Assembly (NCBI RefSeq): GCF_019823065.1
Contig: NZ_CP081966.1
Location: 1,202,001-1,266,000, forward strand
Direction of reading: 5' to 3'
DNA: 64,000 bases
Source: Pseudomonas mosselii
GTDB lineage: Bacteria > Pseudomonadota > Gammaproteobacteria > Pseudomonadales > Pseudomonadaceae
Below the pieces are notes generated by a model, which was not told the DNA's origin, searched no databases, and saw nothing but the letters and a program-made list of their open reading frames with translations. The translations under genes were made by a program, and so were the position numbers. Position 1 is the stretch's first letter; each line of letters starts with the position of its first letter. Below are positions 1-64,000 of this stretch, piece after piece.

Positions 1-979
1 ACTGCCCACCGATCAAGAGGCACTTGAGTTCGGACCCATGGGTTGACTGGAGCGTGCGGTTGTCGAAATGGAGGGTCGTCTCAAAGCCTGCATAATGCTT
101 AATCAATATATTGCCCTTGAGGCTGCTTGCAGGGGCAGGCACATAGATATCTGACGTCCAGGCCCCGTCTGCAAGTCTGATCTCTACCTGATCAAAGCGC
201 GTGAGCAGGTCCCTCAGGTAGGCTCCCCCGGGGGTATTGAGTCTCTGTAACTCATCTTGGCTGCTAATCGTGTATGGCTGGGTGGGGGACGGGAAGTTGA
301 AAGACTCCTCATCCAGATTGGCGGGGCTGTGGTAGATCGTGTTAGGCAGGTTGGGTGGCGACTGGAGTTCCAATGTCCCGAGCAAGGCCGAGCGGCTGTC
401 TAGCACATGGGCTGTGATGACTTCTGCTGGCCGCAGGGGTAACGGTTTCAACATCAGCAGGGTTTTGCGGCCGGCGACCAAGTGGGGTTGCTTGTCCCCC
501 GACTTGGGCGTGACTGGCACTACTTGGCTTTGCGCGAATTTCACGCTGCCTTGCAGTGTGCCGAGTAGCTCATTGTTGGCGGGCGCTGTGTCGAAGACCT
601 GGCTGATTTTATGAAGTGAGACGCCTGACCCGTTGGGTCTCAGGTAGAAGCGTTGCGCCAAGTTTTTTATCAAGGCAGGAGCGGAGCCAGAAAAGGTTGC
701 TTCGAGCAAACGTGGGATGTCGATGTAATGACTTTGGAACGAAACGCTCCCATCGGCATGGTTGTTCAGTTTGAAGCTCTGGTATCCCGATCCCTCGTAG
801 GGTTGTACCCACACGGCAGTGTCGGACATCGTAACGGTGAGTTTGTCATCGTTGATATGCCGAATGCCGGTTGAGCCATCTGACTGGCTCACCAATCTGA
901 ACAATTGATTGTTCGAAGCATTGGCGGGCTCGAGCAGTAGCTTTCCGTCACGAATCGTCAGCGCGTACGGTGTGTCCAT
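1..979 (-). CDS. Putative M66-family (StcE/TagA/dictomallein-like) metallopeptidase, 5' part only
   Basis: An uninterrupted reading frame runs from an ATG at 979 off the left edge of the window, giving 326 residues of the N-terminus. An AAGGTG ribosome site lies just upstream of the ATG. The visible part begins with a beta-rich segment (MDTPYALTIRDGKLLLEP) and continues with a stretch near residues 150-190 (FAQSQVVPVTPKSGDKQPHL, then VAGRKTLLMLKPL) that resembles the N-terminal region of secreted M66 zinc metalloproteases and ToxR-regulated TagA-like proteins. The catalytic HExxH region would lie beyond the window, so protease activity cannot be confirmed. There is no obvious signal peptide. 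The IS element ends 132 bp upstream of the start and may have changed its promoter. Confidence 0.6.
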   Translation of the reverse strand, partial: MDTPYALTIRDGKLLLEPANASNNQLFRLVSQSDGSTGIRHINDDKLTVTMSDTAVWVQPYEGSGYQSFKLNNHADGSVSFQSHYIDIPRLLEATFSGSAPALIKNLAQRFYLRPNGSGVSLHKISQVFDTAPANNELLGTLQGSVKFAQSQVVPVTPKSGDKQPHLVAGRKTLLMLKPLPLRPAEVITAHVLDSRSALLGTLELQSPPNLPNTIYHSPANLDEESFNFPSPTQPYTISSQDELQRLNTPGGAYLRDLLTRFDQVEIRLADGAWTSDIYVPAPASSLKGNILIKHYAGFETTLHFDNRTLQSTHGSELKCLLIGGQ

Positions 980-1111
980 AGCATCACCTTTCCAAGTGTC
1001 ATTGCTTGGAAAGAACTTTCGCAGCAGTGGCTGACGATGGCTACTGGCAGAATTACTAGTCGCTGAGCGCGAATGTTTGGGAGGGAGATCGAGCGCCACG
1101 CGCGTAGCGCT

Positions 1112-2472
1112 GAGGGTGTCAGAAATTTTGTGTTCGGGCATAACATGAGTAAGAGGTGCATGTATGCCAACCAAAAAGAAACCCTTGCGTGACCTGCCCA
1201 AAATCCCCAAAGAGCTGCTGGAGCAGTTCGGTGAGGGCCTGATGACCGCAGAGGCTATCGAGGATGCCTCTGCGGCGTTCAAGAAGGCCTTGATCGAACG
1301 CGCTCTGCACGCCGAACTTGGCCACCACCTGGGTTATCCGCCGGGCGCGCAGCGCCCAGAGGATGAAACCAACCAGCGTAACGGCAAGAGTGGCAAGACG
1401 GTTTTGACCGGCGATGGCCCGCTGCGGCTGGAAATTCCTCGTGACCGAGACGGCAGTTTTGCGCCCATTCTCATCCCCAAGCATGAGCGGCGGTACACCG
1501 GTTTCGATGACAAGATCATCGCCATGTACGCCCGTGGCATGACGGTCAGAGAGATCCGAGCCTTTCTGTCCGAGCAGTATGGAACAGAGGTCTCACCCGA
1601 CTTCATCAGCTCTGTGACAGACGAGGTCATGGAAGAAATTGGCGCGTGGCAGCAGCGGCCACTGGAGCCCATGTACCCGGTCATTTTCTTCGATGCACTG
1701 CGGGTGAAGATCCGCGAAGAAGGCTTGGTGCGCAACAAGGCCATTTACTTGGCGCTGGGCGTTCTACCCGACGGGACGCGCGATATCTTGGGCATCTGGA
1801 TCGAGAACACCGAGGGTGCGAAGTTCTGGATGAAGGTCTTTAACGATCTCAAGACACGTGGTGTCGAGGATGTGCTGATTGCCGTGACCGATGGCCTCAA
1901 AGGCATGCCAGAGGCTCTCAGCGCCGTGTTTCCAGAGACGACGCTGCAGACGTGCATCGTGCACCTGATCCGCAACAGCCTGGACTTTGCAGCCTGGGAC
2001 AAGCGGCGGGCACTGGCCAAGGCGCTCAAGCCGATCTACCAGGCCATCAACGCCGAAGCGGCTGAGCAGGCACTCGATGAGTTTGAAAACGGGCCCTGGG
2101 GCAAGCAGTATCCAACGGTCGTTGCGGCCTGGAGACGCGCCTGGGATCGAGTGATTCCCTTCTTTGTCTTCCCACCAGCCATCCGGAAAGTGATCTACAC
2201 CACCAACGCCATCGAGAGTATCAATGCCCAGCTGCGCAAGATCATCAAGACCCGAGGCCATTTCCCGAACGATGACGCAGCTACCAAGCTGATCTGGCTG
2301 GGGCTGCGAAACATCACGGCGAACTGGGGCTCAGCGGCGCATGATTGGAAAAGTGCGATGAATCAATTCGCGATTTTGTACGGAGATCGGTTCATCAGGC
2401 CGACCTGGTGAAAGTCAGGGCCTGCCTGACGGCAGGCCGTTACCGGCCCGCACACAAAAAATCTGACACTTC
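1112..2472 (+). mobile_element. Complete IS256-family insertion sequence with target site duplication
   Basis: The element is about 1.36 kb and carries one transposase gene. Its ends are imperfect inverted repeats of about 26 bp: left end 1112-1138 and right end about 2446-2472, sharing GTGTCAGA, then TTTTGTGT and CGGG. The 9-bp sequence CGTAGCGCT directly flanks both ends (1103-1111 and 2473-2481), which fits the 8-9 bp duplication made by IS256-type elements. Because the last C is shared, an 8-bp duplication with one more base in the element is equally possible. Intact ends, an intact transposase and an unmutated duplication suggest a recent insertion. It lies between the M66-like gene and the 3' side of pyk and interrupts no recognisable gene. 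Confidence 0.9.
1164..2411 (+). CDS. IS256-family transposase
   Basis: This 415-residue DDE transposase is full length for the IS256 (mutator-like) family. The expected acidic residues are visible in FFDALRVKI (first Asp), AVTDGLKGMPEAL (second Asp) and TTNAIESINAQLRK (Glu, with the diagnostic N-A-I-E-S motif). The C-x2-H block that follows the second Asp in this family is also present (TCIVHLIRNSL). The gene starts at ATG 1164, about 25 bp inside the left inverted repeat, and stops about 35 bp before the right one. No frameshift or internal stop is seen, so the enzyme is probably active. It acts by cut-and-paste or circle-mediated transposition in the cytoplasm. Confidence 0.95.
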   Translation: MPTKKKPLRDLPKIPKELLEQFGEGLMTAEAIEDASAAFKKALIERALHAELGHHLGYPPGAQRPEDETNQRNGKSGKTVLTGDGPLRLEIPRDRDGSFAPILIPKHERRYTGFDDKIIAMYARGMTVREIRAFLSEQYGTEVSPDFISSVTDEVMEEIGAWQQRPLEPMYPVIFFDALRVKIREEGLVRNKAIYLALGVLPDGTRDILGIWIENTEGAKFWMKVFNDLKTRGVEDVLIAVTDGLKGMPEALSAVFPETTLQTCIVHLIRNSLDFAAWDKRRALAKALKPIYQAINAEAAEQALDEFENGPWGKQYPTVVAAWRRAWDRVIPFFVFPPAIRKVIYTTNAIESINAQLRKIIKTRGHFPNDDAATKLIWLGLRNITANWGSAAHDWKSAMNQFAILYGDRFIRPTW

Positions 2473-2564
2473 CGTAGCGCTCGATCGGTCGGGCGTTTTT
2501 GAGGCCTTGGGGGCAATTGATACGCCACCCCTGAGCGCTCTCAAATCGCCCCGTTCACCCTTGA

Positions 2565-4019
2565 TCAACCGACCAACGGGTCACCGACATGCAGAATCTT
2601 CATGCCGTTGGTGCCACCGATGGTGTGGTAGCTGTCGCCCTTGGTCAGGATCACCCAGTCACCTTGCTCCACCAGTCCACGCTTGAGCAGCTCGTCGACC
2701 GCCGCCTGGCTCACCTTGTCGGCCGGCAGCGAGGCCGGATCGAAGGCGATCGGGTAGACGCCGCGGAACATGTTGGCACGGGCCTGGGTGGCGCGGTGTG
2801 GCGACAGGGCGAAGATCGGCACGTGCGAACGCAGGCGCGACATGATCAGCGGGGTATAGCCACTTTCGGTGAGGGCGATGATCGCCTTGACGCCGGGGAA
2901 GTGGTTGGCGGTGTACATCGCCGCCAGGGCGATGGACTCGTCGCAGCGCTCGAACGTGGTGTGCAGGCGGTGGCTGGACTTCTGGCTGGTCGGGTGCTTC
3001 TCGGCGCCCGAGCAGATACGGGCCATGGCCTGCACGGCTTCGATCGGGTAGGCACCGGCGGCGCTTTCGGCCGACAGCATCACCGCGTCGGTGTTGTCCA
3101 GCACGGCGTTGGCCACGTCGGACACTTCGGCGCGGGTCGGCATCGGGTTCTGGATCATCGACTCCATCATCTGGGTCGCCACGATCACCGCCTTGTTGTT
3201 GCGGCGGGCGTGCTGGATGATCTTCTTCTGGATGGCGATCAGCTCGGCGTCGCCGATTTCCACGCCCAGGTCGCCACGGGCAACCATGACGGCGTCGGAA
3301 GCGAGAATCAGCTGGTCGAGGGTCTCGTCGTCGGCGACCGCTTCGGCGCGTTCGATCTTGGCCACCAGCCAGGCGCTGCCGCCGGCTTCGTCACGCAGCT
3401 TGCGCGCGTACTCCATGTCGCTGGCGTCACGCGGGAACGACACGGCCAGGTAGTCCAGGTCCATTTCCGCGGCCAGCTTGATGTCGGCCTTGTCTTTTTC
3501 GGTCAGGGCCGGCGCGGTCAGGCCGCCACCCTTGCGGTTGATGCCTTTGTGGTCGGACAGCGGGCCACCGATGATGACCACGCAGTGCAGGGCATCGGCG
3601 GTGGCGGTTTCGACACGCATGACCACACGGCCGTCGTCGAGCAGCAGTTCGTCACCGACGCCGCAGTCCTTGACCAGGTCGGGGTAGTCGATGCCGACGA
3701 TATCCTGGTTGCCTTCGGTCAGCGGGTGGGCGGTGGAGAAGGTGAACGTGTCACCGACTTTCAGTTCGATGCGCTTGTTGGCGAACTTGGCGATGCGGAT
3801 CTTCGGACCCTGCAGGTCGCCCAGCAGCGCGACATGGCGGCCGTTCTTGGCGGCGATGTCACGGATCAGGCGGGCGCGGGCCTTGTGCTCGTCCGGGGTG
3901 CCGTGGGAGAAGTTCAGGCGTGCCACGTCCAGGCCGGCGAGGATCAGCTGTTCGATCACTTCCGGCGAGTTGCTGGCGGGGCCAAGGGTGGCGACGATTT
4001 TGGTACGGCGGATGGTCAT
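2565..4019 (-). CDS. pyk: Pyruvate kinase
   Basis: The 484-residue protein catalyses phosphoenolpyruvate + ADP to pyruvate + ATP, the last step of glycolysis and, in pseudomonads, of the lower Entner-Doudoroff route. Family signatures are present: the N-terminal RRTKIVATLGPASNS, the LNFSHGTPDEH block, GDLQGPKIRI, the active-site region WLVAKIERAEAV with the catalytic Lys, and MVARGDLGVEIG. The C-terminal allosteric domain is complete. The length is close to that of E. coli PykA (480 residues). An AGGAG ribosome site precedes the ATG at 4019. It is divergent from the lipoprotein gene at 4201 and its 3' end lies 83 bp from the IS target duplication. Confidence 0.95.
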   Translation of the reverse strand: MTIRRTKIVATLGPASNSPEVIEQLILAGLDVARLNFSHGTPDEHKARARLIRDIAAKNGRHVALLGDLQGPKIRIAKFANKRIELKVGDTFTFSTAHPLTEGNQDIVGIDYPDLVKDCGVGDELLLDDGRVVMRVETATADALHCVVIIGGPLSDHKGINRKGGGLTAPALTEKDKADIKLAAEMDLDYLAVSFPRDASDMEYARKLRDEAGGSAWLVAKIERAEAVADDETLDQLILASDAVMVARGDLGVEIGDAELIAIQKKIIQHARRNNKAVIVATQMMESMIQNPMPTRAEVSDVANAVLDNTDAVMLSAESAAGAYPIEAVQAMARICSGAEKHPTSQKSSHRLHTTFERCDESIALAAMYTANHFPGVKAIIALTESGYTPLIMSRLRSHVPIFALSPHRATQARANMFRGVYPIAFDPASLPADKVSQAAVDELLKRGLVEQGDWVILTKGDSYHTIGGTNGMKILHVGDPLVG

Positions 4020-4200
4020 GCACAGACTCCTATAGTGAAGCGCAGCGAAAGGCTACTCCTCAATTGCGCTGTAGTCATTGTTCCGTTGCACTACCCGCAC
4101 ACGAAGCAGGGTTGCATTTGAACGGCGCGGGTATGCTTGCAAAAGGCGGTGAAGATTTGTCGTGAAAGGCCGATACACTGCCCATCAAAGGAGAATTCCC

Positions 4201-4587
4201 ATGCGCACCCTGATCGTTTTGACCATGGCGGCCAGTGTCGTCGGCTGCACCCGTTGGTCCATGGACCACCATTTGAACAATGCCTATCGCGCCTACGATC
4301 GTGGCGATTGCGCGAAAGTCATGCTGGAGCTGTCACAGGTCGACCGCACCAGCCGCGCCCGTCCGTTCATCCACCCGGAAGTGTCGCTGCTGCGTGGCCA
4401 GTGCCTGGAGCGGCAGAAACTCTACGTCGATGCGGCGCAGACCTATCAGTACCTGATCCAGCAGTACCCACGCAACGAGTACGCCTACCGCGCCCAGGCC
4501 CGCCTGCAGACGCTGGATAAGCTCGGCTACCTGCGTGGCAGCGAGGCGGCGGTGGCCAATCCGGTGAAGACTACACCTTGGCGTTAA
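4201..4587 (+). CDS. Small TPR-like lipoprotein
   Basis: The 128-residue product starts MRTLIVLTMAASVVGC, a type II signal peptide whose lipobox VVGC predicts lipidation at Cys16 and a periplasm-facing membrane anchor. The remainder is helical with a TPR/BamD-like pattern (YDRGDCAKVMLELSQV, then YVDAAQTYQYLIQQYPRNEYAYRAQARLQTL). ATG 4201 is preferred over an upstream in-frame start at 4162 because AAAGGAG lies 7-9 bases upstream and because only this start puts the signal peptide at the N-terminus. The function is unknown; the fold suggests a protein-interaction scaffold in the envelope. It is divergent from pyk and co-directional with the PilZ gene. Confidence 0.85.
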   Translation: MRTLIVLTMAASVVGCTRWSMDHHLNNAYRAYDRGDCAKVMLELSQVDRTSRARPFIHPEVSLLRGQCLERQKLYVDAAQTYQYLIQQYPRNEYAYRAQARLQTLDKLGYLRGSEAAVANPVKTTPWR

Positions 4588-4710
4588 TCCCAAGGTGTCG
4601 ATGATTTCATGTAGTCCGTCCGTCGGACTGGGCTAATCTGTTAAAGAGTTGTAACGATCATCGCCAGTACCTTGTCTTCCTGGCTCCAGGTACAGGACTT
4701 CACTGCGATC

Positions 4711-5070
4711 ATGTTTATCGAGCGACACATACAACGTCATCAGCTGCCTTGCGTGCTCAAGGTGTTCAACCGCTGCACCGACCAGCAGATCGGTTATCTG
4801 GGCAACGCTTCGGAAGATGGCCTGATGCTGATCAGCCAGTTGCCGGTGCTGGTGGGGCCCGACTTCGAGTTGCAGCTGCGGGTGCCCCTCGCCGGCGGTG
4901 GCCTGCAGTTCATCAACCTGACGGCCAGTTGCCTGTGGTGCCGCGAAGATGAGACGCCGGGGCATTTCGATGCCGGTTTCATGCTGCTGCAGGCACCGCA
5001 GGAATACGATGAGTTTGTCCGCACCCTGCGCGACTTCTTCAGCTTCCGACCCATGAACGCCTCCGCCTGA
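4711..5070 (+). CDS. PilZ-domain protein, probable c-di-GMP receptor
   Basis: This single-domain protein of about 119 residues has both halves of the c-di-GMP binding motif of PilZ proteins: RxxxR at residues 5-9 (RHIQR) and (D/N)xSxxG at NASEDG about 30 residues later. It ends with an amphipathic helix (YDEFVRTLRDFFSF). ATG 4711 was chosen; an in-frame TTG at 4672 would add 13 residues but has no better ribosome site. It is likely a cytoplasmic effector that changes partner binding in response to c-di-GMP. The partner cannot be read from the context, although it is followed closely by sbcB. Confidence 0.85.
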   Translation: MFIERHIQRHQLPCVLKVFNRCTDQQIGYLGNASEDGLMLISQLPVLVGPDFELQLRVPLAGGGLQFINLTASCLWCREDETPGHFDAGFMLLQAPQEYDEFVRTLRDFFSFRPMNASA

Positions 5071-5131
5071 GGCTGGCCCAGCCCTCCCACGTGCCGTTAG
5101 ACTCTGGTCGACCTCGATACAGGAAGACCCC

Positions 5132-6562
5132 GTGAGCTCCAGCATTTTCTGGCACGACTACGAAACCACCGGCATCAATCCGCGCAGCGACCGCCCGCTG
5201 CAGGTGGCCGGCGTGCGTACCGACCTCGACCTCAACGAGATCGAGGCGCCGATCAGCCTCTACTGCCGCCCCTCAGACGATATCCTGCCGCACCCGGCGG
5301 CCTGCCTGGTGACCGGCATCACTCCCCGGCAGCTGGCCGACCAGGGCCTGTGCGAAGCCGAGTTCATGACCCGGGTGCACGATCAGCTGGCTCGCCCCGG
5401 TACCTGCGGCGCGGGCTACAACACCTTGCGTTTTGATGATGAGGTCACGCGCTACAGCCTCTATCGCAACTTCTTCGACCCCTACGCCCGGGAATGGCAG
5501 GGCGGCAACAGCCGCTGGGACCTGATCGACGTGGTCCGTACCGCCTATGCGCTGCGCCCCGAGGGGATTGTCTGGCCACAGCAGGACGGGCGCACCAGTC
5601 TGCGCCTGGAACTGCTGAGCCAGGCCAATGGCATCGACCATGGCCATGCCCACGAGGCGCTTTCCGACGTGCGGGCGACCATTGCCCTGGCTCGCTTGAT
5701 TCGTGAGAAACAGCCGCGATTGTATGACTGGTTGTTCCAGTTGCGCAGCAAACACAAGGTCATGGAGCAGGTTCGACTGTTACAGCCCCTGGTACATGTC
5801 TCCGGGCGTTTCTCGGCCCAGCGCAACTATATCGGCGTGGTGCTGCCATTGGCCTGGCATCCGCGTAACCGCAACGCGCTGATTGTCTGCGACTTGCAAC
5901 AAGATGCTTCGCCGCTGCTCCAGGAAAGTGCAGAGGCCTTGCGCCAGCGGCTGTATACGCGGCACGAAGAGATGACCCAGGGCGAACTACCGGTGCCGCT
6001 GAAGTTGGTGCATATCAACCGCTGTCCGGTAGTGGCGCCACTGTCGGTACTGCGCCCGGACGACCAACAACGCCTGGGGCTCGAGTTGTCGGCATTGCAG
6101 GTAAAGGCGGAGCAGTTGGCCAATCAGCAGGCCATTTGGGGAGACAAGCTGGACATCATTTATCAGGAAGAAGGCTTTGCCCCCAGCGAAGATCCGGAGC
6201 AACAGTTGTATGACGGTTTTCTCGGTGACCGCGACAAGCGCCTGAGTGAACAAGTGCGGCGTGTGGATCCGGCGCAATTGGCACATGGGCACTGGATGTT
6301 CGATGATCCGCGGCTGCCGGAACTGCTGTTCCGCTATCGCGCGCGAAACTTTTCCGACACCCTTGATGAACAGGAGCACGCCCGTTGGTATGGATTCTGT
6401 CAGCAGCGGCTTACTGATCCTACTTACGGTGCGCCTAATACCCTGGCGGACTTCGAGCAAGCATGCCAGGGCAGTTGGGCCGACGCCAGCGAAGCGGGAC
6501 GGCAGGTGCTGGAGGCTTGGCAAGCTCATGTCCGGCAACTGAAAGTGCAGTACCAGCTTTGA
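5132..6562 (+). CDS. sbcB: Exodeoxyribonuclease I
   Basis: The 476-residue enzyme degrades single-stranded DNA 3' to 5' and acts in mismatch repair and recombination. The N-terminal DEDDh exonuclease domain shows motif I in FWHDYETTGINP (D and E), motif II in CGAGYNTLRFDDEV, and motif III in HAHEALSDVRATIALA (H and D). The SH3-like and C-terminal helical domains that are typical of ExoI follow. The start is GTG 5132 with an AGGA ribosome site. The length matches E. coli ExoI (475 residues). A bidirectional terminator separates it from the convergent mvaT-like gene. Confidence 0.95.
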   Translation: MSSSIFWHDYETTGINPRSDRPLQVAGVRTDLDLNEIEAPISLYCRPSDDILPHPAACLVTGITPRQLADQGLCEAEFMTRVHDQLARPGTCGAGYNTLRFDDEVTRYSLYRNFFDPYAREWQGGNSRWDLIDVVRTAYALRPEGIVWPQQDGRTSLRLELLSQANGIDHGHAHEALSDVRATIALARLIREKQPRLYDWLFQLRSKHKVMEQVRLLQPLVHVSGRFSAQRNYIGVVLPLAWHPRNRNALIVCDLQQDASPLLQESAEALRQRLYTRHEEMTQGELPVPLKLVHINRCPVVAPLSVLRPDDQQRLGLELSALQVKAEQLANQQAIWGDKLDIIYQEEGFAPSEDPEQQLYDGFLGDRDKRLSEQVRRVDPAQLAHGHWMFDDPRLPELLFRYRARNFSDTLDEQEHARWYGFCQQRLTDPTYGAPNTLADFEQACQGSWADASEAGRQVLEAWQAHVRQLKVQYQL

Positions 6563-6576
6563 AATGTGCAGATAAA

Positions 6577-6607
6577 CAAAAAACGCCGGCAAGTGCCGGC
6601 GTTTTTA
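6577..6607. terminator. Bidirectional rho-independent terminator between sbcB and mvaT/turA
   Basis: The inverted repeat AACGCCGGC-AAGT-GCCGGCGTT at 6582-6603 is flanked by an A-run on the left and a T-run on the right. It can therefore end the rightward sbcB transcript and the leftward mvaT-like transcript. Confidence 0.9.
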
Positions 6608-6637
6608 ATGTTGAAACCAATGCGCCTATCAGGCGAA

Positions 6638-7015
6638 TCAATCCAGCAGGGTAGCCCAGCTTTCGACGACGTCGCCGCCCCACTTGGCTTTCCACTCTTT
6701 CAGGGTCTTGTGATTGCCACCCTTGGTTTCAATAACCTCGCCGTTGTGCGGGTTCTTGTATTGCTTGACCTTGCGCGCACGCTTGGTGCCGGTAGTCTTG
6801 ACTGCGCCACGCGGGGCTTTGCTCAGTTTGCTTTCGGGATCGAGCAGGGCGATCACGTCACGCAGCGACTTGCCGTTTTCGGCCATCAGCTCGCGCAGTT
6901 TCTTTTCGAACTCCAGCTCTTTTTGCAGCTTGCCGTCTTGCGACAGGTTGGCCAGGCGGGCTTGAAGTTCTTTGATGGCTTCTTCGGTGGCGCGGTATTC
7001 GTTGATCAGGGACAT
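6638..7015 (-). CDS. mvaT: MvaT/TurA-type H-NS-family nucleoid protein
   Basis: The 125-residue protein has an N-terminal coiled-coil oligomerisation region (residues 1-60, EEAIKELQARLANL and similar) and a C-terminal DNA-binding domain with the MvaT signature YKNPHNGEVIETKGGNHKTL followed by LKEWKAKWG. Such proteins bind AT-rich DNA and silence horizontally acquired genes; in P. putida the homologue at this position is, from memory, TurA, which represses the TOL Pu promoter. The gene stands alone, with a terminator downstream and a long AT-rich upstream region (7016-7315) in an otherwise GC-rich window, which is compatible with autoregulation. MvaT and TurA names cannot be separated from sequence alone. 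Confidence 0.93.
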   Translation of the reverse strand: MSLINEYRATEEAIKELQARLANLSQDGKLQKELEFEKKLRELMAENGKSLRDVIALLDPESKLSKAPRGAVKTTGTKRARKVKQYKNPHNGEVIETKGGNHKTLKEWKAKWGGDVVESWATLLD

Positions 7016-7122
7016 GGTGTGTTCCTTAATGCATGTTCAGAGAGAGACAGTGAGGCAATAATAGACAGGCGAAACTCTCAAGTAAACAATTTAATATTGA
7101 TCACTCATTTAATAGTAGGCAC

Positions 7123-7136
7123 TGACTGCGCAGTCA
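7123..7136. promoter_or_regulatory. Perfect 14-bp palindrome in the AT-rich mvaT/purU intergenic region
   Basis: The 300-bp divergent region 7016-7315 is AT-rich (7080-7160 in particular) and contains the perfect palindrome TGACTGCGCAGTCA. It lies about 108 bp upstream of the mvaT-like start and 180 bp upstream of purU. It may be a regulator site or part of the mvaT promoter. I see no coding sequence or structured RNA in the rest of the region. Confidence 0.35.
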
Positions 7137-7315
7137 TTAGGTTAAGAAAAATTTACAATTTGTCTGGGCCTCTGGCCATTTCCCCTTGGGATGAAGGGAA
7201 TAGGCGTGTGCGACGGTGTCCTTGAGCGTGAGGGCGCAGAGGCGTAGATGCTTACTGCGTTTTTCCCGGCAGGTCGCTAGAATATGCGCCTTTGCGAAGT
7301 TCTGGAGTCTCCCTC

Positions 7316-8167
7316 ATGCGCACCTATCGACTGGTGATTGCCTGCCCCGACCGTGTCGGCATCGTGGCAAAAGTCAGTAATTTCCTGGCCCTCTACAATG
7401 GCTGGATCAATGAAGCCAGCCACCACTCCGACGAGCAGAGCGGTTGGTTCTTCATGCGCCATGAGATCCGCGCCGAGTCCCTGCCGTTCGGTATCGAGGC
7501 TTTCCGTGAGGCGTTCGCCCCAATCGCCGAAGAGTTCTCCATGACCTGGCGGATCACCGATTCGGCGCAGAAGAAGCGCGTGGTGCTGATGGCCAGCCGC
7601 GAATCGCACTGCCTGGCCGACCTGCTGCACCGCTGGCACACCGACGAGCTGGACTGCGAGATTCCCTGCGTGATCTCCAACCACAATGACCTGCGCAGCA
7701 TGGTCGAGTGGCACGGCATTCCGTTCCACCATGTGCCGGTCGATCCGAAGGACAAGCAGCCGGCGTTCGCCGAGGTCTCGCGCCTGGTCGCCGAATACGG
7801 CGCCGATGCCGTGGTGCTGGCGCGCTACATGCAGATCCTGCCGCCGCAGCTGTGCCAGGAATACGCCGAAAAGGTCATCAACATCCACCACAGTTTCCTG
7901 CCCTCGTTCGTGGGTGCCAAGCCGTACCACCAGGCGGCGCTGCGCGGCGTGAAGCTGATCGGCGCGACCTGCCACTACGTGACCGAGGAGTTGGACGCCG
8001 GCCCGATCATCGAGCAGGACGTGGTGCGTGTCAGTCACGCCGACAGCATCGAGGACATGGTGCGCTTTGGCCGTGACGTGGAAAAGATGGTCCTGGCCCG
8101 TGGCCTGCGCTACCACCTGGAAGACCGCGTGCTGGTGCATGGCAACAAGACCGTGGTGTTCAACTGA
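7316..8167 (+). CDS. purU: Formyltetrahydrofolate deformylase
   Basis: The 283-residue enzyme hydrolyses 10-formyl-THF to THF and formate, balancing one-carbon units for purine synthesis. An N-terminal ACT domain (MRTYRLVIACPDRVGIVAKV, residues 1-80) senses ligand. The C-terminal formyltransferase fold contains the catalytic Asn and His in VINIHHSFLPSF and the Asp in ELDAGPIIEQ. The ATG at 7316 is preferred over an upstream in-frame start at 7292 because GGAG lies 9-12 bases before it and it gives the usual length. It is a single gene, convergent with the membrane-protein operon at 8322-11186. Confidence 0.95.
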   Translation: MRTYRLVIACPDRVGIVAKVSNFLALYNGWINEASHHSDEQSGWFFMRHEIRAESLPFGIEAFREAFAPIAEEFSMTWRITDSAQKKRVVLMASRESHCLADLLHRWHTDELDCEIPCVISNHNDLRSMVEWHGIPFHHVPVDPKDKQPAFAEVSRLVAEYGADAVVLARYMQILPPQLCQEYAEKVINIHHSFLPSFVGAKPYHQAALRGVKLIGATCHYVTEELDAGPIIEQDVVRVSHADSIEDMVRFGRDVEKMVLARGLRYHLEDRVLVHGNKTVVFN

Positions 8168-8321
8168 GACGAGGGCTCAGGCATGGCAGATCCGCGTGAC
8201 AAGGCCGGCGCCTCGGCGCCAGCGACCTTGGGGGAAGGCTGCCTGGCCCGCTTCGATCCCGAGGCGTTGAGCGGCGAGGACGGCACCGAGTTTCCCGGTG
8301 CCGCCGAGCTCTGGGGACGAC

Positions 8322-9311
8322 TCAACCCGTCTGGTGACGCTGCGCCTGCCGTGGACGCACCAGCAGGAACAGGAACACCGGCCCGCCCGCCAGCAGATAG
8401 AAGTAATAGGTAACCGCGCGCCAGATCAGGATCGCCGCGGCTGCCGTCGAACTGCCCACCAGCGGTGACAGCAAGGTCGCCGAGGTCAGCTCCGCCGCAC
8501 CGGCACCGCCTGGCAACAGGCTGAACTGCCCGGCACTGAGCGAGAGCATCTGCACCAGGAAACTGGCAATCCACGCCAGGTCCACCCCCAATCCCCGCAA
8601 CGCCAGATACAGCACGCTATAGCGCAGGCACCAGTGCGCGCAGGTGAGGATGAACACCAGCGCCAGTGTGCGCCTGGGCATGCTCCAGGTTTCGCTCAGT
8701 GCGTGGACAAAGCGCAGCAGCTTGCGCGCCCAGCGCCATCGGCGTGCCGGCGCGATGCCCAGGCGAAGCAACAACCGACCGTTGCCGCGCATCACCGCGC
8801 GTCGATAGCGCAGCAGCAGGAAAATCCCAGCAAGTGCGGCGCACAGCAGCAGGGCGCTGCCCAGCAGCATCTGCGCCTGGCTATGACCGAGGCGGTGGAA
8901 CAGGGCATAGGCGGCAATCGCCAGCATCGCACAGAAGAAGAACAGCAGGTCGTTCAATTGGTCCATGGCGAACACCGCGCCACTGCGCGATGGCGCGATG
9001 CGCGCGCGGGCCAGCAGTGTCATCAGGGTCAACGGGCCACCGCTCCCGCCGGGGGTGGTGCAGATGGCAAACTCTGTGGCCATCACCACGCCCAGGCTGT
9101 GCATGCGTCCCACCTGCGTGCTCTGCTCACCCAGCAGCAGGCGCAGACGGGCGGCATTGAGGATCCAGCACAGCAGGATCATGGCCAGCAGCAACAGCAT
9201 CAGCCCGGCGTCGAACGCGCGCAGGCGCGGGAGCAGGTCGCTGCCGCCGAGCAGGGTGGGCACCAGCATTGCCAGCAGCAGTGCCAGGGCCAACCAGCCC
9301 AGGCGCTTCAT
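8322..9311 (-). CDS. Lysylphosphatidylglycerol synthase-type (UPF0104) integral membrane protein
   Basis: The 329-residue protein is mostly hydrophobic with about seven or eight membrane segments. It has the UPF0104/LPG-synthase transmembrane pattern, including TTPGGSGGPLTLM, then RYSVLYLALRGLGV and LPGGAGAAELTSATLL; PGG-[AS]-G-[AG] motifs of this kind are typical. It lacks the soluble aminoacyl-transferase domain of MprF, so it is a stand-alone flippase-like membrane domain. The start codon overlaps the stop of the upstream deacetylase-like gene by 4 bp (ATGA), showing translational coupling. The context with a glycosyltransferase and a deacetylase suggests transport or modification of a glycolipid across the inner membrane. 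The substrate is unknown. Confidence 0.8.
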   Translation of the reverse strand: MKRLGWLALALLLAMLVPTLLGGSDLLPRLRAFDAGLMLLLLAMILLCWILNAARLRLLLGEQSTQVGRMHSLGVVMATEFAICTTPGGSGGPLTLMTLLARARIAPSRSGAVFAMDQLNDLLFFFCAMLAIAAYALFHRLGHSQAQMLLGSALLLCAALAGIFLLLRYRRAVMRGNGRLLLRLGIAPARRWRWARKLLRFVHALSETWSMPRRTLALVFILTCAHWCLRYSVLYLALRGLGVDLAWIASFLVQMLSLSAGQFSLLPGGAGAAELTSATLLSPLVGSSTAAAAILIWRAVTYYFYLLAGGPVFLFLLVRPRQAQRHQTG

Positions 9312-10072
9312 GGGGCGGCCTGGCGCCCCAGCCAGGCGGACTTGGTCAGTGGCTCACGGCCTTGGGCCAGCAACCGGTGCAGGGTGTCGAGCCAGTAATT
9401 GCGTGCGCTGGCGTGGCGCATGTCGACCGGATGCAGGCCCAGGCGCAGGGTGTCGGCTTCGCGCCAGCGGCGGCACTGCCAGTCGCTGACCACCCTCGAC
9501 AGGCCGCGGCGCCAAGCGCTGCGTGCGCTCCATACCAGCCCCGGGGCATCGAAGGCGGTGAAATCCGGCAGTCGGTAGAGATGGCGCGGTGAACTGGTAT
9601 AGCGCAGCGGCAACGCCCGCAATGCCTGGCGCGTGCCTTCGCTCATCAGCCAGGCGGGAGCGACGAAGCCCGCCACCGGCCAGCCCTGTTTCTCGAACAG
9701 TGCCAGCCCCGCCTGCAGGCGCTGCAGGGCATCTGCCTGGTCCAGCCCATGGAACTCGCCTTCGTGGGTATAGATCCGGCGCATGAAGTATTCGCCCGGT
9801 CCGCGCGGTGGCGGGCCATCGTCGGCGTGGTAGTAGCCATGCAAGGCCAGCTCGTCACCTTGGGCCAGGCGCCGCTCGAGCAGTCGGCAAAAGGTAGGAG
9901 AACGCGTCAGTGGATTGCGATGGTGGAAATCCGGCACCACCAGCCAGGTCATAGGCACCCCGCCCAGTGCGTCGATGGCCTGGACAAAGGGCTGGTAGTC
10001 CGGCCAGGTTTCTGGCGCGACATCGTGCAGCACCAGCATCAGGCTGCGCGTGGCGGTCTGGCCCTCAGCCAT
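9308..10072 (-). CDS. DUF2334 polysaccharide deacetylase-like protein
   Basis: The 254-residue protein resembles the NodB/CE4-like DUF2334 family. It starts with the beta-strand and Asp expected of the metal site (LMLVLHDVAPETW), then shows ELALHGYYHADD (the H-x(3,4)-H metal motif) and VAGFVAPAWLMSEG. No signal peptide is evident, so it is probably cytoplasmic or acts at the membrane. It overlaps the upstream glycosyltransferase gene by 8 bp and the downstream membrane-protein gene by 4 bp, so the three are almost certainly one operon. The likely role is N-deacetylation of a glycan or glycolipid intermediate, inferred from family and neighbours. Confidence 0.8.
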   Translation of the reverse strand: MAEGQTATRSLMLVLHDVAPETWPDYQPFVQAIDALGGVPMTWLVVPDFHHRNPLTRSPTFCRLLERRLAQGDELALHGYYHADDGPPPRGPGEYFMRRIYTHEGEFHGLDQADALQRLQAGLALFEKQGWPVAGFVAPAWLMSEGTRQALRALPLRYTSSPRHLYRLPDFTAFDAPGLVWSARSAWRRGLSRVVSDWQCRRWREADTLRLGLHPVDMRHASARNYWLDTLHRLLAQGREPLTKSAWLGRQAAP

Positions 10073-11186
10073 GGGCGCGCACCGTCAGTGGGTGGCCGAG
10101 CACTGCCTGGTAATGCTGGAGCAAACCGTTGACCACGGTGTCCCAACTGTAATGACGCTCCACATGCTGGCGCGCCTGACGGCCCAGCTGGTCCACACCG
10201 CTGTCGAACGCCTCGCGCACAGCTTCGGCCATGGCTTGGCCATTGTTGGGTGGACACAGCCGGCCGCAGTGCCCGTCGACGATCTCGCTAAAGGCGCCGG
10301 CACGCACGGCCACCACGGGCGTCGCGCTGGCCATGGCCTCGAGTATCACCAGACCGAAGGTCTCCTGGTCACCGGCATGCACCAGAAGGTCGGCGCTGGC
10401 CAGCAGTCGTGCGATCTGCGTGGGCGGGCAGAAGTGGTCGATCACGCTGACATTGCCCGGCACGTTGGCCGGCATGTTCGAGCCCACCAGCAGCAGGTGG
10501 TAGGGCTGGCCGAGCGCTTGCATGCAGTCGAGCAGCACCGGCAGGTTCTTTTCCCGTGAGCCGCGACCAGCGAACACCAGCAGGCGACGGTCGTCGGCGA
10601 TGCCCATCTCTGCACGCAGGCCGGGGTCGTGCCGGTCGGGGTTGAACAGCGCCAAGTCCACACCCAGGCGCTGCACGTGCACATTCTCAACGCCCAGCCG
10701 GCGCAACTTGTCGGCCATTACCTGGCTGGGCGCCAGGACTCGGTCGAAATGCCCGTAGAGCTTGCTGACGTAGGCCTCGACATTGGGGGTGAACCAGTTG
10801 CCCATGCGGTTGCTCACCAGCAAGGGCAGGTCGGAATGATAGAAGCCGATCACCGGCACATCGAGCTTGCGCCGCGCCTCGAGGGCTGCCCAGGCGGTGA
10901 GGTAGGGGTCACCGACCTCGATCAGGTCGGGCTGCAGGCGGCGCAGCTCCTTGCACCAGGGCGCCAGGCGCACCGGGAAGCGGTAGCCATTGCCGAAGGG
11001 CAGGGGCGGGGCCGGTACGTGGTAGACACCATCGACATGGCTGGCATTGGCACCGGGAATCAGCAGGCTGTGGCGAACGCCGGGCATGGCGTCGAGGCGG
11101 CGGTGTTTGGCATCAAGATAGGTTCGCACGCCGCCGCTGGCCGGGGCGTAGAACATGGTGATGTCGGCGATGTGCACGATCAGCAT
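10065..11186 (-). CDS. GT4-family glycosyltransferase
   Basis: The 373-residue GT-B enzyme has the N-terminal acceptor domain (glycine-rich ASGGVRTYLDAK) and the C-terminal donor domain of GT4. RGSREKNLPVLLDCM supplies the conserved Lys after the R-x-x-x-K strand, and the E-x(7)-E motif is HAGDQETFGLVILEAMA. Nucleotide-sugar GT4 enzymes of this group, such as MgtA-like mannosyltransferases, act on lipid or polysaccharide acceptors at the cytoplasmic face of the membrane. It is the first gene of the operon with the DUF2334 and UPF0104 genes (8-bp and 4-bp overlaps). A GGAGGG ribosome site sits right next to the ATG. Donor and acceptor cannot be told. Confidence 0.85.
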   Translation of the reverse strand: MLIVHIADITMFYAPASGGVRTYLDAKHRRLDAMPGVRHSLLIPGANASHVDGVYHVPAPPLPFGNGYRFPVRLAPWCKELRRLQPDLIEVGDPYLTAWAALEARRKLDVPVIGFYHSDLPLLVSNRMGNWFTPNVEAYVSKLYGHFDRVLAPSQVMADKLRRLGVENVHVQRLGVDLALFNPDRHDPGLRAEMGIADDRRLLVFAGRGSREKNLPVLLDCMQALGQPYHLLLVGSNMPANVPGNVSVIDHFCPPTQIARLLASADLLVHAGDQETFGLVILEAMASATPVVAVRAGAFSEIVDGHCGRLCPPNNGQAMAEAVREAFDSGVDQLGRQARQHVERHYSWDTVVNGLLQHYQAVLGHPLTVRAHG

Positions 11187-11303
11187 CCCTCCGGGATCGT
11201 CCTCAAGTGTGTCATCCGGCGGTAATGAACCGGCGATGACGCGCCTGAGGGTTGACCTGTCTGAAGGATAGTTTGTTCGATCGGGATTTGGCGGGGCGCC
11301 CTG

Positions 11304-11340
11304 TCGCGGGGCAAGCCCGCTCCCATGACGGGAGCGGGCG
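11304..11340. repeat. Single REP hairpin downstream of mcpG
   Basis: GCGGGGCAAGCCCGCTCCC followed by its partner GGGAGCGGGC forms a stem at 11315-11339. This is the core of the P. putida REP family. It lies just after the chemoreceptor stop codon and may act as a transcript end or mRNA stabiliser. Confidence 0.8.
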
Positions 11341-11345
11341 GCAGG

Positions 11346-13220
11346 TCAGATGCGGAAGCTGCCGACCAGTTGCTTGAGGCGGCCGGCCTGTTGCTCGAGG
11401 TCCGAGCAGGCGCGCAGGGTGGCCTGCAGGTTCTCGACGCCTTCCTGGTTGAGCATGTTGATCTCGTTGATATCCATGTTGATCGAGTCGACCACGGCGG
11501 TCTGCTCTTCGGTGGCGGTAGCCACCGACTGGTTCATGCCGTCGATCTCGCCGATGCGCTGGGTGACGCTGCCCAGGCGTTCACCGGCCTGGTTGGCGAT
11601 CTCCATGCTGTCCTGGCTATGACGCTGGCTCTGGCCCATGGTGTCGACCGACTCGCGGGCGCCGACCTGCAGCTCCTCGATCATGGTCTGCACCTGTTGC
11701 GCCGACTCCTGGGTGCGGTGTGCCAGGTTGCGCACCTCGTCGGCGACCACGGCAAAGCCACGTCCTGCCTCGCCGGCGCGGGCAGCCTCGATGGCGGCGT
11801 TGAGGGCGAGCAGGTTGGTCTGCTGGGAAATGCTGGTGATCACCTCGAGGATCTGGCCAATGTTGACGGTCTTGTTGTTCAGCGTCTCGATATGCTCGCT
11901 GGAGGTGACGATCAGGTCCGACAGGCGGTTCATCGCATCGATGTTGCGTTGCACCACCTGCTGGCCTTCCTCGGCCAGCAGCCGCGCGGAGCTGGCATGC
12001 TGCGAGGCCTGGGCGGCGTTGCCGGCGATTTCCTGGGCGGCGGCGCCGAGCTGGTTGATGGCGGCGGCGACGCTGTTGGTGCGGTTGGACTGCTCGTCGG
12101 AGTTGCTCATCGACGAATTCGAGGCGCTGATGACCCGCAGCGCCACTTCGTTGACTTGCTCGGTGGCCGAGGACACCTCGCGGATCGAACTATGGATACG
12201 CTCGACGAAGCGGTTGAAGGCGGTACCGAGGATGCCGAACTCGTCGTGGTTGTGGATTTCCAGGCGGCGGGTCAGGTCGCCTTCACCCTCGGCGATGTTC
12301 GACATGGCGCGAGTCATGGTGTGCAGTGGCTGCATCAGCACGCGGATCAGCAGGCCGAGCAGGGCGATGATGATCACCACCGCCACCAGGGTGGCGATCA
12401 CCGCCGAAGTGCGGAAGGTGCTGAGCATCGAGAAGGCCTTGTCCTTGTCCACCGACAGGCCGATGTACCAGTTGGCCGACGGCAGGCCCTTGACCGGGGT
12501 GAAGGTGAGCAGGCGGGTTTCGCCGTTGAGCGTCACTTCGGTCAGGTTGCTGGACAGCCTGGGGGTGTTCTGCGGGAACAGGTCCGACAGCGACTTCATC
12601 ACCAGGTTCTTGTCCGGGTGTACCAGGATCTTGCCCTGGTCGTTGACCAGAAACGCGTAGCCCATGCCGCCGAAGTTCAGCGAGTTGATGATCTGCACCA
12701 GTCCGTCGAGGGCCAGGTCGCCGCCGACCACGCCGACCGAGCGCGAGGCGGTGCTGATGATCGAAATGACCAGCTCATTGGTGGCCATGTCGATATAGGG
12801 TTCGGTGAGGATCGTGCCATTGGCGTTCAGGCCGTCCTTGTACCAAGGACGCACGCGCGGGTCATAGCCGTCGGGCATCTTGGTGTCCGGGCGCACGGTG
12901 AAGGTGCCGTCGGGCTGGCCCAGATAGATGGTCTGGAAGCTCGAGGTGAGGGCGTTCTGGCCCAGCAGGGTACCGGTGTTCTGTGGGTACTGGGCAATAT
13001 TCTGGGCGACGTTCTCGACCAGCTTGATGCGCCCTTCGAACAGGTTGCGGATATTGGTGGAGGTGGACTCGCCCATCTCAGCCAGGTAGTTCTCCAGGTC
13101 TTCGCGAATGGCGTTACGCTGGAGGTAGTCGTTGTAAAGGGTGAAGAGGCTGAAGGCGAGTATCACGATCAGTGATGCCGCCAGAAGAATCTTATGGCTG
13201 AAACGAAGGCTTTTATTCAT
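11346..13220 (-). CDS. mcpG: dCache_1 methyl-accepting chemotaxis protein, McpG-like
   Basis: The 624-residue chemoreceptor has an N-terminal membrane segment (ILLAASLIVILAFSLFTLY), a double-Cache periplasmic domain, a second membrane segment near residues 280-300, a HAMP domain and a cytoplasmic signalling domain with the hallmark NLLALNAAIEAARAGEAGRG. The ligand domain carries residues of the amino-acid-binding dCache motif: YDPRVRPWYK, then EPYIDMATNELV and VVGGDLAL. From memory, the P. putida KT2440 receptor at this locus is McpG (PP_1371), reported to sense GABA, so a C4/amino-acid ligand is expected. ATG 13220 was chosen instead of 13292 so that the membrane anchor is near the N-terminus. 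Confidence 0.85.
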   Translation of the reverse strand: MNKSLRFSHKILLAASLIVILAFSLFTLYNDYLQRNAIREDLENYLAEMGESTSTNIRNLFEGRIKLVENVAQNIAQYPQNTGTLLGQNALTSSFQTIYLGQPDGTFTVRPDTKMPDGYDPRVRPWYKDGLNANGTILTEPYIDMATNELVISIISTASRSVGVVGGDLALDGLVQIINSLNFGGMGYAFLVNDQGKILVHPDKNLVMKSLSDLFPQNTPRLSSNLTEVTLNGETRLLTFTPVKGLPSANWYIGLSVDKDKAFSMLSTFRTSAVIATLVAVVIIIALLGLLIRVLMQPLHTMTRAMSNIAEGEGDLTRRLEIHNHDEFGILGTAFNRFVERIHSSIREVSSATEQVNEVALRVISASNSSMSNSDEQSNRTNSVAAAINQLGAAAQEIAGNAAQASQHASSARLLAEEGQQVVQRNIDAMNRLSDLIVTSSEHIETLNNKTVNIGQILEVITSISQQTNLLALNAAIEAARAGEAGRGFAVVADEVRNLAHRTQESAQQVQTMIEELQVGARESVDTMGQSQRHSQDSMEIANQAGERLGSVTQRIGEIDGMNQSVATATEEQTAVVDSINMDINEINMLNQEGVENLQATLRACSDLEQQAGRLKQLVGSFRI

Positions 13221-13391
13221 AACGTGATCGCGTCCGCTAAGGTTTTTTATCGGGTCGTTCGCACAAAGCACGGCTGGAAAACAGTGCAACAATTCCCGTG
13301 GGTCCTTTTCGGGTTGTTACTGTCTTTCTGGAAGAATCAATTTGAAATATCGGCTGTCACGCGTCAGAACTTGAGCAGGGGATGAAAGAAG

Positions 13392-14867
13392 ATGTCGGAT
13401 TTCTTACGAATGGTAGTAGGAGCAGGTCCCGATGGTCAGCCGGTGTCCCAGTCCATGCGCCTGGCCAACCGGCACGGCCTGGTGGCCGGGGCCACCGGCA
13501 CCGGCAAGACGGTCACCCTGCAACATCTGGCCGAACTGTTCAGCGATGCCGGGGTCGCGGTATTCGCCGCAGATGTGAAGGGCGACCTGTGCGGCCTGGG
13601 CGCGGCGGGGGCGCCCCAGGGCAAGGTGGCCGAGCGGATCGCCGGCATGCCCTGGCTGAACCACACGCCCCAGGCTTATCCGGTAAGTCTTTGGGATATC
13701 GCGGGGCAATCGGGGCATCCATTGCGCACTACCTTGAGCGAAATGGGACCGTTGTTGCTGGGCAACCTGCTGGAGCTCACCGACAGCCAGCAGGCCGCCT
13801 TGTATGCGGCGTTCAAGGTGGCCGATCGCGAAGGCCTGCTGCTGCTCGACCTGAAAGACCTCAAGGCCCTGCTCGCGCACCTGAAGGACAACCCGCAGCT
13901 GCTGGGCGAGGACAGCGCCTTGATGACCGGCGCTTCCACGCAGGCCTTGCTGCGCCGGCTGGCGACCCTGGAACAGCAGGGCGCCGAGGCGCTGTTCGGC
14001 GAGCCGGCGCTGCAACTGCAGGACCTGCTGCGCCCCGAAGGCGATGGTCGCGGGCGTATTCACCTGCTCGATGCCAGCCGCCTGGTGCATGACGCGCCCA
14101 AGGTCTACGCGACCTTCCTGTTGTGGCTGCTGGCCGAGCTGTTCGAGCAGTTGCCGGAGCGTGGCGATGCCGACAAGCCGGTGCTGGCACTGTTCTTCGA
14201 CGAAGCGCACCTGCTGTTCAACGGCACCCCCAAGGCGTTGCAGGACCGCCTGGAGCAGGTGGTGCGGTTGATCCGCTCCAAGGGCGTGGGGGTGTATTTC
14301 GTCACCCAGTCACCGGGCGACCTGCCGGATGCGGTACTGGCTCAGTTGGGATTGCGCATCCAGCATGGCCTGCGGGCATTCACCGCCAAGGAGCAGAAGT
14401 CGCTGCGCGCGGTGGCCGATGGTTTCCGTCCCAATCCGGCGTTCGACAGCCTGGCGGTGTTGACCGAGCTGGGCATTGGTGAGGCGCTGGTCGGGACGTT
14501 GGAGGAGAAGGGTACGCCGGCCATGGTCCAGCGGGTGCTGGTCGCGCCACCGCAGTCGCGGATCGGGCCATTGAGCGCAGCAGAGCGGCAGGCACTGATC
14601 GCGGCATCGCCGCTGGCAGGGCGCTATGACAAGCCGGTGGACCGTGAGTCGGCCTATGAAATGCTGACCCAGCGCAAGGGCGAGCCGGTGGAGCCCGCGC
14701 CCCAGGCCAAGGCCGACGAGGACAGCTTCGCCGACAAGGCCGGCGAGTTTCTGCAGAGCGCGGCGGGGCAGGCCATCAAGTCAGCGGTGCGCCAGGCGGC
14801 CAATCAGTTGGGGCGGCAGTTGGTGCGTGGTTTGATGGGATCGTTGCTGGGCGGGAAGAAACGTTAA
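13392..14867 (+). CDS. HerA/DUF853-family ATPase (YjgR-like)
   Basis: The 491-residue P-loop NTPase has Walker A GATGTGKT at residues 32-39 and Walker B VLALFFDEAHLLF near residue 270, followed by a sensor region (GVGVYFVTQSPGDLPD). This matches the DUF853 helicase HerA-like family; E. coli YjgR is about the same length. The C-terminus ends in a glycine/lysine-rich tail after an amphipathic region (LQSAAGQAIKSAVRQAANQL). The cellular role of this family is unsettled; ring-shaped DNA translocase activity is inferred from HerA/FtsK relatives. It is a single gene with its own terminator at 14906-14934. Confidence 0.9.
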   Translation: MSDFLRMVVGAGPDGQPVSQSMRLANRHGLVAGATGTGKTVTLQHLAELFSDAGVAVFAADVKGDLCGLGAAGAPQGKVAERIAGMPWLNHTPQAYPVSLWDIAGQSGHPLRTTLSEMGPLLLGNLLELTDSQQAALYAAFKVADREGLLLLDLKDLKALLAHLKDNPQLLGEDSALMTGASTQALLRRLATLEQQGAEALFGEPALQLQDLLRPEGDGRGRIHLLDASRLVHDAPKVYATFLLWLLAELFEQLPERGDADKPVLALFFDEAHLLFNGTPKALQDRLEQVVRLIRSKGVGVYFVTQSPGDLPDAVLAQLGLRIQHGLRAFTAKEQKSLRAVADGFRPNPAFDSLAVLTELGIGEALVGTLEEKGTPAMVQRVLVAPPQSRIGPLSAAERQALIAASPLAGRYDKPVDRESAYEMLTQRKGEPVEPAPQAKADEDSFADKAGEFLQSAAGQAIKSAVRQAANQLGRQLVRGLMGSLLGGKKR

Positions 14868-14905
14868 ACCCGTTACCCCGCGATAGGCCTCGAATGACGG
14901 ATATG

Positions 14906-14934
14906 AAAAAGGCGCCCTGCAAAGGCGCCTTTTT
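14906..14934. terminator. Bidirectional rho-independent terminator between the HerA-like ATPase gene and pit
   Basis: AAAAAGGCGCC (14906-14916) and GGCGCCTTTTT (14924-14934) form a perfect 11-bp stem with a 7-base loop. The flanking A and T runs allow termination of both convergent transcripts. Confidence 0.92.
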
Positions 14935-14951
14935 CAGTACTGCATCAGCAC

Positions 14952-16424
14952 TCAGCCAATCGCCTTGGTGGCCAGCCAGAACAGGCCAGCCGCCAGGCCC
15001 ATCGTTGCCGGCAGGGTGAGCACCCAGGCCAGCAGGATGGTCTTGACGGTGCCGCCCTGCAGGCCGCTCTTGTTGGCGACCATGGTACCGGCGACACCCG
15101 ACGACAGCACGTGGGTGGTGGACACCGGCAGGCTGAACACGTTGGCCATGCCGATGGCGCAGGCCGCGGTGATCTGGGCCGACATGCCCTGGGCATAGGT
15201 CATGCCCTGCTTGCCGATCTTCTCGCCGACAGTCAGTACCACGCGTTTCCAGCCGACCATGGTGCCCAGGCCCAGGGCCAGAGCGACGGCGACGATCACC
15301 CAGAACGGTGCGTACTCGGTGGTGGCGGTCAGGTCCTTGCGCAGTTTCTCCAGGTCGGCCTTTTCACGGGCCTGCAGGCCCGGCAGCTTGCCGACCTTCT
15401 TCGCCGTGTCGTCCAGGCACAGCAGGTAGCGACGTACTTCGACGCGCTTCTCGGCGCTCAGGGCGCGGTAGTCGGTCACGCCGGCCAGCGACGATTGCAG
15501 CGCGGCGATGGTTGGCTCGGTCTGCTGTGGATTGCAGCTGAACTGCTCCGGCAGGTCGCTCGCTTGCGCCTTGCCCAGCGCCAGGAACTCGCCCAGGGTG
15601 GCGGCGTTGCGCTGGTAGAACTGGCTCAGGTGCAGGGTGGCGTCACGGGTACGCTCGATCTGGTAGGTGGTGCTGTTCAGGTCGAGGACGAACTTGGCGG
15701 GGACGATGCCGATCAGTACCAGCATGATCAGGCCGATGCCTTTCTGGCCATCGTTGGAGCCGTGCACGAAGCTCACGCCCATGGCCGAGATCACCAGCAC
15801 CAGGCGGTTCCAGAACGGCGGGTGCTTCTTGTCGTCGAGCTTGCGGCGCTGGTCCGGGGTCTTGTGCATCTTCGACAGCGGACGCCACCATTTCAGGCCG
15901 ATCAGCAGCAGGGCGGCGACAGCGAAGCCGGCCATGGGCGAAAGCACCAGGGACATGCCGATGTCGATCGCCTTCTGCCAGTTGACGCCGTCGCCCAGTG
16001 GAATGTCGCTGAGCAGGGCGTTGGCCAGGCCGACACCGAGGATCGAGCCGATCAGGGTGTGCGAACTGGAGGCCGGGATACCGAAGTACCAGGTGCCCAG
16101 GTTCCAGGTGATGGCGGCAGCCAGCAGCGAGAAGACCATGGCCAGGCCGTGGCCGGTGTTCACGTTGATCAGCAGTTCGACCGGAAGCAGGTGGACGATG
16201 GCGTAGGCCACCCCGACACCGCCGAGCAGAACGCCGAGGAAGTTGAACACCCCGGAGAAGAACACGGCCAGGTGCGGTGGCATGGCCTTGGTATAGATGA
16301 CAGTGGCTACCGCGTTGGCGGTGTCATGAAAGCCATTGATGAACTCGAATGCGAGCACGAAGGTCAGAGCGAGCGTCAGGCTCACGATAACCCAGGCATC
16401 CAGTCCGCTGAATAAATCGATCAT
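14952..16424 (-). CDS. pit: PiT-family low-affinity inorganic phosphate transporter
   Basis: The 490-residue inner-membrane protein carries both duplicated PiT signatures: FEFINGFHDTANAVATVIYT near the N-terminus and SFVHGSNDGQKGIGL in the middle. It has about ten membrane segments split by a hydrophilic cytoplasmic loop (residues 200-370, rich in Lys and Gln). PiT carriers symport neutral metal-phosphate with protons and serve as the constitutive phosphate uptake route. No PhoB box is evident in the 312 bp upstream, in line with constitutive expression. It stands alone between a terminator and a spacer. Confidence 0.93.
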   Translation of the reverse strand: MIDLFSGLDAWVIVSLTLALTFVLAFEFINGFHDTANAVATVIYTKAMPPHLAVFFSGVFNFLGVLLGGVGVAYAIVHLLPVELLINVNTGHGLAMVFSLLAAAITWNLGTWYFGIPASSSHTLIGSILGVGLANALLSDIPLGDGVNWQKAIDIGMSLVLSPMAGFAVAALLLIGLKWWRPLSKMHKTPDQRRKLDDKKHPPFWNRLVLVISAMGVSFVHGSNDGQKGIGLIMLVLIGIVPAKFVLDLNSTTYQIERTRDATLHLSQFYQRNAATLGEFLALGKAQASDLPEQFSCNPQQTEPTIAALQSSLAGVTDYRALSAEKRVEVRRYLLCLDDTAKKVGKLPGLQAREKADLEKLRKDLTATTEYAPFWVIVAVALALGLGTMVGWKRVVLTVGEKIGKQGMTYAQGMSAQITAACAIGMANVFSLPVSTTHVLSSGVAGTMVANKSGLQGGTVKTILLAWVLTLPATMGLAAGLFWLATKAIG

Positions 16425-16736
16425 GAAGGTTGTCTGGCGGTCTTAGGGGGGGCGGATTATGCCAGAAAACCATTGCAATCGATGCACCCGCCACTGACCG
16501 ATGGCAGGGGAATGTCGACCCCATCCACGCGTCGTGCGAGTGGGCTGTTGCGAAAAAATGCCGTAAAAAATCGATAAATTTCAGAAAAATCAGCGATTTG
16601 AGACGATTTAGGCAAGTTGTCCGCAATTAAAACGCTTGTATGAAATTTGTGTGATTCCATTTCATATCGAGCAATTTTGTCCAGGATGCCTCGCTGCAAT
16701 CGCCATAGGGTGATGGCGCTATAGCATCGCTCAGCT
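16425..16736. other. Spacer upstream of pit
   Basis: This 312-bp region holds the pit promoter and the 3' flank of the small gene at 16737. It is AT-rich between about 16555 and 16680. I found no convincing coding sequence, hairpin or Pho box in it. Confidence 0.5.
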
Positions 16737-16943
16737 TCAATCGCCGTCGCTGCGCAGTTCCTTTTCGATCTTCTCGATCTCCTGGGCGAAGGCCTGGTCG
16801 AGAATGCTGGCACGTTTACGCCAGGGTTTGCGTTCCGGGTCGGGTTGTGCGGCATAGGTGGTGACTTCACCACCGTAAACATCCTTGTAACGTTCAGCCT
16901 GGCGCTCGAGTTCGGCGCGCAGTTCTTCTTTCGTCACAGTCAT
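16737..16943 (-). CDS. Small conserved hypothetical protein
   Basis: The 68-residue charged protein (MTVTKEELRAELERQAERYK at the N-terminus) is predicted to be helical with no membrane segment or signal peptide. It is rich in Glu, Arg and Lys, with a central PDPERKPWRKR patch and a C-terminal amphipathic helix (FAQEIEKIEKELRSDGD). It is not recognised beyond being a short Pseudomonas-type conserved protein. Codon use fits the neighbours, and a protein of this kind sits beside pcaR in related strains as far as I recall. It is probably a stand-alone gene. Confidence 0.7.
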   Translation of the reverse strand: MTVTKEELRAELERQAERYKDVYGGEVTTYAAQPDPERKPWRKRASILDQAFAQEIEKIEKELRSDGD

Positions 16944-17312
16944 ACCTGAATAGTTTAAGTTGGGCGTTGGCCGTTAAATACACATGCTGAATGTGGACAT
17001 ACAGGCAGCGCGTACACATCGTTGCACTTGGAATGACTGGGCGTGGGAGGGCGACCTGCCGTGCACCACACGACACGCCACTGCTCAAGCAGCGGGCTGG
17101 CGTCAGGAAGGCAACGAAAGTTTATCGATTGGATCCGTTATACAGCACTGGCAATCAACAGTGCCGATTATAGCAATCGTCAATTCGAAGGCTATCGTTC
17201 TTTACGCGTCATTGACAATAGACCGGAAGTTATTCTGGCCAGCCAAAGTTTTGGCCTGATTGGCGTGCTGAAAGTTCCACTTGTCAGGGGGCCACTTTGA
17301 CCGTTCGCTGTC

Positions 17313-17408
17313 AGAAATGAAAACGGCCTCGCTAGGAGGCGAGGCCGCTGCCTGGGACTTCTACGGTGGGTACCTGACCAGTCTCTCCAAAGAAGCCACA
17401 TGTGGCAG
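17313..17408 (-). ncRNA. Candidate structured small RNA upstream of pcaR
   Basis: On the minus strand a strong terminator hairpin (CGGCCTCGC-loop-GCGAGGCCG, 17325-17348) is followed by GTTTTCATTTC. Upstream of it are nested complementary segments: CTGCC/GGCAG (17404-17408 with 17348-17352) and CTTCT/AGAAG (17391-17395 with 17358-17362), plus the short palindrome GCCACATGTGGC. A promoter-like TATACC (17415-17420) and TTGACC (17436-17441) precede it, although their 15-base spacing is short. No open frame explains this conservation-like structure. I predict a transcript of about 95 nt divergent from pcaR. The rest of the 558-bp spacer (16944-17502) holds the pcaR promoter and nothing else I could identify. 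Confidence 0.5.
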
Positions 17409-17442
17409 GGGAAAGGTATAAGCAAACGTGTCAGCGGTCAAT

Positions 17443-17475
17443 TGCGATTATCGGCCGTTCGTTCGATAATCGCAC
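17443..17475. promoter_or_regulatory. PcaR operator at the pcaR promoter
   Basis: GTTCGATAATCGCAC at 17461-17475 is the 15-bp PcaR recognition sequence known from P. putida. A second copy in inverted orientation (TGCGATTATCGGCC, 17443-17456) lies just upstream. It is 28 bp before the pcaR start, which predicts autoregulation. Confidence 0.85.
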
Positions 17476-17502
17476 GAGGTAGCGATTTTTTGAGGCATGT
17501 CC

Positions 17503-18372
17503 ATGAGCGAAGAAACCAGCGCGCCGCCAGCAAACGAGCCCACGCGCAGTACCAGCCCCGCCCTGGCACCGCCGATCGTGGCGTCCGCGGCCAAGCGCAT
17601 TCAGGCCTTCACCGGCGACCCGGACTTTATGACTTCCCTGGCCCGTGGGCTGGCGGTGATCCAGGCGTTCCAGGAGCGCAAGCGACACCTGACCATCGCG
17701 CAGATCAGCCACCGCACGGAAATACCCCGGGCGGCGGTCCGGCGTTGTCTGCATACTTTGATGAAGCTGGGTTACGCGACCACTGACGGGCGTACTTATT
17801 CGCTGTTGCCCAAGGTGTTGACCCTTGGCCATGCCTACCTGTCGTCGACGCCGTTGGCGGTATCGGCACAGCCCTACCTCGACCGGATCAGCGACCAGCT
17901 ACACGAAGCGGCCAACATGGCCACGCTGGAAGGCGACGACATTCTTTATATAGCGCGCTCGGCCACGGTCGAACGGTTGATCTCGGTCGACCTGTCCGTC
18001 GGTGGGCGGTTGCCGGCCTATTGCACCTCGATGGGGCGCATCCTCTTGGCGGCGCTCGACGATGCCAGCCTGCACGAATATCTGGATAGGGCGGACCTCA
18101 AGGCGCGGACCAGCCGTACACTGCACGACCCTGAATCGTTGTTCGCCTGCATCCAGCAGGTGCGCGAGCAGGGTTGGTGCGTGGTCGACCAGGAACTGGA
18201 GCAGGGGTTGCGTTCGATTGCCGTGCCGATCTATGACGCCTCCGGGCAGGTGCTGGCGGCGTTGAACGTGAGCACCCATGTCGGTCGGGTCAGCCGTGGC
18301 GAACTGGAGCAACGTTTCCTGCCGATCCTGCTGGCGGCCAGCCGGGACCTGTGTCACCAGTTGTTTGGCTGA
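17503..18372 (+). CDS. pcaR: PcaR, IclR-family regulator of the beta-ketoadipate pathway
   Basis: The 289-residue regulator has an N-terminal winged helix-turn-helix (LTIAQISHRTEIPRAAVRRC, residues about 60-80) and an IclR C-terminal effector domain (GDDILYIARSATVERLISVD). PcaR binds beta-ketoadipate and activates transport, thiolase and transferase genes. ATG 17503 is preferred over the in-frame ATG at 17497 because the GAGG ribosome site at 17492-17495 is properly spaced only for the second. Matching operators are seen before pcaR itself, before pcaK and before pcaI. Confidence 0.95.
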   Translation: MSEETSAPPANEPTRSTSPALAPPIVASAAKRIQAFTGDPDFMTSLARGLAVIQAFQERKRHLTIAQISHRTEIPRAAVRRCLHTLMKLGYATTDGRTYSLLPKVLTLGHAYLSSTPLAVSAQPYLDRISDQLHEAANMATLEGDDILYIARSATVERLISVDLSVGGRLPAYCTSMGRILLAALDDASLHEYLDRADLKARTSRTLHDPESLFACIQQVREQGWCVVDQELEQGLRSIAVPIYDASGQVLAALNVSTHVGRVSRGELEQRFLPILLAASRDLCHQLFG

Positions 18373-18461
18373 ACAACGTCAGGGCGCATTGCGCCCCATC
18401 GGCGGCAGACGGGCTTTCATACCATGTGGGCTGAGCTGTCGAACCGGCGCTGCCGTTTCCT

Positions 18462-18476
18462 GTTCGATAAACGCAC
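18462..18476 (+). promoter_or_regulatory. PcaR site upstream of pcaK
   Basis: GTTCGATAAACGCAC matches the PcaR 15-mer at 14 of 15 positions. It lies 254 bp before the pcaK start in the 357-bp spacer 18373-18729, so pcaK probably has a long leader or a promoter close to this site. I see no gene in the rest of that spacer. Confidence 0.75.
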
Positions 18477-18729
18477 AGTGTCGTTCCCGACGAATTGCGC
18501 CACCCACGCCTGCTGATTAATGTCTGTCGCACGAGTCGGCTTCGCCGACCGGACAATAACAACAGGCCCGAGGGCATCCCCCATGAAGACCGTCCCTTTG
18601 CTGTCGCGGCCACACCCGCGCGCAGTGCTGCTGCCCGGCTGATCCCAGGCCGTCGTATCCAACGTTTCCTGCTCCTGCGTATCAGCGATGCGCGGTAGCC
18701 TGCCTGTGCCCAACTCCCGGATAACAACA

Positions 18730-20076
18730 ATGAACAAGCCACAATCCGCTGTCGGCAACTGCCTCGATGTCCAGTCTCTCATCAACGACCAACCGCTGTC
18801 TCGCTATCAATGGCGGGTGGTGATCCTGTGCTTCCTGATCGTCTTCCTCGACGGCCTGGACACCGCCGCCATGGGCTTCATCGCCCCGGCGCTATCCCAG
18901 GAATGGGGCATCGACCGCGCCAGCCTCGGCCCGGTGATGAGCGCCGCGCTGATCGGCATGGTGTTCGGTGCCCTTGGGTCCGGGCCGTTGGCCGACCGCT
19001 TCGGGCGCAAGGGCGTGCTGGTGGGGGCGGTGCTGGTGTTCGGCGGTTTCAGCCTGGCCTCGGCCTACGCCAGCAATGTCGACCAGTTGCTGGTGCTGCG
19101 CTTTCTGACCGGCCTGGGCCTGGGGGCGGGCATGCCCAATGCCACTACCTTGCTTTCCGAGTACACCCCGGAACGGCTCAAGTCGCTGCTGGTGACCAGC
19201 ATGTTCTGTGGCTTCAACCTGGGCATGGCCGGGGGTGGTTTCATCTCGGCCAAGCTGATCCCGGCCTACGGCTGGCATAGCCTGCTGGTGATCGGCGGGG
19301 TGCTGCCGTTGCTGCTGGCGCTGGTGTTGTTGGTCTGGTTGCCGGAGTCGGCGCGGTTCCTGGTGGTGCGCAATCGTGGCACCGAGAAGGTGCGCCGGAC
19401 CCTGGCGCCGATTGCCCCGGCCCTGGTGGCACAGGCTGCGAGCTTCAGTGTGCCTGAGCACAAGGTGGTGGCGACGCGCAACGTGTTCGCGGTGATCTTC
19501 TCGGGCACCTATGGCCTGGGCACCGTGCTGCTGTGGCTGACCTACTTCATGGGGTTGGTGATCGTCTACCTGCTGACCAGCTGGCTGCCGACCCTGATGC
19601 GTGACAGCGGCGCGAGCATGGAGCAGGCTGCCTTCATCGGCGCATTGTTCCAGTTCGGCGGCGTGCTCAGTGCGGTGGCCGTGGGTTGGGCGATGGACCG
19701 CTTCAACCCGCACAAGGTGATCGGCATCTTCTACCTGCTGGCGGGTGTGTTCGCCTATGCCGTGGGGCAGAGCCTGGGCAACATTACCTTGCTGGCCACG
19801 CTGGTGCTGGTCGCCGGCATGTGCGTGAACGGCGCGCAGTCGGCCATGCCTTCGCTTGCAGCGCGGTTCTACCCGACCCAGGGGCGTGCCACTGGGGTGT
19901 CGTGGATGCTCGGGATCGGTCGCTTCGGCGCGATTCTCGGTGCGTGGAGCGGGGCGACGCTGCTTGGGCTGGGGTGGACCTTCGAGCAGGTACTGACTGC
20001 GCTGTTGGTGCCGGCGGCGCTGGCCACCCTGGCGGTGGTGGTCAAGGGGCTGGTAAGCCACGCCGACGCGACCTGA
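18730..20076 (+). CDS. pcaK: 4-Hydroxybenzoate/protocatechuate transporter PcaK
   Basis: The 448-residue MFS (aromatic acid:H+ symporter) protein has 12 predicted membrane segments. Residues known to matter in PcaK are in register: the DGLD motif gives Asp41 and Asp44 in the first membrane segment, and the cytoplasmic loop GPLADRFGRKG gives Gly85, Asp89 and Gly92. PcaK imports 4-hydroxybenzoate and protocatechuate and also takes part in chemotaxis to them. The start at 18730 gives exactly this numbering; an upstream in-frame codon at 18688 is rejected. The start codon overlaps AACAACAA, a Crc/Hfq-type target, with no clear Shine-Dalgarno. Confidence 0.95.
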   Translation: MNKPQSAVGNCLDVQSLINDQPLSRYQWRVVILCFLIVFLDGLDTAAMGFIAPALSQEWGIDRASLGPVMSAALIGMVFGALGSGPLADRFGRKGVLVGAVLVFGGFSLASAYASNVDQLLVLRFLTGLGLGAGMPNATTLLSEYTPERLKSLLVTSMFCGFNLGMAGGGFISAKLIPAYGWHSLLVIGGVLPLLLALVLLVWLPESARFLVVRNRGTEKVRRTLAPIAPALVAQAASFSVPEHKVVATRNVFAVIFSGTYGLGTVLLWLTYFMGLVIVYLLTSWLPTLMRDSGASMEQAAFIGALFQFGGVLSAVAVGWAMDRFNPHKVIGIFYLLAGVFAYAVGQSLGNITLLATLVLVAGMCVNGAQSAMPSLAARFYPTQGRATGVSWMLGIGRFGAILGAWSGATLLGLGWTFEQVLTALLVPAALATLAVVVKGLVSHADAT

Positions 20077-20114
20077 GACGACAGGGGCGCGCATAAATAG
20101 CAAGATAACAATCT

Positions 20115-20148
20115 GTTCGATAATCGCACTAAAGTGCGATTATCGGAT
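20115..20148. promoter_or_regulatory. Palindromic PcaR operator at the pcaIJ promoter
   Basis: GTTCGATAATCGCAC (20115-20129), a 4-base spacer, then GTGCGATTATCGGAT (20134-20148) form a near-perfect inverted repeat of the PcaR recognition sequence. It is about 100 bp upstream of the pcaI start, the usual activating position. Confidence 0.92.
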
Positions 20149-20244
20149 TGTAACCACCCCGATAGCCTCCGTAATCTGGGCCCATCGCAGCGACGCAATG
20201 GCCCGCTGCTCACTGACTCGACTCGACCTGACCAGGAGTCTCCA

Positions 20245-21105
20245 ATGGCAGCAATCCTCTCGCTTCACGAGGCTGTGAAGCAGTTCATCCAGGACGGCGA
20301 CAGCGTCGCCCTCGAAGGCTTCACCCACCTGATCCCGACGGCGGCCGGTCACGAGATCATCCGTCAGGGCAAGCGCGACCTGACCCTGGTGCGCATGACC
20401 CCGGACCTGATCTACGACCAGCTGATCGGTGCCGGCTGCGCGCGCAAGCTGATCTTCTCCTGGGGTGGCAATCCCGGCGTCGGTTCGCTGCATCGCCTGC
20501 GCGACGCGGTGGAGAAGCAGTGGCCGCACGCCATCGAGATCGAAGAGCACAGCCACGCCGACCTGGCCAACGCCTATGTCGCCGGCGCCTCCGGCCTGCC
20601 GTTCGCGGTGCTGCGTGCCTACGCCGGCTCCGACCTGCCGAAGGTCAACCCGCTGATCAAGAGCGTCACCTGCCCGTTCACCGGCGAGGTGCTCGCCGCT
20701 GTGCCGTCGGTGCGTCCGGACGTCACCGTGATCCACGCGCAGAAGGCCGACCGCAAGGGCAACGTGCTGTTGTGGGGCATCCTCGGCGTGCAGAAGGAAG
20801 CGGCCCTGGCGGCCAAGCGCTGCATCGTCACCGTCGAGGAGATCGTCGATGACTTGAATGCGCCGATGAATGCCTGCGTGCTGCCGACCTGGGCGCTGAG
20901 CGCGGTGTGCCTGGTGCCCGGCGGCGCCCACCCGTCCTACGCCCACGGCTACTACGAGCGCGACAACCGCTTCTACCAGGCCTGGGACCCGATCGCCCGC
21001 AACCGCGAGTCGTTCACCGCCTGGATCGACACCTTCATCCGTGGCACCCGGGACTTCACCGAATTCCAGGCCAAGCTGGCCAGCACCGCGGAGGCCGCGC
21101 AATGA
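20245..21105 (+). CDS. pcaI: 3-Oxoadipate CoA-transferase subunit A
   Basis: The 286-residue alpha subunit transfers CoA from succinyl-CoA to beta-ketoadipate, forming beta-ketoadipyl-CoA. It has the CoA-transferase family I fold with the early glycine-containing strand GDSVALEGFTHLIP. ATG 20245 is chosen because AGGAG lies 8-12 bases upstream and it gives the usual N-terminus; an upstream in-frame start at 20134 would run through the operator. Its stop overlaps the pcaJ start (ATGA), so both subunits are translationally coupled. Confidence 0.95.
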   Translation: MAAILSLHEAVKQFIQDGDSVALEGFTHLIPTAAGHEIIRQGKRDLTLVRMTPDLIYDQLIGAGCARKLIFSWGGNPGVGSLHRLRDAVEKQWPHAIEIEEHSHADLANAYVAGASGLPFAVLRAYAGSDLPKVNPLIKSVTCPFTGEVLAAVPSVRPDVTVIHAQKADRKGNVLLWGILGVQKEAALAAKRCIVTVEEIVDDLNAPMNACVLPTWALSAVCLVPGGAHPSYAHGYYERDNRFYQAWDPIARNRESFTAWIDTFIRGTRDFTEFQAKLASTAEAAQ

Positions 21106-21881
21106 GCTACTCCACTTCCGAAATGATGACCGTCGCGGCGGCCCGCCGCCTGCGTAACGGTGCCGTGTGCTTCGTCGGCATCGGCTTGCCGTCGAAGGCC
21201 GCCAATCTGGCGCGCCTGACCTCGTCGCCCGATGTCGTGCTGATCTACGAGTCCGGCCCGATCGGTGCCAAGCCGAGTGTGTTGCCGCTGTCCATCGGTG
21301 ACGGCGAGCTGGCCGAGACTGCCGACACCGTGGTGCCGACCGGCGAGATCTTCCGCTACTGGCTGCAGGGCGGGCGCATCGACGTCGGTTTCCTCGGCGC
21401 GGCCCAGGTCGACCGCTTCGGCAATATCAACACCACGGTGGTCGGCGACTACCACGCGCCGAAGACTCGCCTGCCAGGTGCCGGTGGTGCGCCGGAGATC
21501 GCCGGTTCCGCCAAGCAGGTGCTGATCATCCTCAAGCAGTCGCCACGCGCCTTCGTCGACAAGCTCGATTTCATCACCTCGGTCGGCCACGGTGAAGGTG
21601 GTGACTCGCGCAAGCACCTGGGCCTGCCCGGCGAGGGGCCGGTCGGCATCATCACCGACCTGTGCATCATGGAGCCGGAAGCGGGCACCCATGAATTCGT
21701 GGTCACGTCGATCCACCCGGGCGTAACCCGCGAGCAGATCGTTGCCGCCACTGGCTGGGCGATCCGCTTCGCCGACGACGTGCTGCAGACCGCGGCACCC
21801 AGCGATGTCGAGCTGTCCGCCCTGCGCGACCTCGAAGCGCGCACCGCCGCCGCCCATGGCCAGACGGCAGGAGAAGCCTGA
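21102..21881 (+). CDS. pcaJ: 3-Oxoadipate CoA-transferase subunit B
   Basis: The 259-residue beta subunit contains the catalytic glutamate in the family motif [14 protein letters not shown] and the glycine-rich [16 protein letters not shown] near the N-terminus. It pairs with PcaI in the transferase that activates beta-ketoadipate. The start overlaps the pcaI stop by 4 bp and its own stop shares one base with the pcaF start (TGATG). As I recall, pcaIJ are unlinked from pcaRKF in KT2440 and PRS2000, so their placement here is a distinguishing feature of this strain or lineage. Confidence 0.95.
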
Positions 21882-23083
21882 TGCGTGACGTCTTTATTTG
21901 CGACGCCATCCGCACCCCAATCGGCCGCTTCGGTGGCGCTCTGGCCGGCGTGCGCGCCGACGACCTGGCGGCGGTGCCGCTCAAGGCGCTGGTCGAGCGC
22001 AATCCGCAGGTGCAGTGGGAGCTGCTCGACGAAGTGTTCCTCGGTTGCGCCAACCAGGCCGGCGAGGACAACCGTAACGTGGCGCGCATGGCGCTGCTGC
22101 TGGCCGGCCTGCCGCAGAGCATTCCTGGCGTGACCCTCAATCGTCTGTGCGCCTCGGGCATGGACGCCATCGGCAGCGCGTTTCGCGCCATCGCCAGTGG
22201 CGAGATGGAGTTGGCCATCGCCGGTGGCGTCGAGTCGATGTCCCGTGCGCCGTTCGTGATGGGAAAAGCCGAAAGCGGCTACTCGCGCAACATGAAGCTC
22301 GAGGACACCACCATCGGCTGGCGCTTCGTCAATCCGTTAATGAAGGCGCAACATGGCGTGGACGCCATGCCCGAGACCGCCGACAACGTCGCTGACGATT
22401 ACCAGGTGTCGCGCGCCGACCAGGACGCCTTCGCCCTGCGCAGCCAGCAAAAGGCTGCCGCCGCGCAGGCTGCTGGTTACTTCGCCGAAGAGATCGTGCC
22501 GGTGCGTATCGCCCATAAAAAAGGCGAGACCGTGGTCGAGCAGGATGAGCACCTGCGCCCGGACACCACGCTGGAGGCGCTGAACAGGCTCAAGCCGGTC
22601 AATGGCCCGGACAAGACGGTTACCGCAGGTAATGCATCGGGCGTCAACGATGGCGCCGCCGCACTGATCCTGGCCTCGGCCGATGCGGTGAAGAAACATG
22701 GCCTGACCCCACGGGCCCGGGTGCTGGGCATGGCCAGTGCCGGCGTGGCGCCACGGGTGATGGGGATCGGCCCGGTGCCGGCGGTGCGCAAACTGACCGA
22801 ACGGCTGGGTGTGGCGGTGGCGGATTTCGATGTCATCGAGCTCAACGAGGCGTTTGCCAGCCAGGGGCTTGCGGTGCTGCGCGAGCTGGGCGTGGCGGAT
22901 GATGCGCCGCAGGTCAACCCTAACGGCGGTGCGATTGCCCTGGGGCATCCGCTGGGGATGAGCGGGGCGCGGTTGGTGCTGACGGCGTTGCATCAGCTGG
23001 AGAGGAACGGTGGGCGCAAGGGGTTGGCGACCATGTGCGTAGGCGTCGGTCAGGGCTTGGCGTTGGCCATCGAGCGGGTTTGA
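21881..23083 (+). CDS. pcaF: Beta-ketoadipyl-CoA thiolase
   Basis: The 400-residue thiolase cleaves beta-ketoadipyl-CoA with CoA to succinyl-CoA and acetyl-CoA, the last step of the pathway. The acyl-accepting cysteine is in [15 protein letters not shown], the catalytic His in [20 protein letters not shown], and the second catalytic cysteine in [14 protein letters not shown] 21881 shares its A with the pcaJ stop, which makes pcaIJF a coupled unit. The full family length is present. Confidence 0.96.
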
Positions 23084-23090
23084 CCGGCAC

Positions 23091-23181
23091 CGGCCCAATC
23101 GCGGGGCAAGCCCGCTCCCACGCTGTTTCCTGGCAATTGCGCGGGCAATCGTGGGAGCGGACTTGCCCCGCGATTGGGCCG
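23091..23181. repeat. Convergent REP pair between pcaF and pcaT
   Basis: Two REP sequences in opposite orientation (CGCGGGGCAAGCCCGCTCCC and its complement) form 32-bp arms at 23091-23122 and 23150-23181 with one mismatch. The long hairpin may separate pcaIJF from pcaTBDC expression. Confidence 0.88.
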
Positions 23182-23248
23182 ACAGTGGAACGAGATTGTT
23201 ACTGGGTATGTCTAGACTTTGCAGTGACCTCCCAGGAGTAAAAACACC

Positions 23249-24538
23249 ATGACTTCCAGCTATTACACCGGCGAAGAACGCAGCAAGCGGATCTTCGCCA
23301 TCGTCGGCGCCTCCTCGGGCAACCTGGTGGAATGGTTCGACTTCTATGTCTACGCCTTCTGCGCGATCTACTTTGCACCGGCCTTCTTTCCCTCCGATGA
23401 CCCCACCGTGCAGTTGCTCAACACGGCAGGCGTGTTCGCCGCGGGCTTTCTGATGCGCCCCATCGGTGGCTGGATCTTCGGCCGCCTGGCCGACCGCCAC
23501 GGGCGCAAGAATTCGCTGATGATCTCGGTGCTGATGATGTGCGGCGGCTCGCTGATCATCGCCTGCCTGCCCACCTACGCCAGCATTGGCGCCTGGGCGC
23601 CGGCGCTGCTGCTCCTGGCGCGGCTAATCCAGGGCCTGTCGGTGGGCGGCGAGTACGGCACCACCGCCACCTACATGAGCGAAGTGGCCTTGCGCGGTCA
23701 GCGCGGCTTCTTCGCTTCGTTCCAGTACGTCACCCTGATCGGCGGCCAGTTGCTGGCGGTGCTGGTGGTGGTGATCCTGCAACAGCTGCTCACCGAGGAT
23801 GAGCTGCGTGCTTATGGCTGGCGCATCCCGTTCGTGGTCGGCGCCATCGCCGCGCTGATCTCGCTGATGCTGCGCCGCTCGCTGAAGGAGACCAGCAGTG
23901 CCGAGACCCGCCAGGACAAGGAGGCCGGTACCATTCGCGGGCTTTTCCGCAACCATGCCGCCGCCTTTGTCACGGTATTGGGCTACACCGCCGGTGGCTC
24001 GCTGATCTTCTACACCTTCACCACCTACATGCAGAAGTATCTGGTCAACACCGCCGGCATGAACGCCAAGAGCGCCAGTTTCGTCATGACCGGCGCGCTG
24101 TTCCTGTTCATGATCCTGCAGCCGGTGTTCGGCATGCTCTCCGACCGTATCGGTCGACGCAACTCGATGCTCCTGTTCGGCGCCCTGGGGACGATTTTCA
24201 CCGTGCCGCTGCTGATGGCGCTGAAGACCGTGAGCAGTCCGTTCATGGCCTTCGTGCTGGTGACCCTGGCGCTGTGCATCGTCAGTTTCTACACCTCCAT
24301 CAGCGGCCTGGTGAAGGCCGAGATGTTCCCGCCGCAGGTCCGTGCGCTGGGGGTGGGGCTGGCCTACGCGGTGGCCAACGCGGTGTTTGGCGGCTCGGCC
24401 GAATACGTGGCGCTGGGCTTGAAAACCTTAGGCATGGAGAACACCTTCTACTGGTACGTGACCGCGATGATGGCGGTGGCCTTCCTGTTCAGCCTGCGCC
24501 TGCCCAAGCAGGCGGCGTATCTGCATCACGATCATTAA
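23249..24538 (+). CDS. pcaT: MFS dicarboxylate/beta-ketoadipate transporter PcaT
   Basis: The 429-residue MFS permease belongs to the metabolite:H+ symporter group, like KgtP. It shows the N-terminal [13 protein letters not shown] motif, the loop [13 protein letters not shown], and [20 protein letters not shown]. It is similar in layout to the kgtP product at 50538-51857 in this window, so the two are paralogues. Within pca clusters this gene is assigned to uptake of beta-ketoadipate. A good AGGAG site precedes ATG 23249. It starts the pcaTBDC group after the REP pair. Confidence 0.88.
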
Positions 24539-24547
24539 GGACGTTGC

Positions 24548-25900
24548 ATGAGCAACCAACTGTTCGACGCCTACTTCACCGCGCCGGCGATGCGCGAGAT
24601 CTTCTCTGACCGCGGCCGGTTGCAGGGCATGCTCGATTTCGAGGCCGCCTTGGCCCGCGCCGAGGCCGGTGCCGGTCTAGTGCCGCACACGGCGGTGACC
24701 GCCATCGAGACGGCCTGCAAGGCCGAGCGTTATGACGTGCGTGCCTTGGCCGATGCCATCGCCACCGCTGGCAACTCGGCGATTCCGTTGGTCAAGGCCT
24801 TGGGCAAGGTGGTCGCCAGCGGCGTGCCCGAGGCCGAGCGCTACGTGCACTTGGGCGCGACCAGCCAGGATGCGATGGACAGCGGCCTGGTGCTGCAACT
24901 GCGTGACGCCCTGACGCTGATCGACCGTGACCTTGGCAAATTGGCCGACACCTTGGCTCGTCAGGCCCTGCAACATGCCGACACGCCGCTGGTGGGGCGT
25001 ACCTGGCTGCAGCATGCCACGCCGGTGACGCTGGGGATGAAACTGGCCGGTGTGCTCGGCGCCCTGACCCGTCATCGCCAGCGCCTCAAGGAGCTGCGCC
25101 CGCGCCTGCTGGTACTGCAGTTTGGCGGCGCTTCGGGCAGCCTGGCGGCGCTGGGCAGCAAGGCCTTGCCGGTGGCAGAAGCCCTGGCCGCGCAGTTGAA
25201 ACTGTCCTTGCCCGAACAGCCGTGGCACACCCAGCGGGACCGCCTGGTGGAGTTTGCCTCGGTATTGGGCCTGGTCGCCGGCAGCCTGGGGAAGTTCGGC
25301 CGGGATGTCAGCCTGCTGATGCAGACCGAGGCGGGCGAGCTGTTCGAGCCCGCCGCGCCGGGCAAGGGCGGGTCCTCGACCATGCCGCACAAGCGTAACC
25401 CGGTGGGCGCGGCGGTGCTGATCGGTGCTGCCACCCGGGTACCGGGATTGGTCTCGACATTGTTTGCCGCGATGCCCCAGGAGCATGAGCGTAGCCTCGG
25501 CCTGTGGCACGCCGAATGGGAAACCCTGCCGGAAATCTGTTGCCTGGTCTCCGGCGCCCTGCGCCAGGCGCAGCTGATCGCCGAGGGCATGGAGGTGGAC
25601 GCCGCCCGCATGCGCCGCAACCTGGATCTGACCCAGGGCCTGGTGCTTGCCGAGGCCGTCAGTATCGTGCTCGCCCAGCGCCTGGGGCGCGAGCGTGCCC
25701 ATCACCTACTGGAGCAATGCTGCCAGCGCGCCGTGGCCGAGGAGCGCCATTTGCGTGCCGTGCTGGGCGACGAGCCACAGGTTAGCGCCGAACTGTCCGC
25801 CGACGAACTCGACCGCCTGCTCGACCCGGCCCATTACCTTGGCCAGGCCCGCGTCTGGGTGGCGCGCGCCGTGGCCGAACATCAACGATTCACTGCCTGA
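24548..25900 (+). CDS. pcaB: 3-Carboxy-cis,cis-muconate cycloisomerase
   Basis: The 450-residue enzyme belongs to the fumarase/aspartase superfamily and converts 3-carboxymuconate to 4-carboxymuconolactone. It has the superfamily signature GKGGSSTMPHKRNPVGA near residue 275, HLGATSQDAMDSGLVLQL, and TWLQHATPVTLGMKLAGVLG with the general acid-base region. The start lies 9 bp after the pcaT stop with an AGGA ribosome site, so it is co-transcribed. The length fits the family. Confidence 0.95.
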   Translation: MSNQLFDAYFTAPAMREIFSDRGRLQGMLDFEAALARAEAGAGLVPHTAVTAIETACKAERYDVRALADAIATAGNSAIPLVKALGKVVASGVPEAERYVHLGATSQDAMDSGLVLQLRDALTLIDRDLGKLADTLARQALQHADTPLVGRTWLQHATPVTLGMKLAGVLGALTRHRQRLKELRPRLLVLQFGGASGSLAALGSKALPVAEALAAQLKLSLPEQPWHTQRDRLVEFASVLGLVAGSLGKFGRDVSLLMQTEAGELFEPAAPGKGGSSTMPHKRNPVGAAVLIGAATRVPGLVSTLFAAMPQEHERSLGLWHAEWETLPEICCLVSGALRQAQLIAEGMEVDAARMRRNLDLTQGLVLAEAVSIVLAQRLGRERAHHLLEQCCQRAVAEERHLRAVLGDEPQVSAELSADELDRLLDPAHYLGQARVWVARAVAEHQRFTA

Positions 25901-25912
25901 AAGGAGACTGCT

Positions 25913-26704
25913 GTGGCGCACCTGCAACTGGCCGATGGCGAAATGCATTACCAACTCGACGGCCCGGCCGATGCGCCGGTGTTGGTCCTGTCCAATTCGC
26001 TGGGCACCGACCTGCACATGTGGGATGCGCAGATCCCGGCATGGGCCGAACATTTCCGTGTGCTGCGCTACGATACCCGGGGGCATGGCGGTTCGCTGGT
26101 CAGCGAGGGGCCCTACAGCATCGAGCAGTTGGGCGGCGACGTGCTGACCCTGCTCGATGCCCTGGATATCGAGAAGGCCCACTTCATAGGCCTGTCCATG
26201 GGCGGACTGATCGGTCAGTGGCTGGGTATCAATGCGGGTAACCGCTTGCTCAGCCTGACCCTGTGCAACACCGCGGCGAAGATCGCCAACGACGAGGTGT
26301 GGAACACTCGCATCGACACCGTGCTCGCGGGGGGCCGGCAGGCCATGGCCGAACTGCGTGATGCGTCCATCGCCCGCTGGTTCACCCCGGCGTTCGCCGC
26401 CGCCGAGCCGGAACGCACCCTGCGTATCTGCCAGATGCTGGCGCAGACTTCACCGGAGGGCTACGCGGCCAATTGCGCCGCGGTGCGCGATGCCGATTTC
26501 CGTGACCAGCTCACCCACATCCAGGTGCCGACCCTGATCGTCGCCGGCACTGCAGATGCAGTGACCACCCCCGAGCATGGTCGCTTCATGCAGGCCGGCA
26601 TCCATGGCGCCGAGTACGCCGAGTTTGCGGCGGCGCACCTGTCCAATGTCGAAATCGGCGCGCCGTTCGGCGCCCGTGTGCTCGACTTCCTGTCGAGCCG
26701 CTGA
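25913..26704 (+). CDS. pcaD: Beta-ketoadipate enol-lactone hydrolase
   Basis: The 263-residue alpha/beta-hydrolase opens beta-ketoadipate enol-lactone to beta-ketoadipate. The nucleophile serine is in GLSMGGLIGQWLG, the acid residue in VAGTADAVTTPEHG, and the catalytic His in EFAAAHLSNVE. The start is GTG 25913 preceded by a strong AAGGAG right after the pcaB stop. The pcaC ribosome site overlaps its stop codon, which shows tight coupling. Confidence 0.95.
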   Translation: MAHLQLADGEMHYQLDGPADAPVLVLSNSLGTDLHMWDAQIPAWAEHFRVLRYDTRGHGGSLVSEGPYSIEQLGGDVLTLLDALDIEKAHFIGLSMGGLIGQWLGINAGNRLLSLTLCNTAAKIANDEVWNTRIDTVLAGGRQAMAELRDASIARWFTPAFAAAEPERTLRICQMLAQTSPEGYAANCAAVRDADFRDQLTHIQVPTLIVAGTADAVTTPEHGRFMQAGIHGAEYAEFAAAHLSNVEIGAPFGARVLDFLSSR

Positions 26705-26714
26705 GGAGTACACC

Positions 26715-27116
26715 GTGGACGAGAAACAACGCTACGAGGCGGGCATGCAAGTGCGCCGCGCGGTACTGGGCGATGCTCATGTCGACCGCAGTCTGGAGAA
26801 GCTCAATGACTTCAACGGCGAGTTCCAGGAGATGATCACCCGGCATGCCTGGGGCGATATCTGGACGCGCCCGGGGTTGTCGCGACATACCCGCAGCCTG
26901 ATCACCATCGCCATGCTGATCGGCATGAACCGCAACGAAGAGCTCAAGCTGCACCTTCGCGCTGCCGCCAATAATGGCGTGACGCGAGAGGAGATCAAGG
27001 AGGTAATCATGCAGAGCGCGATCTACTGCGGGATCCCGGCGGCCAACGCCACGTTCCACCTGGCCGAGTCGGTGTGGGATGAGCTGGGGGTGGAGTCGCG
27101 CACCCAGGTGACTTGA
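26715..27116 (+). CDS. pcaC: 4-Carboxymuconolactone decarboxylase
   Basis: The 133-residue protein decarboxylates gamma-carboxymuconolactone to beta-ketoadipate enol-lactone. It is a single AhpD-like/CMD domain with the family motifs NDFNGEFQEMITRHAWGDIW, LITIAMLIGMNRNEELKLHL, and EVIMQSAIYCGIPAANATFH, the last holding the conserved Glu, Cys and His. GTG 26715 was chosen because TGAGGAG, which includes the pcaD stop, lies 8-13 bases upstream. It is the final gene of the pca cluster and is followed by a REP-like hairpin. Confidence 0.95.
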   Translation: MDEKQRYEAGMQVRRAVLGDAHVDRSLEKLNDFNGEFQEMITRHAWGDIWTRPGLSRHTRSLITIAMLIGMNRNEELKLHLRAAANNGVTREEIKEVIMQSAIYCGIPAANATFHLAESVWDELGVESRTQVT

Positions 27117-27144
27117 GAAATTGCCGGGGCTGCTGTGCAGCCCA

Positions 27145-27205
27145 TCGCGACACAAGGCCGCTCCCACAGGGTTTGCACAAGCCTGCGGGAGTGGCTGTGT
27201 CGCGT
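27145..27205. repeat. REP-like inverted repeat after pcaC
   Basis: TCGCGACACAAGGCCGCTCC (27145-27164) pairs imperfectly with GGGAGTGGCTGTGTCGCG (27187-27204). This is the second REP variant in the window, also seen at 43321-43425, and it probably marks the end of the pca operon. Confidence 0.75.
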
Positions 27206-27236
27206 TGGGGGGTGCGGCGGCCCCTGACTCTTGTGG

Positions 27237-27761
27237 TCAGATCGCGGCTTTCTTGTGGCGGATGGCCACCGGCCCGGCATTGGCCTCCACGGCCTTTTTC
27301 AGCTCAGGGCACAGCCCGGCCATGAACGCCAGCTCCGCCACCACGAACAGCGGCCCGATGATCAGCCCGCTCAGGTCATCGACGAACGCTGGCTTGCGCC
27401 CTTCGTACCAGTGGCCGACGAACTGGATGATCCAGCCCACCACGAATGCCCCCAGCCCGGCGCTCAGCCACAGCCCGGTGCTCTGTACGGCCAGCGCCTG
27501 GCCGGCCCACAGGCACAGCCCTAGCAGCAGGCCCATCACCAGCCCGAAGCGCAGGTCCAGGCGCAGGTAGAACCACACCGACCAGCCCGCCAGCAACAGC
27601 GCCGGCGACAGCCAGACGCCGGCCAGTTCCCAGCCGGGGCGCGACAGCAGGATGGCCACGGCCAGCACGATCAGCGGAATGCCGATGAAGTGGGTGGCGA
27701 TATTGCGCGGGTCGCGGTGGTAGGTCGCGTATTGACTCAGGTGCTCGACGAGGTTTTTCAT
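27237..27761 (-). CDS. DUF962/Mpo1-like membrane protein
   Basis: The 174-residue protein has four or five hydrophobic segments and the two family hallmarks HRDPRNIATHFIGIPLIV near the N-terminus and QFVGHWYEGRKPAF in the middle. Yeast Mpo1 (YGL010w), a family member, is an Fe(II)-dependent dioxygenase of 2-hydroxy fatty acids, and the conserved His residues here fit a metal site; the bacterial role is not established. ATG 27761 is preferred over 27809 because GGAGG sits 8 bases upstream. An AACAACAA (Crc/Hfq-type) motif separates the ribosome site from the start. It is convergent with the pca operon. Confidence 0.85.
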   Translation of the reverse strand: MKNLVEHLSQYATYHRDPRNIATHFIGIPLIVLAVAILLSRPGWELAGVWLSPALLLAGWSVWFYLRLDLRFGLVMGLLLGLCLWAGQALAVQSTGLWLSAGLGAFVVGWIIQFVGHWYEGRKPAFVDDLSGLIIGPLFVVAELAFMAGLCPELKKAVEANAGPVAIRHKKAAI

Positions 27762-27853
27762 TGTTGTTCCTCCATCAGGGGTGAGCGCAGCTTGCCCCCG
27801 TTCAGTCACCGTCGTCTGTCGCCTGGCCGACAGAGTTCGTTTTGCGAGGCGCC

Positions 27854-28540
27854 ATGCACGATCCGCGTACCCAGCTGCTGCATGGCCAGTGGTTCCGGCA
27901 ATTGCCCGCTACCGTTCAGGATAGCCTTCTGGCTCAGGGGCGTGCGCGCGAGCTGGCGCCGGGGCAGTGCCTGTTCCAGCGCGGCGATGCGCCCTGTGGC
28001 CTGTATGCGGTGCTCGAGGGGGCGATGCGGGTCGGCGCGGTCAGCAGCGAGGGCAAGGAGGCGTTGTTGACGTTGGTTGAATCGCCCCACTGGTTCGGCG
28101 AGATCAGCCTCTTCGACGGCCAGCCGCGTACCCATGACGCCTATGCCGAAGGACCGACGCGCCTGCTGTGGATCCCCCAGGCGCCGCTACTCGAGTGGCT
28201 GGCGCGCGAGCCTGTGCATTGGCGTGAGCTGGCCTTGCTGATGAGCCACAAGTTGCGCTGGGTGTTCGTTGCCCTGGAGCAGCAGAGCCTGCTGTCCGCC
28301 GCGCCGCGGGTGGCACAGCGCCTGCTGCAGATGGCCGAAGGCTACGGCGAGCGCGATGTCGCCCAGTGGCGGCTGCAGGTGTCCCAGGAACAGCTGGCGC
28401 TGATGCTGTCGCTGTCGCGCCAGACCATCAACCAGATCCTCAAGAGCTTCGAGCAGTCCGGCGTGGTACGCCTGGGCTATGGCGAGGTGGAGATTGTCGA
28501 TGCCCGGCGTCTGCGGGCGATGGGGCAGCATCCAGGCTGA
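27854..28540 (+). CDS. Crp/Fnr-family transcriptional regulator
   Basis: The 228-residue protein has an N-terminal cyclic-nucleotide-binding fold (PGQCLFQRGDAPCGLYAVLEG, then HWFGEISLFDGQPRTHDAYA) and a C-terminal HTH_Crp domain with recognition helix SRQTINQILKSFEQSGVV. The four-cysteine Fe-S cluster of Fnr/Anr is absent, so it is not an oxygen sensor of that kind. The effector is unknown. ATG 27854 is chosen over an in-frame TTG at 27842. Its 3' end overlaps that of the convergent LysR gene by 101 bp. Confidence 0.88.
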   Translation: MHDPRTQLLHGQWFRQLPATVQDSLLAQGRARELAPGQCLFQRGDAPCGLYAVLEGAMRVGAVSSEGKEALLTLVESPHWFGEISLFDGQPRTHDAYAEGPTRLLWIPQAPLLEWLAREPVHWRELALLMSHKLRWVFVALEQQSLLSAAPRVAQRLLQMAEGYGERDVAQWRLQVSQEQLALMLSLSRQTINQILKSFEQSGVVRLGYGEVEIVDARRLRAMGQHPG

Positions 28541-29423
28541 CCAGGGTGTCGATCATCGCCCGTGCCGCCGGTGACAGGCGATAGCCGCTGCGGCTGATCA
28601 CCCCGCAGCGGACGCTGAGCACCTCCAGGCCTGGCGGCAGGTTGCGCCAGTGCAGGCGCACCAGATCGCCGGCGGCCAGGTCCTCGGCCACCGCCTCCTC
28701 ACTGGCCGTGCCGATGGCGTCGCTGGCCAGCACCACACTGCGCAGCACCGCCAGGTGCTCGGTCTGCAGGTGCGGGGTGAAGTCGCTGCGTCCGCTGAGG
28801 TTGGCCAGGCGCTTGCGCACGCCCGGCGCCAGCAATGCACTGGCCAGGGGATAGGCGAACAAGTCGTTGGTCGACAAGCTTTCCTTGGCCAGCAATGGGT
28901 GCCCGGGGCGGCAGAAGAACAGGCCGGGGCGCGGGGTCAGCGGTTCGGTGTGGAAGTTCGGGTCGGCCTCGAAGGTGCGCACGTCATCGACGAAGAACTC
29001 GATCTGCTCGCGCCGCAGCGCCTGGCCCAGGCGTTCGGCGTTGTCCACCAGCAGCGCGGTGCGGATGCCCGGATGGCGCTCGATGAACTGTTGCAGGGCC
29101 TGGGGCACCAGGCGCACGGCCAGTGCCGGGCCGCTGCCGAAATGCAGTTCGCCGGCATCGAGCTTGGTCATCTGCAGCACTTCGTTGTTCAACTGCGCCG
29201 CGCCTTGCACCAGGCGACGGGCGTGTTGCAGTACCACCTGCCCCTCGGGAGTTGGGCGCAGTGACTTGTTGGCGCGATCGACCAGGGCGCAGCCGAAGGC
29301 CTGTTCGAGGTTCTGGATGGCGCGGCTGAAGGCGGGTTGGGTGATGCCCATGGCTTCGGCAGCGCGGACGAAACTGCGGTATTCGGTAAGGGCGATGAAG
29401 TAGCGCAGTTGGCGCAGGTCCAT
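28440..29423 (-). CDS. LysR-family transcriptional regulator
   Basis: The 327-residue protein has the N-terminal LysR HTH (MDLRQLRYFIALTEYRSFVR, then MGITQPAFSRAIQNLEQAFG) and a full effector-binding domain. The C-terminus extends about 25 residues past the usual end (rich in Pro, Ser and Arg), and this tail lies antisense to the last 101 bp of the Crp/Fnr gene. ATG 29423 is preferred over 29474 because it starts the canonical HTH. It lies upstream of nothing divergent; the nearest gene behind it is the OprD porin gene on the same strand, a possible target. The inducer is unknown. Confidence 0.88.
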   Translation of the reverse strand: MDLRQLRYFIALTEYRSFVRAAEAMGITQPAFSRAIQNLEQAFGCALVDRANKSLRPTPEGQVVLQHARRLVQGAAQLNNEVLQMTKLDAGELHFGSGPALAVRLVPQALQQFIERHPGIRTALLVDNAERLGQALRREQIEFFVDDVRTFEADPNFHTEPLTPRPGLFFCRPGHPLLAKESLSTNDLFAYPLASALLAPGVRKRLANLSGRSDFTPHLQTEHLAVLRSVVLASDAIGTASEEAVAEDLAAGDLVRLHWRNLPPGLEVLSVRCGVISRSGYRLSPAARAMIDTLVSLDAAPSPADAGHRQSPPRHSPGVPRRTARSS

Positions 29424-29530
29424 GCTCGGGCTCTGGGGCGGGGATCGGAGCTTGGTTTTAGCGAGTTCTCGCATATAGCGTCAAAGAATTTAATTTGATT
29501 TGAATATGTCTTTTGATTATTTGAGGAAAA

Positions 29531-29590
29531 CCCACTCCCACGCCGCTCCTCTCTTGTGCGGACGATGTGGGAGCGGGCTTGTCCCGCGAT
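29531..29590. repeat. REP pair between the LysR and porin genes
   Basis: CCCACTCCCAC (29531-29541) and GTGGGAGCGGGCTTGTCCCG (29567-29586) are opposed REP halves, the left one degenerate. They lie just downstream of the porin stop and can serve as its transcript end. Confidence 0.7.
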
Positions 29591-29594
29591 GGCA

Positions 29595-30848
29595 TCAAAG
29601 AAGATTGAGTGGGTAACTGACGATCAGTCGGTTCTCGTCGAACGCATTGCTGCTGAAGTCCCTGCGCATGGTCGAGTTGCGCCATTTCACCGAAAGGTCC
29701 TTGAACGTCCCGGCCTGTACCACATAGGCCAGCTCGGTCTCCCTGGCCCACTCCTTGCCATCGTCCACCCCACCGGCGTGCACGTTGTCACCCTTGATGT
29801 AGCGGTTCATCAGGGTCAGCCCAGGGATGCCCACGGTGACGAAGTTGAAGTCATGGCGCACTTGCCAGGAGCGCTCCTTGGCATTATCGAAGCTGGCGTT
29901 GTAGCTGTCGTTGGCCAGGGTGCCGCCGCTGGTGCCGTTGACCCGCATCCAGGCGTCATCGCCGCTGACCTTCTGCAGGCCGATATAGAAGGTGTGGCCC
30001 TGGTAACGTGCCGAAAGCATGGCCGAGGCCGTACGGTTGTCGAGGTCGCCGGCGCGGGCGCTACCCTCTTCCTTGCCGAGGAAGTAGCCCAGGTTGGAGC
30101 CCAAGGTCCAGTCGCCCAGCGGCTGGCTGTGTACCAGGTTCAGGTACTGTTGGCGGTAGATGTCCTTGAGCCGGGCATCCCACAGGCCGACCATCGTGCG
30201 CTTGTCGTTGAAGCTGTATTCGCCACCGGCGAAGTTGAAGCGGTCGGAGGTGATGCCGGCGCGCCCCTGCATGAACATGTCTTCCATGCTCGCGTCGTTG
30301 CGCGGGCTGTTACCGCGGAACTGGCCGGCATAGAGGGTCAGGCCTTCGATCTCCTTGGCGGTGAGCTGGCCGCCGCGGAACGTCTGCGGCAGCGAGCGGC
30401 CATCGTCCGAACGCAGGATCGGCAGCACCGGCATCCACTCGCCGACCTTGAGTTCGGTCTGCGACAGGCGCGCCTTGAATGCCACGCCCAGGCGGCCGAA
30501 ATCATCGGCCGGGCGGCCATCGTCATGCACCGGCAGCAGGTGAGTGCCGGCCGTGCCCTTGCCACCGTCGAGCTTGAGCGAGTACAGCCCCAGCACGTCG
30601 ACACCGAAGCCGACGGTGCCCTGGGTGAAGCCGGAGCGAGCGTCGAGGATAAAGCTCTGGGTCCATTCCTCGGCCTTGCCCTGGGGGTTGGCCGGGTCGA
30701 CGAAGTTGCGGTTGATGTAGAAGTTGCGCAGGTTGAGGCTGGCCTTGGCGTCTTCCAGGAAACCGCTTTCGGCGGCGACGGCGGGCAGGGCGCAGGACAG
30801 GGCCAACAGGCCCGGGAGCAGCTGGCGTGCGGGTTGCAAAGTGCTCAT
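29595..30848 (-). CDS. OprD/BenF-family outer-membrane porin
   Basis: The 417-residue protein has a Sec signal peptide (MSTLQPARQLLPGLLALSCA, cleavage likely after AVA-A) and an OprD-type 18-strand barrel. Family features include the early SGFLEDAKASLNLRNFYINR and the aromatic C-terminal strand LIVSYPLNLL. In KT2440 a BenF-like porin lies at this place; such OprD members take up aromatic acids, and its position beside the pca cluster supports an aromatic-acid substrate. ATG 30848 is chosen over 30938 so that the signal peptide is N-terminal. AAAAACAA lies 15-22 bases before the start, a Crc/Hfq-type site. Confidence 0.9.
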   Translation of the reverse strand: MSTLQPARQLLPGLLALSCALPAVAAESGFLEDAKASLNLRNFYINRNFVDPANPQGKAEEWTQSFILDARSGFTQGTVGFGVDVLGLYSLKLDGGKGTAGTHLLPVHDDGRPADDFGRLGVAFKARLSQTELKVGEWMPVLPILRSDDGRSLPQTFRGGQLTAKEIEGLTLYAGQFRGNSPRNDASMEDMFMQGRAGITSDRFNFAGGEYSFNDKRTMVGLWDARLKDIYRQQYLNLVHSQPLGDWTLGSNLGYFLGKEEGSARAGDLDNRTASAMLSARYQGHTFYIGLQKVSGDDAWMRVNGTSGGTLANDSYNASFDNAKERSWQVRHDFNFVTVGIPGLTLMNRYIKGDNVHAGGVDDGKEWARETELAYVVQAGTFKDLSVKWRNSTMRRDFSSNAFDENRLIVSYPLNLL

Positions 30849-31042
30849 CTGTCGTGGATCTCTTGTTTTTATTGGGCGAGCCGGTGCGCTGCGGGTACGG
30901 GCCGCAGGTGTGGGCGTCTTTAGAGAGAACGAGTGCAACGTTGCGTGGGCGATGGTGCGGGGGAGGGTGGGGGCGAGGCAATTCGTGGAACGCGGAATGG
31001 GGCGATTATCGAACGTAATGTTGATCGAGCGTCATCGCGGGC

Positions 31043-31071
31043 AACAAAAAGCCCACCGCAAGGGTGGGCTT
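31043..31071 (-). terminator. Rho-independent terminator of ttgABC
   Basis: On the minus strand AAGCCCACC-CTTGC-GGTGGGCTT is followed by TTTGTTG. It lies 19 bp after the ttgC stop. Confidence 0.9.
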
Positions 31072-31089
31072 GATGCGTTACCGGGCCAA

Positions 31090-32535
31090 TCAGCCTTTCG
31101 GCGTCTGGATCGAGGCTTGTTGCTGGGTCTGCTCGTACCAGCCGCCACCGAGGGCCTTGTACAGGTTGACCTCGCTGACCAGCTGCGACAGGCGATCGCC
31201 GATCAGCGACTGCTGGGCGCTGAACAGGTTGCGCTGGGCGTCGAGGAAGGTCAGGTTGCTGTCGATTCCGATGCGGTAGCGGCGCTCGGCCAGGCGGTAG
31301 TAGTCCTGGTTGGCGGCCACCAGGTCACGTTGCGCCTGCAGCTGCTCCTCGAACGTCTTGCGTGCGGCCAGGCCATCGGCGACTTCCTGGAAGGCGGTCT
31401 GAATGGTCTTTTCGTACTTGGCGACGTTGATGTCCTTCTGGATCTTCGAGTAGTCCAGGCTGGCCTTGAGGCTACCGGCGTTGAAGATCGGCAGGTTGAT
31501 CTGCGGCTGGAACAGCCAGGTGCCCGAACCACCCTTGAACAGCCCGCCCATGTCCGGGCTCAGGGTACCGGCGTTGGCGGTCAGGCTGATGCTCGGGAAG
31601 AACGCGGCGCGGGCGGCGCCGATGTTGGCGTTGGCGGCCTTGAGCAGGTGCTCGGCTTCCTGGATGTCCGGACGACGTTGCAGGATGTCGGACGGCAGGC
31701 CCGCCGGCACTTCGGCCAGTTGGTCGGCATTGAGCTCCAGCGGCTTGGGCAGGTTGGCCGGCACGCCGGTACCTACCAGCACGGTGAGGCTGTTCAGGTC
31801 CTGGGCGACCAGGCGCTGGTACTGCGACAGCTTGACCCGCGCACCTTCGACGGCGGTGCGGGCCTGGCTCAGGTCCAGCGCCGAAGCCACGCCCACCTCA
31901 TTGCTGCGGCGGGTCAGGTTGTAGCTCTCTTCGTACGTCTTGAGCGTTTCTTCGGTCAGCTTCAGCAACGCCTGGTCGGCCTGCCAGGTGTAATAGGCGT
32001 TGGCCACGCTGGCCACCAGGCTGATCTGCGTGGAGCGACGCGCCTGCTCGCTGGACAGGTAGGTTTCCAGGGCCTGTTGGGTCAGGCTGCGCACACGGCC
32101 GAACAGGTCCAGTTCATAAGCGCTGACACCCAGGGTGGCCGAGTACTGGCTGCTGATGGATGCCTCGCCGGTCTGCGACATGTTCGCCGGCAGCCGCTGG
32201 CGGCTACCGCTGCCATTGGCCGATACCGCCGGCAGCAGGTCGGCGCGCTGGATGCGGTACTGGGCGCGGTAGGCGTCGATGTTCAGCGCCGCGACGCGCA
32301 GATCGCGGTTGTTTTCCAGCGACGTCTGGATCAGTTGCTGCAGCGCCGGGTCGTGGAAGAACTGGCGCCAGCCTTGCTCGGCCGCGGCAACGTTGGCCGA
32401 CTCGGTCGGCGAGTACGCAGGGCCTTGCGGCCACTGCGCGGCCACCGGCGCCTCGGGCGTCTGGTAGTCGGGGATCAGCGAGCAGCCGCCGAGGATGAAG
32501 GCGGTTACCGCCAGGGACAACAAAGACTTGGTCAT
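31090..32535 (-). CDS. ttgC: TtgC, outer-membrane channel of the RND efflux pump
   Basis: The 481-residue OprM/TolC-family lipoprotein has a type II signal ending in the lipobox [11 protein letters not shown] and two repeated efflux domains. Typical motifs include [20 protein letters not shown] and [20 protein letters not shown]. It forms the trimeric outer-membrane duct for TtgAB. It is the last gene of the operon, and its start overlaps the ttgB stop by 4 bp (ATGA). A terminator follows. The full length is present. Confidence 0.95.
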
Positions 32536-35500
32536 TGCCCAGCCTCATAACGTGGAGTTTCAGGGGTGGCGTGTTCTTTCGGCTCTTTGCTGCCGAACAG
32601 CGACGACACTGCGACGAAGAATAGCGGTACCCAGAAGATGGCCAGCACGGTCGCACTGATCATGCCGCCGATCACGCCGGTACCAATGGCGTGCTGGCTG
32701 CCGGCGCCGGCGCCGCTGGCGATGGTCAACGGTACCACGCCGAGGATGAACGCCAGCGAGGTCATGATGATCGGGCGCAGACGCATGCGGCACGCCTCGA
32801 TCGCCGCGTCGTACAGGCTGCGGCCTTGCTCGTGCAGTTCCTTGGCAAACTCGACGATCAGGATGGCGTTCTTCGCCGCCAGGCCGATCGTGGTCAGCAG
32901 GCCGACCAGGAAGTACACGTCGTTGGACAACCCACGCAGGCTGGTGGCGAGCAGGGCACCGATGATGCCCAGCGGTACCACGAGCACGACCGCGATCGGG
33001 ATCGACCAGCTTTCGTACAGCGCCGCCAGGCACAGGAACACGAACAGTACCGAGAGGGCGAACAGCGCCGGCATCTGCGAGCCGGAGAGTTTTTCCTCGT
33101 AGGACATGCCGGTCCAGGAGTAGCCGATGCCGGTTGGCAGTTCGCCGGCGATGCGCTCGACTTCGGCCATGGCCTCACCGGTACTGTAGCCCGGGGCCGG
33201 GGTACCGAGGATCTCGACCGCTTCCACGCCGTTGTAGCGCGACAGCTTCGGTGAGCCGTAGCTCCATTCGCCCTTGGCGAATGAGGAGAACGGCACCATT
33301 TCACCCTTGCCGTTGCGCACGTACCACTTCTGCAGGTCTTCCGGGCTCATCCGCGAGTTTGGCTCGCCCTGGATGTAGACCTTCTTGACCCGACCGCGGT
33401 CGATGAAGTCGTTGACGTAGCTACCGCCCAGGGCGATCGACAGGGTGTTGTTGATGTCGGCGATGGTCACGCCCAGGGCACTGGCGCGTTCGTCGTCGAT
33501 GGTCAGTTGGTACTGTGGCTCGTCGTTCAGGCCGTTCGGACGCACGGCGCTGAGGATCTTGCTCTGCGCGGCCTTGGCCAGGAACTGGTTGCGCGCTTCC
33601 ATCAGTTTCGCGTGGCCGACGCCGGCGCGGTCCTGGAGGAACACGTCGAAGCCGGTGGCGTTACCCAGTTCGAGTACCGCCGGCGGGGCGAAGGCGAACA
33701 CCATCGCGTCACGGAAGCTGAAGAAGTGCATCTGCGCGCGCTGGGCGAGGGCGAACACGCTGTTCTCCTTCGAGCGCTCGCCCCACGGCTTGAGCATGAT
33801 GAAGGCCATGCCCGAGCTCTGGCCACGACCGGCGAAGTTGAAGCCGTTGACGGTGAACACCGAAGCCACGGTATCGGCTTCCTTGTCGAGCAGGTACTCG
33901 CGCATCTGGTCGACCACCACCTGGGTGCGCTCGGCACTGGAGCCGGCCGGGGTCTGCACCTGGGCGAACAGCACGCCCTGGTCTTCCTCGGGCAGGAACG
34001 CGGTGGGGATGCGCGCGAACAGCCAGATCATGCCGACCACGATCAGGGCGTAGGCCAGCAGGAACGGGATCTTGTTGCGCAGGATGGTGCCGACGCTGCG
34101 TTCGTAGCCGGCGACGCTGCGGTCGAAGTTGCGGTTGAACCAGCCGAAGAAGCCACGCTTGGCCACATGGTGCTCGCCCTTCTTGAGCGGCTTGAGCATG
34201 GTGGCGCACAGGGCCGGGGTGAAGATCAGCGCCACCAGCACCGACAGGCCCATGGCCGAGACGATGGTGATGGAGAACTGGCGATAGATCACACCGGTGG
34301 AACCGCCGAAGAAGGCCATCGGCAGCAGTACCGCCGACAGTACCAGGGCGATACCCACCAGGGCGCCCTGGATCTGCTCCATGGAGCGCTTGGTTGCCTC
34401 CTTGGGCGGCAACCCTTCCTCGGACATCACCCGCTCGACGTTCTCCACCACGACGATGGCGTCGTCCACCAGCAAGCCGATGGCCAGGACCATGGCGAAC
34501 ATGGTCAGGGTGTTGATGCTGAAGCCTGCGGCGGCAAGGATGCCGAAAGTACCCAGCAACACCACCGGCACGGTCATGGTGGTGATGATGGTGGCGCGGA
34601 AGTTCTGCAGGAACAGGTACATCACCAGGAACACCAGGACCACGGCCTCGATCAGGGTGTGGATCACCCCGCTGATCGATTCGGTGACCACCGGCGTGGT
34701 GTCATACGGGAATACGGCCTTCACGCCCGGCGGGAAGAATGGCTCCAGGTCGCTGATGGTGGTGCGCAGCGCCTTGGCGGTGTCCAGGGCGTTGGCGCCG
34801 GTGGCCAGCTTGACCGCCAGGCCCGAGGCCGGCTTGCCGTTGTACTGGGCGCTGATGGCGTAGTTCTCGCCGCCCAGGCCGACCGTGGCGACATCGCCCA
34901 GGCGTACCTGGGAACCGTCGTTGTTGACCTTGAGCAGGATCTTCTCGAACTGCTCGGCGGTCTGCAGGCGGGTCTTGCCGATGATGGTGGCGTTGAGCTG
35001 GGTGCCCGGCAGTGCTGGCAGGCCGCCGAGCTGGCCGGACGAGACCTGGACGTTCTGCGCGGCCACGGCGGTGCGCACGTCGACCGGGGTCAGCTGGAAC
35101 TTGTTCAGCTTGGCCGGATCCAGCCAGATACGCATGGCGTACTGCGCACCGAACACCTGGAAGTCACCGACGCCCGCGGTCCGCGAGATCGGGTCCTGCA
35201 TGTTGGAGACGATGTAGTTGGCCAGGTCGTCCTTGCTCATGCTGCCGTCTTCGGACACCAGGCCGATCACCAGCAGGAAGTTCTTCACGGCCTTGGTGAC
35301 GCGGATACCTTGCTGCTGCACTTCCTGCGGCAACAGCGGGGTGGCCAGGTTCAGCTTGTTCTGGACCTGGACCTGCGCGGTGTCGGAGTTGGTGCCCTGC
35401 TCGAAGGTGGCGGTGATGGTCATGCTGCCGTCGGAGTTACTTTCCGACGACACATAACGCAGGTTGTCGATACCGTTGAGCTGTTGCTCGATCACCTGCA

Positions 35501-35684
35501 CCACGGTGTCCTGCACCGTCTGCGCCGAGGCGCCCGGGTAGGTCACGGAGATGGCGATGGCCGGCGGGGCGATGCTCGGGTACTGGTTGATCGGCAGCTT
35601 CAGGATCGACAGGGCGCCGACCAGCATGATCACCAGGGCGATCACCCAGGCGAAGATCGGGCGATCGATAAAGAACTTCGACAT
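32532..35684 (-). CDS. ttgB: TtgB, RND inner-membrane efflux transporter
   Basis: The 1050-residue MexB/AcrB homologue starts [20 protein letters not shown]. The proton-relay residues are seen in the TM4 motif [20 protein letters not shown] (adjacent Asp pair), and both halves have the expected internal duplication with large periplasmic loops. It exports antibiotics, aromatic solvents and flavonoids by proton antiport. It lies between ttgA (3-bp gap) and ttgC (4-bp overlap). No break in the frame is seen. Confidence 0.97.
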
Positions 35685-35687
35685 GGT

Positions 35688-36842
35688 TTACTCCGCTTTG
35701 GCGTCGGCTTTGGCCGTGTTGGCCTGAGCAGGGCCGGCCGGCTTCTTGACGTTGGTGGCTTCGCTGACCTTGACCTCGACGCCCGGTCGCACGAACTGCA
35801 GCCCTTCGGTGATCAGACGATCGCCCGGGTTCAGGCCTTCCTCGATCAGCCAGTCGCTGCCAAGAGTGCGGCTGGCCTTGAGCTGGCGCAGTTCGACCTT
35901 GTTCTCCTGGTTGACCACCAGCGCGGTCGGCGCGCCCTTGAGGTCGCGGGTCACGCCCTGTTGCGGGGCCAGGATGGCGTTGGCGTTGACCCCGGCCTTG
36001 AGCCGCGCATGCACGAACATGCCAGGCAGCAGGGTGTGGTCGGGGTTGGGGAAGATCGCGCGCAGGGTGACCGAGCCTGTGGTCTCATCGACGGCGACTT
36101 CGGAGAACTCCAGGCGACCCTGTTGCTTGAACAGGCTGCCGTCCTCCAGCACCAGTTGCACCTGGGCGGCGTTGTCGCCGGCCTTCTGCAGTTGGCCGCT
36201 TTCCAGGTCACGACGCAGCTTGAGCAGCTCGGCGGTGGACTGGGTGACGTCGACGTAGATTGGATCGAGCTGCTGGATGGTGGCCATGGCGTTGGTCTGG
36301 CCGTTGTTCACCAGGGCGCCTTCGGTGACCGAGGAGCGACCGATGCGGCCACTGATCGGGGCCAGTACCTTGGTGTAGCGCAGGTCGATCTGGGCGCTCT
36401 TGAGCGAGGCCTCGGCCTGCAATCGTTTGGCATTGGCGTCGTCGTATTCCTGCTTGGAGACGGCTTGCTCGTCGATCAGCTGCTTGTAGCGTTCGGCCAG
36501 CGAGCGGGTAGCCTGCAGGTTGGCCTGGGCGTTGGCCAGGGTCGCCTCGTAGACGGCCGGGTCGATCTGGTAGAGCTGCTGCCCTTCCTTGACGTCGGTG
36601 CCTTCCTTGAACAGGCGCTTGAGAATGATGCCGTTCACCTGCGGGCGAACCTCGGCCACCCGGTAGGCGCTGGTACGCCCCGGCAGTTCCGAGGTCAGGG
36701 TGAAGGCTTGCGGTTGCACGGTCACGACGCCGACCTGAGGAGCCTGCGGCGCAGGCGCTGCTTCCTCTTTCTTACAGCCACTGAGCAGGGTTGCCAGGGC
36801 CACGGCGGAAACCAGGGCGGTTACGGCTGGCTTGAATTGCAT
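35688..36842 (-). CDS. ttgA: TtgA, periplasmic adaptor lipoprotein
   Basis: The 384-residue membrane fusion protein has a type II signal with lipobox LLSGCKKEEAAP. The lipoyl domain (VRPQVNGIILKRLFKEGTDV), the coiled-coil hairpin (SLAERYKQLIDEQAVSKQEY) and the beta-barrel follow in the MexA/AcrA order. It links TtgB to TtgC. It is first in the operon, divergent from ttgR across the shared operator. The sequence and length fit the P. putida protein. Confidence 0.96.
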   Translation of the reverse strand: MQFKPAVTALVSAVALATLLSGCKKEEAAPAPQAPQVGVVTVQPQAFTLTSELPGRTSAYRVAEVRPQVNGIILKRLFKEGTDVKEGQQLYQIDPAVYEATLANAQANLQATRSLAERYKQLIDEQAVSKQEYDDANAKRLQAEASLKSAQIDLRYTKVLAPISGRIGRSSVTEGALVNNGQTNAMATIQQLDPIYVDVTQSTAELLKLRRDLESGQLQKAGDNAAQVQLVLEDGSLFKQQGRLEFSEVAVDETTGSVTLRAIFPNPDHTLLPGMFVHARLKAGVNANAILAPQQGVTRDLKGAPTALVVNQENKVELRQLKASRTLGSDWLIEEGLNPGDRLITEGLQFVRPGVEVKVSEATNVKKPAGPAQANTAKADAKAE

Positions 36843-36940
36843 GAGGATCCTCGGGTCGCGGGAGCAAGGGAGCTCAAGAATATAGTGGAAGAGTCTTAAG
36901 AGAAAAACGCTATCCGGTGGATAAATAGCTTGCTAAGGAA

Positions 36941-36970
36941 TATACTTACATTCATGGTTGTTTGTAAATA
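36941..36970. promoter_or_regulatory. TtgR operator in the ttgA-ttgR divergent region
   Basis: The segment contains the pseudo-palindrome TTAC-N14-GTAA (36946-36967) within CAAACAACCATGAATGTAAG on the minus strand. This matches the TtgR-protected sequence I know from P. putida. It lies between the two starts and overlaps both promoters, so TtgR represses ttgABC and itself. Confidence 0.88.
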
Positions 36971-37089
36971 CCGTCGGTGAGTCGCCGCGGATCGTCCACA
37001 TGCACCCGGGAGTGGCCCATAAAATGCTCGCCCCGGCCCGATTCCCGTCCGCCAGATGTGCGGGCGGGGCCTGATGAGGTTGTACTGCC

Positions 37090-37722
37090 ATGGTCCGTCG
37101 AACCAAAGAAGAAGCCCAGGAAACCCGTGCCCAGATCATTGAGGCGGCGGAAAAGGCCTTCTACAAGCGCGGTGTCGCGCGTACCACCCTGGCCGACATC
37201 GCCGAGCTCGCGGGGGTGACCCGCGGGGCGATCTACTGGCATTTCAGCAACAAGGCGGAGCTGGTGCAGGCGCTGCTCGATAGCCTGCACGAAACCCATG
37301 ACCACCTGGCCCGGGCCAGTGAAAGCGAGGACGAACTCGACCCGCTCGGCTGCATGCGCAAGCTCTTGCTGCAAGTGTTCAACGAGCTGGTGCTCGATGC
37401 CCGTACCCGGCGTATCAATGAAATCCTGCATCACAAGTGCGAGTTCACCGACGACATGTGTGAGATTCGCCAGCAACGCCAGGGCGCGGTGCTGGACTGC
37501 CATCAGAGCATCGCCCTGGCCCTGGGCAATGCGGTACGTCGTGGCCAGTTGCCCGGGGAGCTCGATATCGATCGGGCTGCCGTGGCCATGTTTGCCTATG
37601 TGGACGGCCTGATCGGCCGCTGGCTGCTGCTGCCGGACAGCTTCGACCTGTTGGCCGATGTCGAAAAATGGGTCGATACCGGGCTGGATATGCTGCGCTT
37701 GAGCCCAGGCTTGCGCAAATGA
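37090..37722 (+). CDS. ttgR: TtgR, TetR-family repressor of TtgABC
   Basis: The 210-residue repressor has the TetR HTH at residues 25-50 ([20 protein letters not shown]) and an all-helical ligand domain. TtgR binds antibiotics, flavonoids and aromatic solvents, releasing the operator. The N-terminus [20 protein letters not shown] fits known TtgR/MexR2-type proteins. It is divergent from ttgA. A GC-rich inverted repeat (AGGGGG/CCCCCT, 37767-37786) follows its stop but lacks a T-run. Confidence 0.95.
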
Positions 37723-37800
37723 CACTTTGTTAAGGATTGTGAGGAAGTGTTACTCCTTTGCGATTAAGGGGGCGTTAGTACCCCCTGTGGGCGCAGACAG

Positions 37801-39252
37801 CTAGCGCCCGCGCAACTGCCGGTCGGGTAAGGCCAGCGCCGCCAGCAGTCCGATCAGCGAAGCGCCGGCACTGACCAGCAGCAGGTCGCGGAAGGTTTCC
37901 AACAAGCGCGCCTGCGTCTGCGGATCCGCCTCGCCGGTCTTGAGGCTCCCCAGCAGCGGGTTGCCCAGCATTTCGAAACCGCCCTGATGCAGCAGCGCCA
38001 GCAACAGGCTCGACATGCACGCCACCCCCATCGCCCCGCCGAGCGAGCGGAACAGGTTGGTGGTACTGGTCGCCACGCCGATGTCCCTGCTGTCCACCGC
38101 GCTTTGCGTGCCCACCAGCGAGGTGGGGAACTGCAGGCCGCAGGCGATGCCGGTCAGCAGCATGAACACCGCGCCGAGCAAGCCCGACTGTGGTGGTGTC
38201 AGCGCCATGGCGGCAATGGCCAGCGGCATCAGCAGTGCTCCGGTCAGGATCTGCGGTTTGAAGCGGCCGGTGCGGCTGGTCATGCGTCCACCGGTGAAGG
38301 CGCCGACGGGCAGCCCCATGGCCAGTGGCAGCAGGTGCAGCGCCGCGCTGTCGGCACCCGCACCGGTGATGCCCTGGTAGCGCAGGGGCATGAGCATGGT
38401 CAGCGAAATCGACTGGAAGCTGGCGAAGAAGATCACGCACCAGCACAGCACCGCCACCCGATTGCCGAACAGGCTCAGCGGCAGCAGCGGCTCGCGGCAA
38501 CGGCGCTCGTGGGCGATGAACGCCAGCAGCCCGAGCAGCGCGCAACCCAGCAGCGCCAGCACCTGCGACGACAGCCAGGCATGCCCCTGGCCGACCAGGG
38601 TGATGCCCAGCAGCAGGCTGCCCAGACCAACGATCATCAACACAGCGCCCAGGTAGTCCACCCGGGCCTCGCGGCGCTTGACCGACAACCCGTCCAGCGC
38701 CCGATGGATGACCCACAGGGCGACCAGTCCCAGCGGCAGGTTGATCCAGAACACCCAGCGCCAGGACAGGTACTCGGTCAGCCAGCCGCCGAGCACCGGC
38801 CCGGCGACACTGGCCAGGGCGTACATACTGCTGAAATAGCCCTGGTAGCGTCCGCGCTCGCGCGGTGGCACGAAGTCGCCGATGATCGCCTGGCTCACCG
38901 ACACCATGCCGCCGGCGCCGATGCCCTGGAGCACCCGCGCCAGCACCAGTTGCGGCATGTCCTGGGCCAGGCCGCAGGCCACCGAGGCCAGGGTGAACAG
39001 GGCAGTGCCGGTGAGGATCATGCGCCGCCGACCATACAGGTCGCCGAGCTTGCCGTAGATCGGCACCGCGATGGTCATGGCCACCATGTAGCCGGAGATG
39101 ACCCAGGCCAGCAGCCCGACGTCATTGAACTGCGCGGAGATCGCCGGCATGGACACGGCGACGATGGTCTGGTCGAGTGCGCCGAGGAAGATCGCCAGCA
39201 TCAAGGCGGTCAGGACGCTACGCAGGACGGTGGGGGGGAGGGCGGCAGTCAC
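37801..39252 (-). CDS. DHA2 (EmrB/QacA-type) MFS drug exporter
   Basis: The 483-residue protein has 14 predicted membrane segments and DHA2 motifs: LDQTIVAVSMPAIS in the first, WVISGYMVAMTIAVPIYGKL followed by LGDLYGRRRM, and the antiporter motif C region GPVLGGWLTEYLSWRWVFWI. It exports drugs by proton antiport; the substrate is unknown. GTG 39252 is chosen because AAGG lies 8-11 bases upstream and the protein then starts close to the first membrane segment; a TTG at 39324 would add 24 hydrophilic residues without a ribosome site. It is convergent with ttgR and preceded by a palindromic site at 39348-39365. Confidence 0.9.
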   Translation of the reverse strand: MTAALPPTVLRSVLTALMLAIFLGALDQTIVAVSMPAISAQFNDVGLLAWVISGYMVAMTIAVPIYGKLGDLYGRRRMILTGTALFTLASVACGLAQDMPQLVLARVLQGIGAGGMVSVSQAIIGDFVPPRERGRYQGYFSSMYALASVAGPVLGGWLTEYLSWRWVFWINLPLGLVALWVIHRALDGLSVKRREARVDYLGAVLMIVGLGSLLLGITLVGQGHAWLSSQVLALLGCALLGLLAFIAHERRCREPLLPLSLFGNRVAVLCWCVIFFASFQSISLTMLMPLRYQGITGAGADSAALHLLPLAMGLPVGAFTGGRMTSRTGRFKPQILTGALLMPLAIAAMALTPPQSGLLGAVFMLLTGIACGLQFPTSLVGTQSAVDSRDIGVATSTTNLFRSLGGAMGVACMSSLLLALLHQGGFEMLGNPLLGSLKTGEADPQTQARLLETFRDLLLVSAGASLIGLLAALALPDRQLRGR

Positions 39253-39333
39253 GGTGGATACCTTGTGGTCAGAGCTGGCACGAGCGCGAGGCGTCGTGGG
39301 CTTGTCGTGCGATGGGATCGTCAATGGGGGCGT

Positions 39334-39365
39334 ATTGTAGCCTGAGTTACATAGCTACCTATGTA
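39334..39365. promoter_or_regulatory. Promoter -10 and palindromic operator of the DHA2 exporter
   Basis: The inverted repeat TACATAG-CTAC-CTATGTA (39348-39365) lies about 95-115 bp upstream of the exporter start. On the minus strand a TACAAT box (39334-39339) follows it, so the repeat overlaps the -35 region, the position expected of a repressor site. The remainder of the 396-bp spacer 39253-39648 contains a second hairpin, GCTGCACC-AGCAT-GGTGCAGC (39465-39485), and no gene that I can support. Confidence 0.55.
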
Positions 39366-39648
39366 CTCCATGCATCCCCTATGCAAGATCGGCATTAGCG
39401 CATTCATCCAGCGATGCATGACCGCGTGATATCGTGGCAGGGCCGCAGAGGCTGAAATCCGGGGGCTGCACCAGCATGGTGCAGCTGTTTGCCGCAGGGT
39501 TTCGCGTCGCTGTATGTCCACACCTTCTATTCCTCTGCCTGCATGTCGAGCATGACCGCCCTGATGGCGACGGTTGGAACAGTCAGGTAGACCCGATACA
39601 GGGGTCGGTTGTCAGCCGTTCACAAATTTCATTACAAGCGGAGTGATC

Positions 39649-40518
39649 ATGCCCAAGGCTTCCCACCACGATCTGCGTTTTGCCTTTCGCGAACTGCTTG
39701 CTTCAGGTTCGTGCTATCACACCGCTTCGGTCTTCGACCCGATGTCCGCCCGTATCGCCGCGGACCTGGGCTTCGAAGTCGGCATCCTCGGCGGCTCGGT
39801 CGCCTCGTTGCAGGTCCTGGCCGCGCCGGACTTCGCCCTGATCACCCTCAGCGAGTTCGTCGAGCAGGCCACCCGCATCGGGCGCGTGGCCCAGTTGCCG
39901 GTGCTCGCCGACGCCGACCACGGCTATGGCAATGCGCTCAATGTGATGCGCACGGTCATCGAGCTGGAGCGCGCCGGCGTGGCCGCGCTGACCATCGAGG
40001 ACACCTTGCTGCCGGCCCAGTTCGGCCGCAAGTCCACCGACCTGATCTCGGTGGAGGAGGGCGTGGGCAAGATTCGCGCGGCGCTGGAGGCACGTGTCGA
40101 TTCGGCGCTGGCGATCATCGCCCGGACCAATGCCGGCGTGCTCACCACCGAGGAAATCATCGTCCGCACCCAGAGCTACCAGAAGGCCGGCGCCGATGGC
40201 ATCTGCATGGTGGGGGTGAAGGACTTCGAGCAGTTGGAGCAGATCGCCGAGCACCTGAGCGTGCCGCTGATGCTGGTCACCTACGCCAACCCGAACCTGC
40301 GCGACGACGAGCGCCTGGCGCGCCTGGGCGTGCGCATCGTGGTCGATGGCCATGCCGCCTACTTCGCCGCGATCAAGGCCACCTACGACTGCCTGCGCCA
40401 GCAGCGTGGCCAGCAGCACAAGTCGGACAGCCTCGGCGCCACCGAGCTTTCGCACACCTACACCCAGCCCGAGGACTACATCCGCTGGGCGAAAGAGTAC
40501 ATGAGCGTCGAGGAGTGA
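39649..40518 (+). CDS. Isocitrate lyase/PEP mutase superfamily protein, probable oxaloacetate decarboxylase
   Basis: The 289-residue TIM-barrel protein has the superfamily metal site in [20 protein letters not shown] and the adjacent strand [20 protein letters not shown]. The KKCGH loop of true isocitrate lyases is absent. It resembles P. aeruginosa PA4872, which was characterised as an oxaloacetate decarboxylase of this superfamily. The likely reaction is oxaloacetate to pyruvate + CO2 with Mg2+. ATG 39649 has a GCGGAG site upstream; an in-frame start at 39574 is rejected. Confidence 0.85.
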
Positions 40519-40524
40519 TTTTCT

Positions 40525-40698
40525 CTACCTGACGGCGCTCAGGGTGGCGCTGTGGGGAACGCAGTGTTCGTGGACGCAACTGGCCGCCGTGTTGGGCTGG
40601 CTTCGCAGCAGCTCGACCCGCCAGCAGGCCGAGCCATAAAGCCCGGCCACCGCGACCAGGGCGAAGACGAGGGCGCAACGCCTGGATTTGATGCTCAT
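40525..40698 (-). CDS. Small single-pass membrane or secreted protein
   Basis: The 57-residue product starts MSIKSRRCALVFALVAVAGL, a positively charged N-terminus followed by one hydrophobic segment that is either an anchor or a signal peptide. The rest contains two cysteines in CVHEHC, a possible metal or redox site. ATG 40698 has a perfect AGGAGGT ribosome site 9 bases upstream, which is the main reason to accept the gene; an earlier start at 40722 lies before that site. It is convergent with the preceding gene and the function is unknown. Confidence 0.7.
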   Translation of the reverse strand: MSIKSRRCALVFALVAVAGLYGSACWRVELLRSQPNTAASCVHEHCVPHSATLSAVR

Positions 40699-40774
40699 GG
40701 TGCGGACCTCCTGTTGGTGCAACAGGTCATACCGTCAAGCATAGGCCTTGTGCACGAATCTGCATCGCCTGGAC

Positions 40775-41683
40775 TCAGCTCAATCCCTTGTCCCACTCCG
40801 GCTCGTCGCCGAACCGCTGCGCCAGGAAGTCGAGCATGCTGCGCAGCGTCGCCGGCATGTGCTTGCGCGAGGTGTACACCGCATTCAGGGTCAGCTCCCG
40901 TGGCCTGGCGTGCGGCAATAGCCGTACCAGCTCGCCACTGCGCAACGCGGCCGCCGCCTGGTAGGTGGGCAACATGGCGATCCCGGCGTGGGCCAGGGCG
41001 GCTTTCTGCAGGGTCATGGCCTCGTTGGCGCTGATATTGCCCTGCACCGGCACGGCGACGTTCTGCCCGTCCACCTCGAAATGCCACAGGCTGTGGCCGA
41101 AATAGGCGTGGGTCAGGCAGTTGTGCCGGCTCAGTTCCTCGACCTGGCGCGGCGTACCGTGCTCGCGCAGGTAGGCGGGGCTGGCGCAGACCACCGAGCG
41201 GCACACGCTCAGGCGCCGGGCGATGAGGTTGGGGTCGACGTCGTTGCTGGTGCGGATGGCCAGGTCGATGCGCTCGTCCACCAAGTTGACGGTGCGGTCG
41301 AGCATTTGCAGTTCCACTTTCACCCCAGGGTAGCGTTTGACATAGGCGGCCAGCGCATCCACCAGTTGGGCCTGGCCGAACGAGGTGCTGACGCTGATGC
41401 GCAGTTCACCGCGGGGGGCGTCGTCCGGCTGGCGCACGGCGTTCTGCAGGTCGCCGGCCAGCTCCAGCAACTGGCGGCAGCGGGGCAGGGTTTCGAGACC
41501 CGCCGCCGTCAGGCTGAGCTTGCGCGTGGTGCGTTGCATCAGGCGTGCGCCCACCCAGTCCTCCAGCTCCGCCAGGTAGCGCGATACCACGGGCCTGGAA
41601 AGCTCCAGATGATCCGCCGCGGCGGACTGGCTGCCCAGGTCGACGACGGTGACGAATACGCGCATGGCGTTGAGACGGTCCAT
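40775..41683 (-). CDS. LysR-family transcriptional regulator
   Basis: The 302-residue protein starts MDRLNAMRVFVTVVDLGSQS and has the LysR HTH (AAADHLELSRPVVSRYLAEL) and a complete effector domain. It belongs to the CrgA-like subgroup that often controls the adjacent divergent genes. It is divergent from the metallo-beta-lactamase-fold/NAD(P)-binding pair at 41787-43305 (103-bp gap), which are the likely targets. The inducer is unknown. Confidence 0.9.
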   Translation of the reverse strand: MDRLNAMRVFVTVVDLGSQSAAADHLELSRPVVSRYLAELEDWVGARLMQRTTRKLSLTAAGLETLPRCRQLLELAGDLQNAVRQPDDAPRGELRISVSTSFGQAQLVDALAAYVKRYPGVKVELQMLDRTVNLVDERIDLAIRTSNDVDPNLIARRLSVCRSVVCASPAYLREHGTPRQVEELSRHNCLTHAYFGHSLWHFEVDGQNVAVPVQGNISANEAMTLQKAALAHAGIAMLPTYQAAAALRSGELVRLLPHARPRELTLNAVYTSRKHMPATLRSMLDFLAQRFGDEPEWDKGLS

Positions 41684-41786
41684 GATCTGTCCGATTTTAG
41701 AAACAAACTATGTCGAAGCATCGCATTTTTTGTATTGGTTCGGGCAACTAAGCTTGTCTGCATCGTCCCACTCACAGGATCTTGCG

Positions 41787-42662
41787 ATGTCTCTTCTCAC
41801 TCCCCTGCGCGGCCTGCTGCTGGCCTGTCTCACCCTCGGCGGCCAGGCCATGGCCAGCGAACCGCTAAAGCTCGAAGCCTACAACCCTGGCCACGCGGCG
41901 ATCTTCCCGGTCAGTTCGGTGATCGTCAGTGGCGCCCATGAGGCCATCCTGGTCGACGCCCAGTTCGGCAAAGGCCAGGCCGAGCAGGTGGTCGAACGCC
42001 TGCGTGCCAGCGGCAAGCAGCTGACCACCATCTATGTCAGCCATGGCGACCCGGACTACTACTTTGGCCTGGACACCATCATCCAGGCGTTTCCCAAGGC
42101 CCGGGTGGTCGCCTCGGCCGCCACTGTCGAACACATTCGCAAGACCATGGACGCCAAGCTGGCCTACTGGGGCCCGCAGATGGGCGGGGACAAGCCGGCA
42201 CGCCTGGTGGTGCCGCAGGTCCTCGAGGGCAATCGCCTGGAGCTGGAAGGCCAGGCACTGGAGGTTGTCGGCCTGGACGGTCCACAGCCGGACCGCAGCT
42301 TCGTCTGGATTCCCTCGATCAAGGCAGTGGTCGGTGGCGTGGTGGTTTCCGAGCACATCCACGTGTGGATGGCCGACACCCAGACCGCGCAATCCCACGC
42401 CGACTGGCTGAGCACCCTGGCGAAGATCGAGCAGCTTGCCCCGCGCACGGTGATCCCTGGGCATTACCTGGGCGACAGCAGCCGCTCGCTGGACGCGGTG
42501 CGCTTCACCGCCGGCTACATTCGTGACTTCGATACCGAAGCCGCCAAGGCCGCCGACTCCGCCGCGCTGATCGCAGCGATGAAGCAACGCTACCCGAACC
42601 TTGGCGACGAGAGTTCCCTGGAACTGGGGGCCAAGGTCGCCAAGGGCGAGATGAAGTGGTAA
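41787..42662 (+). CDS. Secreted metallo-beta-lactamase-fold protein with altered metal motif
   Basis: The 291-residue protein has a Sec signal peptide (MSLLTPLRGLLLACLTLGGQ, cleavage near AMA-S) and an MBL fold. The usual HxHxDH metal motif is H86-G-D88-P-D90-Y91 here, so the second and last His are replaced by Asp and Tyr. The later ligand region PGHYLGD is kept. A single metal ion or altered coordination is therefore likely. ATG 41787 is chosen because the signal peptide begins there. The divergent LysR gene probably regulates it, and an NAD(P)-binding protein gene follows 28 bp downstream. Confidence 0.85.
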   Translation: MSLLTPLRGLLLACLTLGGQAMASEPLKLEAYNPGHAAIFPVSSVIVSGAHEAILVDAQFGKGQAEQVVERLRASGKQLTTIYVSHGDPDYYFGLDTIIQAFPKARVVASAATVEHIRKTMDAKLAYWGPQMGGDKPARLVVPQVLEGNRLELEGQALEVVGLDGPQPDRSFVWIPSIKAVVGGVVVSEHIHVWMADTQTAQSHADWLSTLAKIEQLAPRTVIPGHYLGDSSRSLDAVRFTAGYIRDFDTEAAKAADSAALIAAMKQRYPNLGDESSLELGAKVAKGEMKW

Positions 42663-42690
42663 TCCCTTTCAACCTGTTGGAGTGTTTCCC

Positions 42691-43305
42691 ATGAGCAAGA
42701 TCGCAATCATCGGCGCCACCGGGCGCGCCGGCAGCCAGTTACTGGAAGAGGCCCTGCGTCGTGGTCACAGTGTGGTGGCGATCGCCCGTGATCCGGGCAG
42801 CCTGCAAGGCCGTGACGGCGTGACGGTCAAGGCGCTGGATGCCAAGGACAGCGCCGCCCTGCAGGCGGCCGTGGCGGGCTGCGACGCGGTGCTGAGCGCG
42901 GCGCATTTTTCCACTCTCGAGCCGGGCGCGATCATCGAGCCGGTCAAGCGGGCCGGGGTCAAGCGCCTGCTGGTGGTGGGCGGGGCCGGCAGCCTGCTGC
43001 TGCCGTCCGGGCACCGGGTGATCGACAGCCCGGACTTCCCCGAGGCCTACAAGGCCGAGGCCAGCGCCGGGGTGCGCTTTCTCGATACGCTGCGCCGCGA
43101 ACCGACCCTGGACTGGACCTTCCTGTCGCCGTCGGCGGAGTTCGTCGAAGGCGAGCGCAGCGGGCACTACACTCTGGGCAAGGACCACCTGCTGATCGGC
43201 GCAGACGGCAAGAGCTGGATCACCTTTGCCGATTACGCCATCGCCATGCTCGAAGAGCTGGAAAAGCCGGCACACTCGCGGGCAAGGTTCACAGTCGGTT
43301 ACTGA
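42691..43305 (+). CDS. NAD(P)-binding Rossmann-fold epimerase/reductase-like protein
   Basis: The 204-residue atypical short-chain dehydrogenase starts MSKIAIIGATGRAGSQLLEE, a GxxGxxG dinucleotide site. It matches the NAD(P)H-binding (NmrA/YwnB-like) group with the VVGGAGSLLLPSG segment after the fourth strand. The catalytic YxxxK of classical SDRs is not evident. ATG 42691 has TTGGAG upstream; an in-frame GTG at 42682 is rejected. It is probably co-transcribed with the MBL gene. Confidence 0.88.
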   Translation: MSKIAIIGATGRAGSQLLEEALRRGHSVVAIARDPGSLQGRDGVTVKALDAKDSAALQAAVAGCDAVLSAAHFSTLEPGAIIEPVKRAGVKRLLVVGGAGSLLLPSGHRVIDSPDFPEAYKAEASAGVRFLDTLRREPTLDWTFLSPSAEFVEGERSGHYTLGKDHLLIGADGKSWITFADYAIAMLEELEKPAHSRARFTVGY

Positions 43306-43320
43306 GTCGCACGGTACAAG

Positions 43321-43425
43321 GAGCGGCCTTGTGTCGCGAAAGGACCCGCAAGCGGCCCCGGCGATCTATGCCATGGCCACGATCCTGGGGCCGCTGCGCG
43401 CCCCTTTCGCGACACAAGGCCGCTC
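43321..43425. repeat. Long inverted repeat of REP-like sequences
   Basis: GAGCGGCCTTGTGTCGCGAA (with AG following, 43321-43342) and its perfect complement (43404-43425) form 22-bp arms. The interior has a second inverted repeat GCGGCCCC/GGGGCCGC. It separates two convergent genes and ends directly at the LysR stop codon. Confidence 0.85.
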
Positions 43426-44307
43426 CTACAGGGATTGTGCAAGGCTTGAGGCACGTGCCTGCAGCCACTCCATCAACTCGACCAGCCCCGCGGGCATGGT
43501 CTTCGAAGGTGTCACCAGGTAATACCCCTTCCCGGTCGTCACCTTCAGCTCGAACGGCATGCACAATCGGCCTGCGTGCAGGTCGTCGCCGATCAGCGAG
43601 AAATCGCCAATGGCGATCCCCGTCCCTTGGGAGGCCATCGCCATCGCCATGTCCAACGTCTCGAAATGCTGCTTCGGCCCCTGGGGCTCGAACCCGGCAT
43701 TGGCCGCCTGCAACCACAACCGCCAGTCATGTTCGTCCCGCGAGGGGTGCAGCAGCATCTGCCGTGCCAGGTCCTGCAACTGCAAGGGGCCGCTAGACAC
43801 CGATGGCGCGCAGACCGGCGTCAGTTGTTCGTCGAACAGCTTGCGTACCTGCTGCCCCTGGTTCGGCGCCGCGCCATAGACCACGGCCGCATCGAAGCCC
43901 TCGCGACGAAAATCCACGCCATGCTGCACCGTGGTGGTCAACTCCACCGGGACATCTGGGCGCAGTGCCTGCCATTCCAGCAAGCGTGGCAGCAGCCAGC
44001 GCATCACACAGGTCGGCGCTTTGAGCTGCAGTGTCGCGCTGCGTCCGCCGACCTCGCGCACGCCTTGCTCGATCAGGGCAAAGATCTGCTGCACCCTGGG
44101 CAGCCAGTCCTGCCCTTCGCGGGTCAGCGCCAGGCCTCGGGCCTGGCGCTGGAACAATGCGTAGCCCAGGTGCTCCTCGAGCCCGGCGATCTGCCGGCTG
44201 ACCGCGCCTTGGGTGATATGCAGATGGTGCGCGGCGCGGGTGAAGTTGCAGTGCTGGGCGGTCACCAGGAAGGTGTGCAGGGCGGGGAGGGGCGGCAGGC
44301 GTTTCAT
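43426..44307 (-). CDS. LysR-family regulator (GcvA-like)
   Basis: The 293-residue regulator starts MKRLPPLPALHTFLVTAQHC and has the HTH LHITQGAVSRQIAGLEEHLG with a GcvA-type effector domain. ATG 44307 is chosen over 44448 since it begins the canonical HTH. It is divergent from the ThDP-dependent decarboxylase gene at 44417, and an inverted repeat (44315-44337) lies just upstream, so it probably controls that gene and itself. The effector is unknown. Confidence 0.9.
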   Translation of the reverse strand: MKRLPPLPALHTFLVTAQHCNFTRAAHHLHITQGAVSRQIAGLEEHLGYALFQRQARGLALTREGQDWLPRVQQIFALIEQGVREVGGRSATLQLKAPTCVMRWLLPRLLEWQALRPDVPVELTTTVQHGVDFRREGFDAAVVYGAAPNQGQQVRKLFDEQLTPVCAPSVSSGPLQLQDLARQMLLHPSRDEHDWRLWLQAANAGFEPQGPKQHFETLDMAMAMASQGTGIAIGDFSLIGDDLHAGRLCMPFELKVTTGKGYYLVTPSKTMPAGLVELMEWLQARASSLAQSL

Positions 44308-44314
44308 TGTGACA

Positions 44315-44337
44315 AGCCATGATATGGGGTCATGGCT
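44315..44337. promoter_or_regulatory. Inverted repeat, probable LysR operator
   Basis: AGCCATGA (44315-44322) and TCATGGCT (44330-44337) are perfect arms with a 7-base spacer. They sit 8 bp upstream of the LysR start and about 80 bp upstream of the decarboxylase, a typical place for a LysR autoregulatory box. Confidence 0.55.
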
Positions 44338-44416
44338 AGTATGTGTTTTTTTGCATTGTGGCGGTAGTCGGCGCTTGTTTCCATGAGCACAGGTCTTAAC
44401 AAGAATCGGGTACTCG

Positions 44417-46057
44417 ATGATGGCAACCTGTGGTGAAGTGCTGGTCAAACTCCTCGAAGGCTATGGCGTCGATCATGTCTTTGGCATTCCCGGCGTGCAT
44501 ACCGTGGAACTCTACCGCGGCCTGGCCGCTTCCTCGATCCGTCACATCACCCCCCGCCACGAGCAGGGTGCCGGGTTCATGGCCGATGGCTACGCGCGTA
44601 CCCGGGGTAAGCCTGGCGTGTGTTTCATCATCACCGGCCCGGGCATGACCAACATCACCACCGCCATGGGCCAGGCCTATGCCGACTCGATTCCGATGCT
44701 GGTGATTTCCAGCGTGCAATCGCGCAACCAGCTGGGCGGCGGCCGTGGCAAGCTGCATGAGCTGCCCAACCAGGCCGGGCTGGTAGCGGGGGTGGCGGTG
44801 TTCTCGCACACGCTGATGAGCGCCGATGACCTGCCTGAGGTGCTGGCCCGGGCCTTCGCCGTGTTCGACGGTGGCCGGCCTCGCCCTGTGCATATCGAGA
44901 TCCCGCTGGATGTGCTGGTGGAACCCGCCGATCATCTGTTGCCGGGCCGCGTGGTGCGTACCACCCGTGCCGGCGCCGCGCCACAGATCGTGCAGCGCAT
45001 GGCCGTGCGCCTGGCCAAGGCGCGGTGTCCGCTGATCCTGGCCGGTGGCGGTGCGCTGGAGGCGGGCACCGCGCTGGCGCGACTGGCCGAGCACCTGCAG
45101 GCGCCGGTGGCGCTGACCATCAACGCCAAGGGGTTGTTGCCCGCCAACCATCCGCTGCAGATCGGTTCGACCCAGACCCTGTCTGCCACCCGCGCGCTGG
45201 TGGCCGAGGCCGACGTGGTGCTGGCCATCGGCACCGAACTGGCCGAAACCGACTACGACGTGACCTTCAAGGGCGGTTTCGAGATTCCCGGCAGCCTGCT
45301 GCGGATCGATATCGACCCTGACCAGACAGTACGCAATTACCTGCCAGAACTGGCCCTGGTGGGCGATGCCGCCCAGGCCACCGAAGCGCTGCTGGTAGCC
45401 CTGAACCTGCAGGCGCAACCGCCGCGTGATAGCGATTGGGGAGCGGCGCGGGCCGCCCGCCTGCGCCAGGACAACGCGGCCAGTTGGGACCAGCCGACCC
45501 TGAGCCAGACCCGTCTGCTGACCAGCATCCTGCAAACCCTGCCGGACGCCATCCTGGTGGGCGATTCGACCCAGCCGGTCTATACCGGCAACCTGACCCT
45601 GGACATGGCCAGGCCGCGCCGCTGGTTCAATGCCTCGACCGGTTACGGCACGCTGGGCTACGCGTTGCCGGCCGCCATGGGCGCCTGGTTGGGCAGCGCC
45701 GAGTCGCCCGCCGAACGCGCGCCGGTGGTGTGCCTTATCGGTGACGGCGGGTTGCAGTTCACCTTGCCCGAGCTGGCCAGCGCGGTCGAGGCGCAGGTGC
45801 CGCTGATCGTGCTGCTGTGGAACAACCAGGGGTACGAGGAAATCAAGAAGTACATGGTCAACCGGGCGATCGAGCCGGTTGGCGTGGACATCCATACCCC
45901 GGACTTCATTGGCGTGGCGCTGGCGCTGGGGGCCGAGGCAGAGGACGTGGGCGATGTGGGGCAGTTGCAGGCGGCGTTGGGCCGGGCAGTGGAGCGTCAG
46001 GGACCGACCTTGATCCAGGTGGATCAAGGCCGGTGGCAGCAGGCGGTACTAGCCTGA
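44417..46057 (+). CDS. ThDP-dependent decarboxylase of the acetolactate synthase/AruI type
   Basis: The 546-residue enzyme has the catalytic Glu in TPRHEQGAGFMADGYARTRG (Glu49) and the ThDP/Mg motif in LIGDGGLQFTLPEL ending at LLWNNQGYEEI. The three-domain layout (PYR, central, PP) is complete. It looks like biosynthetic acetolactate synthase, but stands alone with no small regulatory subunit. It resembles P. aeruginosa AruI (5-guanidino-2-oxopentanoate decarboxylase of the arginine transaminase pathway). No aruH transaminase is near. Assignment between AruI and another 2-oxoacid decarboxylase is uncertain. The divergent LysR gene is the likely regulator. Confidence 0.82.
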   Translation: MMATCGEVLVKLLEGYGVDHVFGIPGVHTVELYRGLAASSIRHITPRHEQGAGFMADGYARTRGKPGVCFIITGPGMTNITTAMGQAYADSIPMLVISSVQSRNQLGGGRGKLHELPNQAGLVAGVAVFSHTLMSADDLPEVLARAFAVFDGGRPRPVHIEIPLDVLVEPADHLLPGRVVRTTRAGAAPQIVQRMAVRLAKARCPLILAGGGALEAGTALARLAEHLQAPVALTINAKGLLPANHPLQIGSTQTLSATRALVAEADVVLAIGTELAETDYDVTFKGGFEIPGSLLRIDIDPDQTVRNYLPELALVGDAAQATEALLVALNLQAQPPRDSDWGAARAARLRQDNAASWDQPTLSQTRLLTSILQTLPDAILVGDSTQPVYTGNLTLDMARPRRWFNASTGYGTLGYALPAAMGAWLGSAESPAERAPVVCLIGDGGLQFTLPELASAVEAQVPLIVLLWNNQGYEEIKKYMVNRAIEPVGVDIHTPDFIGVALALGAEAEDVGDVGQLQAALGRAVERQGPTLIQVDQGRWQQAVLA

Positions 46058-46081
46058 GCGCAGTAGCGAGGGCTTTGCCGT

Positions 46082-46112
46082 CGATCGCGGGGCAAGCCCG
46101 ATCCTACGGTCG
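46082..46112. repeat. Single REP half-site
   Basis: GATCGCGGGGCAAGCCCGAT (46084-46103) is the REP core with one change. It lies between the decarboxylase stop and the convergent AraC gene. Confidence 0.65.
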
Positions 46113-46130
46113 TCCAATGTTTGTCTCTTT

Positions 46131-47051
46131 TCAGCTGGCGCTGGCGCGCAGGCGCGCCACGTCGCGAATCGGCGGTGCTCCGTACAAGCGGCTGTACTCG
46201 CGGCTGAACTGCGACGGACTTTCATAGCCCACCCGGTAGCCAGCCACCGCGGCCTCCAGCCCGTCATTGAGCATCAGTCGCCGCGCCTCCTGCAGGCGCA
46301 GCTGCTTCTGGTACTGCAACGGGCTCATCGAGGTCACCGCCTTGAAACGGTGGTGCAGGGTCGAGGTGCTGAGGTTGACCTCGCGTGCCAGGTCCTCGAT
46401 GCGCAAGGGCTCCTGGTAATGCCGGTTGAGCCAGGCGATGGCCTGGCATACCCGGTGGGTCTGGCTGCTGGACAGGGCGATCTCGCACAGACGCCAGCCC
46501 TGGGGGCCACGCAGCACGCGATACATCAGCTCGCGGCGCACCAGTGGGGCGAGCACGGCGATATCCCGCGGGCTGTCGAGCAAGCGCACCAGGCGCAGCA
46601 GCGTGTCGAGCAACTGCGGATCGCTTTTCTCCACGAACAGTCCACGGCCGGAAGCCTGGCCGGGGACCAGTATCGGCCCGCTCTCGGCGATCAGCTGGCT
46701 GATCTGTGCCGGGTCGATATCCAGGCGCAAACCCAGGCAGGGGTTCTCCGGGCTGGCCTCGAGCAGGGCGCCGGTAATGGGCAGCGTCACCGAGACCACC
46801 ATGTAGTGCAGCGGGTCGTAGGTATAGCGCTCGTCGCCCAGGAACAATGTCTTGCTGCCCTGGGCCAGGATACACAAGGCCGGTTGTGCCAGGGCCGGCA
46901 TGCCGCGTACATCCTCTTCGTAGCGGGTCAGGTACAGGTCTTCGATGGCCGACACCGAGCCATGGGGGATTTGGGCGTGACGCCGGATCAGTCCGGCCAG
47001 CTCCTGGCGTTGCTGCTCCAGAAGCGGATCGAGGGACGTGGATGAACTCAT
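46131..47051 (-). CDS. AraC-family transcriptional regulator (AraC_N type)
   Basis: The 306-residue regulator has an N-terminal AraC_N cupin-like domain (ALCILAQGSKTLFLGDERYT) and two C-terminal HTH motifs (IEDLAREVNLSTSTLHHRFK and AVAGYRVGYESPSQFSREYS). ATG 47051 has a GAGGAA site; the longer start at 47159 would run into the intergenic inverted repeat. It is divergent from a small monooxygenase gene, with a perfect 17-bp inverted repeat between them, so it probably controls that gene. The inducer is unknown. Confidence 0.9.
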   Translation of the reverse strand: MSSSTSLDPLLEQQRQELAGLIRRHAQIPHGSVSAIEDLYLTRYEEDVRGMPALAQPALCILAQGSKTLFLGDERYTYDPLHYMVVSVTLPITGALLEASPENPCLGLRLDIDPAQISQLIAESGPILVPGQASGRGLFVEKSDPQLLDTLLRLVRLLDSPRDIAVLAPLVRRELMYRVLRGPQGWRLCEIALSSSQTHRVCQAIAWLNRHYQEPLRIEDLAREVNLSTSTLHHRFKAVTSMSPLQYQKQLRLQEARRLMLNDGLEAAVAGYRVGYESPSQFSREYSRLYGAPPIRDVARLRASAS

Positions 47052-47122
47052 GGCGGTATTCCTCTGCTGACGGACGCAGCATAGGTTTGGGCAATGGCAG
47101 GCGCTAGTCGAAAGCTGCAGAT

Positions 47123-47162
47123 CGATTGCCTGATCCTGCTCCGTTGCAGGATCAGGCAATCG
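47123..47162. promoter_or_regulatory. Perfect 17-bp inverted repeat between divergent araC-type and monooxygenase genes
   Basis: CGATTGCCTGATCCTGC (47123-47139) and GCAGGATCAGGCAATCG (47146-47162) are exact complements with a 6-base spacer. The repeat is 72 bp upstream of the regulator gene and 92 bp upstream of the monooxygenase gene. It is most simply a regulator operator; a terminator is unlikely since no T-run follows and no gene ends here. Confidence 0.75.
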
Positions 47163-47253
47163 GCCGGCAGTAATGGCCTAACGTTCCGCGTGGGCGACCC
47201 CCTAACCTTGGCAGCCTGGTTTTCCCGTCCGTAGCGCTTCAAGGAGATCGTTC

Positions 47254-47547
47254 ATGAGCCAGCAGCAACCGGTCACACACCTGGCTTTCATCCGCGCCAG
47301 CAACGGTCGATCCGCGGAACTTGGCGTGCGCCTGCGCGACCTGCTCGAGCCGTCGCGGCGTGCGCCGGGCTGCCTGAGCTTCAGCGTGCAGCGCTCGCAG
47401 GTCGATGCCGACCTGTGGCTGCTCAGCGGCAGCTGGTGCGACCAGCAGGCGATGAGTGGCTATTTCGCCTCGCCCACCCTCGACGTATTTGGTGAGCTGG
47501 TGCAGGAGCAGGTGGTCAGCAGCCTCGACCTGCATACGTTCGCCTAG
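47254..47547 (+). CDS. Antibiotic biosynthesis monooxygenase (ABM) domain protein
   Basis: The 97-residue protein is a ferredoxin-like dimeric alpha/beta-barrel of the ABM type (LAFIRASNGRSAELGVRLRD, then APGCLSFSVQRS). Such small proteins oxidise quinols or similar aromatics without cofactor, or act as stress proteins. AAGGAG lies 8-13 bases before ATG 47254. It is divergent from the AraC regulator and is probably its target. The substrate is unknown. Confidence 0.85.
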   Translation: MSQQQPVTHLAFIRASNGRSAELGVRLRDLLEPSRRAPGCLSFSVQRSQVDADLWLLSGSWCDQQAMSGYFASPTLDVFGELVQEQVVSSLDLHTFA

Positions 47548-47589
47548 CGTGTAAAATGTCGTCCCTCGATCACACAGGCGCAGAGCGAC

Positions 47590-47823
47590 ATGGCACGTAG
47601 AGAATTCCCCCACTTCGAAGCGGTTTCGGCAATGGTCCCGGTACAAGGCGGCGGCTACCACGCGGCGATTGCCGTGAAGGCCCTGGTCATGGGCGGCGCG
47701 CCGCGCTTTCACAAAGTGCTGGACGGGCAGGTGTTCCAGTCGGCGATCGCGGCCGACGAGGCCGCTTGTGCCGAACTCGAACGCCTGCAGGGCGTGGGCG
47801 AGGAAGGTGAGCTGATTTTCTGA
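47590..47823 (+). CDS. Small conserved hypothetical protein
   Basis: The 77-residue acidic protein (MARREFPHFEAVSAMVPVQG at the start) has no signal peptide or membrane segment and a predicted alpha/beta fold. I do not recognise its family. It follows the ABM gene by 42 bp and ends one base before the flavin reductase stop on the other strand (TGATCA spans both stops). Codon use is normal for the region. Confidence 0.65.
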   Translation: MARREFPHFEAVSAMVPVQGGGYHAAIAVKALVMGGAPRFHKVLDGQVFQSAIAADEAACAELERLQGVGEEGELIF

Positions 47824-48429
47824 TCAGGCCTGTGGCCGAGCCATCTTGAACAGCTCGCCCAGCGCAAAGTAGTCGGCCGGGCCGCCGCCACGCAGGATCG
47901 GCTCGGCGGCGGCGGTGTCGTAGATACCGTCTTTCAGCAGGTGCTCGGCGATGTGCACCGCCACCACCTCGCCGAGGATCAGCCAGCTGGGCACCACTTC
48001 CTGGTCCGCACGCTTGAGCTGGACGATCTGGCTGACCTTGCATTCGAAACTCACCGGGCTTTCGCCGACACGCGGCACCTTGACCACATTCGAGGCGGTC
48101 GGGGTGAGGCCGCTGAGCGCGAACTCGTCGACATCCGCCGTCACGGCGGCGCAGCTCTGGTTCATCTGCTGCGCCAGCGGACGGGTGGCCAGGTTCCAGA
48201 CGAACTCTCCGGTCTGCTCGATGTTGTTCAGGCTGTCTTTGCGCCCGACGCTGCAGAAACCGATGATCGGAGGGATGTAGTTGAAGGCGTTGAAGAAGCT
48301 GTAGGGCGCCAGGTTCAGGCGGCCTTCGCGGTCGTGGCTGGAGATCCAGCCGATGGGCCGTGGGCCGACGATGGCGTTGAACGGGTCGTGGGGCAGGCCG
48401 TGGCCTTTGGCGGGTTCGTAGTAGTACAT
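47824..48429 (-). CDS. Flavin reductase-like FMN-binding protein
   Basis: The 201-residue protein has the FMN-binding split-barrel fold of flavin reductase-like proteins: HDPFNAIVGPRPIGWISSHD, then LAPYSFFNAFNYIPPIIGFC. It probably binds FMN and reduces flavins, or serves a partner oxygenase. ATG 48429 is chosen (MYYYEPAKGHGLPHDPFNAI) since it begins the conserved domain; a start at 48510 would run into the terminator of the upstream repeat-protein gene. It is a single gene, convergent with the 77-residue gene. Confidence 0.88.
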   Translation of the reverse strand: MYYYEPAKGHGLPHDPFNAIVGPRPIGWISSHDREGRLNLAPYSFFNAFNYIPPIIGFCSVGRKDSLNNIEQTGEFVWNLATRPLAQQMNQSCAAVTADVDEFALSGLTPTASNVVKVPRVGESPVSFECKVSQIVQLKRADQEVVPSWLILGEVVAVHIAEHLLKDGIYDTAAAEPILRGGGPADYFALGELFKMARPQA

Positions 48430-48499
48430 CTGCGCAAGGCCGCGAGGCCCTTCCTGGTGGGGGACAAGGCGCCTAGTGTGCCAAGGCTTGGCCCGGCTG

Positions 48500-48529
48500 C
48501 AAATAATCAAGCCCGGCCGAAGCCGGGCT
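48500..48529 (-). terminator. Rho-independent terminator of the repeat-protein gene
   Basis: On the minus strand AGCCCGGC-TTCG-GCCGGGCT (48510-48529) is followed by TGATTATTTGC. It lies 18 bp after the stop of the tandem-repeat gene. Confidence 0.85.
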
Positions 48530-48547
48530 GGTACCGCGCCTCAGCGA

Positions 48548-48913
48548 TCAGCTGAGGCGGTGGCCGTTGGTGCGGTCGAAGCCGTCTTCTGCGAAGCGCT
48601 GGCCGCCGGTGCGGTCGAAGCCATCTTCGGCGAAGCGCTGGCCGCCAGTGCGATCAAAGCCGTCTTCGGCGAAGCGCTGGCCGCCGGTGCGATCGAAGCC
48701 GTCTTCGGCGAAGCGCTGGCCGCCGGTGCGATCAAAGCCATCTTCAGCGAAGCGCTGGCCGCCGGTACGATCGAAGCCATCTTCTGCGTAGGTGGCCGAC
48801 TGACTCTGTACGGCAGCGAAGGTGTGGGCGCCGGTACGGTCGAAACCGTCTTCGGCGAAGGCGCCAGTGGCCAGAACAGAGAGGGCGAGGGTGAGGATCA
48901 GTTGGTTTTTCAT
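48548..48913 (-). CDS. Secreted tandem-repeat protein (AEDGFDRT repeats)
   Basis: The 121-residue precursor has a Sec signal peptide (MKNQLILTLALSVLATGAFA, 20 residues). The mature part holds seven copies of AEDGFDRT: one at the signal cleavage site, one after a 14-residue spacer (GAHTFAAVQSQSATY), then a run with period 13 (AEDGFDRTGGQRF, five full copies) and a last copy ending NGHRLS. The repeats are acidic-aromatic with an Asp-Gly and a Phe-Asp-Arg core; no cysteines occur. Codons differ between repeats at silent positions, so the peptide and not the DNA is conserved. A GGAG site precedes ATG 48913 and a terminator follows. The function is unknown; similar repeat proteins may exist in other pseudomonads. 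Confidence 0.85.
   Translation of the reverse strand: MKNQLILTLALSVLATGAFAEDGFDRTGAHTFAAVQSQSATYAEDGFDRTGGQRFAEDGFDRTGGQRFAEDGFDRTGGQRFAEDGFDRTGGQRFAEDGFDRTGGQRFAEDGFDRTNGHRLS
48569..48787 (-). repeat. 39-bp tandem repeat array
   Basis: Five full 39-bp units (48593-48787) and a 24-bp partial unit (48569-48592) encode the 13-residue repeats of the secreted protein. Units differ at a few third-codon positions, for example gcggtcgaagcc against gcgatcaaagcc on the plus strand. Confidence 0.92.
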
Positions 48914-49261
48914 GGTCGTTGCTCCGGTGGGTTGCTTGGGGTTGTTGTTTCTATGGGTTCAATGCTACGCCCATTAAATTGATTAAAAAGCGCAAAAAAT
49001 AGCAAATTAGAATCGATTAAATCGATTGATAGTGGCGCGGGTAATGTCAGGAAGCTGCCATTGGCGCCCCAGCCACCGCCCAACGCCGTTCCCATCGGTT
49101 TCGGAAGGGCAGGTCAGTGGCAGGGCCATTTCAGAATGGGCCCAGGCAGTTAATTGGGAATTAAGGGAAGAAGCGGCTTTCCATGAGATAGCGACCTGTT
49201 ACCAGTGACGCGAGGTACAGCGGGGAGCGAGCTGTTCAGGGCGCTCGTTGACCAGCCCTGC
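48914..49261. other. AT-rich spacer upstream of the repeat-protein gene
   Basis: This 348-bp region includes a strongly AT-rich stretch (48970-49035) with two direct copies of AATCGATT (about 49011-49028), likely the promoter zone of the repeat-protein gene and a plausible MvaT-type target. I see no gene in it. The right part (49036-49261) is the 3' flank of the Fic gene. Confidence 0.5.
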
Positions 49262-50413
49262 TCAGGTCTCTTGGGTATTCACCCTGTATCGGGTGCTACG
49301 CCCGCCGCCGGGCAGACGAACCAGGCAATGCTTGTCCAGCAGGTCGACAAGGTGCCGGGTGGCCGTGGCCTTGGAGACCTTGGCCACCGCCTGGTACTGG
49401 CTGGCGCTGATACCGGCCTCGAACCCGCGAGGCCCACCATCGAGCAGGCGGTTGAGCACCTTGACCTGTTCGGGCAACAAGCCATCGTCACGATGGATCA
49501 GCCAGAAGCGCGCCTTGGCCAGCACCCGGTCGATGCGCACCAGCGCTTGCTGGAGGCTGCGCAGCAAGGTGGACAGGAACCAGGCCAGCCATTGTGTGAC
49601 GTCCAGGTCGCCGCGCTGGCTGCTTTCAAGGACTGCGTAGTAGCCGGCCCGGTCTTCCAGGATGCTGCTGGACATGGCGTAGAAACGGACCGCACGCTGC
49701 TCGCCCTGGGCCAATGCCAGGTCTGTGATGGCGCGCGCCAGGCGGCCGTTGCCATCGGCGAAGGGGTGCAAGGTGACGAACCAGAAATGGGCGAGCCCCG
49801 CGCGTAGCAGGGGGTCGAGTTGCCGATCGCTGCGGCTATTTTCAAACCAGTCGATGAACTGCCGCACCCGCTGCTCCAGGCCGGCACGCGGCGGTGCTTC
49901 GAAATGCACCCTGGGTTTGTCGATACGCCCCGATACCACTTGCATTGGAGCATCGTCGCGCCATTCACCGACTGGCAGGGGCGGTGCGAGTGAATCGTCA
50001 GGTTCGGGAAACAGCCAGCGGTGCCACAGGAACAGGCGCTGTTGATCCAGTGGCCGAACATAGCCCATGGCCGCATCCACCATCAGTTCGGCCAGGCCCT
50101 CGCTGCGTGTCGTGGTCATACCCGGCTCCGCGATGCCGAGCCGGCGGGCCAGGGAAGAGCGGACGGACTCCACATTGAGCTGCTCACCCTCGATGGCCGA
50201 GGATGTGACAATGTTCTGCAGCAGGGTATCGAGCGTATCGAGGTTGGCATTGGCCTCGGTCACCGCCCCCGCTCTGCCCAGCAGGCAGCCCTGCGCCTGG
50301 ACGCAGTCTCTGAGCAAGGTTGCCAGTTGTGATGCGTCCCAACGAAAGTCGGGCCAGTCGGCCTGCTGCCAGACCCAGACGGTGTCGGCAGCCGTATGCG
50401 CTTTTGGGTTCAT
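49262..50413 (-). CDS. Fic-domain AMPylase with N-terminal inhibitory helix and C-terminal HTH
   Basis: The 383-residue protein has the canonical Fic motif HPFADGNGRLAR near residue 215, so the catalytic His, the phosphate-binding Asn-Gly and the Arg are intact. The class II inhibitory motif (S/T)xxxE(G/N) is present near the N-terminus as SSAIEGEQ. The C-terminal part has a winged-helix pattern (ISASQYQAVAKVSKATATRH). Fic proteins usually transfer AMP to Ser, Thr or Tyr of a target; the target is unknown. ATG 50413 lies at the edge of a 63-bp nested palindrome, with no Shine-Dalgarno; an upstream in-frame start at 50503 would be translated through the palindrome and the kgtP terminator and is rejected. 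No partner antitoxin gene is adjacent. Confidence 0.9.
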   Translation of the reverse strand: MNPKAHTAADTVWVWQQADWPDFRWDASQLATLLRDCVQAQGCLLGRAGAVTEANANLDTLDTLLQNIVTSSAIEGEQLNVESVRSSLARRLGIAEPGMTTTRSEGLAELMVDAAMGYVRPLDQQRLFLWHRWLFPEPDDSLAPPLPVGEWRDDAPMQVVSGRIDKPRVHFEAPPRAGLEQRVRQFIDWFENSRSDRQLDPLLRAGLAHFWFVTLHPFADGNGRLARAITDLALAQGEQRAVRFYAMSSSILEDRAGYYAVLESSQRGDLDVTQWLAWFLSTLLRSLQQALVRIDRVLAKARFWLIHRDDGLLPEQVKVLNRLLDGGPRGFEAGISASQYQAVAKVSKATATRHLVDLLDKHCLVRLPGGGRSTRYRVNTQET

Positions 50414-50475
50414 GAGCCGAATAATAGCGCCATTCGGCTCATTGTGTGAGCCGAATGGCGCTATTATTCGGCTCA
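50413..50475. promoter_or_regulatory. Nested palindrome at the fic start: perfect 29-bp inverted repeat
   Basis: The arms 50413-50441 and 50447-50475 are exact 29-bp complements with a 5-base spacer (TTGTG). Each arm is itself palindromic, TGAGCCGAAT-N9-ATTCGGCTCA, so the site holds four copies of TGAGCCGAAT in alternating orientation. The first base of the fic start codon is the edge base of the left arm. A TATTAT box (minus strand, inside the left arm at about 50422-50427) may be a -10 element, which would place transcription at or next to the ATG. Confidence 0.85.
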
Positions 50476-50483
50476 CAATCCTT

Positions 50484-50519
50484 AAAAAGGGGCGCACGGT
50501 CATCCGCAGCGCCCCTTTT
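50484..50519. terminator. Bidirectional-looking terminator downstream of kgtP
   Basis: AAAAGGGGCGC (50485-50495) and GCGCCCCTTTT (50509-50519) form a perfect 11-bp stem. On the minus strand it lies 19 bp after the kgtP stop and ends in T's, insulating the fic palindrome from kgtP transcription. Confidence 0.9.
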
Positions 50520-50537
50520 CAGTTCTGCGAGGAGGGA

Positions 50538-51857
50538 TCAGTCGGTGGTGATCCGCGAATGCTGCTTGGTGTCCTTCATGGTCGCGTACACCAACAGCGA
50601 GCAAGCGATGCAGGCGGTGACGTACCAGTAGAAGCCGGTCTCCATGCCGATGCTCTTGAACCACAGGGCCACATACTCGGCGGTGCCGCCGAAGATCGAC
50701 ACGGTCAGCGCGTACGGCAGGCCGACGCCCAGGGCGCGGATTTCGGTCGGGAACAGTTCGGCCTTCACCACGGCGTTGATCGAGGTGTAGCCGCTGACGA
50801 TGATCAGCGCGGCCATGATCAGGAAGAACGCGCCCCACCAGGTCTGGATGGTGTGCAGGGTGCTGAGGATCGGCACGGTGAAGAGGGTGCCGAGCACGCC
50901 GAAGGCGATCAGGATAGGGCGTCGGCCAATCTTGTCGGACAGCCCGCCGATCACCGGCTGCAGGCACATGAACAGGAACAGCGTGGCCGCCGAGATGGTG
51001 GTCGAGTCGCTGATGCTCATGCCCACGGTGTTGACCAGGTATTTCTGCATGTAGGTGGTGTAGGTGTAGAAGGCCAGGGTACCGCCCATGGTCAGACCGA
51101 CCACGGTCATCAGCTCCTTGGGATGGCGCAGCAGGGTACGCATCAGGCTTTCCTTGGATTTTTCCTTCTTGGTGAAGGAGGCGGTCTCTTCCATGCCGCG
51201 GCGCAGGTACAGGGCGACCACCGCGCATAGCGCGCCGATCACGAACGGTACGCGCCAGCCCCAGGCATACAGCTCCTCGGTGGTCAGGGTGTTCTGCAGG
51301 ACGATCAGCACCGCCAGGGCGATGAGCTGGCCCGAGATCAGGGTGACGTACTGGAAACTGGAGAAGAAGCCACGGCGTTCCTTGCTGGCCATCTCGCTGA
51401 GATAAGTGGCCGAGGTGCCGTACTCACCACCTACCGACAGGCCCTGCATCAGGCGGGCGATGACCAGCAGGATCGGCGCGGCGACGCCGATGGTCTCGTA
51501 GCCCGGCGTCAGGGCGATGACCAGGGAGCCTGCGCACATCAGCAGTACAGAGGCCATCAGTGCCGCCTTGCGGCCCTTGCGGTCGGCGTACAGGCCCATC
51601 AGCCAGCCGCCTATCGGGCGCATGAGGAAGCCCACGGCGAAGATCGCGGCGGTGTTGAGCAGTTGGGCGGTGGTGTCGCCGGCGGGGAAGAAGGCCTTGG
51701 CGAAGTACAGCGAAAATGCGGCGTAGACATACCAGTCGTACCATTCGACCATGTTGCCGATGGAGCCACTGAAGATCGATTTGAGGCGGCTGGCGGTGGA
51801 CTTTTGCGCGGCGGGCGCAACGGCCGCCCCGGTGGGCAGAGTGCTGGCGTTATCCAT
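50538..51857 (-). CDS. kgtP: Alpha-ketoglutarate permease
   Basis: The 439-residue MFS metabolite:H+ symporter shows SGSIGNMVEWYDWYVYAAFS, the loop LYADRKGRKAAL, and [20 protein letters not shown], all typical of KgtP. It imports 2-oxoglutarate. ATG 51857 is chosen because GAGAAGG lies 5-11 bases upstream; the longer frame to 52130 would run through a REP pair and the promoter. A sigma-54 promoter is recognisable 60 bp upstream, with a DctD-like site farther up, and the dctDB genes lie behind it. AAAAACAA just before the ribosome site is a Crc/Hfq-type motif. Confidence 0.93.
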   Translation of the reverse strand: MDNASTLPTGAAVAPAAQKSTASRLKSIFSGSIGNMVEWYDWYVYAAFSLYFAKAFFPAGDTTAQLLNTAAIFAVGFLMRPIGGWLMGLYADRKGRKAALMASVLLMCAGSLVIALTPGYETIGVAAPILLVIARLMQGLSVGGEYGTSATYLSEMASKERRGFFSSFQYVTLISGQLIALAVLIVLQNTLTTEELYAWGWRVPFVIGALCAVVALYLRRGMEETASFTKKEKSKESLMRTLLRHPKELMTVVGLTMGGTLAFYTYTTYMQKYLVNTVGMSISDSTTISAATLFLFMCLQPVIGGLSDKIGRRPILIAFGVLGTLFTVPILSTLHTIQTWWGAFFLIMAALIIVSGYTSINAVVKAELFPTEIRALGVGLPYALTVSIFGGTAEYVALWFKSIGMETGFYWYVTACIACSLLVYATMKDTKQHSRITTD

Positions 51858-51917
51858 CAGGGATACCTTCTCGTTGTTTTTGTGGAGCGCGCTCGAGGCG
51901 CAGCTTGAGAAGGGTTT

Positions 51918-51933
51918 TGCAGGAGGTGTGCCA
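51918..51933 (-). promoter_or_regulatory. Sigma-54 promoter of kgtP
   Basis: On the minus strand TGGCACACCTCCTGCA matches the -24/-12 consensus TGGCAC-N5-TTGCA, with the invariant GG and GC 10 bases apart. It lies 60-76 bp upstream of the kgtP start. It needs an activator of the NtrC family, and dctD, encoding one, is the adjacent gene. Confidence 0.85.
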
Positions 51934-51961
51934 GATGAGTGCGTGGTGATCCATTCGAGGG

Positions 51962-52046
51962 CATCGCGGGGCAAGCCCGCTCCCACGCAAAGCCTGTGCC
52001 GCCTGCGTTTCAAGGACCTTCGTGGGAGCGGGCTTGCCCCGCGATG
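51962..52046. repeat. Perfect convergent REP pair between dctD and kgtP
   Basis: The 26-bp arms 51962-51987 (beginning CATCGCGGGGCAAGCCCGCT) and 52021-52046 are exact complements. The pair lies between the sigma-54 promoter and the DctD-like upstream site. Confidence 0.92.
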
Positions 52047-52072
52047 AGGTGTGAAACAACGGCAACGGATAG

Positions 52073-52084
52073 GCGGTTTTCCGC
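52073..52084. promoter_or_regulatory. DctD-like upstream activator site for kgtP
   Basis: On the minus strand GCGGAAAACCGC matches the core of the rhizobial DctD site TGTGCGGAAATCCGCACA at 11 of 12 positions. It is about 140-150 bp upstream of the sigma-54 promoter, a normal enhancer distance. Confidence 0.6.
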
Positions 52085-52116
52085 TTGTTGTCCTGAAATA
52101 CTGAGCAATAATCCGC

Positions 52117-53451
52117 TCATTCGCGCTCAAGAAAGTCCTCTCTCACCAACCCATGCCGCTGCATCTTTTCATTGAGTGTGCGCCGCGGCAGTTGCAAGGC
52201 CTCCATCACGCCCTTGATCTCACCCTTGTGCTGGCGCAGTGCCGCGCGCAGGCACTGGGCCTCGAACGCTTCCATCTGCTCGACCAGTGATTGCCCACCG
52301 GACTCGATCTCCAGGGCCGGCGAGCCCAGCCCCAAGGCATGCCGTTCGGCGGCATTGGCCAGCTCGCGCACATTGCCCGGCCAATCGTGAGCCAGCAGGC
52401 GCGCCAGTTGCACGCCGGTCAGCGGCGGGGCGCTGCGTCCGAGGCGTTCGGCGGCGGCGCGGGCGAAATGCTCGAACAGCAATGGGATGTCCTCGCGCCG
52501 CTCGCGCAGGGGCGCCAGTCTCAGTTCGGCGACGTTCAGGCGGTAGGCCAGGTCTTCGCGAAAGCGCCCGGCGCGGGCTTCCTCCAGCAAGTCCGGCTTG
52601 GTCGCGGCAATGATGCGCAAGTCGACGCTGATGCTCTGGTTGGCGCCCAGTCGCTCGAGCTTGTGTTCCTGGATCACCCGCAGCAGCTTGGCCTGCTGGG
52701 CCAGCGGCATGCTCTCGATTTCGTCGAGGAACACGGTGCCGCCATTGGCGTACTCCAGCTTGCCGATACGCTTGCCCTGGGCGCCGGTGAATGCGCCGCT
52801 CTCATGGCCGAACAGCTCGGCTTCGAAGAGCGTCTCGGGAATGGCCGCGCAGTTGAGGGCGACGAAGGGCTTGTCGGCGCGCGGGCCGAAGTCGTGCAGG
52901 CAGCGCGCCACGCGCTCCTTGCCGCTGCCGGTTTCGCCACGAATCAGCACGTTGACCGGCAGGCCGGCCAGCTCAAGCACCTGACGGCGCAGTTGCAACA
53001 AGCCTTGGGACATGCCCAGCAGGGTGTTCTCCAGTTGTGCCTTGAGGTCGGCCTGTTCATGCAGGCGGCGGTTCTCCAGGACCAGCTGGCGCTTTTCCAG
53101 GGCCCGGCGCAGGCTGCCCATCAGGTGTTGCGGGGTGAACGGTTTCTCCAGGAAGTCATAGGCGCCATTGCGCATGGCTTCCACCGCCATGGGCACGTCG
53201 CCATGGCCGGTGAGCAGGATCACCGGCAGGTCGGGATTGCTTGCCTGCAACCGTTCGAGCAGCTGCAAGCCGGACATACCGGGCATGCGCACGTCGCTGA
53301 GGATCACCCCGGGGAAGTGCGGCTCGAGCCTGTCCAGGCAGTCCTCGGCGCGGGCGAACAGCTGCACGTTGAAGCCCGACAGGCTCAGCCACTGTTCCAC
53401 CGCGGTGCGGATGCTCGCTTCGTCGTCGACGACGATCACCGAATTCAACAT
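52117..53451 (-). CDS. dctD: DctD, sigma-54-dependent response regulator
   Basis: The 444-residue NtrC-type activator has a receiver domain (phospho-acceptor Asp in VILSDVRMPGMSG), an AAA+ domain with Walker A GETGSGKE, the sigma-54 contact loop GAFTGA in GHESGAFTGAQGKRIG, and a Fis-type C-terminal HTH (KGVMEALQLPRRTLNEKMQR). It activates C4-dicarboxylate and 2-oxoglutarate transport genes. Its start overlaps the dctB stop by 7 bp, so kinase and regulator are coupled. The likely direct target is kgtP. Confidence 0.94.
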   Translation of the reverse strand: MLNSVIVVDDEASIRTAVEQWLSLSGFNVQLFARAEDCLDRLEPHFPGVILSDVRMPGMSGLQLLERLQASNPDLPVILLTGHGDVPMAVEAMRNGAYDFLEKPFTPQHLMGSLRRALEKRQLVLENRRLHEQADLKAQLENTLLGMSQGLLQLRRQVLELAGLPVNVLIRGETGSGKERVARCLHDFGPRADKPFVALNCAAIPETLFEAELFGHESGAFTGAQGKRIGKLEYANGGTVFLDEIESMPLAQQAKLLRVIQEHKLERLGANQSISVDLRIIAATKPDLLEEARAGRFREDLAYRLNVAELRLAPLRERREDIPLLFEHFARAAAERLGRSAPPLTGVQLARLLAHDWPGNVRELANAAERHALGLGSPALEIESGGQSLVEQMEAFEAQCLRAALRQHKGEIKGVMEALQLPRRTLNEKMQRHGLVREDFLERE

Positions 53452-55202
53452 ACAGGCTCCAGGTCGCGCGGCAGGGTGAGGCTGAAGCGGGCACCGCCCG
53501 GCAGGTTCTCGACCTGCAGGCGACCACCGGCGTCGATGACGATGCCATAGGAGATGGCCAGGCCCAGCCCCAGCCCCTCACCGACCGGCTTGGTGGTGAA
53601 GAACGGATCGAAGACCCGGTCCAGGTCGCAGTCGAGGATACCACCACCGGAATCGAGCACGCTCAGGCGCCACTGCGCATCGTCGGCCTCGATGCGGATC
53701 TCCAGGCGTTTGTAACGCTTGTCGGCCATGGCGTCGATGGCGTTGCGCAGCAGGTTGATCAGCACCTGCTCCAGGCGGATCGCGTCGCCGCGGACCCAGG
53801 CCGGGCGTGCCAGGTACAGCGCCACTTCGACGCCTTCGGCACGGATGCGGGTGTCCAGCAGGTGCAGCGCCTGGTCGACCACCGTGGCCAGGTCCAGGCG
53901 CTCGCGCAGGCCGCCGGGGCTGTTGCGGGCGAAGGTCTTCAGGTGGCCGGTGAGCGCGGCCATGCGGCTCAGCATCTGCTCCAGAGGCTCCAAGGCCTGG
54001 CGCGCTTCGTCATGGCGGCCATGGTCGAGCAGCAGGCGCAGGGTTTCCAATTGCATGCGCTGGGTGGTCAGCGGCTGGTTGATTTCATGGGCCAGGGCTG
54101 CCGACATCTGCCCCAGCGCCGCCAGCTTGGCTGACTGCACCAGGCCTTCCTGGGCGGTATGCAGCTCGCGGGTGCGCTCTTCGACCAGGCGCTTGAGCTC
54201 TTGTCGGCTGCGTTGGCGCAGTCGGGCCAGGCGCAGGCGCTGGCTGACGAACAGTGCGGCGAACACCAGGCTCAGCCAGATGGCCGCGGCGGCGAGGGCG
54301 GCGTTGCGCCCGTCCTCGGCGACCTGTGGCTTGCGCAGCAGGTGCAGGGTCCAGCCTTCGGCCTCCAGCGGCAGGCGCTCCCACAGGTACTCGGCGGTGC
54401 CATCCGGGCCCTGGACGCGGGTCAGGTGGCTGGTGTCGGTGAAGCGGGTCAGGACCTGGTGCTGCAGGGGCACCAGCGGTTGCTTGTCATACTGGCGGGT
54501 TTCGGCCAGCTCGGCGCGGTCGGCGCCGGACAGCGGTTGCAGCTCACGGTAGCGCCAACCGTCCTGATTGGCGATGAAAGTGATGCCGCGGGCATCGCTG
54601 ACCAGCAGGATATCGCTGCCTTGGCGCCACTCGCGCTCGAGCTCCGGGAACTCCAGCTTGACCACCATGGCGCCGAGGAAGCGGCCGTGTTCGTCGTCTA
54701 CCGCGCTGGACAGGAAGTAGCCCGGCACGCCGCTGGTCACGCCGACCGCGTAGAAGCGGCCGCTGCCCTGGCTGCGGGTCTGCTTGAAATAGGGGCGAAA
54801 GCCGTAGTTGGAACCGACATAGGTGGTCGGCAGGCGCCAGTTGCTGGCGGCGATGGCCAGGCCCGTGCGGTCGAGCAGCTCCAGGGTGGAGGAGTTGGCG
54901 GCGCCGTTGATGCGTTCGAGCTTGCGGTTCAGGGCGTCCTGCACCGGCTCGGTGACTGGGCCGCGCAGGGCTGCAATCAGCTCTGGATCCAGCGCCAGCA
55001 CTGCGGGCAGGGCGCGGTAGCGCTCAATCAGAGTGTGCAGGGCGTTGGCGTACAACCCCAGTTGTTCGCTGGCCCGGCGGGCGTCGGTTTCCATGGCCTG
55101 GCGCTTGGCCTGGTGCATGGCCCAGCCGGCGCTGAGGGTGGTGCCGACCAGGATCAGCAGGATGATCAAACCCAGGCGCAGGGCGCGGAAGGATGAGGGC
55201 AT
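53445..55202 (-). CDS. dctB: DctB, C4-dicarboxylate sensor histidine kinase
   Basis: The 585-residue kinase has a first membrane segment (LGLIILLILVGTTLSAGWAM), a periplasmic double-PDC sensor domain (residues 35-290), a second segment, a coiled coil, the H-box ALAHEINQPLTTQRMQLETL, and a HATPase domain with N-box LINLLRNAIDAMADKR. It phosphorylates DctD in response to extracellular dicarboxylates. It is first in the dctBD pair, with a 7-bp overlap. The full length agrees with the family. Confidence 0.94.
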   Translation of the reverse strand: MPSSFRALRLGLIILLILVGTTLSAGWAMHQAKRQAMETDARRASEQLGLYANALHTLIERYRALPAVLALDPELIAALRGPVTEPVQDALNRKLERINGAANSSTLELLDRTGLAIAASNWRLPTTYVGSNYGFRPYFKQTRSQGSGRFYAVGVTSGVPGYFLSSAVDDEHGRFLGAMVVKLEFPELEREWRQGSDILLVSDARGITFIANQDGWRYRELQPLSGADRAELAETRQYDKQPLVPLQHQVLTRFTDTSHLTRVQGPDGTAEYLWERLPLEAEGWTLHLLRKPQVAEDGRNAALAAAAIWLSLVFAALFVSQRLRLARLRQRSRQELKRLVEERTRELHTAQEGLVQSAKLAALGQMSAALAHEINQPLTTQRMQLETLRLLLDHGRHDEARQALEPLEQMLSRMAALTGHLKTFARNSPGGLRERLDLATVVDQALHLLDTRIRAEGVEVALYLARPAWVRGDAIRLEQVLINLLRNAIDAMADKRYKRLEIRIEADDAQWRLSVLDSGGGILDCDLDRVFDPFFTTKPVGEGLGLGLAISYGIVIDAGGRLQVENLPGGARFSLTLPRDLEPVC

Positions 55203-55242
55203 GGGGCGGATCCGGGATCTTGGTTGTCTGTGCCAGCCTTAT

Positions 55243-55304
55243 CGCGGGGCAAGCCCGCTCCCACAGGATTGCAGAGGGTCCTGTGGAAGCCGGCTTGCCT
55301 CGCG
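55243..55304. repeat. Convergent REP pair between bglX and dctB
   Basis: CGCGGGGCAAGCCCGCTCCC (from 55243) and the opposed copy ending at 55304 form 26-bp arms with a few mismatches. It lies just after the bglX stop, before the dctB start. Confidence 0.85.
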
Positions 55305-55320
55305 AAGGGGCCGATCCTGC

Positions 55321-57609
55321 TTAACGCAGCTCGAAGCTCTGTTGCTGTACCGCCTGCGAGTCGAGGCCGATCTGGACATTGAACTGGCCAGCCTCGGCGA
55401 CGTGCTGCAGTTGGCCATTGTAGAACTTCAGGTCCTGCTCACTGATGTCGAAGGTCAAGGTTCGCGCTTCGCCTGCCTTGAGCATCAGTTTCTGGAAGTT
55501 CTTCAATTCCTTGACCGGGCGGCTCATCGACGCGCTCTGGTCCTGGATATACAGCTGCACCACGGTCTCGCCGTCACGCTTGCCGGTGTTCTTCACCGTC
55601 ACCTTGGCCTGCAGGGTGTCGCCACGCTTGAGTGCCTTCTGCGACAGCGCCAGCCCCGACAGCTCGAAACGGGTGTAGCTCAGGCCGTAGCCGAACGGGT
55701 ACAGCGGGCCGTTCGGCTCCTCGAAGTACTGCGAGGTGTAGTTGCCCGGCTTGCCCGGGGTGAACGGGCGGCCGATGCGCATGTGGTTGTAGTACATCGG
55801 GATCTGCCCGACCGAGCGCGGGAAGGTGATGGCCAGGCGACCGGACGGGTTGTAGTCGCCGAACAGCACGTCGGCGATGGCGTTGCCGCCCTCGGTACCG
55901 CTGAACCAAGTCTCGAGGATGGCATCGGCCTGTTCGCGCTCCCAGGCGATCGACAGCGGGCGGCCGTTCATCAGCACCAGCACCAGGGGCTTGCCGGTGG
56001 CCTTCAGCGCCTTGATCAGGTCACGTTGTACCGCTGGGATTTCCAGGGTGGTACGGCTCGACGATTCGTGGGACATGCCACGGGACTCGCCGACCACGGC
56101 CACCACCACATCCGCCTGCTTGGCCGCCTTGACCGCTTCGTCGATCAGCACGGCGGCGGGACGTGGGTCATCGACGATTTCCGGCGCGTCGAAGTTGAGG
56201 AAGTTCAGGTAGTCGAACATGGCCTTGTCGCCGGTCACGTTCGAACCCTTGGCGTAGACCAGTTTGGCCTTGCCTTCGACTGCGCGGCGCAGCCCCTCGC
56301 GCACGGTGACCGAATGCTGCGGTTTACCGTCAGCGGCCCAGCTGCCCATCATGTCGATCGGCGCGTCGGCCAGGGGGCCGACCAGGGCGATGGTGCCGGA
56401 CTTCTTCAGCGGCAGGGTCTGCTCGCGGTTTTCCAGCAGCACCAGGCCACGGCGTGCCACGTCGCGAGCGGCGTCACGGTGCAGGCGGTCTTCGGCGTAA
56501 TAGTCCTTCAGGTCGGTATCGGCCTTGGGAATGCGTACATAGGGGTCCTTGAACAGCCCCATGTCGTACTTGGCGCCCAGCACTTCGCGCACTGCCTGGT
56601 CCAGCTCGGCCTGGCTGACTTCGCCGGACTTCAGCAGCCCCGGCAGCTCTTCGCCGTAGAGCGTGTCGTTCATGCTCATGTCGATGCCGGCCTTGATCGC
56701 CAGCTTGGCCGCTTCCCGGCCGTCGCGGGCCACGCCATGGCGGATCAGTTCCTGGATGGCGCCGTGGTCGCTGATGGTCACACCCTTGAAGCCCCACTCC
56801 TTGCGCAGCAGGTCGTTCATCAGCCAGGTGTTGGAGGTGGCCGGCACGCCGTTGATTGAGTTCAGCGCGACCATTACCCCGCCGGCACCGGCGTCGAGCG
56901 CTGCGCGGTAGGGTGGCAAGTAGTCGTTGTACATCTTCGGCAGGCTCATATCGACCGTGTTGTAGTCGCGCCCGCCCTCGACCGCGCCGTAGAGGGCGAA
57001 GTGCTTGACGATAGCCATGATGCTGTCGGCGTTGGCCGGGCTCGAGCCCTGGAACGACTTGACCATCACCTGACCGATCCTCGAGGTCAGGTAGGTGTCC
57101 TCGCCGAAGCCCTCGCTGGTGCGGCCCCAGCGCGGGTCGCGGGCGATATCGACCATCGGCGCGAAGGTCATGTCCAGGGAATCGGCGGCGGCCTCGATGG
57201 CCGAGGTGCGGCCGACCTTGGCGATGGCATCCATGTCCCAGGACGAGGCAAGGCCCAAGCCGATCGGGAAAATGGTGCGCTCGCCGTGGATGGTGTCGTA
57301 GGCGAAGAACATCGGGATCTTCAGGCGGCTGCGCATGGCCGCGTCCTGCATCGGCCGGTTCTCGGGGGCGGTGCGCGAGTTGAAGGTGCCACCGATGCGT
57401 CCGGCGGCGATTTCCTCGCGGATCTTGTCGCGGGGCATCTCGGGGCCGATGCTGATCAGGCGCAACTGGCCGATTTTCTCGGCCTCGGTCATCTGGCCGA
57501 CCAGGTGGTCGATGAACGCCTGCTTGTCTTGCAGGGGCGCGGCGGTGGGGGCGGCAAGGGCCGCCTGACTGGCAAGGCCCATGGCCAGGCCCAGCAAAGA
57601 CAGTTTCAT
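55321..57609 (-). CDS. bglX: Periplasmic beta-glucosidase (GH3)
   Basis: The 762-residue enzyme has a Sec signal (MKLSLLGLAMGLASQAALAA) and the three-domain GH3 architecture of E. coli BglX (765 residues). The nucleophile Asp is in WGFKGVTISDHGAIQELIRH, and the substrate-binding Lys-His is in MAIVKHFALYGA. The C-terminal fibronectin-III-like domain is intact (VTVKNTGKRDGETVVQLYIQ). It hydrolyses beta-linked glucosides in the periplasm. ATG 57609 is preferred over 57612 by ribosome site spacing (GGA 7 bases upstream); a longer frame to 57702 is rejected. Confidence 0.95.
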   Translation of the reverse strand: MKLSLLGLAMGLASQAALAAPTAAPLQDKQAFIDHLVGQMTEAEKIGQLRLISIGPEMPRDKIREEIAAGRIGGTFNSRTAPENRPMQDAAMRSRLKIPMFFAYDTIHGERTIFPIGLGLASSWDMDAIAKVGRTSAIEAAADSLDMTFAPMVDIARDPRWGRTSEGFGEDTYLTSRIGQVMVKSFQGSSPANADSIMAIVKHFALYGAVEGGRDYNTVDMSLPKMYNDYLPPYRAALDAGAGGVMVALNSINGVPATSNTWLMNDLLRKEWGFKGVTISDHGAIQELIRHGVARDGREAAKLAIKAGIDMSMNDTLYGEELPGLLKSGEVSQAELDQAVREVLGAKYDMGLFKDPYVRIPKADTDLKDYYAEDRLHRDAARDVARRGLVLLENREQTLPLKKSGTIALVGPLADAPIDMMGSWAADGKPQHSVTVREGLRRAVEGKAKLVYAKGSNVTGDKAMFDYLNFLNFDAPEIVDDPRPAAVLIDEAVKAAKQADVVVAVVGESRGMSHESSSRTTLEIPAVQRDLIKALKATGKPLVLVLMNGRPLSIAWEREQADAILETWFSGTEGGNAIADVLFGDYNPSGRLAITFPRSVGQIPMYYNHMRIGRPFTPGKPGNYTSQYFEEPNGPLYPFGYGLSYTRFELSGLALSQKALKRGDTLQAKVTVKNTGKRDGETVVQLYIQDQSASMSRPVKELKNFQKLMLKAGEARTLTFDISEQDLKFYNGQLQHVAEAGQFNVQIGLDSQAVQQQSFELR

Positions 57610-57815
57610 CATCAATTCCGTTGTCGAGTGATAAGCGGCTGGTCGAGACGTTTCGTACGCTTGTAGCTGTCGCGTCCGCTGGCGGTTCTGTGGATCATTC
57701 ATCCATGATCCAGCGCAGTCGCGGATTATGCCTTATATGAAGCGCTTGTTGAGATACACTCTCGCCCACCCGATTGCCGGGATAACAACGATAAGAACGC
57801 TCGAGAGACGATGGC

Positions 57816-58424
57816 ATGACCGAATACGAACAGCGCCAGATCGCCGAGGCGATCGCCCGCGCCGAGCGGCGTACCGATGCGGAGCTGGTGACCGTGCTGG
57901 CCCGCCGCGCCGACGACTTTCCCTACCTGCCGTTACTCTGGGCCGCCCTTCTGGCCTTGCTGATCCCCGGCGCATTGCACCTGTGGCTGGGCGGTATCGG
58001 CGTCAATGGCCTGCTGCTGGCGCAGATGCTGACCTTCATCAGCCTGTGCCTGCTGCTGCGCCATCCGCGTCTGGCGGCCTGGGTGGTGCCGTCGGTGCTG
58101 CGGCGCCGACGTGCCTCGGGCCTGGCCCGCCAGCAGTTTCTTGAACTCAATCTACAGCGTACCGCCGGTGCCACCGGGGTGTTGATCTTCGTCAGCGAAG
58201 CCGAGCGTCATGTCGAGATCCTGGTTGACGAAGGCATTGCCCGACACCTGCCGGAGCAGGCACGCGAGGCGATTGTTGCCCGCTTCACCGAGCAGGTGCG
58301 CCTGGGTCATACCCTGCAGGGTTTCGTCGAATGCATCGAGGCCTGCGGCGAGCTGCTCAGCGAACACGTGCCGCCCACCCATGCGCGCAACGAGCTGCCC
58401 AACCGCCTGGTGATTCTCGACTGA
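57816..58424 (+). CDS. TPM-domain membrane protein
   Basis: The 202-residue protein begins with a TPM-type sequence (QIAEAIARAERRTDAELVTV), has two membrane segments (FPYLPLLWAALLALLIPGAL and LLLAQMLTFISLCLLL), and ends with the second half of the TPM fold (GVLIFVSEAERHVEILVDEG). TPM/YgcG/Psb32-type proteins often act in membrane-protein repair or as phosphatases; the bacterial role is unclear. The ATG at 57816 follows GAGAGACGATGGC. It is a single gene in the interval between bglX (divergent) and the methyltransferase gene. Confidence 0.85.
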   Translation: MTEYEQRQIAEAIARAERRTDAELVTVLARRADDFPYLPLLWAALLALLIPGALHLWLGGIGVNGLLLAQMLTFISLCLLLRHPRLAAWVVPSVLRRRRASGLARQQFLELNLQRTAGATGVLIFVSEAERHVEILVDEGIARHLPEQAREAIVARFTEQVRLGHTLQGFVECIEACGELLSEHVPPTHARNELPNRLVILD

Positions 58425-58446
58425 GTCTGATCAGACCGGAGGCGAG

Positions 58447-58470
58447 TCGCAGCGGGCTTGCCCCGCAAAC
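58447..58470. repeat. Partial REP sequence
   Basis: CAGCGGGCTTGCCCCGC (58450-58466) is the reverse form of the REP core. Only half of the pair is present, between two co-directional genes. Confidence 0.55.
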
Positions 58471-58580
58471 ACCGGTGAAGCCGGTGCATTACGCCGGGTG
58501 CTGGTTTCGTGAGGATCACCATCGACGTAGAATGCCGGGCATTGCGCATTGCGCCCCCGCATTCCGAGGCACCCGTTCCC

Positions 58581-59801
58581 ATGTCGTCCCCTTCTTCAGC
58601 CCCCACCGCGCCGGACGCGCGTGCCCAGTTCCTGAACCTGCTCGCCGACGCCCTGGCCGATGGCAGCCTGAGCAAGCTGGTGTTGGCCCGCCATGTCGGC
58701 GCCGACCAGACCCTGCAGCGGATCATCGCCAAACCGGTGCAGATCAAGGGGCAGGCCTGCCTGTCGCTGGTCTACCGTCATCAGACCCGCGACATCACCC
58801 GCAACCTGGGGCTGGACCCGGCGCTGGCGCTGGTGACCGAGCTGCTGCCGGAAAGCTTTCGCAACGCGCACCTGTTCACCGCCGCCGGCGAGGTGCAACT
58901 GGAATTCAGCAAGAAGGGCAAGCCGATGCTGCGCCGCCACCTGGCCCAGCCGACGCCACGCGAGACCGGGGCTGGCGGGCACGACCGCGAAAAGAAGCGC
59001 TACCTGGAACTGTCGCGACCGTTCCTGCGCGACCTGGGGGTGACCGACGGTCAAGGTGCGCTGATCCCCTCGATGTCGCGCAAGTGGAAGCAGATCAACA
59101 AGTTCATCGAAGTCTTCGACCATGCCTTGAGCAGCGCGCCGGTGAGTGCGCAACAGACGCTCAAAGTCGCCGACTTCGGCTCGGGCAAGGGCTACTTGAC
59201 CTTCGCCATGCACGATTACCTGCGCAATACCCTAGGGCGTGAGGCGCAGGTCACCGGTGTCGAATTGCGCGCGGACATGGTCGAGCTGTGCAACGCCGCC
59301 GCCGCTCGCCTGGAGCATCCGGGCCTGGTGTTCGAATGCGGTGATGTGCGCAGCGTGGTGCCTGAAGCCATCGACGTGATGATCGCCCTGCATGCCTGCG
59401 ACATTGCCACCGACTACGCCATCCATACCGGCATTCGCTGCAAGGCCGCGATCATCATGTGCTCGCCGTGTTGCCACAAGCAGGTTCGTCCGCAACTGCG
59501 CAGCCCCGGCCTGTTGCAACCGATGCTGCAATACGGGCTGCACCTGGGGCAGCAGGCTGAAATGCTCACTGACAGCCTGCGGGCACTCTATCTTGAGGCC
59601 TGTGGCTACGAGACCAAGGTGTTCGAATTCATCTCGCTCGAGCACACCAACAAGAACAAGATGATTCTTGCGGTCAAGCGCCGACAGCCCCAGGACAATG
59701 CGGCGCTGCTGGAGAAGATCGCCGAGCTCAAGGCGTTCTATGGGATACGCGAGCATTGCCTGGAAACCCTGCTGCAGGCGGATGGCCTGATCGCTGGGTG
59801 A
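58581..59801 (+). CDS. Class I SAM-dependent methyltransferase (Methyltransf_32-like)
   Basis: The 406-residue protein has a C-terminal Rossmann methyltransferase domain with motif I VADFGSGKGYLTFAMHDYLR (residues about 195-215), then an acidic loop GVELRADMVE and the motif IV region IALHACDIATDYAI. The cysteine-containing CSPCCHKQVRP follows, as in GSTCD-type Methyltransf_32 proteins. The N-terminal 190 residues probably bind the substrate. Targets of this family are poorly known, perhaps RNA. ATG 58581 is chosen since GAGGC lies upstream; an in-frame GTG at 58509 is rejected. Confidence 0.85.
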   Translation: MSSPSSAPTAPDARAQFLNLLADALADGSLSKLVLARHVGADQTLQRIIAKPVQIKGQACLSLVYRHQTRDITRNLGLDPALALVTELLPESFRNAHLFTAAGEVQLEFSKKGKPMLRRHLAQPTPRETGAGGHDREKKRYLELSRPFLRDLGVTDGQGALIPSMSRKWKQINKFIEVFDHALSSAPVSAQQTLKVADFGSGKGYLTFAMHDYLRNTLGREAQVTGVELRADMVELCNAAAARLEHPGLVFECGDVRSVVPEAIDVMIALHACDIATDYAIHTGIRCKAAIIMCSPCCHKQVRPQLRSPGLLQPMLQYGLHLGQQAEMLTDSLRALYLEACGYETKVFEFISLEHTNKNKMILAVKRRQPQDNAALLEKIAELKAFYGIREHCLETLLQADGLIAG

Positions 59802-59930
59802 TCGACCTCGCCTGGACCTACAGCACCTTCCCCGTTTCGGTTAGGCCGTTTCCGAAAGAGCTTTTCTGAGTATGTTGCAGCCTTCCTGGCACCTAGTCTG
59901 GCTTGTGGTGACGCCCGTCGGCGTTACTGG

Positions 59931-59966
59931 GTTGTCACTTGACAACCTTCTTCCCATGCCCATACT
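59931..59966 (+). promoter_or_regulatory. Promoter-like region with inverted repeat ahead of the HicA-like operon
   Basis: The inverted repeat GTTGTC-ACTT-GACAAC (59931-59946) contains a perfect -35 hexamer TTGACA (59939-59944). A -10-like CATACT follows 16 bases later (59961-59966). The site lies 33-48 bp upstream of ATG 59979. Overlap of the repeat with the -35 is typical of an autorepressed toxin-antitoxin operon. A start close to the ATG would shorten the leader past the GGAG ribosome site (59967-59970), so the exact transcription start is uncertain. Confidence 0.5.
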
Positions 59967-59978
59967 GGAGCTCAATCG

Positions 59979-60251
59979 ATGGCCCGTCCCCTCCATCCAA
60001 ACAAGGAAGTCGAGCAGTCCTTGGCACACGCTGAGGCGCAGGGCTGGAAAGTCACGGTGCGGGGCGGCCACTGCTGGGGGCGGATCTATTGCCCCAACAA
60101 CGACCGCGAATGCCGCTGTGGCGAGTTCTGCATCACCAGCGTGTGGAGCACACCCAGAAATCCGGGCACCTTCGCTCGCCAGTTGCGCCGGGTCGTGGAC
60201 AACTGCACATCGATGCGCGGGATCGTCAAACAGCCAGTGGAGCGAAAGTGA
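59979..60251 (+). CDS. HicA-like small protein (possible atypical toxin)
   Basis: The 90-residue protein resembles the HicA double-stranded-RNA-binding-like fold: an early helix (EVEQSLAHAEAQGWKV), then the GGHCWGRI strand where HicA has its G-[SG]-H catalytic motif, and a C-terminal helix (NPGTFARQLRRVVDNC). It has an insertion with five closely spaced cysteines (HCWGRIYC, then ECRCGEFC), a possible zinc site not found in standard HicA. ATG 59979 follows GGAG by 8 bases. The stop shares its last base with the start of the next gene (TGATG), so both are coupled. Toxicity is not shown by sequence alone. Confidence 0.6.
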   Translation: MARPLHPNKEVEQSLAHAEAQGWKVTVRGGHCWGRIYCPNNDRECRCGEFCITSVWSTPRNPGTFARQLRRVVDNCTSMRGIVKQPVERK

Positions 60252-60745
60252 TGGAGTACGAATTCACCCTCAAGTACCAATTGCACGACGGTGTGGACGT
60301 CGATGCACTGATCGAGCTTCTGGGAGAGGCCGGTTGCGATGACGCGGTGGTCGGTAGTGGTCAGCCCGGACGCCTGGCCCTGGCTTTCTCCCGCGAGGGC
60401 AAGACTGCGCGGGAAGCGGTGCACAGCGCCCTGGAGAATGTCCGGCAGGTCTTGCCGGAGGCCCGCCTGATCGAAGCCAGTCCTGACCTGGTCGGCCTGA
60501 CCGATGTGGCGACGCTGGTGGGGGTGTCCCGACAGAACATGCGCAAGCTCATGCTCACGCATCACCGCACTTTCCCGGCCCCGGTGCATGACGGCAGCCT
60601 TTCGCTCTGGCACCTGGCCGACATCCTGGCCTGGATGCAGGAACGTGGTACCCACGCCGTGGGCCAGGCGCTTCACGAACTGGCTGTCGTGGCGATGCAG
60701 GTGAATGTCGCCAGGGCCCAGGAACGGGTGGCGAGTGGCAGGTGA
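60251..60745 (+). CDS. HTH protein coupled to the HicA-like gene (possible antitoxin/regulator)
   Basis: The 164-residue protein has an N-terminal alpha/beta domain of about 70 residues (MEYEFTLKYQLHDGVDVDAL, then GQPGRLALAFSREGKTAREA) reminiscent of HicB-type partly degraded RNase H folds, and a central helix-turn-helix of the AlpA/MerR-like kind (LVGLTDVATLVGVSRQNMRK) followed by a helical tail (SLWHLADILAWMQERG). It starts on the last base of the preceding gene's stop. A HicB-like function (binding the toxin and repressing the operon) is inferred; an independent DNA-binding regulator is the alternative. It is convergent with the TonB receptor gene, 33 bp away. Confidence 0.6.
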   Translation: MEYEFTLKYQLHDGVDVDALIELLGEAGCDDAVVGSGQPGRLALAFSREGKTAREAVHSALENVRQVLPEARLIEASPDLVGLTDVATLVGVSRQNMRKLMLTHHRTFPAPVHDGSLSLWHLADILAWMQERGTHAVGQALHELAVVAMQVNVARAQERVASGR

Positions 60746-60778
60746 TGCAGTCCTTTGCATCATCGCCGTTGGACAGAC

Positions 60779-63331
60779 TCAGAAGAACCGGGTCACGCTG
60801 ATCTTGGCATTGCGCCCTTGGGTATAGGCGTTCTCGCCTGACAATTCCGGTCGGATTGCCTTGTTGAACAGGTTGTCCACGGTCAGGTTGACCTCGGTGC
60901 CCTTGAGGTACGGCTGTTGGGGTTTCCAGTTGGCGAACAGGCCGTGAATTTCGTACTTCTCGTTGCCGAAGTTGTCGTAGTAGCGGTCACCGAGGGCGCT
61001 GGCCGGGCCCTCGAAGTATTTGTCACTGGGCAGGTGGCGGGTGGCGCCGACGAATTGTGCGGTCCAGCCGACACGGGCGTCCCAGGACGGAATCTTGACC
61101 CCCAGGGTGGTGATCCATTTCGGCGCCGGCACATCCTTGGCCCATACGTCGGGGCCCCAAGGGTTGGTATAGGCGCCCTCATGGCGACCTTCCATCCAGG
61201 CGTACGATACCGCGCCGAACAGGTAGGTGGAATCGTAGAACGTCTCGATCTCGAAGCCCTTGTACTCCACGTCGCCGATGTTGCGGTAGTTGCCCATCAG
61301 GCCACCGCCGCAGGTGTTGGCGATGCTGCCGCCAGTGACCAGTTGCTCCTGGCAGCCGACGCCAGTGGCCTTGAAGATCTCGTCGGTGATCTTGTTGCGG
61401 AACAAGGTCGTGCGTACCTGGGCGCTGTCGCCCTGAACAAACACGTTGGAGAAATCACTGATGCTGCCCACGCGCACGCCGGTAATGCGTTCCGGGTCAA
61501 GGTCGCGGCTGGTGGACGTGCGGCTTCCCACGCCTTGCACCTCGTACTGCTCATCCAGCACGGGGGCGCGCCAGGTCTTGCTGTAGTCGGCAAACAGCAC
61601 GGTCTGTTCGGTGGCCTTCCAGAACAGCGACAGGCGTGGCGACCAGCCGCTGTAGGTCTTGTCGCTGTAGTCGTGGCCGGCGGCCGGGTTGTTGTAGTAG
61701 GGCGCCTGGTTGGGCTTGCCCTCGTTGGTGACGTGGTCATAGCGCAATGACGGAGTGATGGTCACGCTGCCCAGGGTGACGGCGTCCTGCAGGTAGTAGC
61801 CCTGGCTGTGGACCTGGCCGCTGGGCATGAAGTAGGGCTGGTAGTGGCCATAGTTGTACTTGGGCACTTCATAGGTCTTGCCGGGCATCCACATCTGCGT
61901 GTCGCGATCGTGGCGACGAAGCTGTACGCCAGCGGTAAGCGCATGCTCCAGCGGTCCAGTAAGGAAGGTGCTGGTGTTCTTCACATCGAGCATGCGGTCC
62001 TTGTACTCGGTGTCCATCTTGCGACCACCGGTGGCCGGCTGGAAGAACGCCGTGGCTTCACGCTCGTCGGTCTGCTTGGTGTCGGACTCGGAGTATTTCA
62101 CCTGCAAATCGACCCACGGATTCTCGATGGGCTGGTACTTGTAGGTGGCCGACCAGGTGGTGTCGATGGTGGTGCGATAGGCCAGGAAGCGTTTGAGAGA
62201 GCCTTCGTAGCCATACTTCTTGATGTCCGCGGCCGAGGGTGGCGCCGGGTAGGCGGTGGCGGCGAAGGTGGTCCAGCGGTCGGTTTCGGAGCGCGAGTAG
62301 GAAAGGCCCAGGCTGTGCTCGTCGGTGAAGTGGACGTTGCCCTTGAGCAGCATGCCGTCCAGGTCCAAGGCGCTGTAGGGCACGCGCTTGGGGTTGACCG
62401 GCCACTGGTTGTTCGGGTCCGGCAGGTTGTCGGCCATTTTCAGGTTGCCGCCGTCGCGTTTGGTGTAATAGACCAGGCCGTCGAAGCGCCTGTCATCGCT
62501 GCGGCCGAACAGCGCCGAGCTGTAGATCTGCTGATGGTCGTTGCTGGCGTAGCCATATTTGAGCATGGCGCCACTGTCGCGACCTTCCTGCAGCAGGTCG
62601 CCGGCGTCCTTGGTCTGCATGTTGACGCTGCCGCCGAAGCCGCCGTTGCCGGTCTTCACCGAATGGGGACCCTTGTCCACCTCGATGTGCTTGATCAGTT
62701 CCGGCTCGATGAAGATCGTGCCTTGCTGGTAACGCTCGAAGCCGCTCTTGGGCGCGCCATCAAGGGTCATCGGCACGTCCTCGGCGTCGCCCAGGCCCCA
62801 GATGTTGATGGTCTGGCCGCCGGGTTTGGCCGAGCCGCCCATGTTCACGCCGGGCAAGGTGGCCAGTACGCTGGGGATGTTGTTCGGTTGGTAGCGGTCG
62901 ATCTGTTCCTGGTCGAGGGTCGAGCGTCCGACGTTGCCGGGCTCCACCTGCTTGCCGTCGCCGACGATGCTCAAGGCGCCGAGCTGGATGCTGTTGTCGG
63001 CACTCGGGGCGTCCTCGCGCAGGCGTACCACGTAGGTGTTGCCCATGCGCACGACACTGAAGCGGCTGCCCACCAGCAGGCGCCCGATGGCCGCCTCGGC
63101 CTCGAAATCTCCCTTGAGTGCCGGTGCCTGTGCGCTGCCGAGCAGGGCCTCGTCGAACAGCAACTGGACCTTGGCCTGCTGGGCCAGCTGACTCAACGAA
63201 CGGGCCAGCGGTTGTGCAGGCAGGTCGAAGGGTACCGGCGCGGCTTCAGCGGCCAGGCTCATGGCCAGGCACAGGGCCAGCAGGGTGGGTCGGGCAGGCA
63301 GGCAGTGCAATGGACGCAACGCGGACAACAT
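60779..63331 (-). CDS. TonB-dependent receptor with STN signalling domain, heme-type
   Basis: The 850-residue outer-membrane receptor has a Sec signal, an STN domain (PFDLPAQPLARSLSQLAQQA; residues 35-110) that talks to a FecR-type anti-sigma factor, a plug domain (LPGVNMGGSAKPGGQTINIW) and a 22-strand barrel ending VTRFF. The YSKTWRAPVLDEQYEVQG and LDPERITG segments resemble the FRAP and NPNL regions of heme/hemoglobin receptors, which suggests HasR/PhuR-like heme uptake. ATG 63331 is chosen because GGGGGAA lies upstream. A FecR-like gene lies immediately behind it, so it is probably under extracytoplasmic-function sigma control in addition to Fur. Confidence 0.9.
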   Translation of the reverse strand: MLSALRPLHCLPARPTLLALCLAMSLAAEAAPVPFDLPAQPLARSLSQLAQQAKVQLLFDEALLGSAQAPALKGDFEAEAAIGRLLVGSRFSVVRMGNTYVVRLREDAPSADNSIQLGALSIVGDGKQVEPGNVGRSTLDQEQIDRYQPNNIPSVLATLPGVNMGGSAKPGGQTINIWGLGDAEDVPMTLDGAPKSGFERYQQGTIFIEPELIKHIEVDKGPHSVKTGNGGFGGSVNMQTKDAGDLLQEGRDSGAMLKYGYASNDHQQIYSSALFGRSDDRRFDGLVYYTKRDGGNLKMADNLPDPNNQWPVNPKRVPYSALDLDGMLLKGNVHFTDEHSLGLSYSRSETDRWTTFAATAYPAPPSAADIKKYGYEGSLKRFLAYRTTIDTTWSATYKYQPIENPWVDLQVKYSESDTKQTDEREATAFFQPATGGRKMDTEYKDRMLDVKNTSTFLTGPLEHALTAGVQLRRHDRDTQMWMPGKTYEVPKYNYGHYQPYFMPSGQVHSQGYYLQDAVTLGSVTITPSLRYDHVTNEGKPNQAPYYNNPAAGHDYSDKTYSGWSPRLSLFWKATEQTVLFADYSKTWRAPVLDEQYEVQGVGSRTSTSRDLDPERITGVRVGSISDFSNVFVQGDSAQVRTTLFRNKITDEIFKATGVGCQEQLVTGGSIANTCGGGLMGNYRNIGDVEYKGFEIETFYDSTYLFGAVSYAWMEGRHEGAYTNPWGPDVWAKDVPAPKWITTLGVKIPSWDARVGWTAQFVGATRHLPSDKYFEGPASALGDRYYDNFGNEKYEIHGLFANWKPQQPYLKGTEVNLTVDNLFNKAIRPELSGENAYTQGRNAKISVTRFF

Positions 63332-63421
63332 GGATTCCCCCAAACGGCAAAAGGCCGGAAAAAGCCCGCCATCAAACAGCAGGCGGGGAGGAAGACGCGG
63401 CGTTGCGATAAAACCTCACCT

Positions 63422-63440
63422 GCGAATGATAAAAATTCTC
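63422..63440. promoter_or_regulatory. Fur-box-like site upstream of the TonB receptor
   Basis: GCGAATGATAAAAATTCTC matches the 19-bp Fur consensus GATAATGATAATCATTATC at 14 of 19 positions. It lies 91 bp upstream of the receptor start, in an AT-rich stretch within GC-rich DNA, as expected of an iron-regulated promoter. Confidence 0.6.
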
Positions 63441-63450
63441 AAATTATTTT

Positions 63451-64000
63451 TTAACGCCGCTCGATGCGCAGGCGCCCATCGGCGAGCAAGGTTGTCTTGA
63501 CCGGCAACAGCGCAGGCAGGGCATTGAGCAGGGCGTCCGGATCGCGCACGTCGAGGTTGCCGGACACCTTGTAGCGGCCGAGCGCCGGATCGGCCAGCAC
63601 CACCGGCTGCTGGCGATACAGGCCGAGCTCGTCGACCAGGCTGGCCAGCTCGCGGTTGCGGAAGCTCACATGGCCTTCGCGCCAGTCGGCGACCTGCTGC
63701 TCACCGAGTTCGTGGCGGGTCAGGCTGCCGCGCGCCAGGTCGTAGGTGACGCCCTGTCGGGCACCGAGCAGCACGGGTGGTTGTCGCTCACCCGGCGTAT
63801 CGAACGCCACCTGACCGTGGGCGACCGCCACCACCAGTTCGCGCTCGCCACGGCGCAGGTCGAAGCCGGTACCGACCACGCGCACCTGGCCGCTGCCGGC
63901 GTCGACGAACAGGGGGCGCTCCTTGTCGGGTGCCACCTCGATGTACAACTGGCCGTGGTCGAGATGGATCAGTCGGCGCTCGGCGCTGAAGTCCAGGCGC
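63451..64000 (-). CDS. FecR-family anti-sigma factor, C-terminal part
   Basis: The frame is open from the stop at 63451 to the right edge of the window, giving about 183 residues of the C-terminal portion. It contains the FecR-domain signature region (VDAGSGQVRVVGTGFDLRRG) and the C-terminal part that contacts the receptor's STN domain (VSFRNRELASLVDELGLYRQ). The N-terminal cytoplasmic anti-sigma part and the membrane segment lie outside the window. It precedes the TonB receptor gene on the same strand (119-bp gap), the usual fecIR-receptor layout. An ECF sigma gene is expected beyond the edge. Confidence 0.85.
   Translation of the reverse strand, partial: RLDFSAERRLIHLDHGQLYIEVAPDKERPLFVDAGSGQVRVVGTGFDLRRGERELVVAVAHGQVAFDTPGERQPPVLLGARQGVTYDLARGSLTRHELGEQQVADWREGHVSFRNRELASLVDELGLYRQQPVVLADPALGRYKVSGNLDVRDPDALLNALPALLPVKTTLLADGRLRIERR

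What the first reader, a model, noticed from the sequence alone, without database searches (positions are those of the whole stretch)
59931..60745. Atypical HicA-like/HTH two-gene module with a cysteine cluster
A 90-residue HicA-like protein and a 164-residue HTH protein are coupled by a TGATG overlap and preceded by GTTGTC-N4-GACAAC over a perfect TTGACA. This is the layout of a type II toxin-antitoxin operon. The possible toxin carries an inserted set of five cysteines (HCWGRIYC, then ECRCGEFC) not found in standard HicA, and the partner combines a HicB-like N-terminus with an AlpA-like HTH. It may be a metal-dependent HicA variant or a defence or stress module not yet described. The layout and residues are read from the sequence; the toxin role is inferred.
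Basis: partly seen in the sequence, partly recalled or inferred. Interest (0 to 1): 0.78.

Follow-up and report, generated by a model that had tools for sequence, protein, structure and literature searches.

The report
Mobile HicA-like toxin-antitoxin-type gene pair
A small two-gene unit that looks like a toxin and its controlling partner sits under a strongly conserved switch in this Pseudomonas; the same unit travels in defence-carrying genomic islands and phage-plasmids, but what it does has not been tested.

Summary
The pair is real. Gene A (59979-60251, 90 aa) and gene B (60251-60745, 164 aa) share TGATG and lie under a GGTTGTC-N4-GACAACC palindrome over TTGACA, the only perfect core of its kind in the 6.35 Mb genome. 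Both match PADLOC's untested two-gene phage defence candidate PDC-M06. A and B are adjacent in all 83 loci examined from A, and in 15 of 15 strong loci examined from B. The operator core is kept in 82 of 83 loci and in a cyanobacterial plasmid. [quoted passage not shown] The cysteine loop looks like a Cys/His metal site and is not in every relative. B's N-terminus is ferredoxin-like, not HicB-like, followed by an AlpA-type HTH. In 55 of 83 loci a tyrosine integrase precedes the pair, mostly at guaA, in islands whose cargo hits many defence profiles. There the operator's outer arms covary, as a hairpin would. In the window the pair is chromosomal, without that integrase, under purifying selection. 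Best reading: an autoregulated HicA-like toxin-antitoxin-type module recruited by mobile elements; toxicity and phage defence are untested.

The parts
59930..59947 (.). Palindromic operator GGTTGTC-ACTT-GACAACC
   Evidence: Sequence; only perfect GTTGTC-N4-GACAAC in the genome; core conserved in 82 of 83 loci
59939..59944 (+). -35 box TTGACA inside the operator
   Evidence: Sequence; exact TTGACA in 81 of the 82 loci with a core
59961..59966 (+). -10-like box CATACT, 16 nt after the -35
   Evidence: Sequence; CATACT, AATACT or GATACT is the best -10 in 68 of the 81 loci with TTGACA
59967..59970 (+). GGAG Shine-Dalgarno-like motif directly abutting the -10; probably upstream of the transcription start
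   Evidence: Sequence; SD-like motif in 73 of 82 loci; start-site position inferred
59979..60251 (+). Gene A: 90-aa HicA-like protein, PADLOC PDC-M06A
   Evidence: 1.5e-45; alpha-beta-beta-beta-alpha model, pLDDT 77.5
60069..60071 (+). Codon of His31, at the HicA catalytic His position
   Evidence: Invariant in the alignments; register with HicA GSH; absent in the Mao1 phage relative
60090..60131 (+). Codons 38-51: cysteine loop C38-x6-C45-x-C47-x3-C51, putative metal site with C76
   Evidence: Cys/His exchange in divergent members
60251..60745 (+). Gene B: 164-aa protein, PADLOC PDC-M06B; predicted operator-binding partner
   Evidence: 5.4e-73; model pLDDT 89.8
60251..60484 (+). B residues 1-78: ferredoxin-like beta-alpha-beta-beta-alpha-beta domain
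60488..60646 (+). B residues about 80-132: AlpA/excisionase-type HTH
60665..60739 (+). B residues 139-163: long C-terminal helix

Best explanation
A and B form an autoregulated toxin-antitoxin-type module with a HicA-like small protein. B dimers bind the palindrome over the -35 box and repress their own operon (inferred from the conserved operator and B's HTH). B's ferredoxin-like N-terminal domain binds A and masks the active face around His31 (inferred). A, when freed, acts as an RNase on cellular or phage RNA, with the Cys/His loop holding a structural metal ion (inferred). The unit has been taken up by several mobile elements: guaA-integrated islands next to the integrase, SSU5-type phage-plasmids, a cyanobacterial and a roseobacter plasmid. 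Elsewhere, as in this Pseudomonas group, it is a stand-alone chromosomal gene pair kept by purifying selection. Shown here: adjacency, co-occurrence, operator conservation, mobile contexts, purifying selection. Inferred: binding, repression, toxicity, metal.
For: A and B adjacent in 83 of 83 A-first loci, own locus included, in all 17 loci found with a divergent PADLOC model, own included and two with a broken A, and in 15 of 15 strong B-first loci examined. Operator core in 82 of 83 loci; TTGACA in 81 of 82; the same operator in a cyanobacterial plasmid, and a related GTTGAC-N4-GTCAAC form in several divergent members and in phage-plasmid Cyrano. Unique in the genome. A model alpha-beta-beta-beta-alpha; top Foldseek hit HicA 6g26, and five chains titled HicA or toxin-antitoxin (5yrz, 6g26, 4p78, 6hpb, 4c26), plus 1whz (a HicA from memory), among the VIA rows, each aligned over most of the target. 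His31 invariant in 50 close and 15 wider aligned sequences. dN/dS 0.04-0.22 among six chromosomal-site loci. Toxin-like gene first, HTH partner second, as in hicAB. In E. coli LF82 the distant relatives are listed with 30 (A) and 14 (B), which I read as fold over the local prophage background (PMC9928086, passages).
Confidence: 0.55

Rival explanations
1. Island control module: B is an AlpA/Xis-type excisionase and regulator that switches integrase-mediated excision, and A is its co-factor. PADLOC's defence label would then be guilt by association with the islands' cargo.
For: Integrase upstream, same strand, in 55 of 83 loci; guaA before it in 43 of the 48 with at least 2.2 kb upstream held. 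B matches PHROG excisionase family 2620 at 8.4e-18. GIsul2 at guaA has int followed by alpA, and over-expressed AlpA made mobilisation easy to observe (PMC9376610, passages).
Against: No relative of that integrase lies near the window pair, yet its sister loci keep both genes and the operator under purifying selection. No relative of the island integrase or of guaA was found in the 8-13 kb held around nine divergent pairs, L179-L187; other integrase families were not searched there. In GIsul2, deleting alpA made no significant difference to integration.
Confidence: 0.2
2. Dedicated anti-phage system that is not a toxin-antitoxin pair: B's ferredoxin-like domain senses a phage product and A acts on phage nucleic acid only during infection.
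For: PADLOC PDC-M06; 98 cargo proteins downstream of the pair hit 322 PADLOC families against 7 for 90 host-side proteins.
Against: No paper in the library names PDC-M06, so no phage assay of it was found. Phage-plasmids themselves carry the pair. The enrichment concerns the islands, not the pair.
Confidence: 0.17
3. A has no catalytic role; the pair is a two-part transcription regulator, with A a metal- or redox-sensing co-repressor.
For: Cys/His cluster, constant pairing and a single perfect operator in the genome. Mao1's A-like protein lacks His31.
Against: Only one perfect operator copy, so no obvious regulon beyond itself in this genome; His31 is invariant in the two alignments, which a sensor would not need.
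Confidence: 0.08

Closest known systems
PADLOC phage defence candidate PDC-M06 (A and B)
   Same: Both proteins match its profiles over nearly their whole length; distant members do too.
   Different: It is an untested computational candidate with no mechanism that I found; the window copy is not beside a recognised defence gene among the five neighbours scanned (Pfam).
HicAB toxin-antitoxin, class 3 (HicB with HTH) of Gerdes 2024 (PMC10865869)
   Different: Not PF07927; Cys/His loop; partner N-terminus ferredoxin-like instead of partial RNase H. Not among the 14 contexts as described in parts 1-3 of 6 of the text, which I read.
AlpA-type regulator/excisionase next to integrase in guaA islands (GIsul2, PMC9376610)
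   Same: Position after the integrase, AlpA-type HTH.
   Different: An extra N-terminal domain and a constant small partner A; a copy without that integrase here.
Escherichia phage-plasmid Cyrano CYRAN_51/CYRAN_50, annotated HicA/HicB
   Same: Homologous pair in the same order, palindrome over the -35.
   Different: Only 35% and 30% identical, no CRCGEFC loop (His residues instead), different operator halves.

Membership tests
HicA toxin family (PF07927) | Scores over the Pfam cut-off | tested here: not met
   No hit at E up to 10; PF07927 finds 0 matches in the own genome but matches in 23 of 36 Pseudomonas genomes
[quoted passage not shown]
   90 aa; DSSP of the predicted model H9-20, E24-27, E32-37, E52-56, H62-75; pLDDT 77.5; topology definition. 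Rests on a predicted model
HicA toxin family (PF07927) | Structural match to solved HicA | tested here: inconclusive
HicA toxin family (PF07927) | Conserved catalytic His | tested here: met
   His31 invariant in 50 close and 15 wider aligned sequences; profile register places it on HicA GSH; one distant phage relative lacks it
HicA toxin family (PF07927) | RNase activity, growth arrest | not testable with these tools
   Needs expression and RNA assays
HicB antitoxin | N-terminal partial RNase H fold, beta-beta-beta-alpha-beta | tested here: not met
   Model order beta-alpha-beta-beta-alpha-beta at pLDDT 89.8; definition. Rests on a predicted model; the fold lists alone would be inconclusive
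HicB antitoxin | C-terminal DNA-binding domain | tested here: met
   HTH at about 80-132 (phrog_2620 8.4e-18; sub-threshold)
Type II toxin-antitoxin module | Adjacent gene pair that occurs together | tested here: met
   83 of 83, 17 of 17, 15 of 15 strong B-first loci examined; two weak B hits and a truncated second copy in G023 have no detectable A
Type II toxin-antitoxin module | Palindromic operator over the promoter | tested here: met
   binding itself not tested
Type II toxin-antitoxin module | Toxin neutralised by antitoxin | not testable with these tools
   Needs growth assays
PADLOC PDC-M06 | Both component profiles match | tested here: met
PADLOC PDC-M06 | Protects against phage | not testable with these tools
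   No paper in the library names it
AlpA/Xis recombination directionality factor | Linked to a cognate integrase | tested here: not met
   True for 55 of 83 relatives, but the four relatives of that integrase in the own genome are at most 31% identical and none lies in the window
AlpA/Xis recombination directionality factor | AlpA-type HTH | tested here: met
   phrog_2620 8.4e-18; Pfam Phage_AlpA only sub-threshold, in one relative

The most novel reading that the evidence does not exclude
In the island form the operator is a dual element. As DNA it is B's repressor site; as RNA it forms a covarying hairpin just after the integrase stop codon in the integrase read-through transcript. B (on DNA) and the dsRBD-like A (on the RNA hairpin) would together couple the toxin-antitoxin unit to integrase expression, so that the module senses and controls island excision.
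Probability: 0.15. Interest if true: 0.78.

Novelty: new variant of a known kind. Interest (0 to 1): 0.55.

Why it matters
It would add a genetic context, with a new kind of antitoxin-like partner, to the HicA toxins, and a mechanism to one of PADLOC's unexplained candidates. It also gives a clean handle on how defence-carrying guaA islands are held or released: one short operator kept from Pseudomonas to a cyanobacterial plasmid, in front of the same two genes. The covarying arms make the DNA-versus-RNA question directly testable.

Tried and rejected
HicA by sequence: Pfam found nothing for A and no HicA for five divergent A proteins; three of those five gave RuBisCO small-subunit matches below the cut-off. 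A PDB sequence search with the wider A alignment gave only weak thioredoxin-reductase matches (best E 0.065), and B's none better than E 0.76.

Profile comparisons with HicA, in order: close relatives of A only, probability 3.2%; with divergent members, against 22 HicAs chosen for a G-S/T-H motif (one misread locus dropped), score 23.9 and 0 of 300 shuffles. Because that choice favours the match, I repeated it with 28 of the 30 fetched HicAs: score 21.1, probability 15%, 1 of 300 shuffles (21.3; the next highest is 15.7). I use the weaker result. A global alignment gave nothing.

Intrinsic terminator at the hairpin: rejected, no T-run after the arms (mean 2.1 T in 8 nt). tRNA as integration site: 4 of 30 loci hold a predicted tRNA, none within 3.9 kb of A; guaA is the usual site. 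Adephagia gp91, a tested HicA-like phage toxin (PMC11373665, abstract and passages), is not a sequence relative of A, so its toxicity is not transferred. Absence of HicB from the fold lists is not used as evidence on its own. The wobble asymmetry (21 G:T against 6 A:C in integrase-linked loci) is weak, because one G:T position is fixed by the -35 box.

PADLOC neighbour test: I gave 98 of 154 downstream and 90 of 173 upstream proteins, of 200-1500 aa, in locus order up to a residue cap; the gene caller was a simple longest-ORF script. The answer counts families, not proteins with a hit, and no family hits more than 4 of the 98; the system names behind the gene names are from memory.

Full report
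What is there. Gene A (59979-60251, 90 aa) and gene B (60251-60745, 164 aa) share one base (TGATG). Upstream, GGTTGTC-ACTT-GACAACC (59930-59947) contains TTGACA (59939-59944); CATACT follows after 16 nt and GGAG directly after that. The perfect 12-base core occurs once in the 6.35 Mb genome; the next best sites have one mismatch.

Known profiles. Pfam gives nothing for A at E 10 and only a sub-threshold HTH_17 for B. PADLOC names both: PDC-M06A at 1.5e-45 and PDC-M06B at 5.4e-73. PHROGs give an unknown family for A and an excisionase/transcriptional regulator family for B. PDC systems are untested candidates from PADLOC-DB v2.0.0 (passages of PMC12988326 and PMC10855318). No paper in the library contains the name PDC-M06.

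Family and pairing. Single-sequence searches found 480 relatives of A and 3034 of B, and a profile search 3350 of A (only the best 120 of each are listed). A is followed directly by B in 83 of 83. With a divergent PADLOC model, 17 of 299 Pseudomonadota genomes, own included, have A, and all 17 have B beside it; A is broken in two of these (L171, L178). Starting from B, 15 of 15 strong loci examined have at least part of A immediately upstream. Two weak B hits do not (one lies 290 nt from a contig end), and a truncated second copy in genome G023 has no detectable A. Full-length B (E below 1e-50) was found in 6 of 36 Pseudomonas genomes, own included.

Protein A. Invariant across 50 close relatives: H6, G22, W23, H31, G34, Y37, C38, P39, R46, C47, E49, F50, C51, W56, T58, P59, R71, D74, C76. 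Across a wider set of 15 (6 close, 9 of the 17 loci): H6, A18, G22, H31, T58, P59, A66 and C76 remain, with C38 nearly invariant. C32, one of the five cysteines in the finding, is alanine in the consensus. Members without the CRCGEFC loop (L172, L174, L175, L177, Cyrano, SSU5) keep C38 and C76 and carry His or Cys between them, the pattern expected of an exchangeable metal site; L176, which has a shortened loop, lacks C38. The AlphaFold model is alpha-beta-beta-beta-alpha at pLDDT 77.5, low over residues 41-50 and the tail; this is the HicA topology (PMC10865869, parts 1-3 of 6 read). Solved HicAs are the best whole-target matches, but scores are low and tied with aminotransferase domains. Against 28 of 30 fetched PF07927 proteins from Pseudomonas the profile score was 21.1; of 300 column shuffles (mean 9.95, sd 2.06) one reached it; the aligned stretch puts G22-W23 and H31 on HicA's GW and GSH. 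I call this HicA-like, not a HicA family member.

Promoter. The operator core has at least 11 of 12 matches in 82 of 83 loci; TTGACA is exact in 81 of these 82; spacing to the best -10 is 17 in 64 of 81. A cyanobacterial plasmid keeps GGTTGTCAGTTGACAACC; a roseobacter plasmid keeps a shorter version; Cyrano and several divergent chromosomal members use GTTGAC-N4-GTCAAC or a near form, again over TTGACA, while SSU5 itself has an imperfect version and L173 and L176 show no operator of either form. In the main clade GGAG abuts the -10, so the start of transcription probably lies after it. E. coli hicAB has a promoter whose transcript makes antitoxin only; a similar arrangement here is inference, and by my reading the phage-plasmid members do not share it.

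Mobile context. In 55 of 83 loci a match to a 418-aa tyrosine integrase (Pfam) ends 13-24 or 155-167 nt before the core, on the same strand. Of 48 such loci with at least 2.2 kb upstream held, 43 have guaA before the integrase. GIsul2, also at guaA, has int followed by alpA (PMC9376610, passages). A guaA-flanked site is described as the defence island with the most diverse systems in Stenotrophomonas maltophilia (PMC11680222, passages). Of the proteins beyond B that I tested (98 of 154), PADLOC models from 322 families matched at 1e-10; those shown include Qat genes, HamA, PtuA, LmuA, AriA and E1-E2/JAB, that is Hachiman, Septu, Lamassu, PARIS and CBASS genes (system names from memory). Of the host-side proteins (90 of 173) 7 families matched. 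The number of proteins with a hit was not reported. The pair also sits on phages SSU5 and Cyrano, the latter a phage-plasmid, where its copies are annotated HicA and HicB and listed as expressed well above the prophage background (PMC9928086, passages); A-like sequences occur on 213 plasmid records at E 1e-3.

The window copy. No relative of the island integrase lies in the window; the nearest in the genome is 31% identical and about 450 kb away. The pair lies between a methyltransferase and a TonB receptor. The methyltransferase is upstream in 11 of the 12 related Pseudomonas loci checked (L002-L012, L037; L011 is the exception) and the TonB receptor downstream in 8. Of 30 Pseudomonas genomes with that methyltransferase, only the own genome and one other carry the pair within 1.5 kb of it. 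dN/dS among the window locus and L002-L006 is 0.04-0.22 (no significance test). Nine divergent pairs (L179-L187) have neither guaA nor this integrase in the stretch held. So the pair is kept without an island.

An unexplained signal. Beyond the invariant core, the outer five positions of each arm vary but stay complementary in integrase-linked loci: 85.1% of cells pair against 54.2% in shuffles, 72 both-side changes against 24.4, covariation 0.785 against 0.209 (0 of 500), and 0.07-0.12 when slid (47 distinct sequences). Related sequences can exceed such shuffles without structure, but the slid controls do not. In 25 loci without a full integrase hit the excess is small: 50.4% against 43.7% (29 of 500 shuffles reach it), covariation 0.351 against 0.247. 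Loci with the same or nearly the same B protein can have different outer arms (L028/L029 identical over the 150 residues compared; L018/L019 99%); of 43 pairs with B at least 95% identical, 19 differ on both sides. Co-evolving repressor specificity is therefore an unlikely cause. A hairpin in the integrase transcript, or templated correction of an inverted repeat, would explain it. Mean predicted hairpin energy is -19.5 against -13.4 kcal/mol. This is not resolved.

Judgement. What it works like: an autoregulated toxin-antitoxin module of the HicAB type. What it belongs to: PADLOC PDC-M06; not PF07927 and not HicB. The profiles are known, a distant relative has been labelled HicA/HicB, and I found no functional test; the main text of the paper on 14 HicA contexts does not contain the words AlpA, integrase, cysteine, zinc, ferredoxin or PADLOC. 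Searches for HicA with zinc and cysteine, and for HicA-like with phage defence, listed no paper on this pair by title and abstract. I rate it a new variant of a known kind.

Noticed in passing
L013-L082, upstream of A (for example L043:9941-9980): Outer arms of the operator covary strongly in integrase-linked loci and hardly in the others; cause (RNA hairpin or inverted-repeat correction) unknown.
   Followed up: partly
window 59961-59970: CATACT directly followed by GGAG: the Shine-Dalgarno motif of A probably lies before the transcription start, which would weaken translation of A from its own promoter.
   Followed up: partly
L210:2501-3033 (Mycobacterium phage Mao1): A-like gene without His31, followed by a 98-aa partner that by eye resembles B's N-terminal domain without the HTH, near a tyrosine integrase.
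   Followed up: partly
window 59979-60251, residues 15-54: Weak NCBIfam match (E 8.4e-5, 21.5 bits against a cut-off of 600) to the telomere-associated protein Tap, positions 251-290; may be a shared HicA-like segment.
   Followed up: no
L175, L177 and L206 A proteins: Sub-threshold Pfam match to RuBisCO small subunit (best E 0.003); probably chance.
   Followed up: no
L083 (viral contig) 10001-10741: Divergent A-B pair, the only one of 83 without the operator core at the expected place; the start codon used there may be wrong.
   Followed up: no
L022 and L081: A-B 90 and 158 nt after guaA without an integrase hit, with 18-bp operator arms.
   Followed up: no
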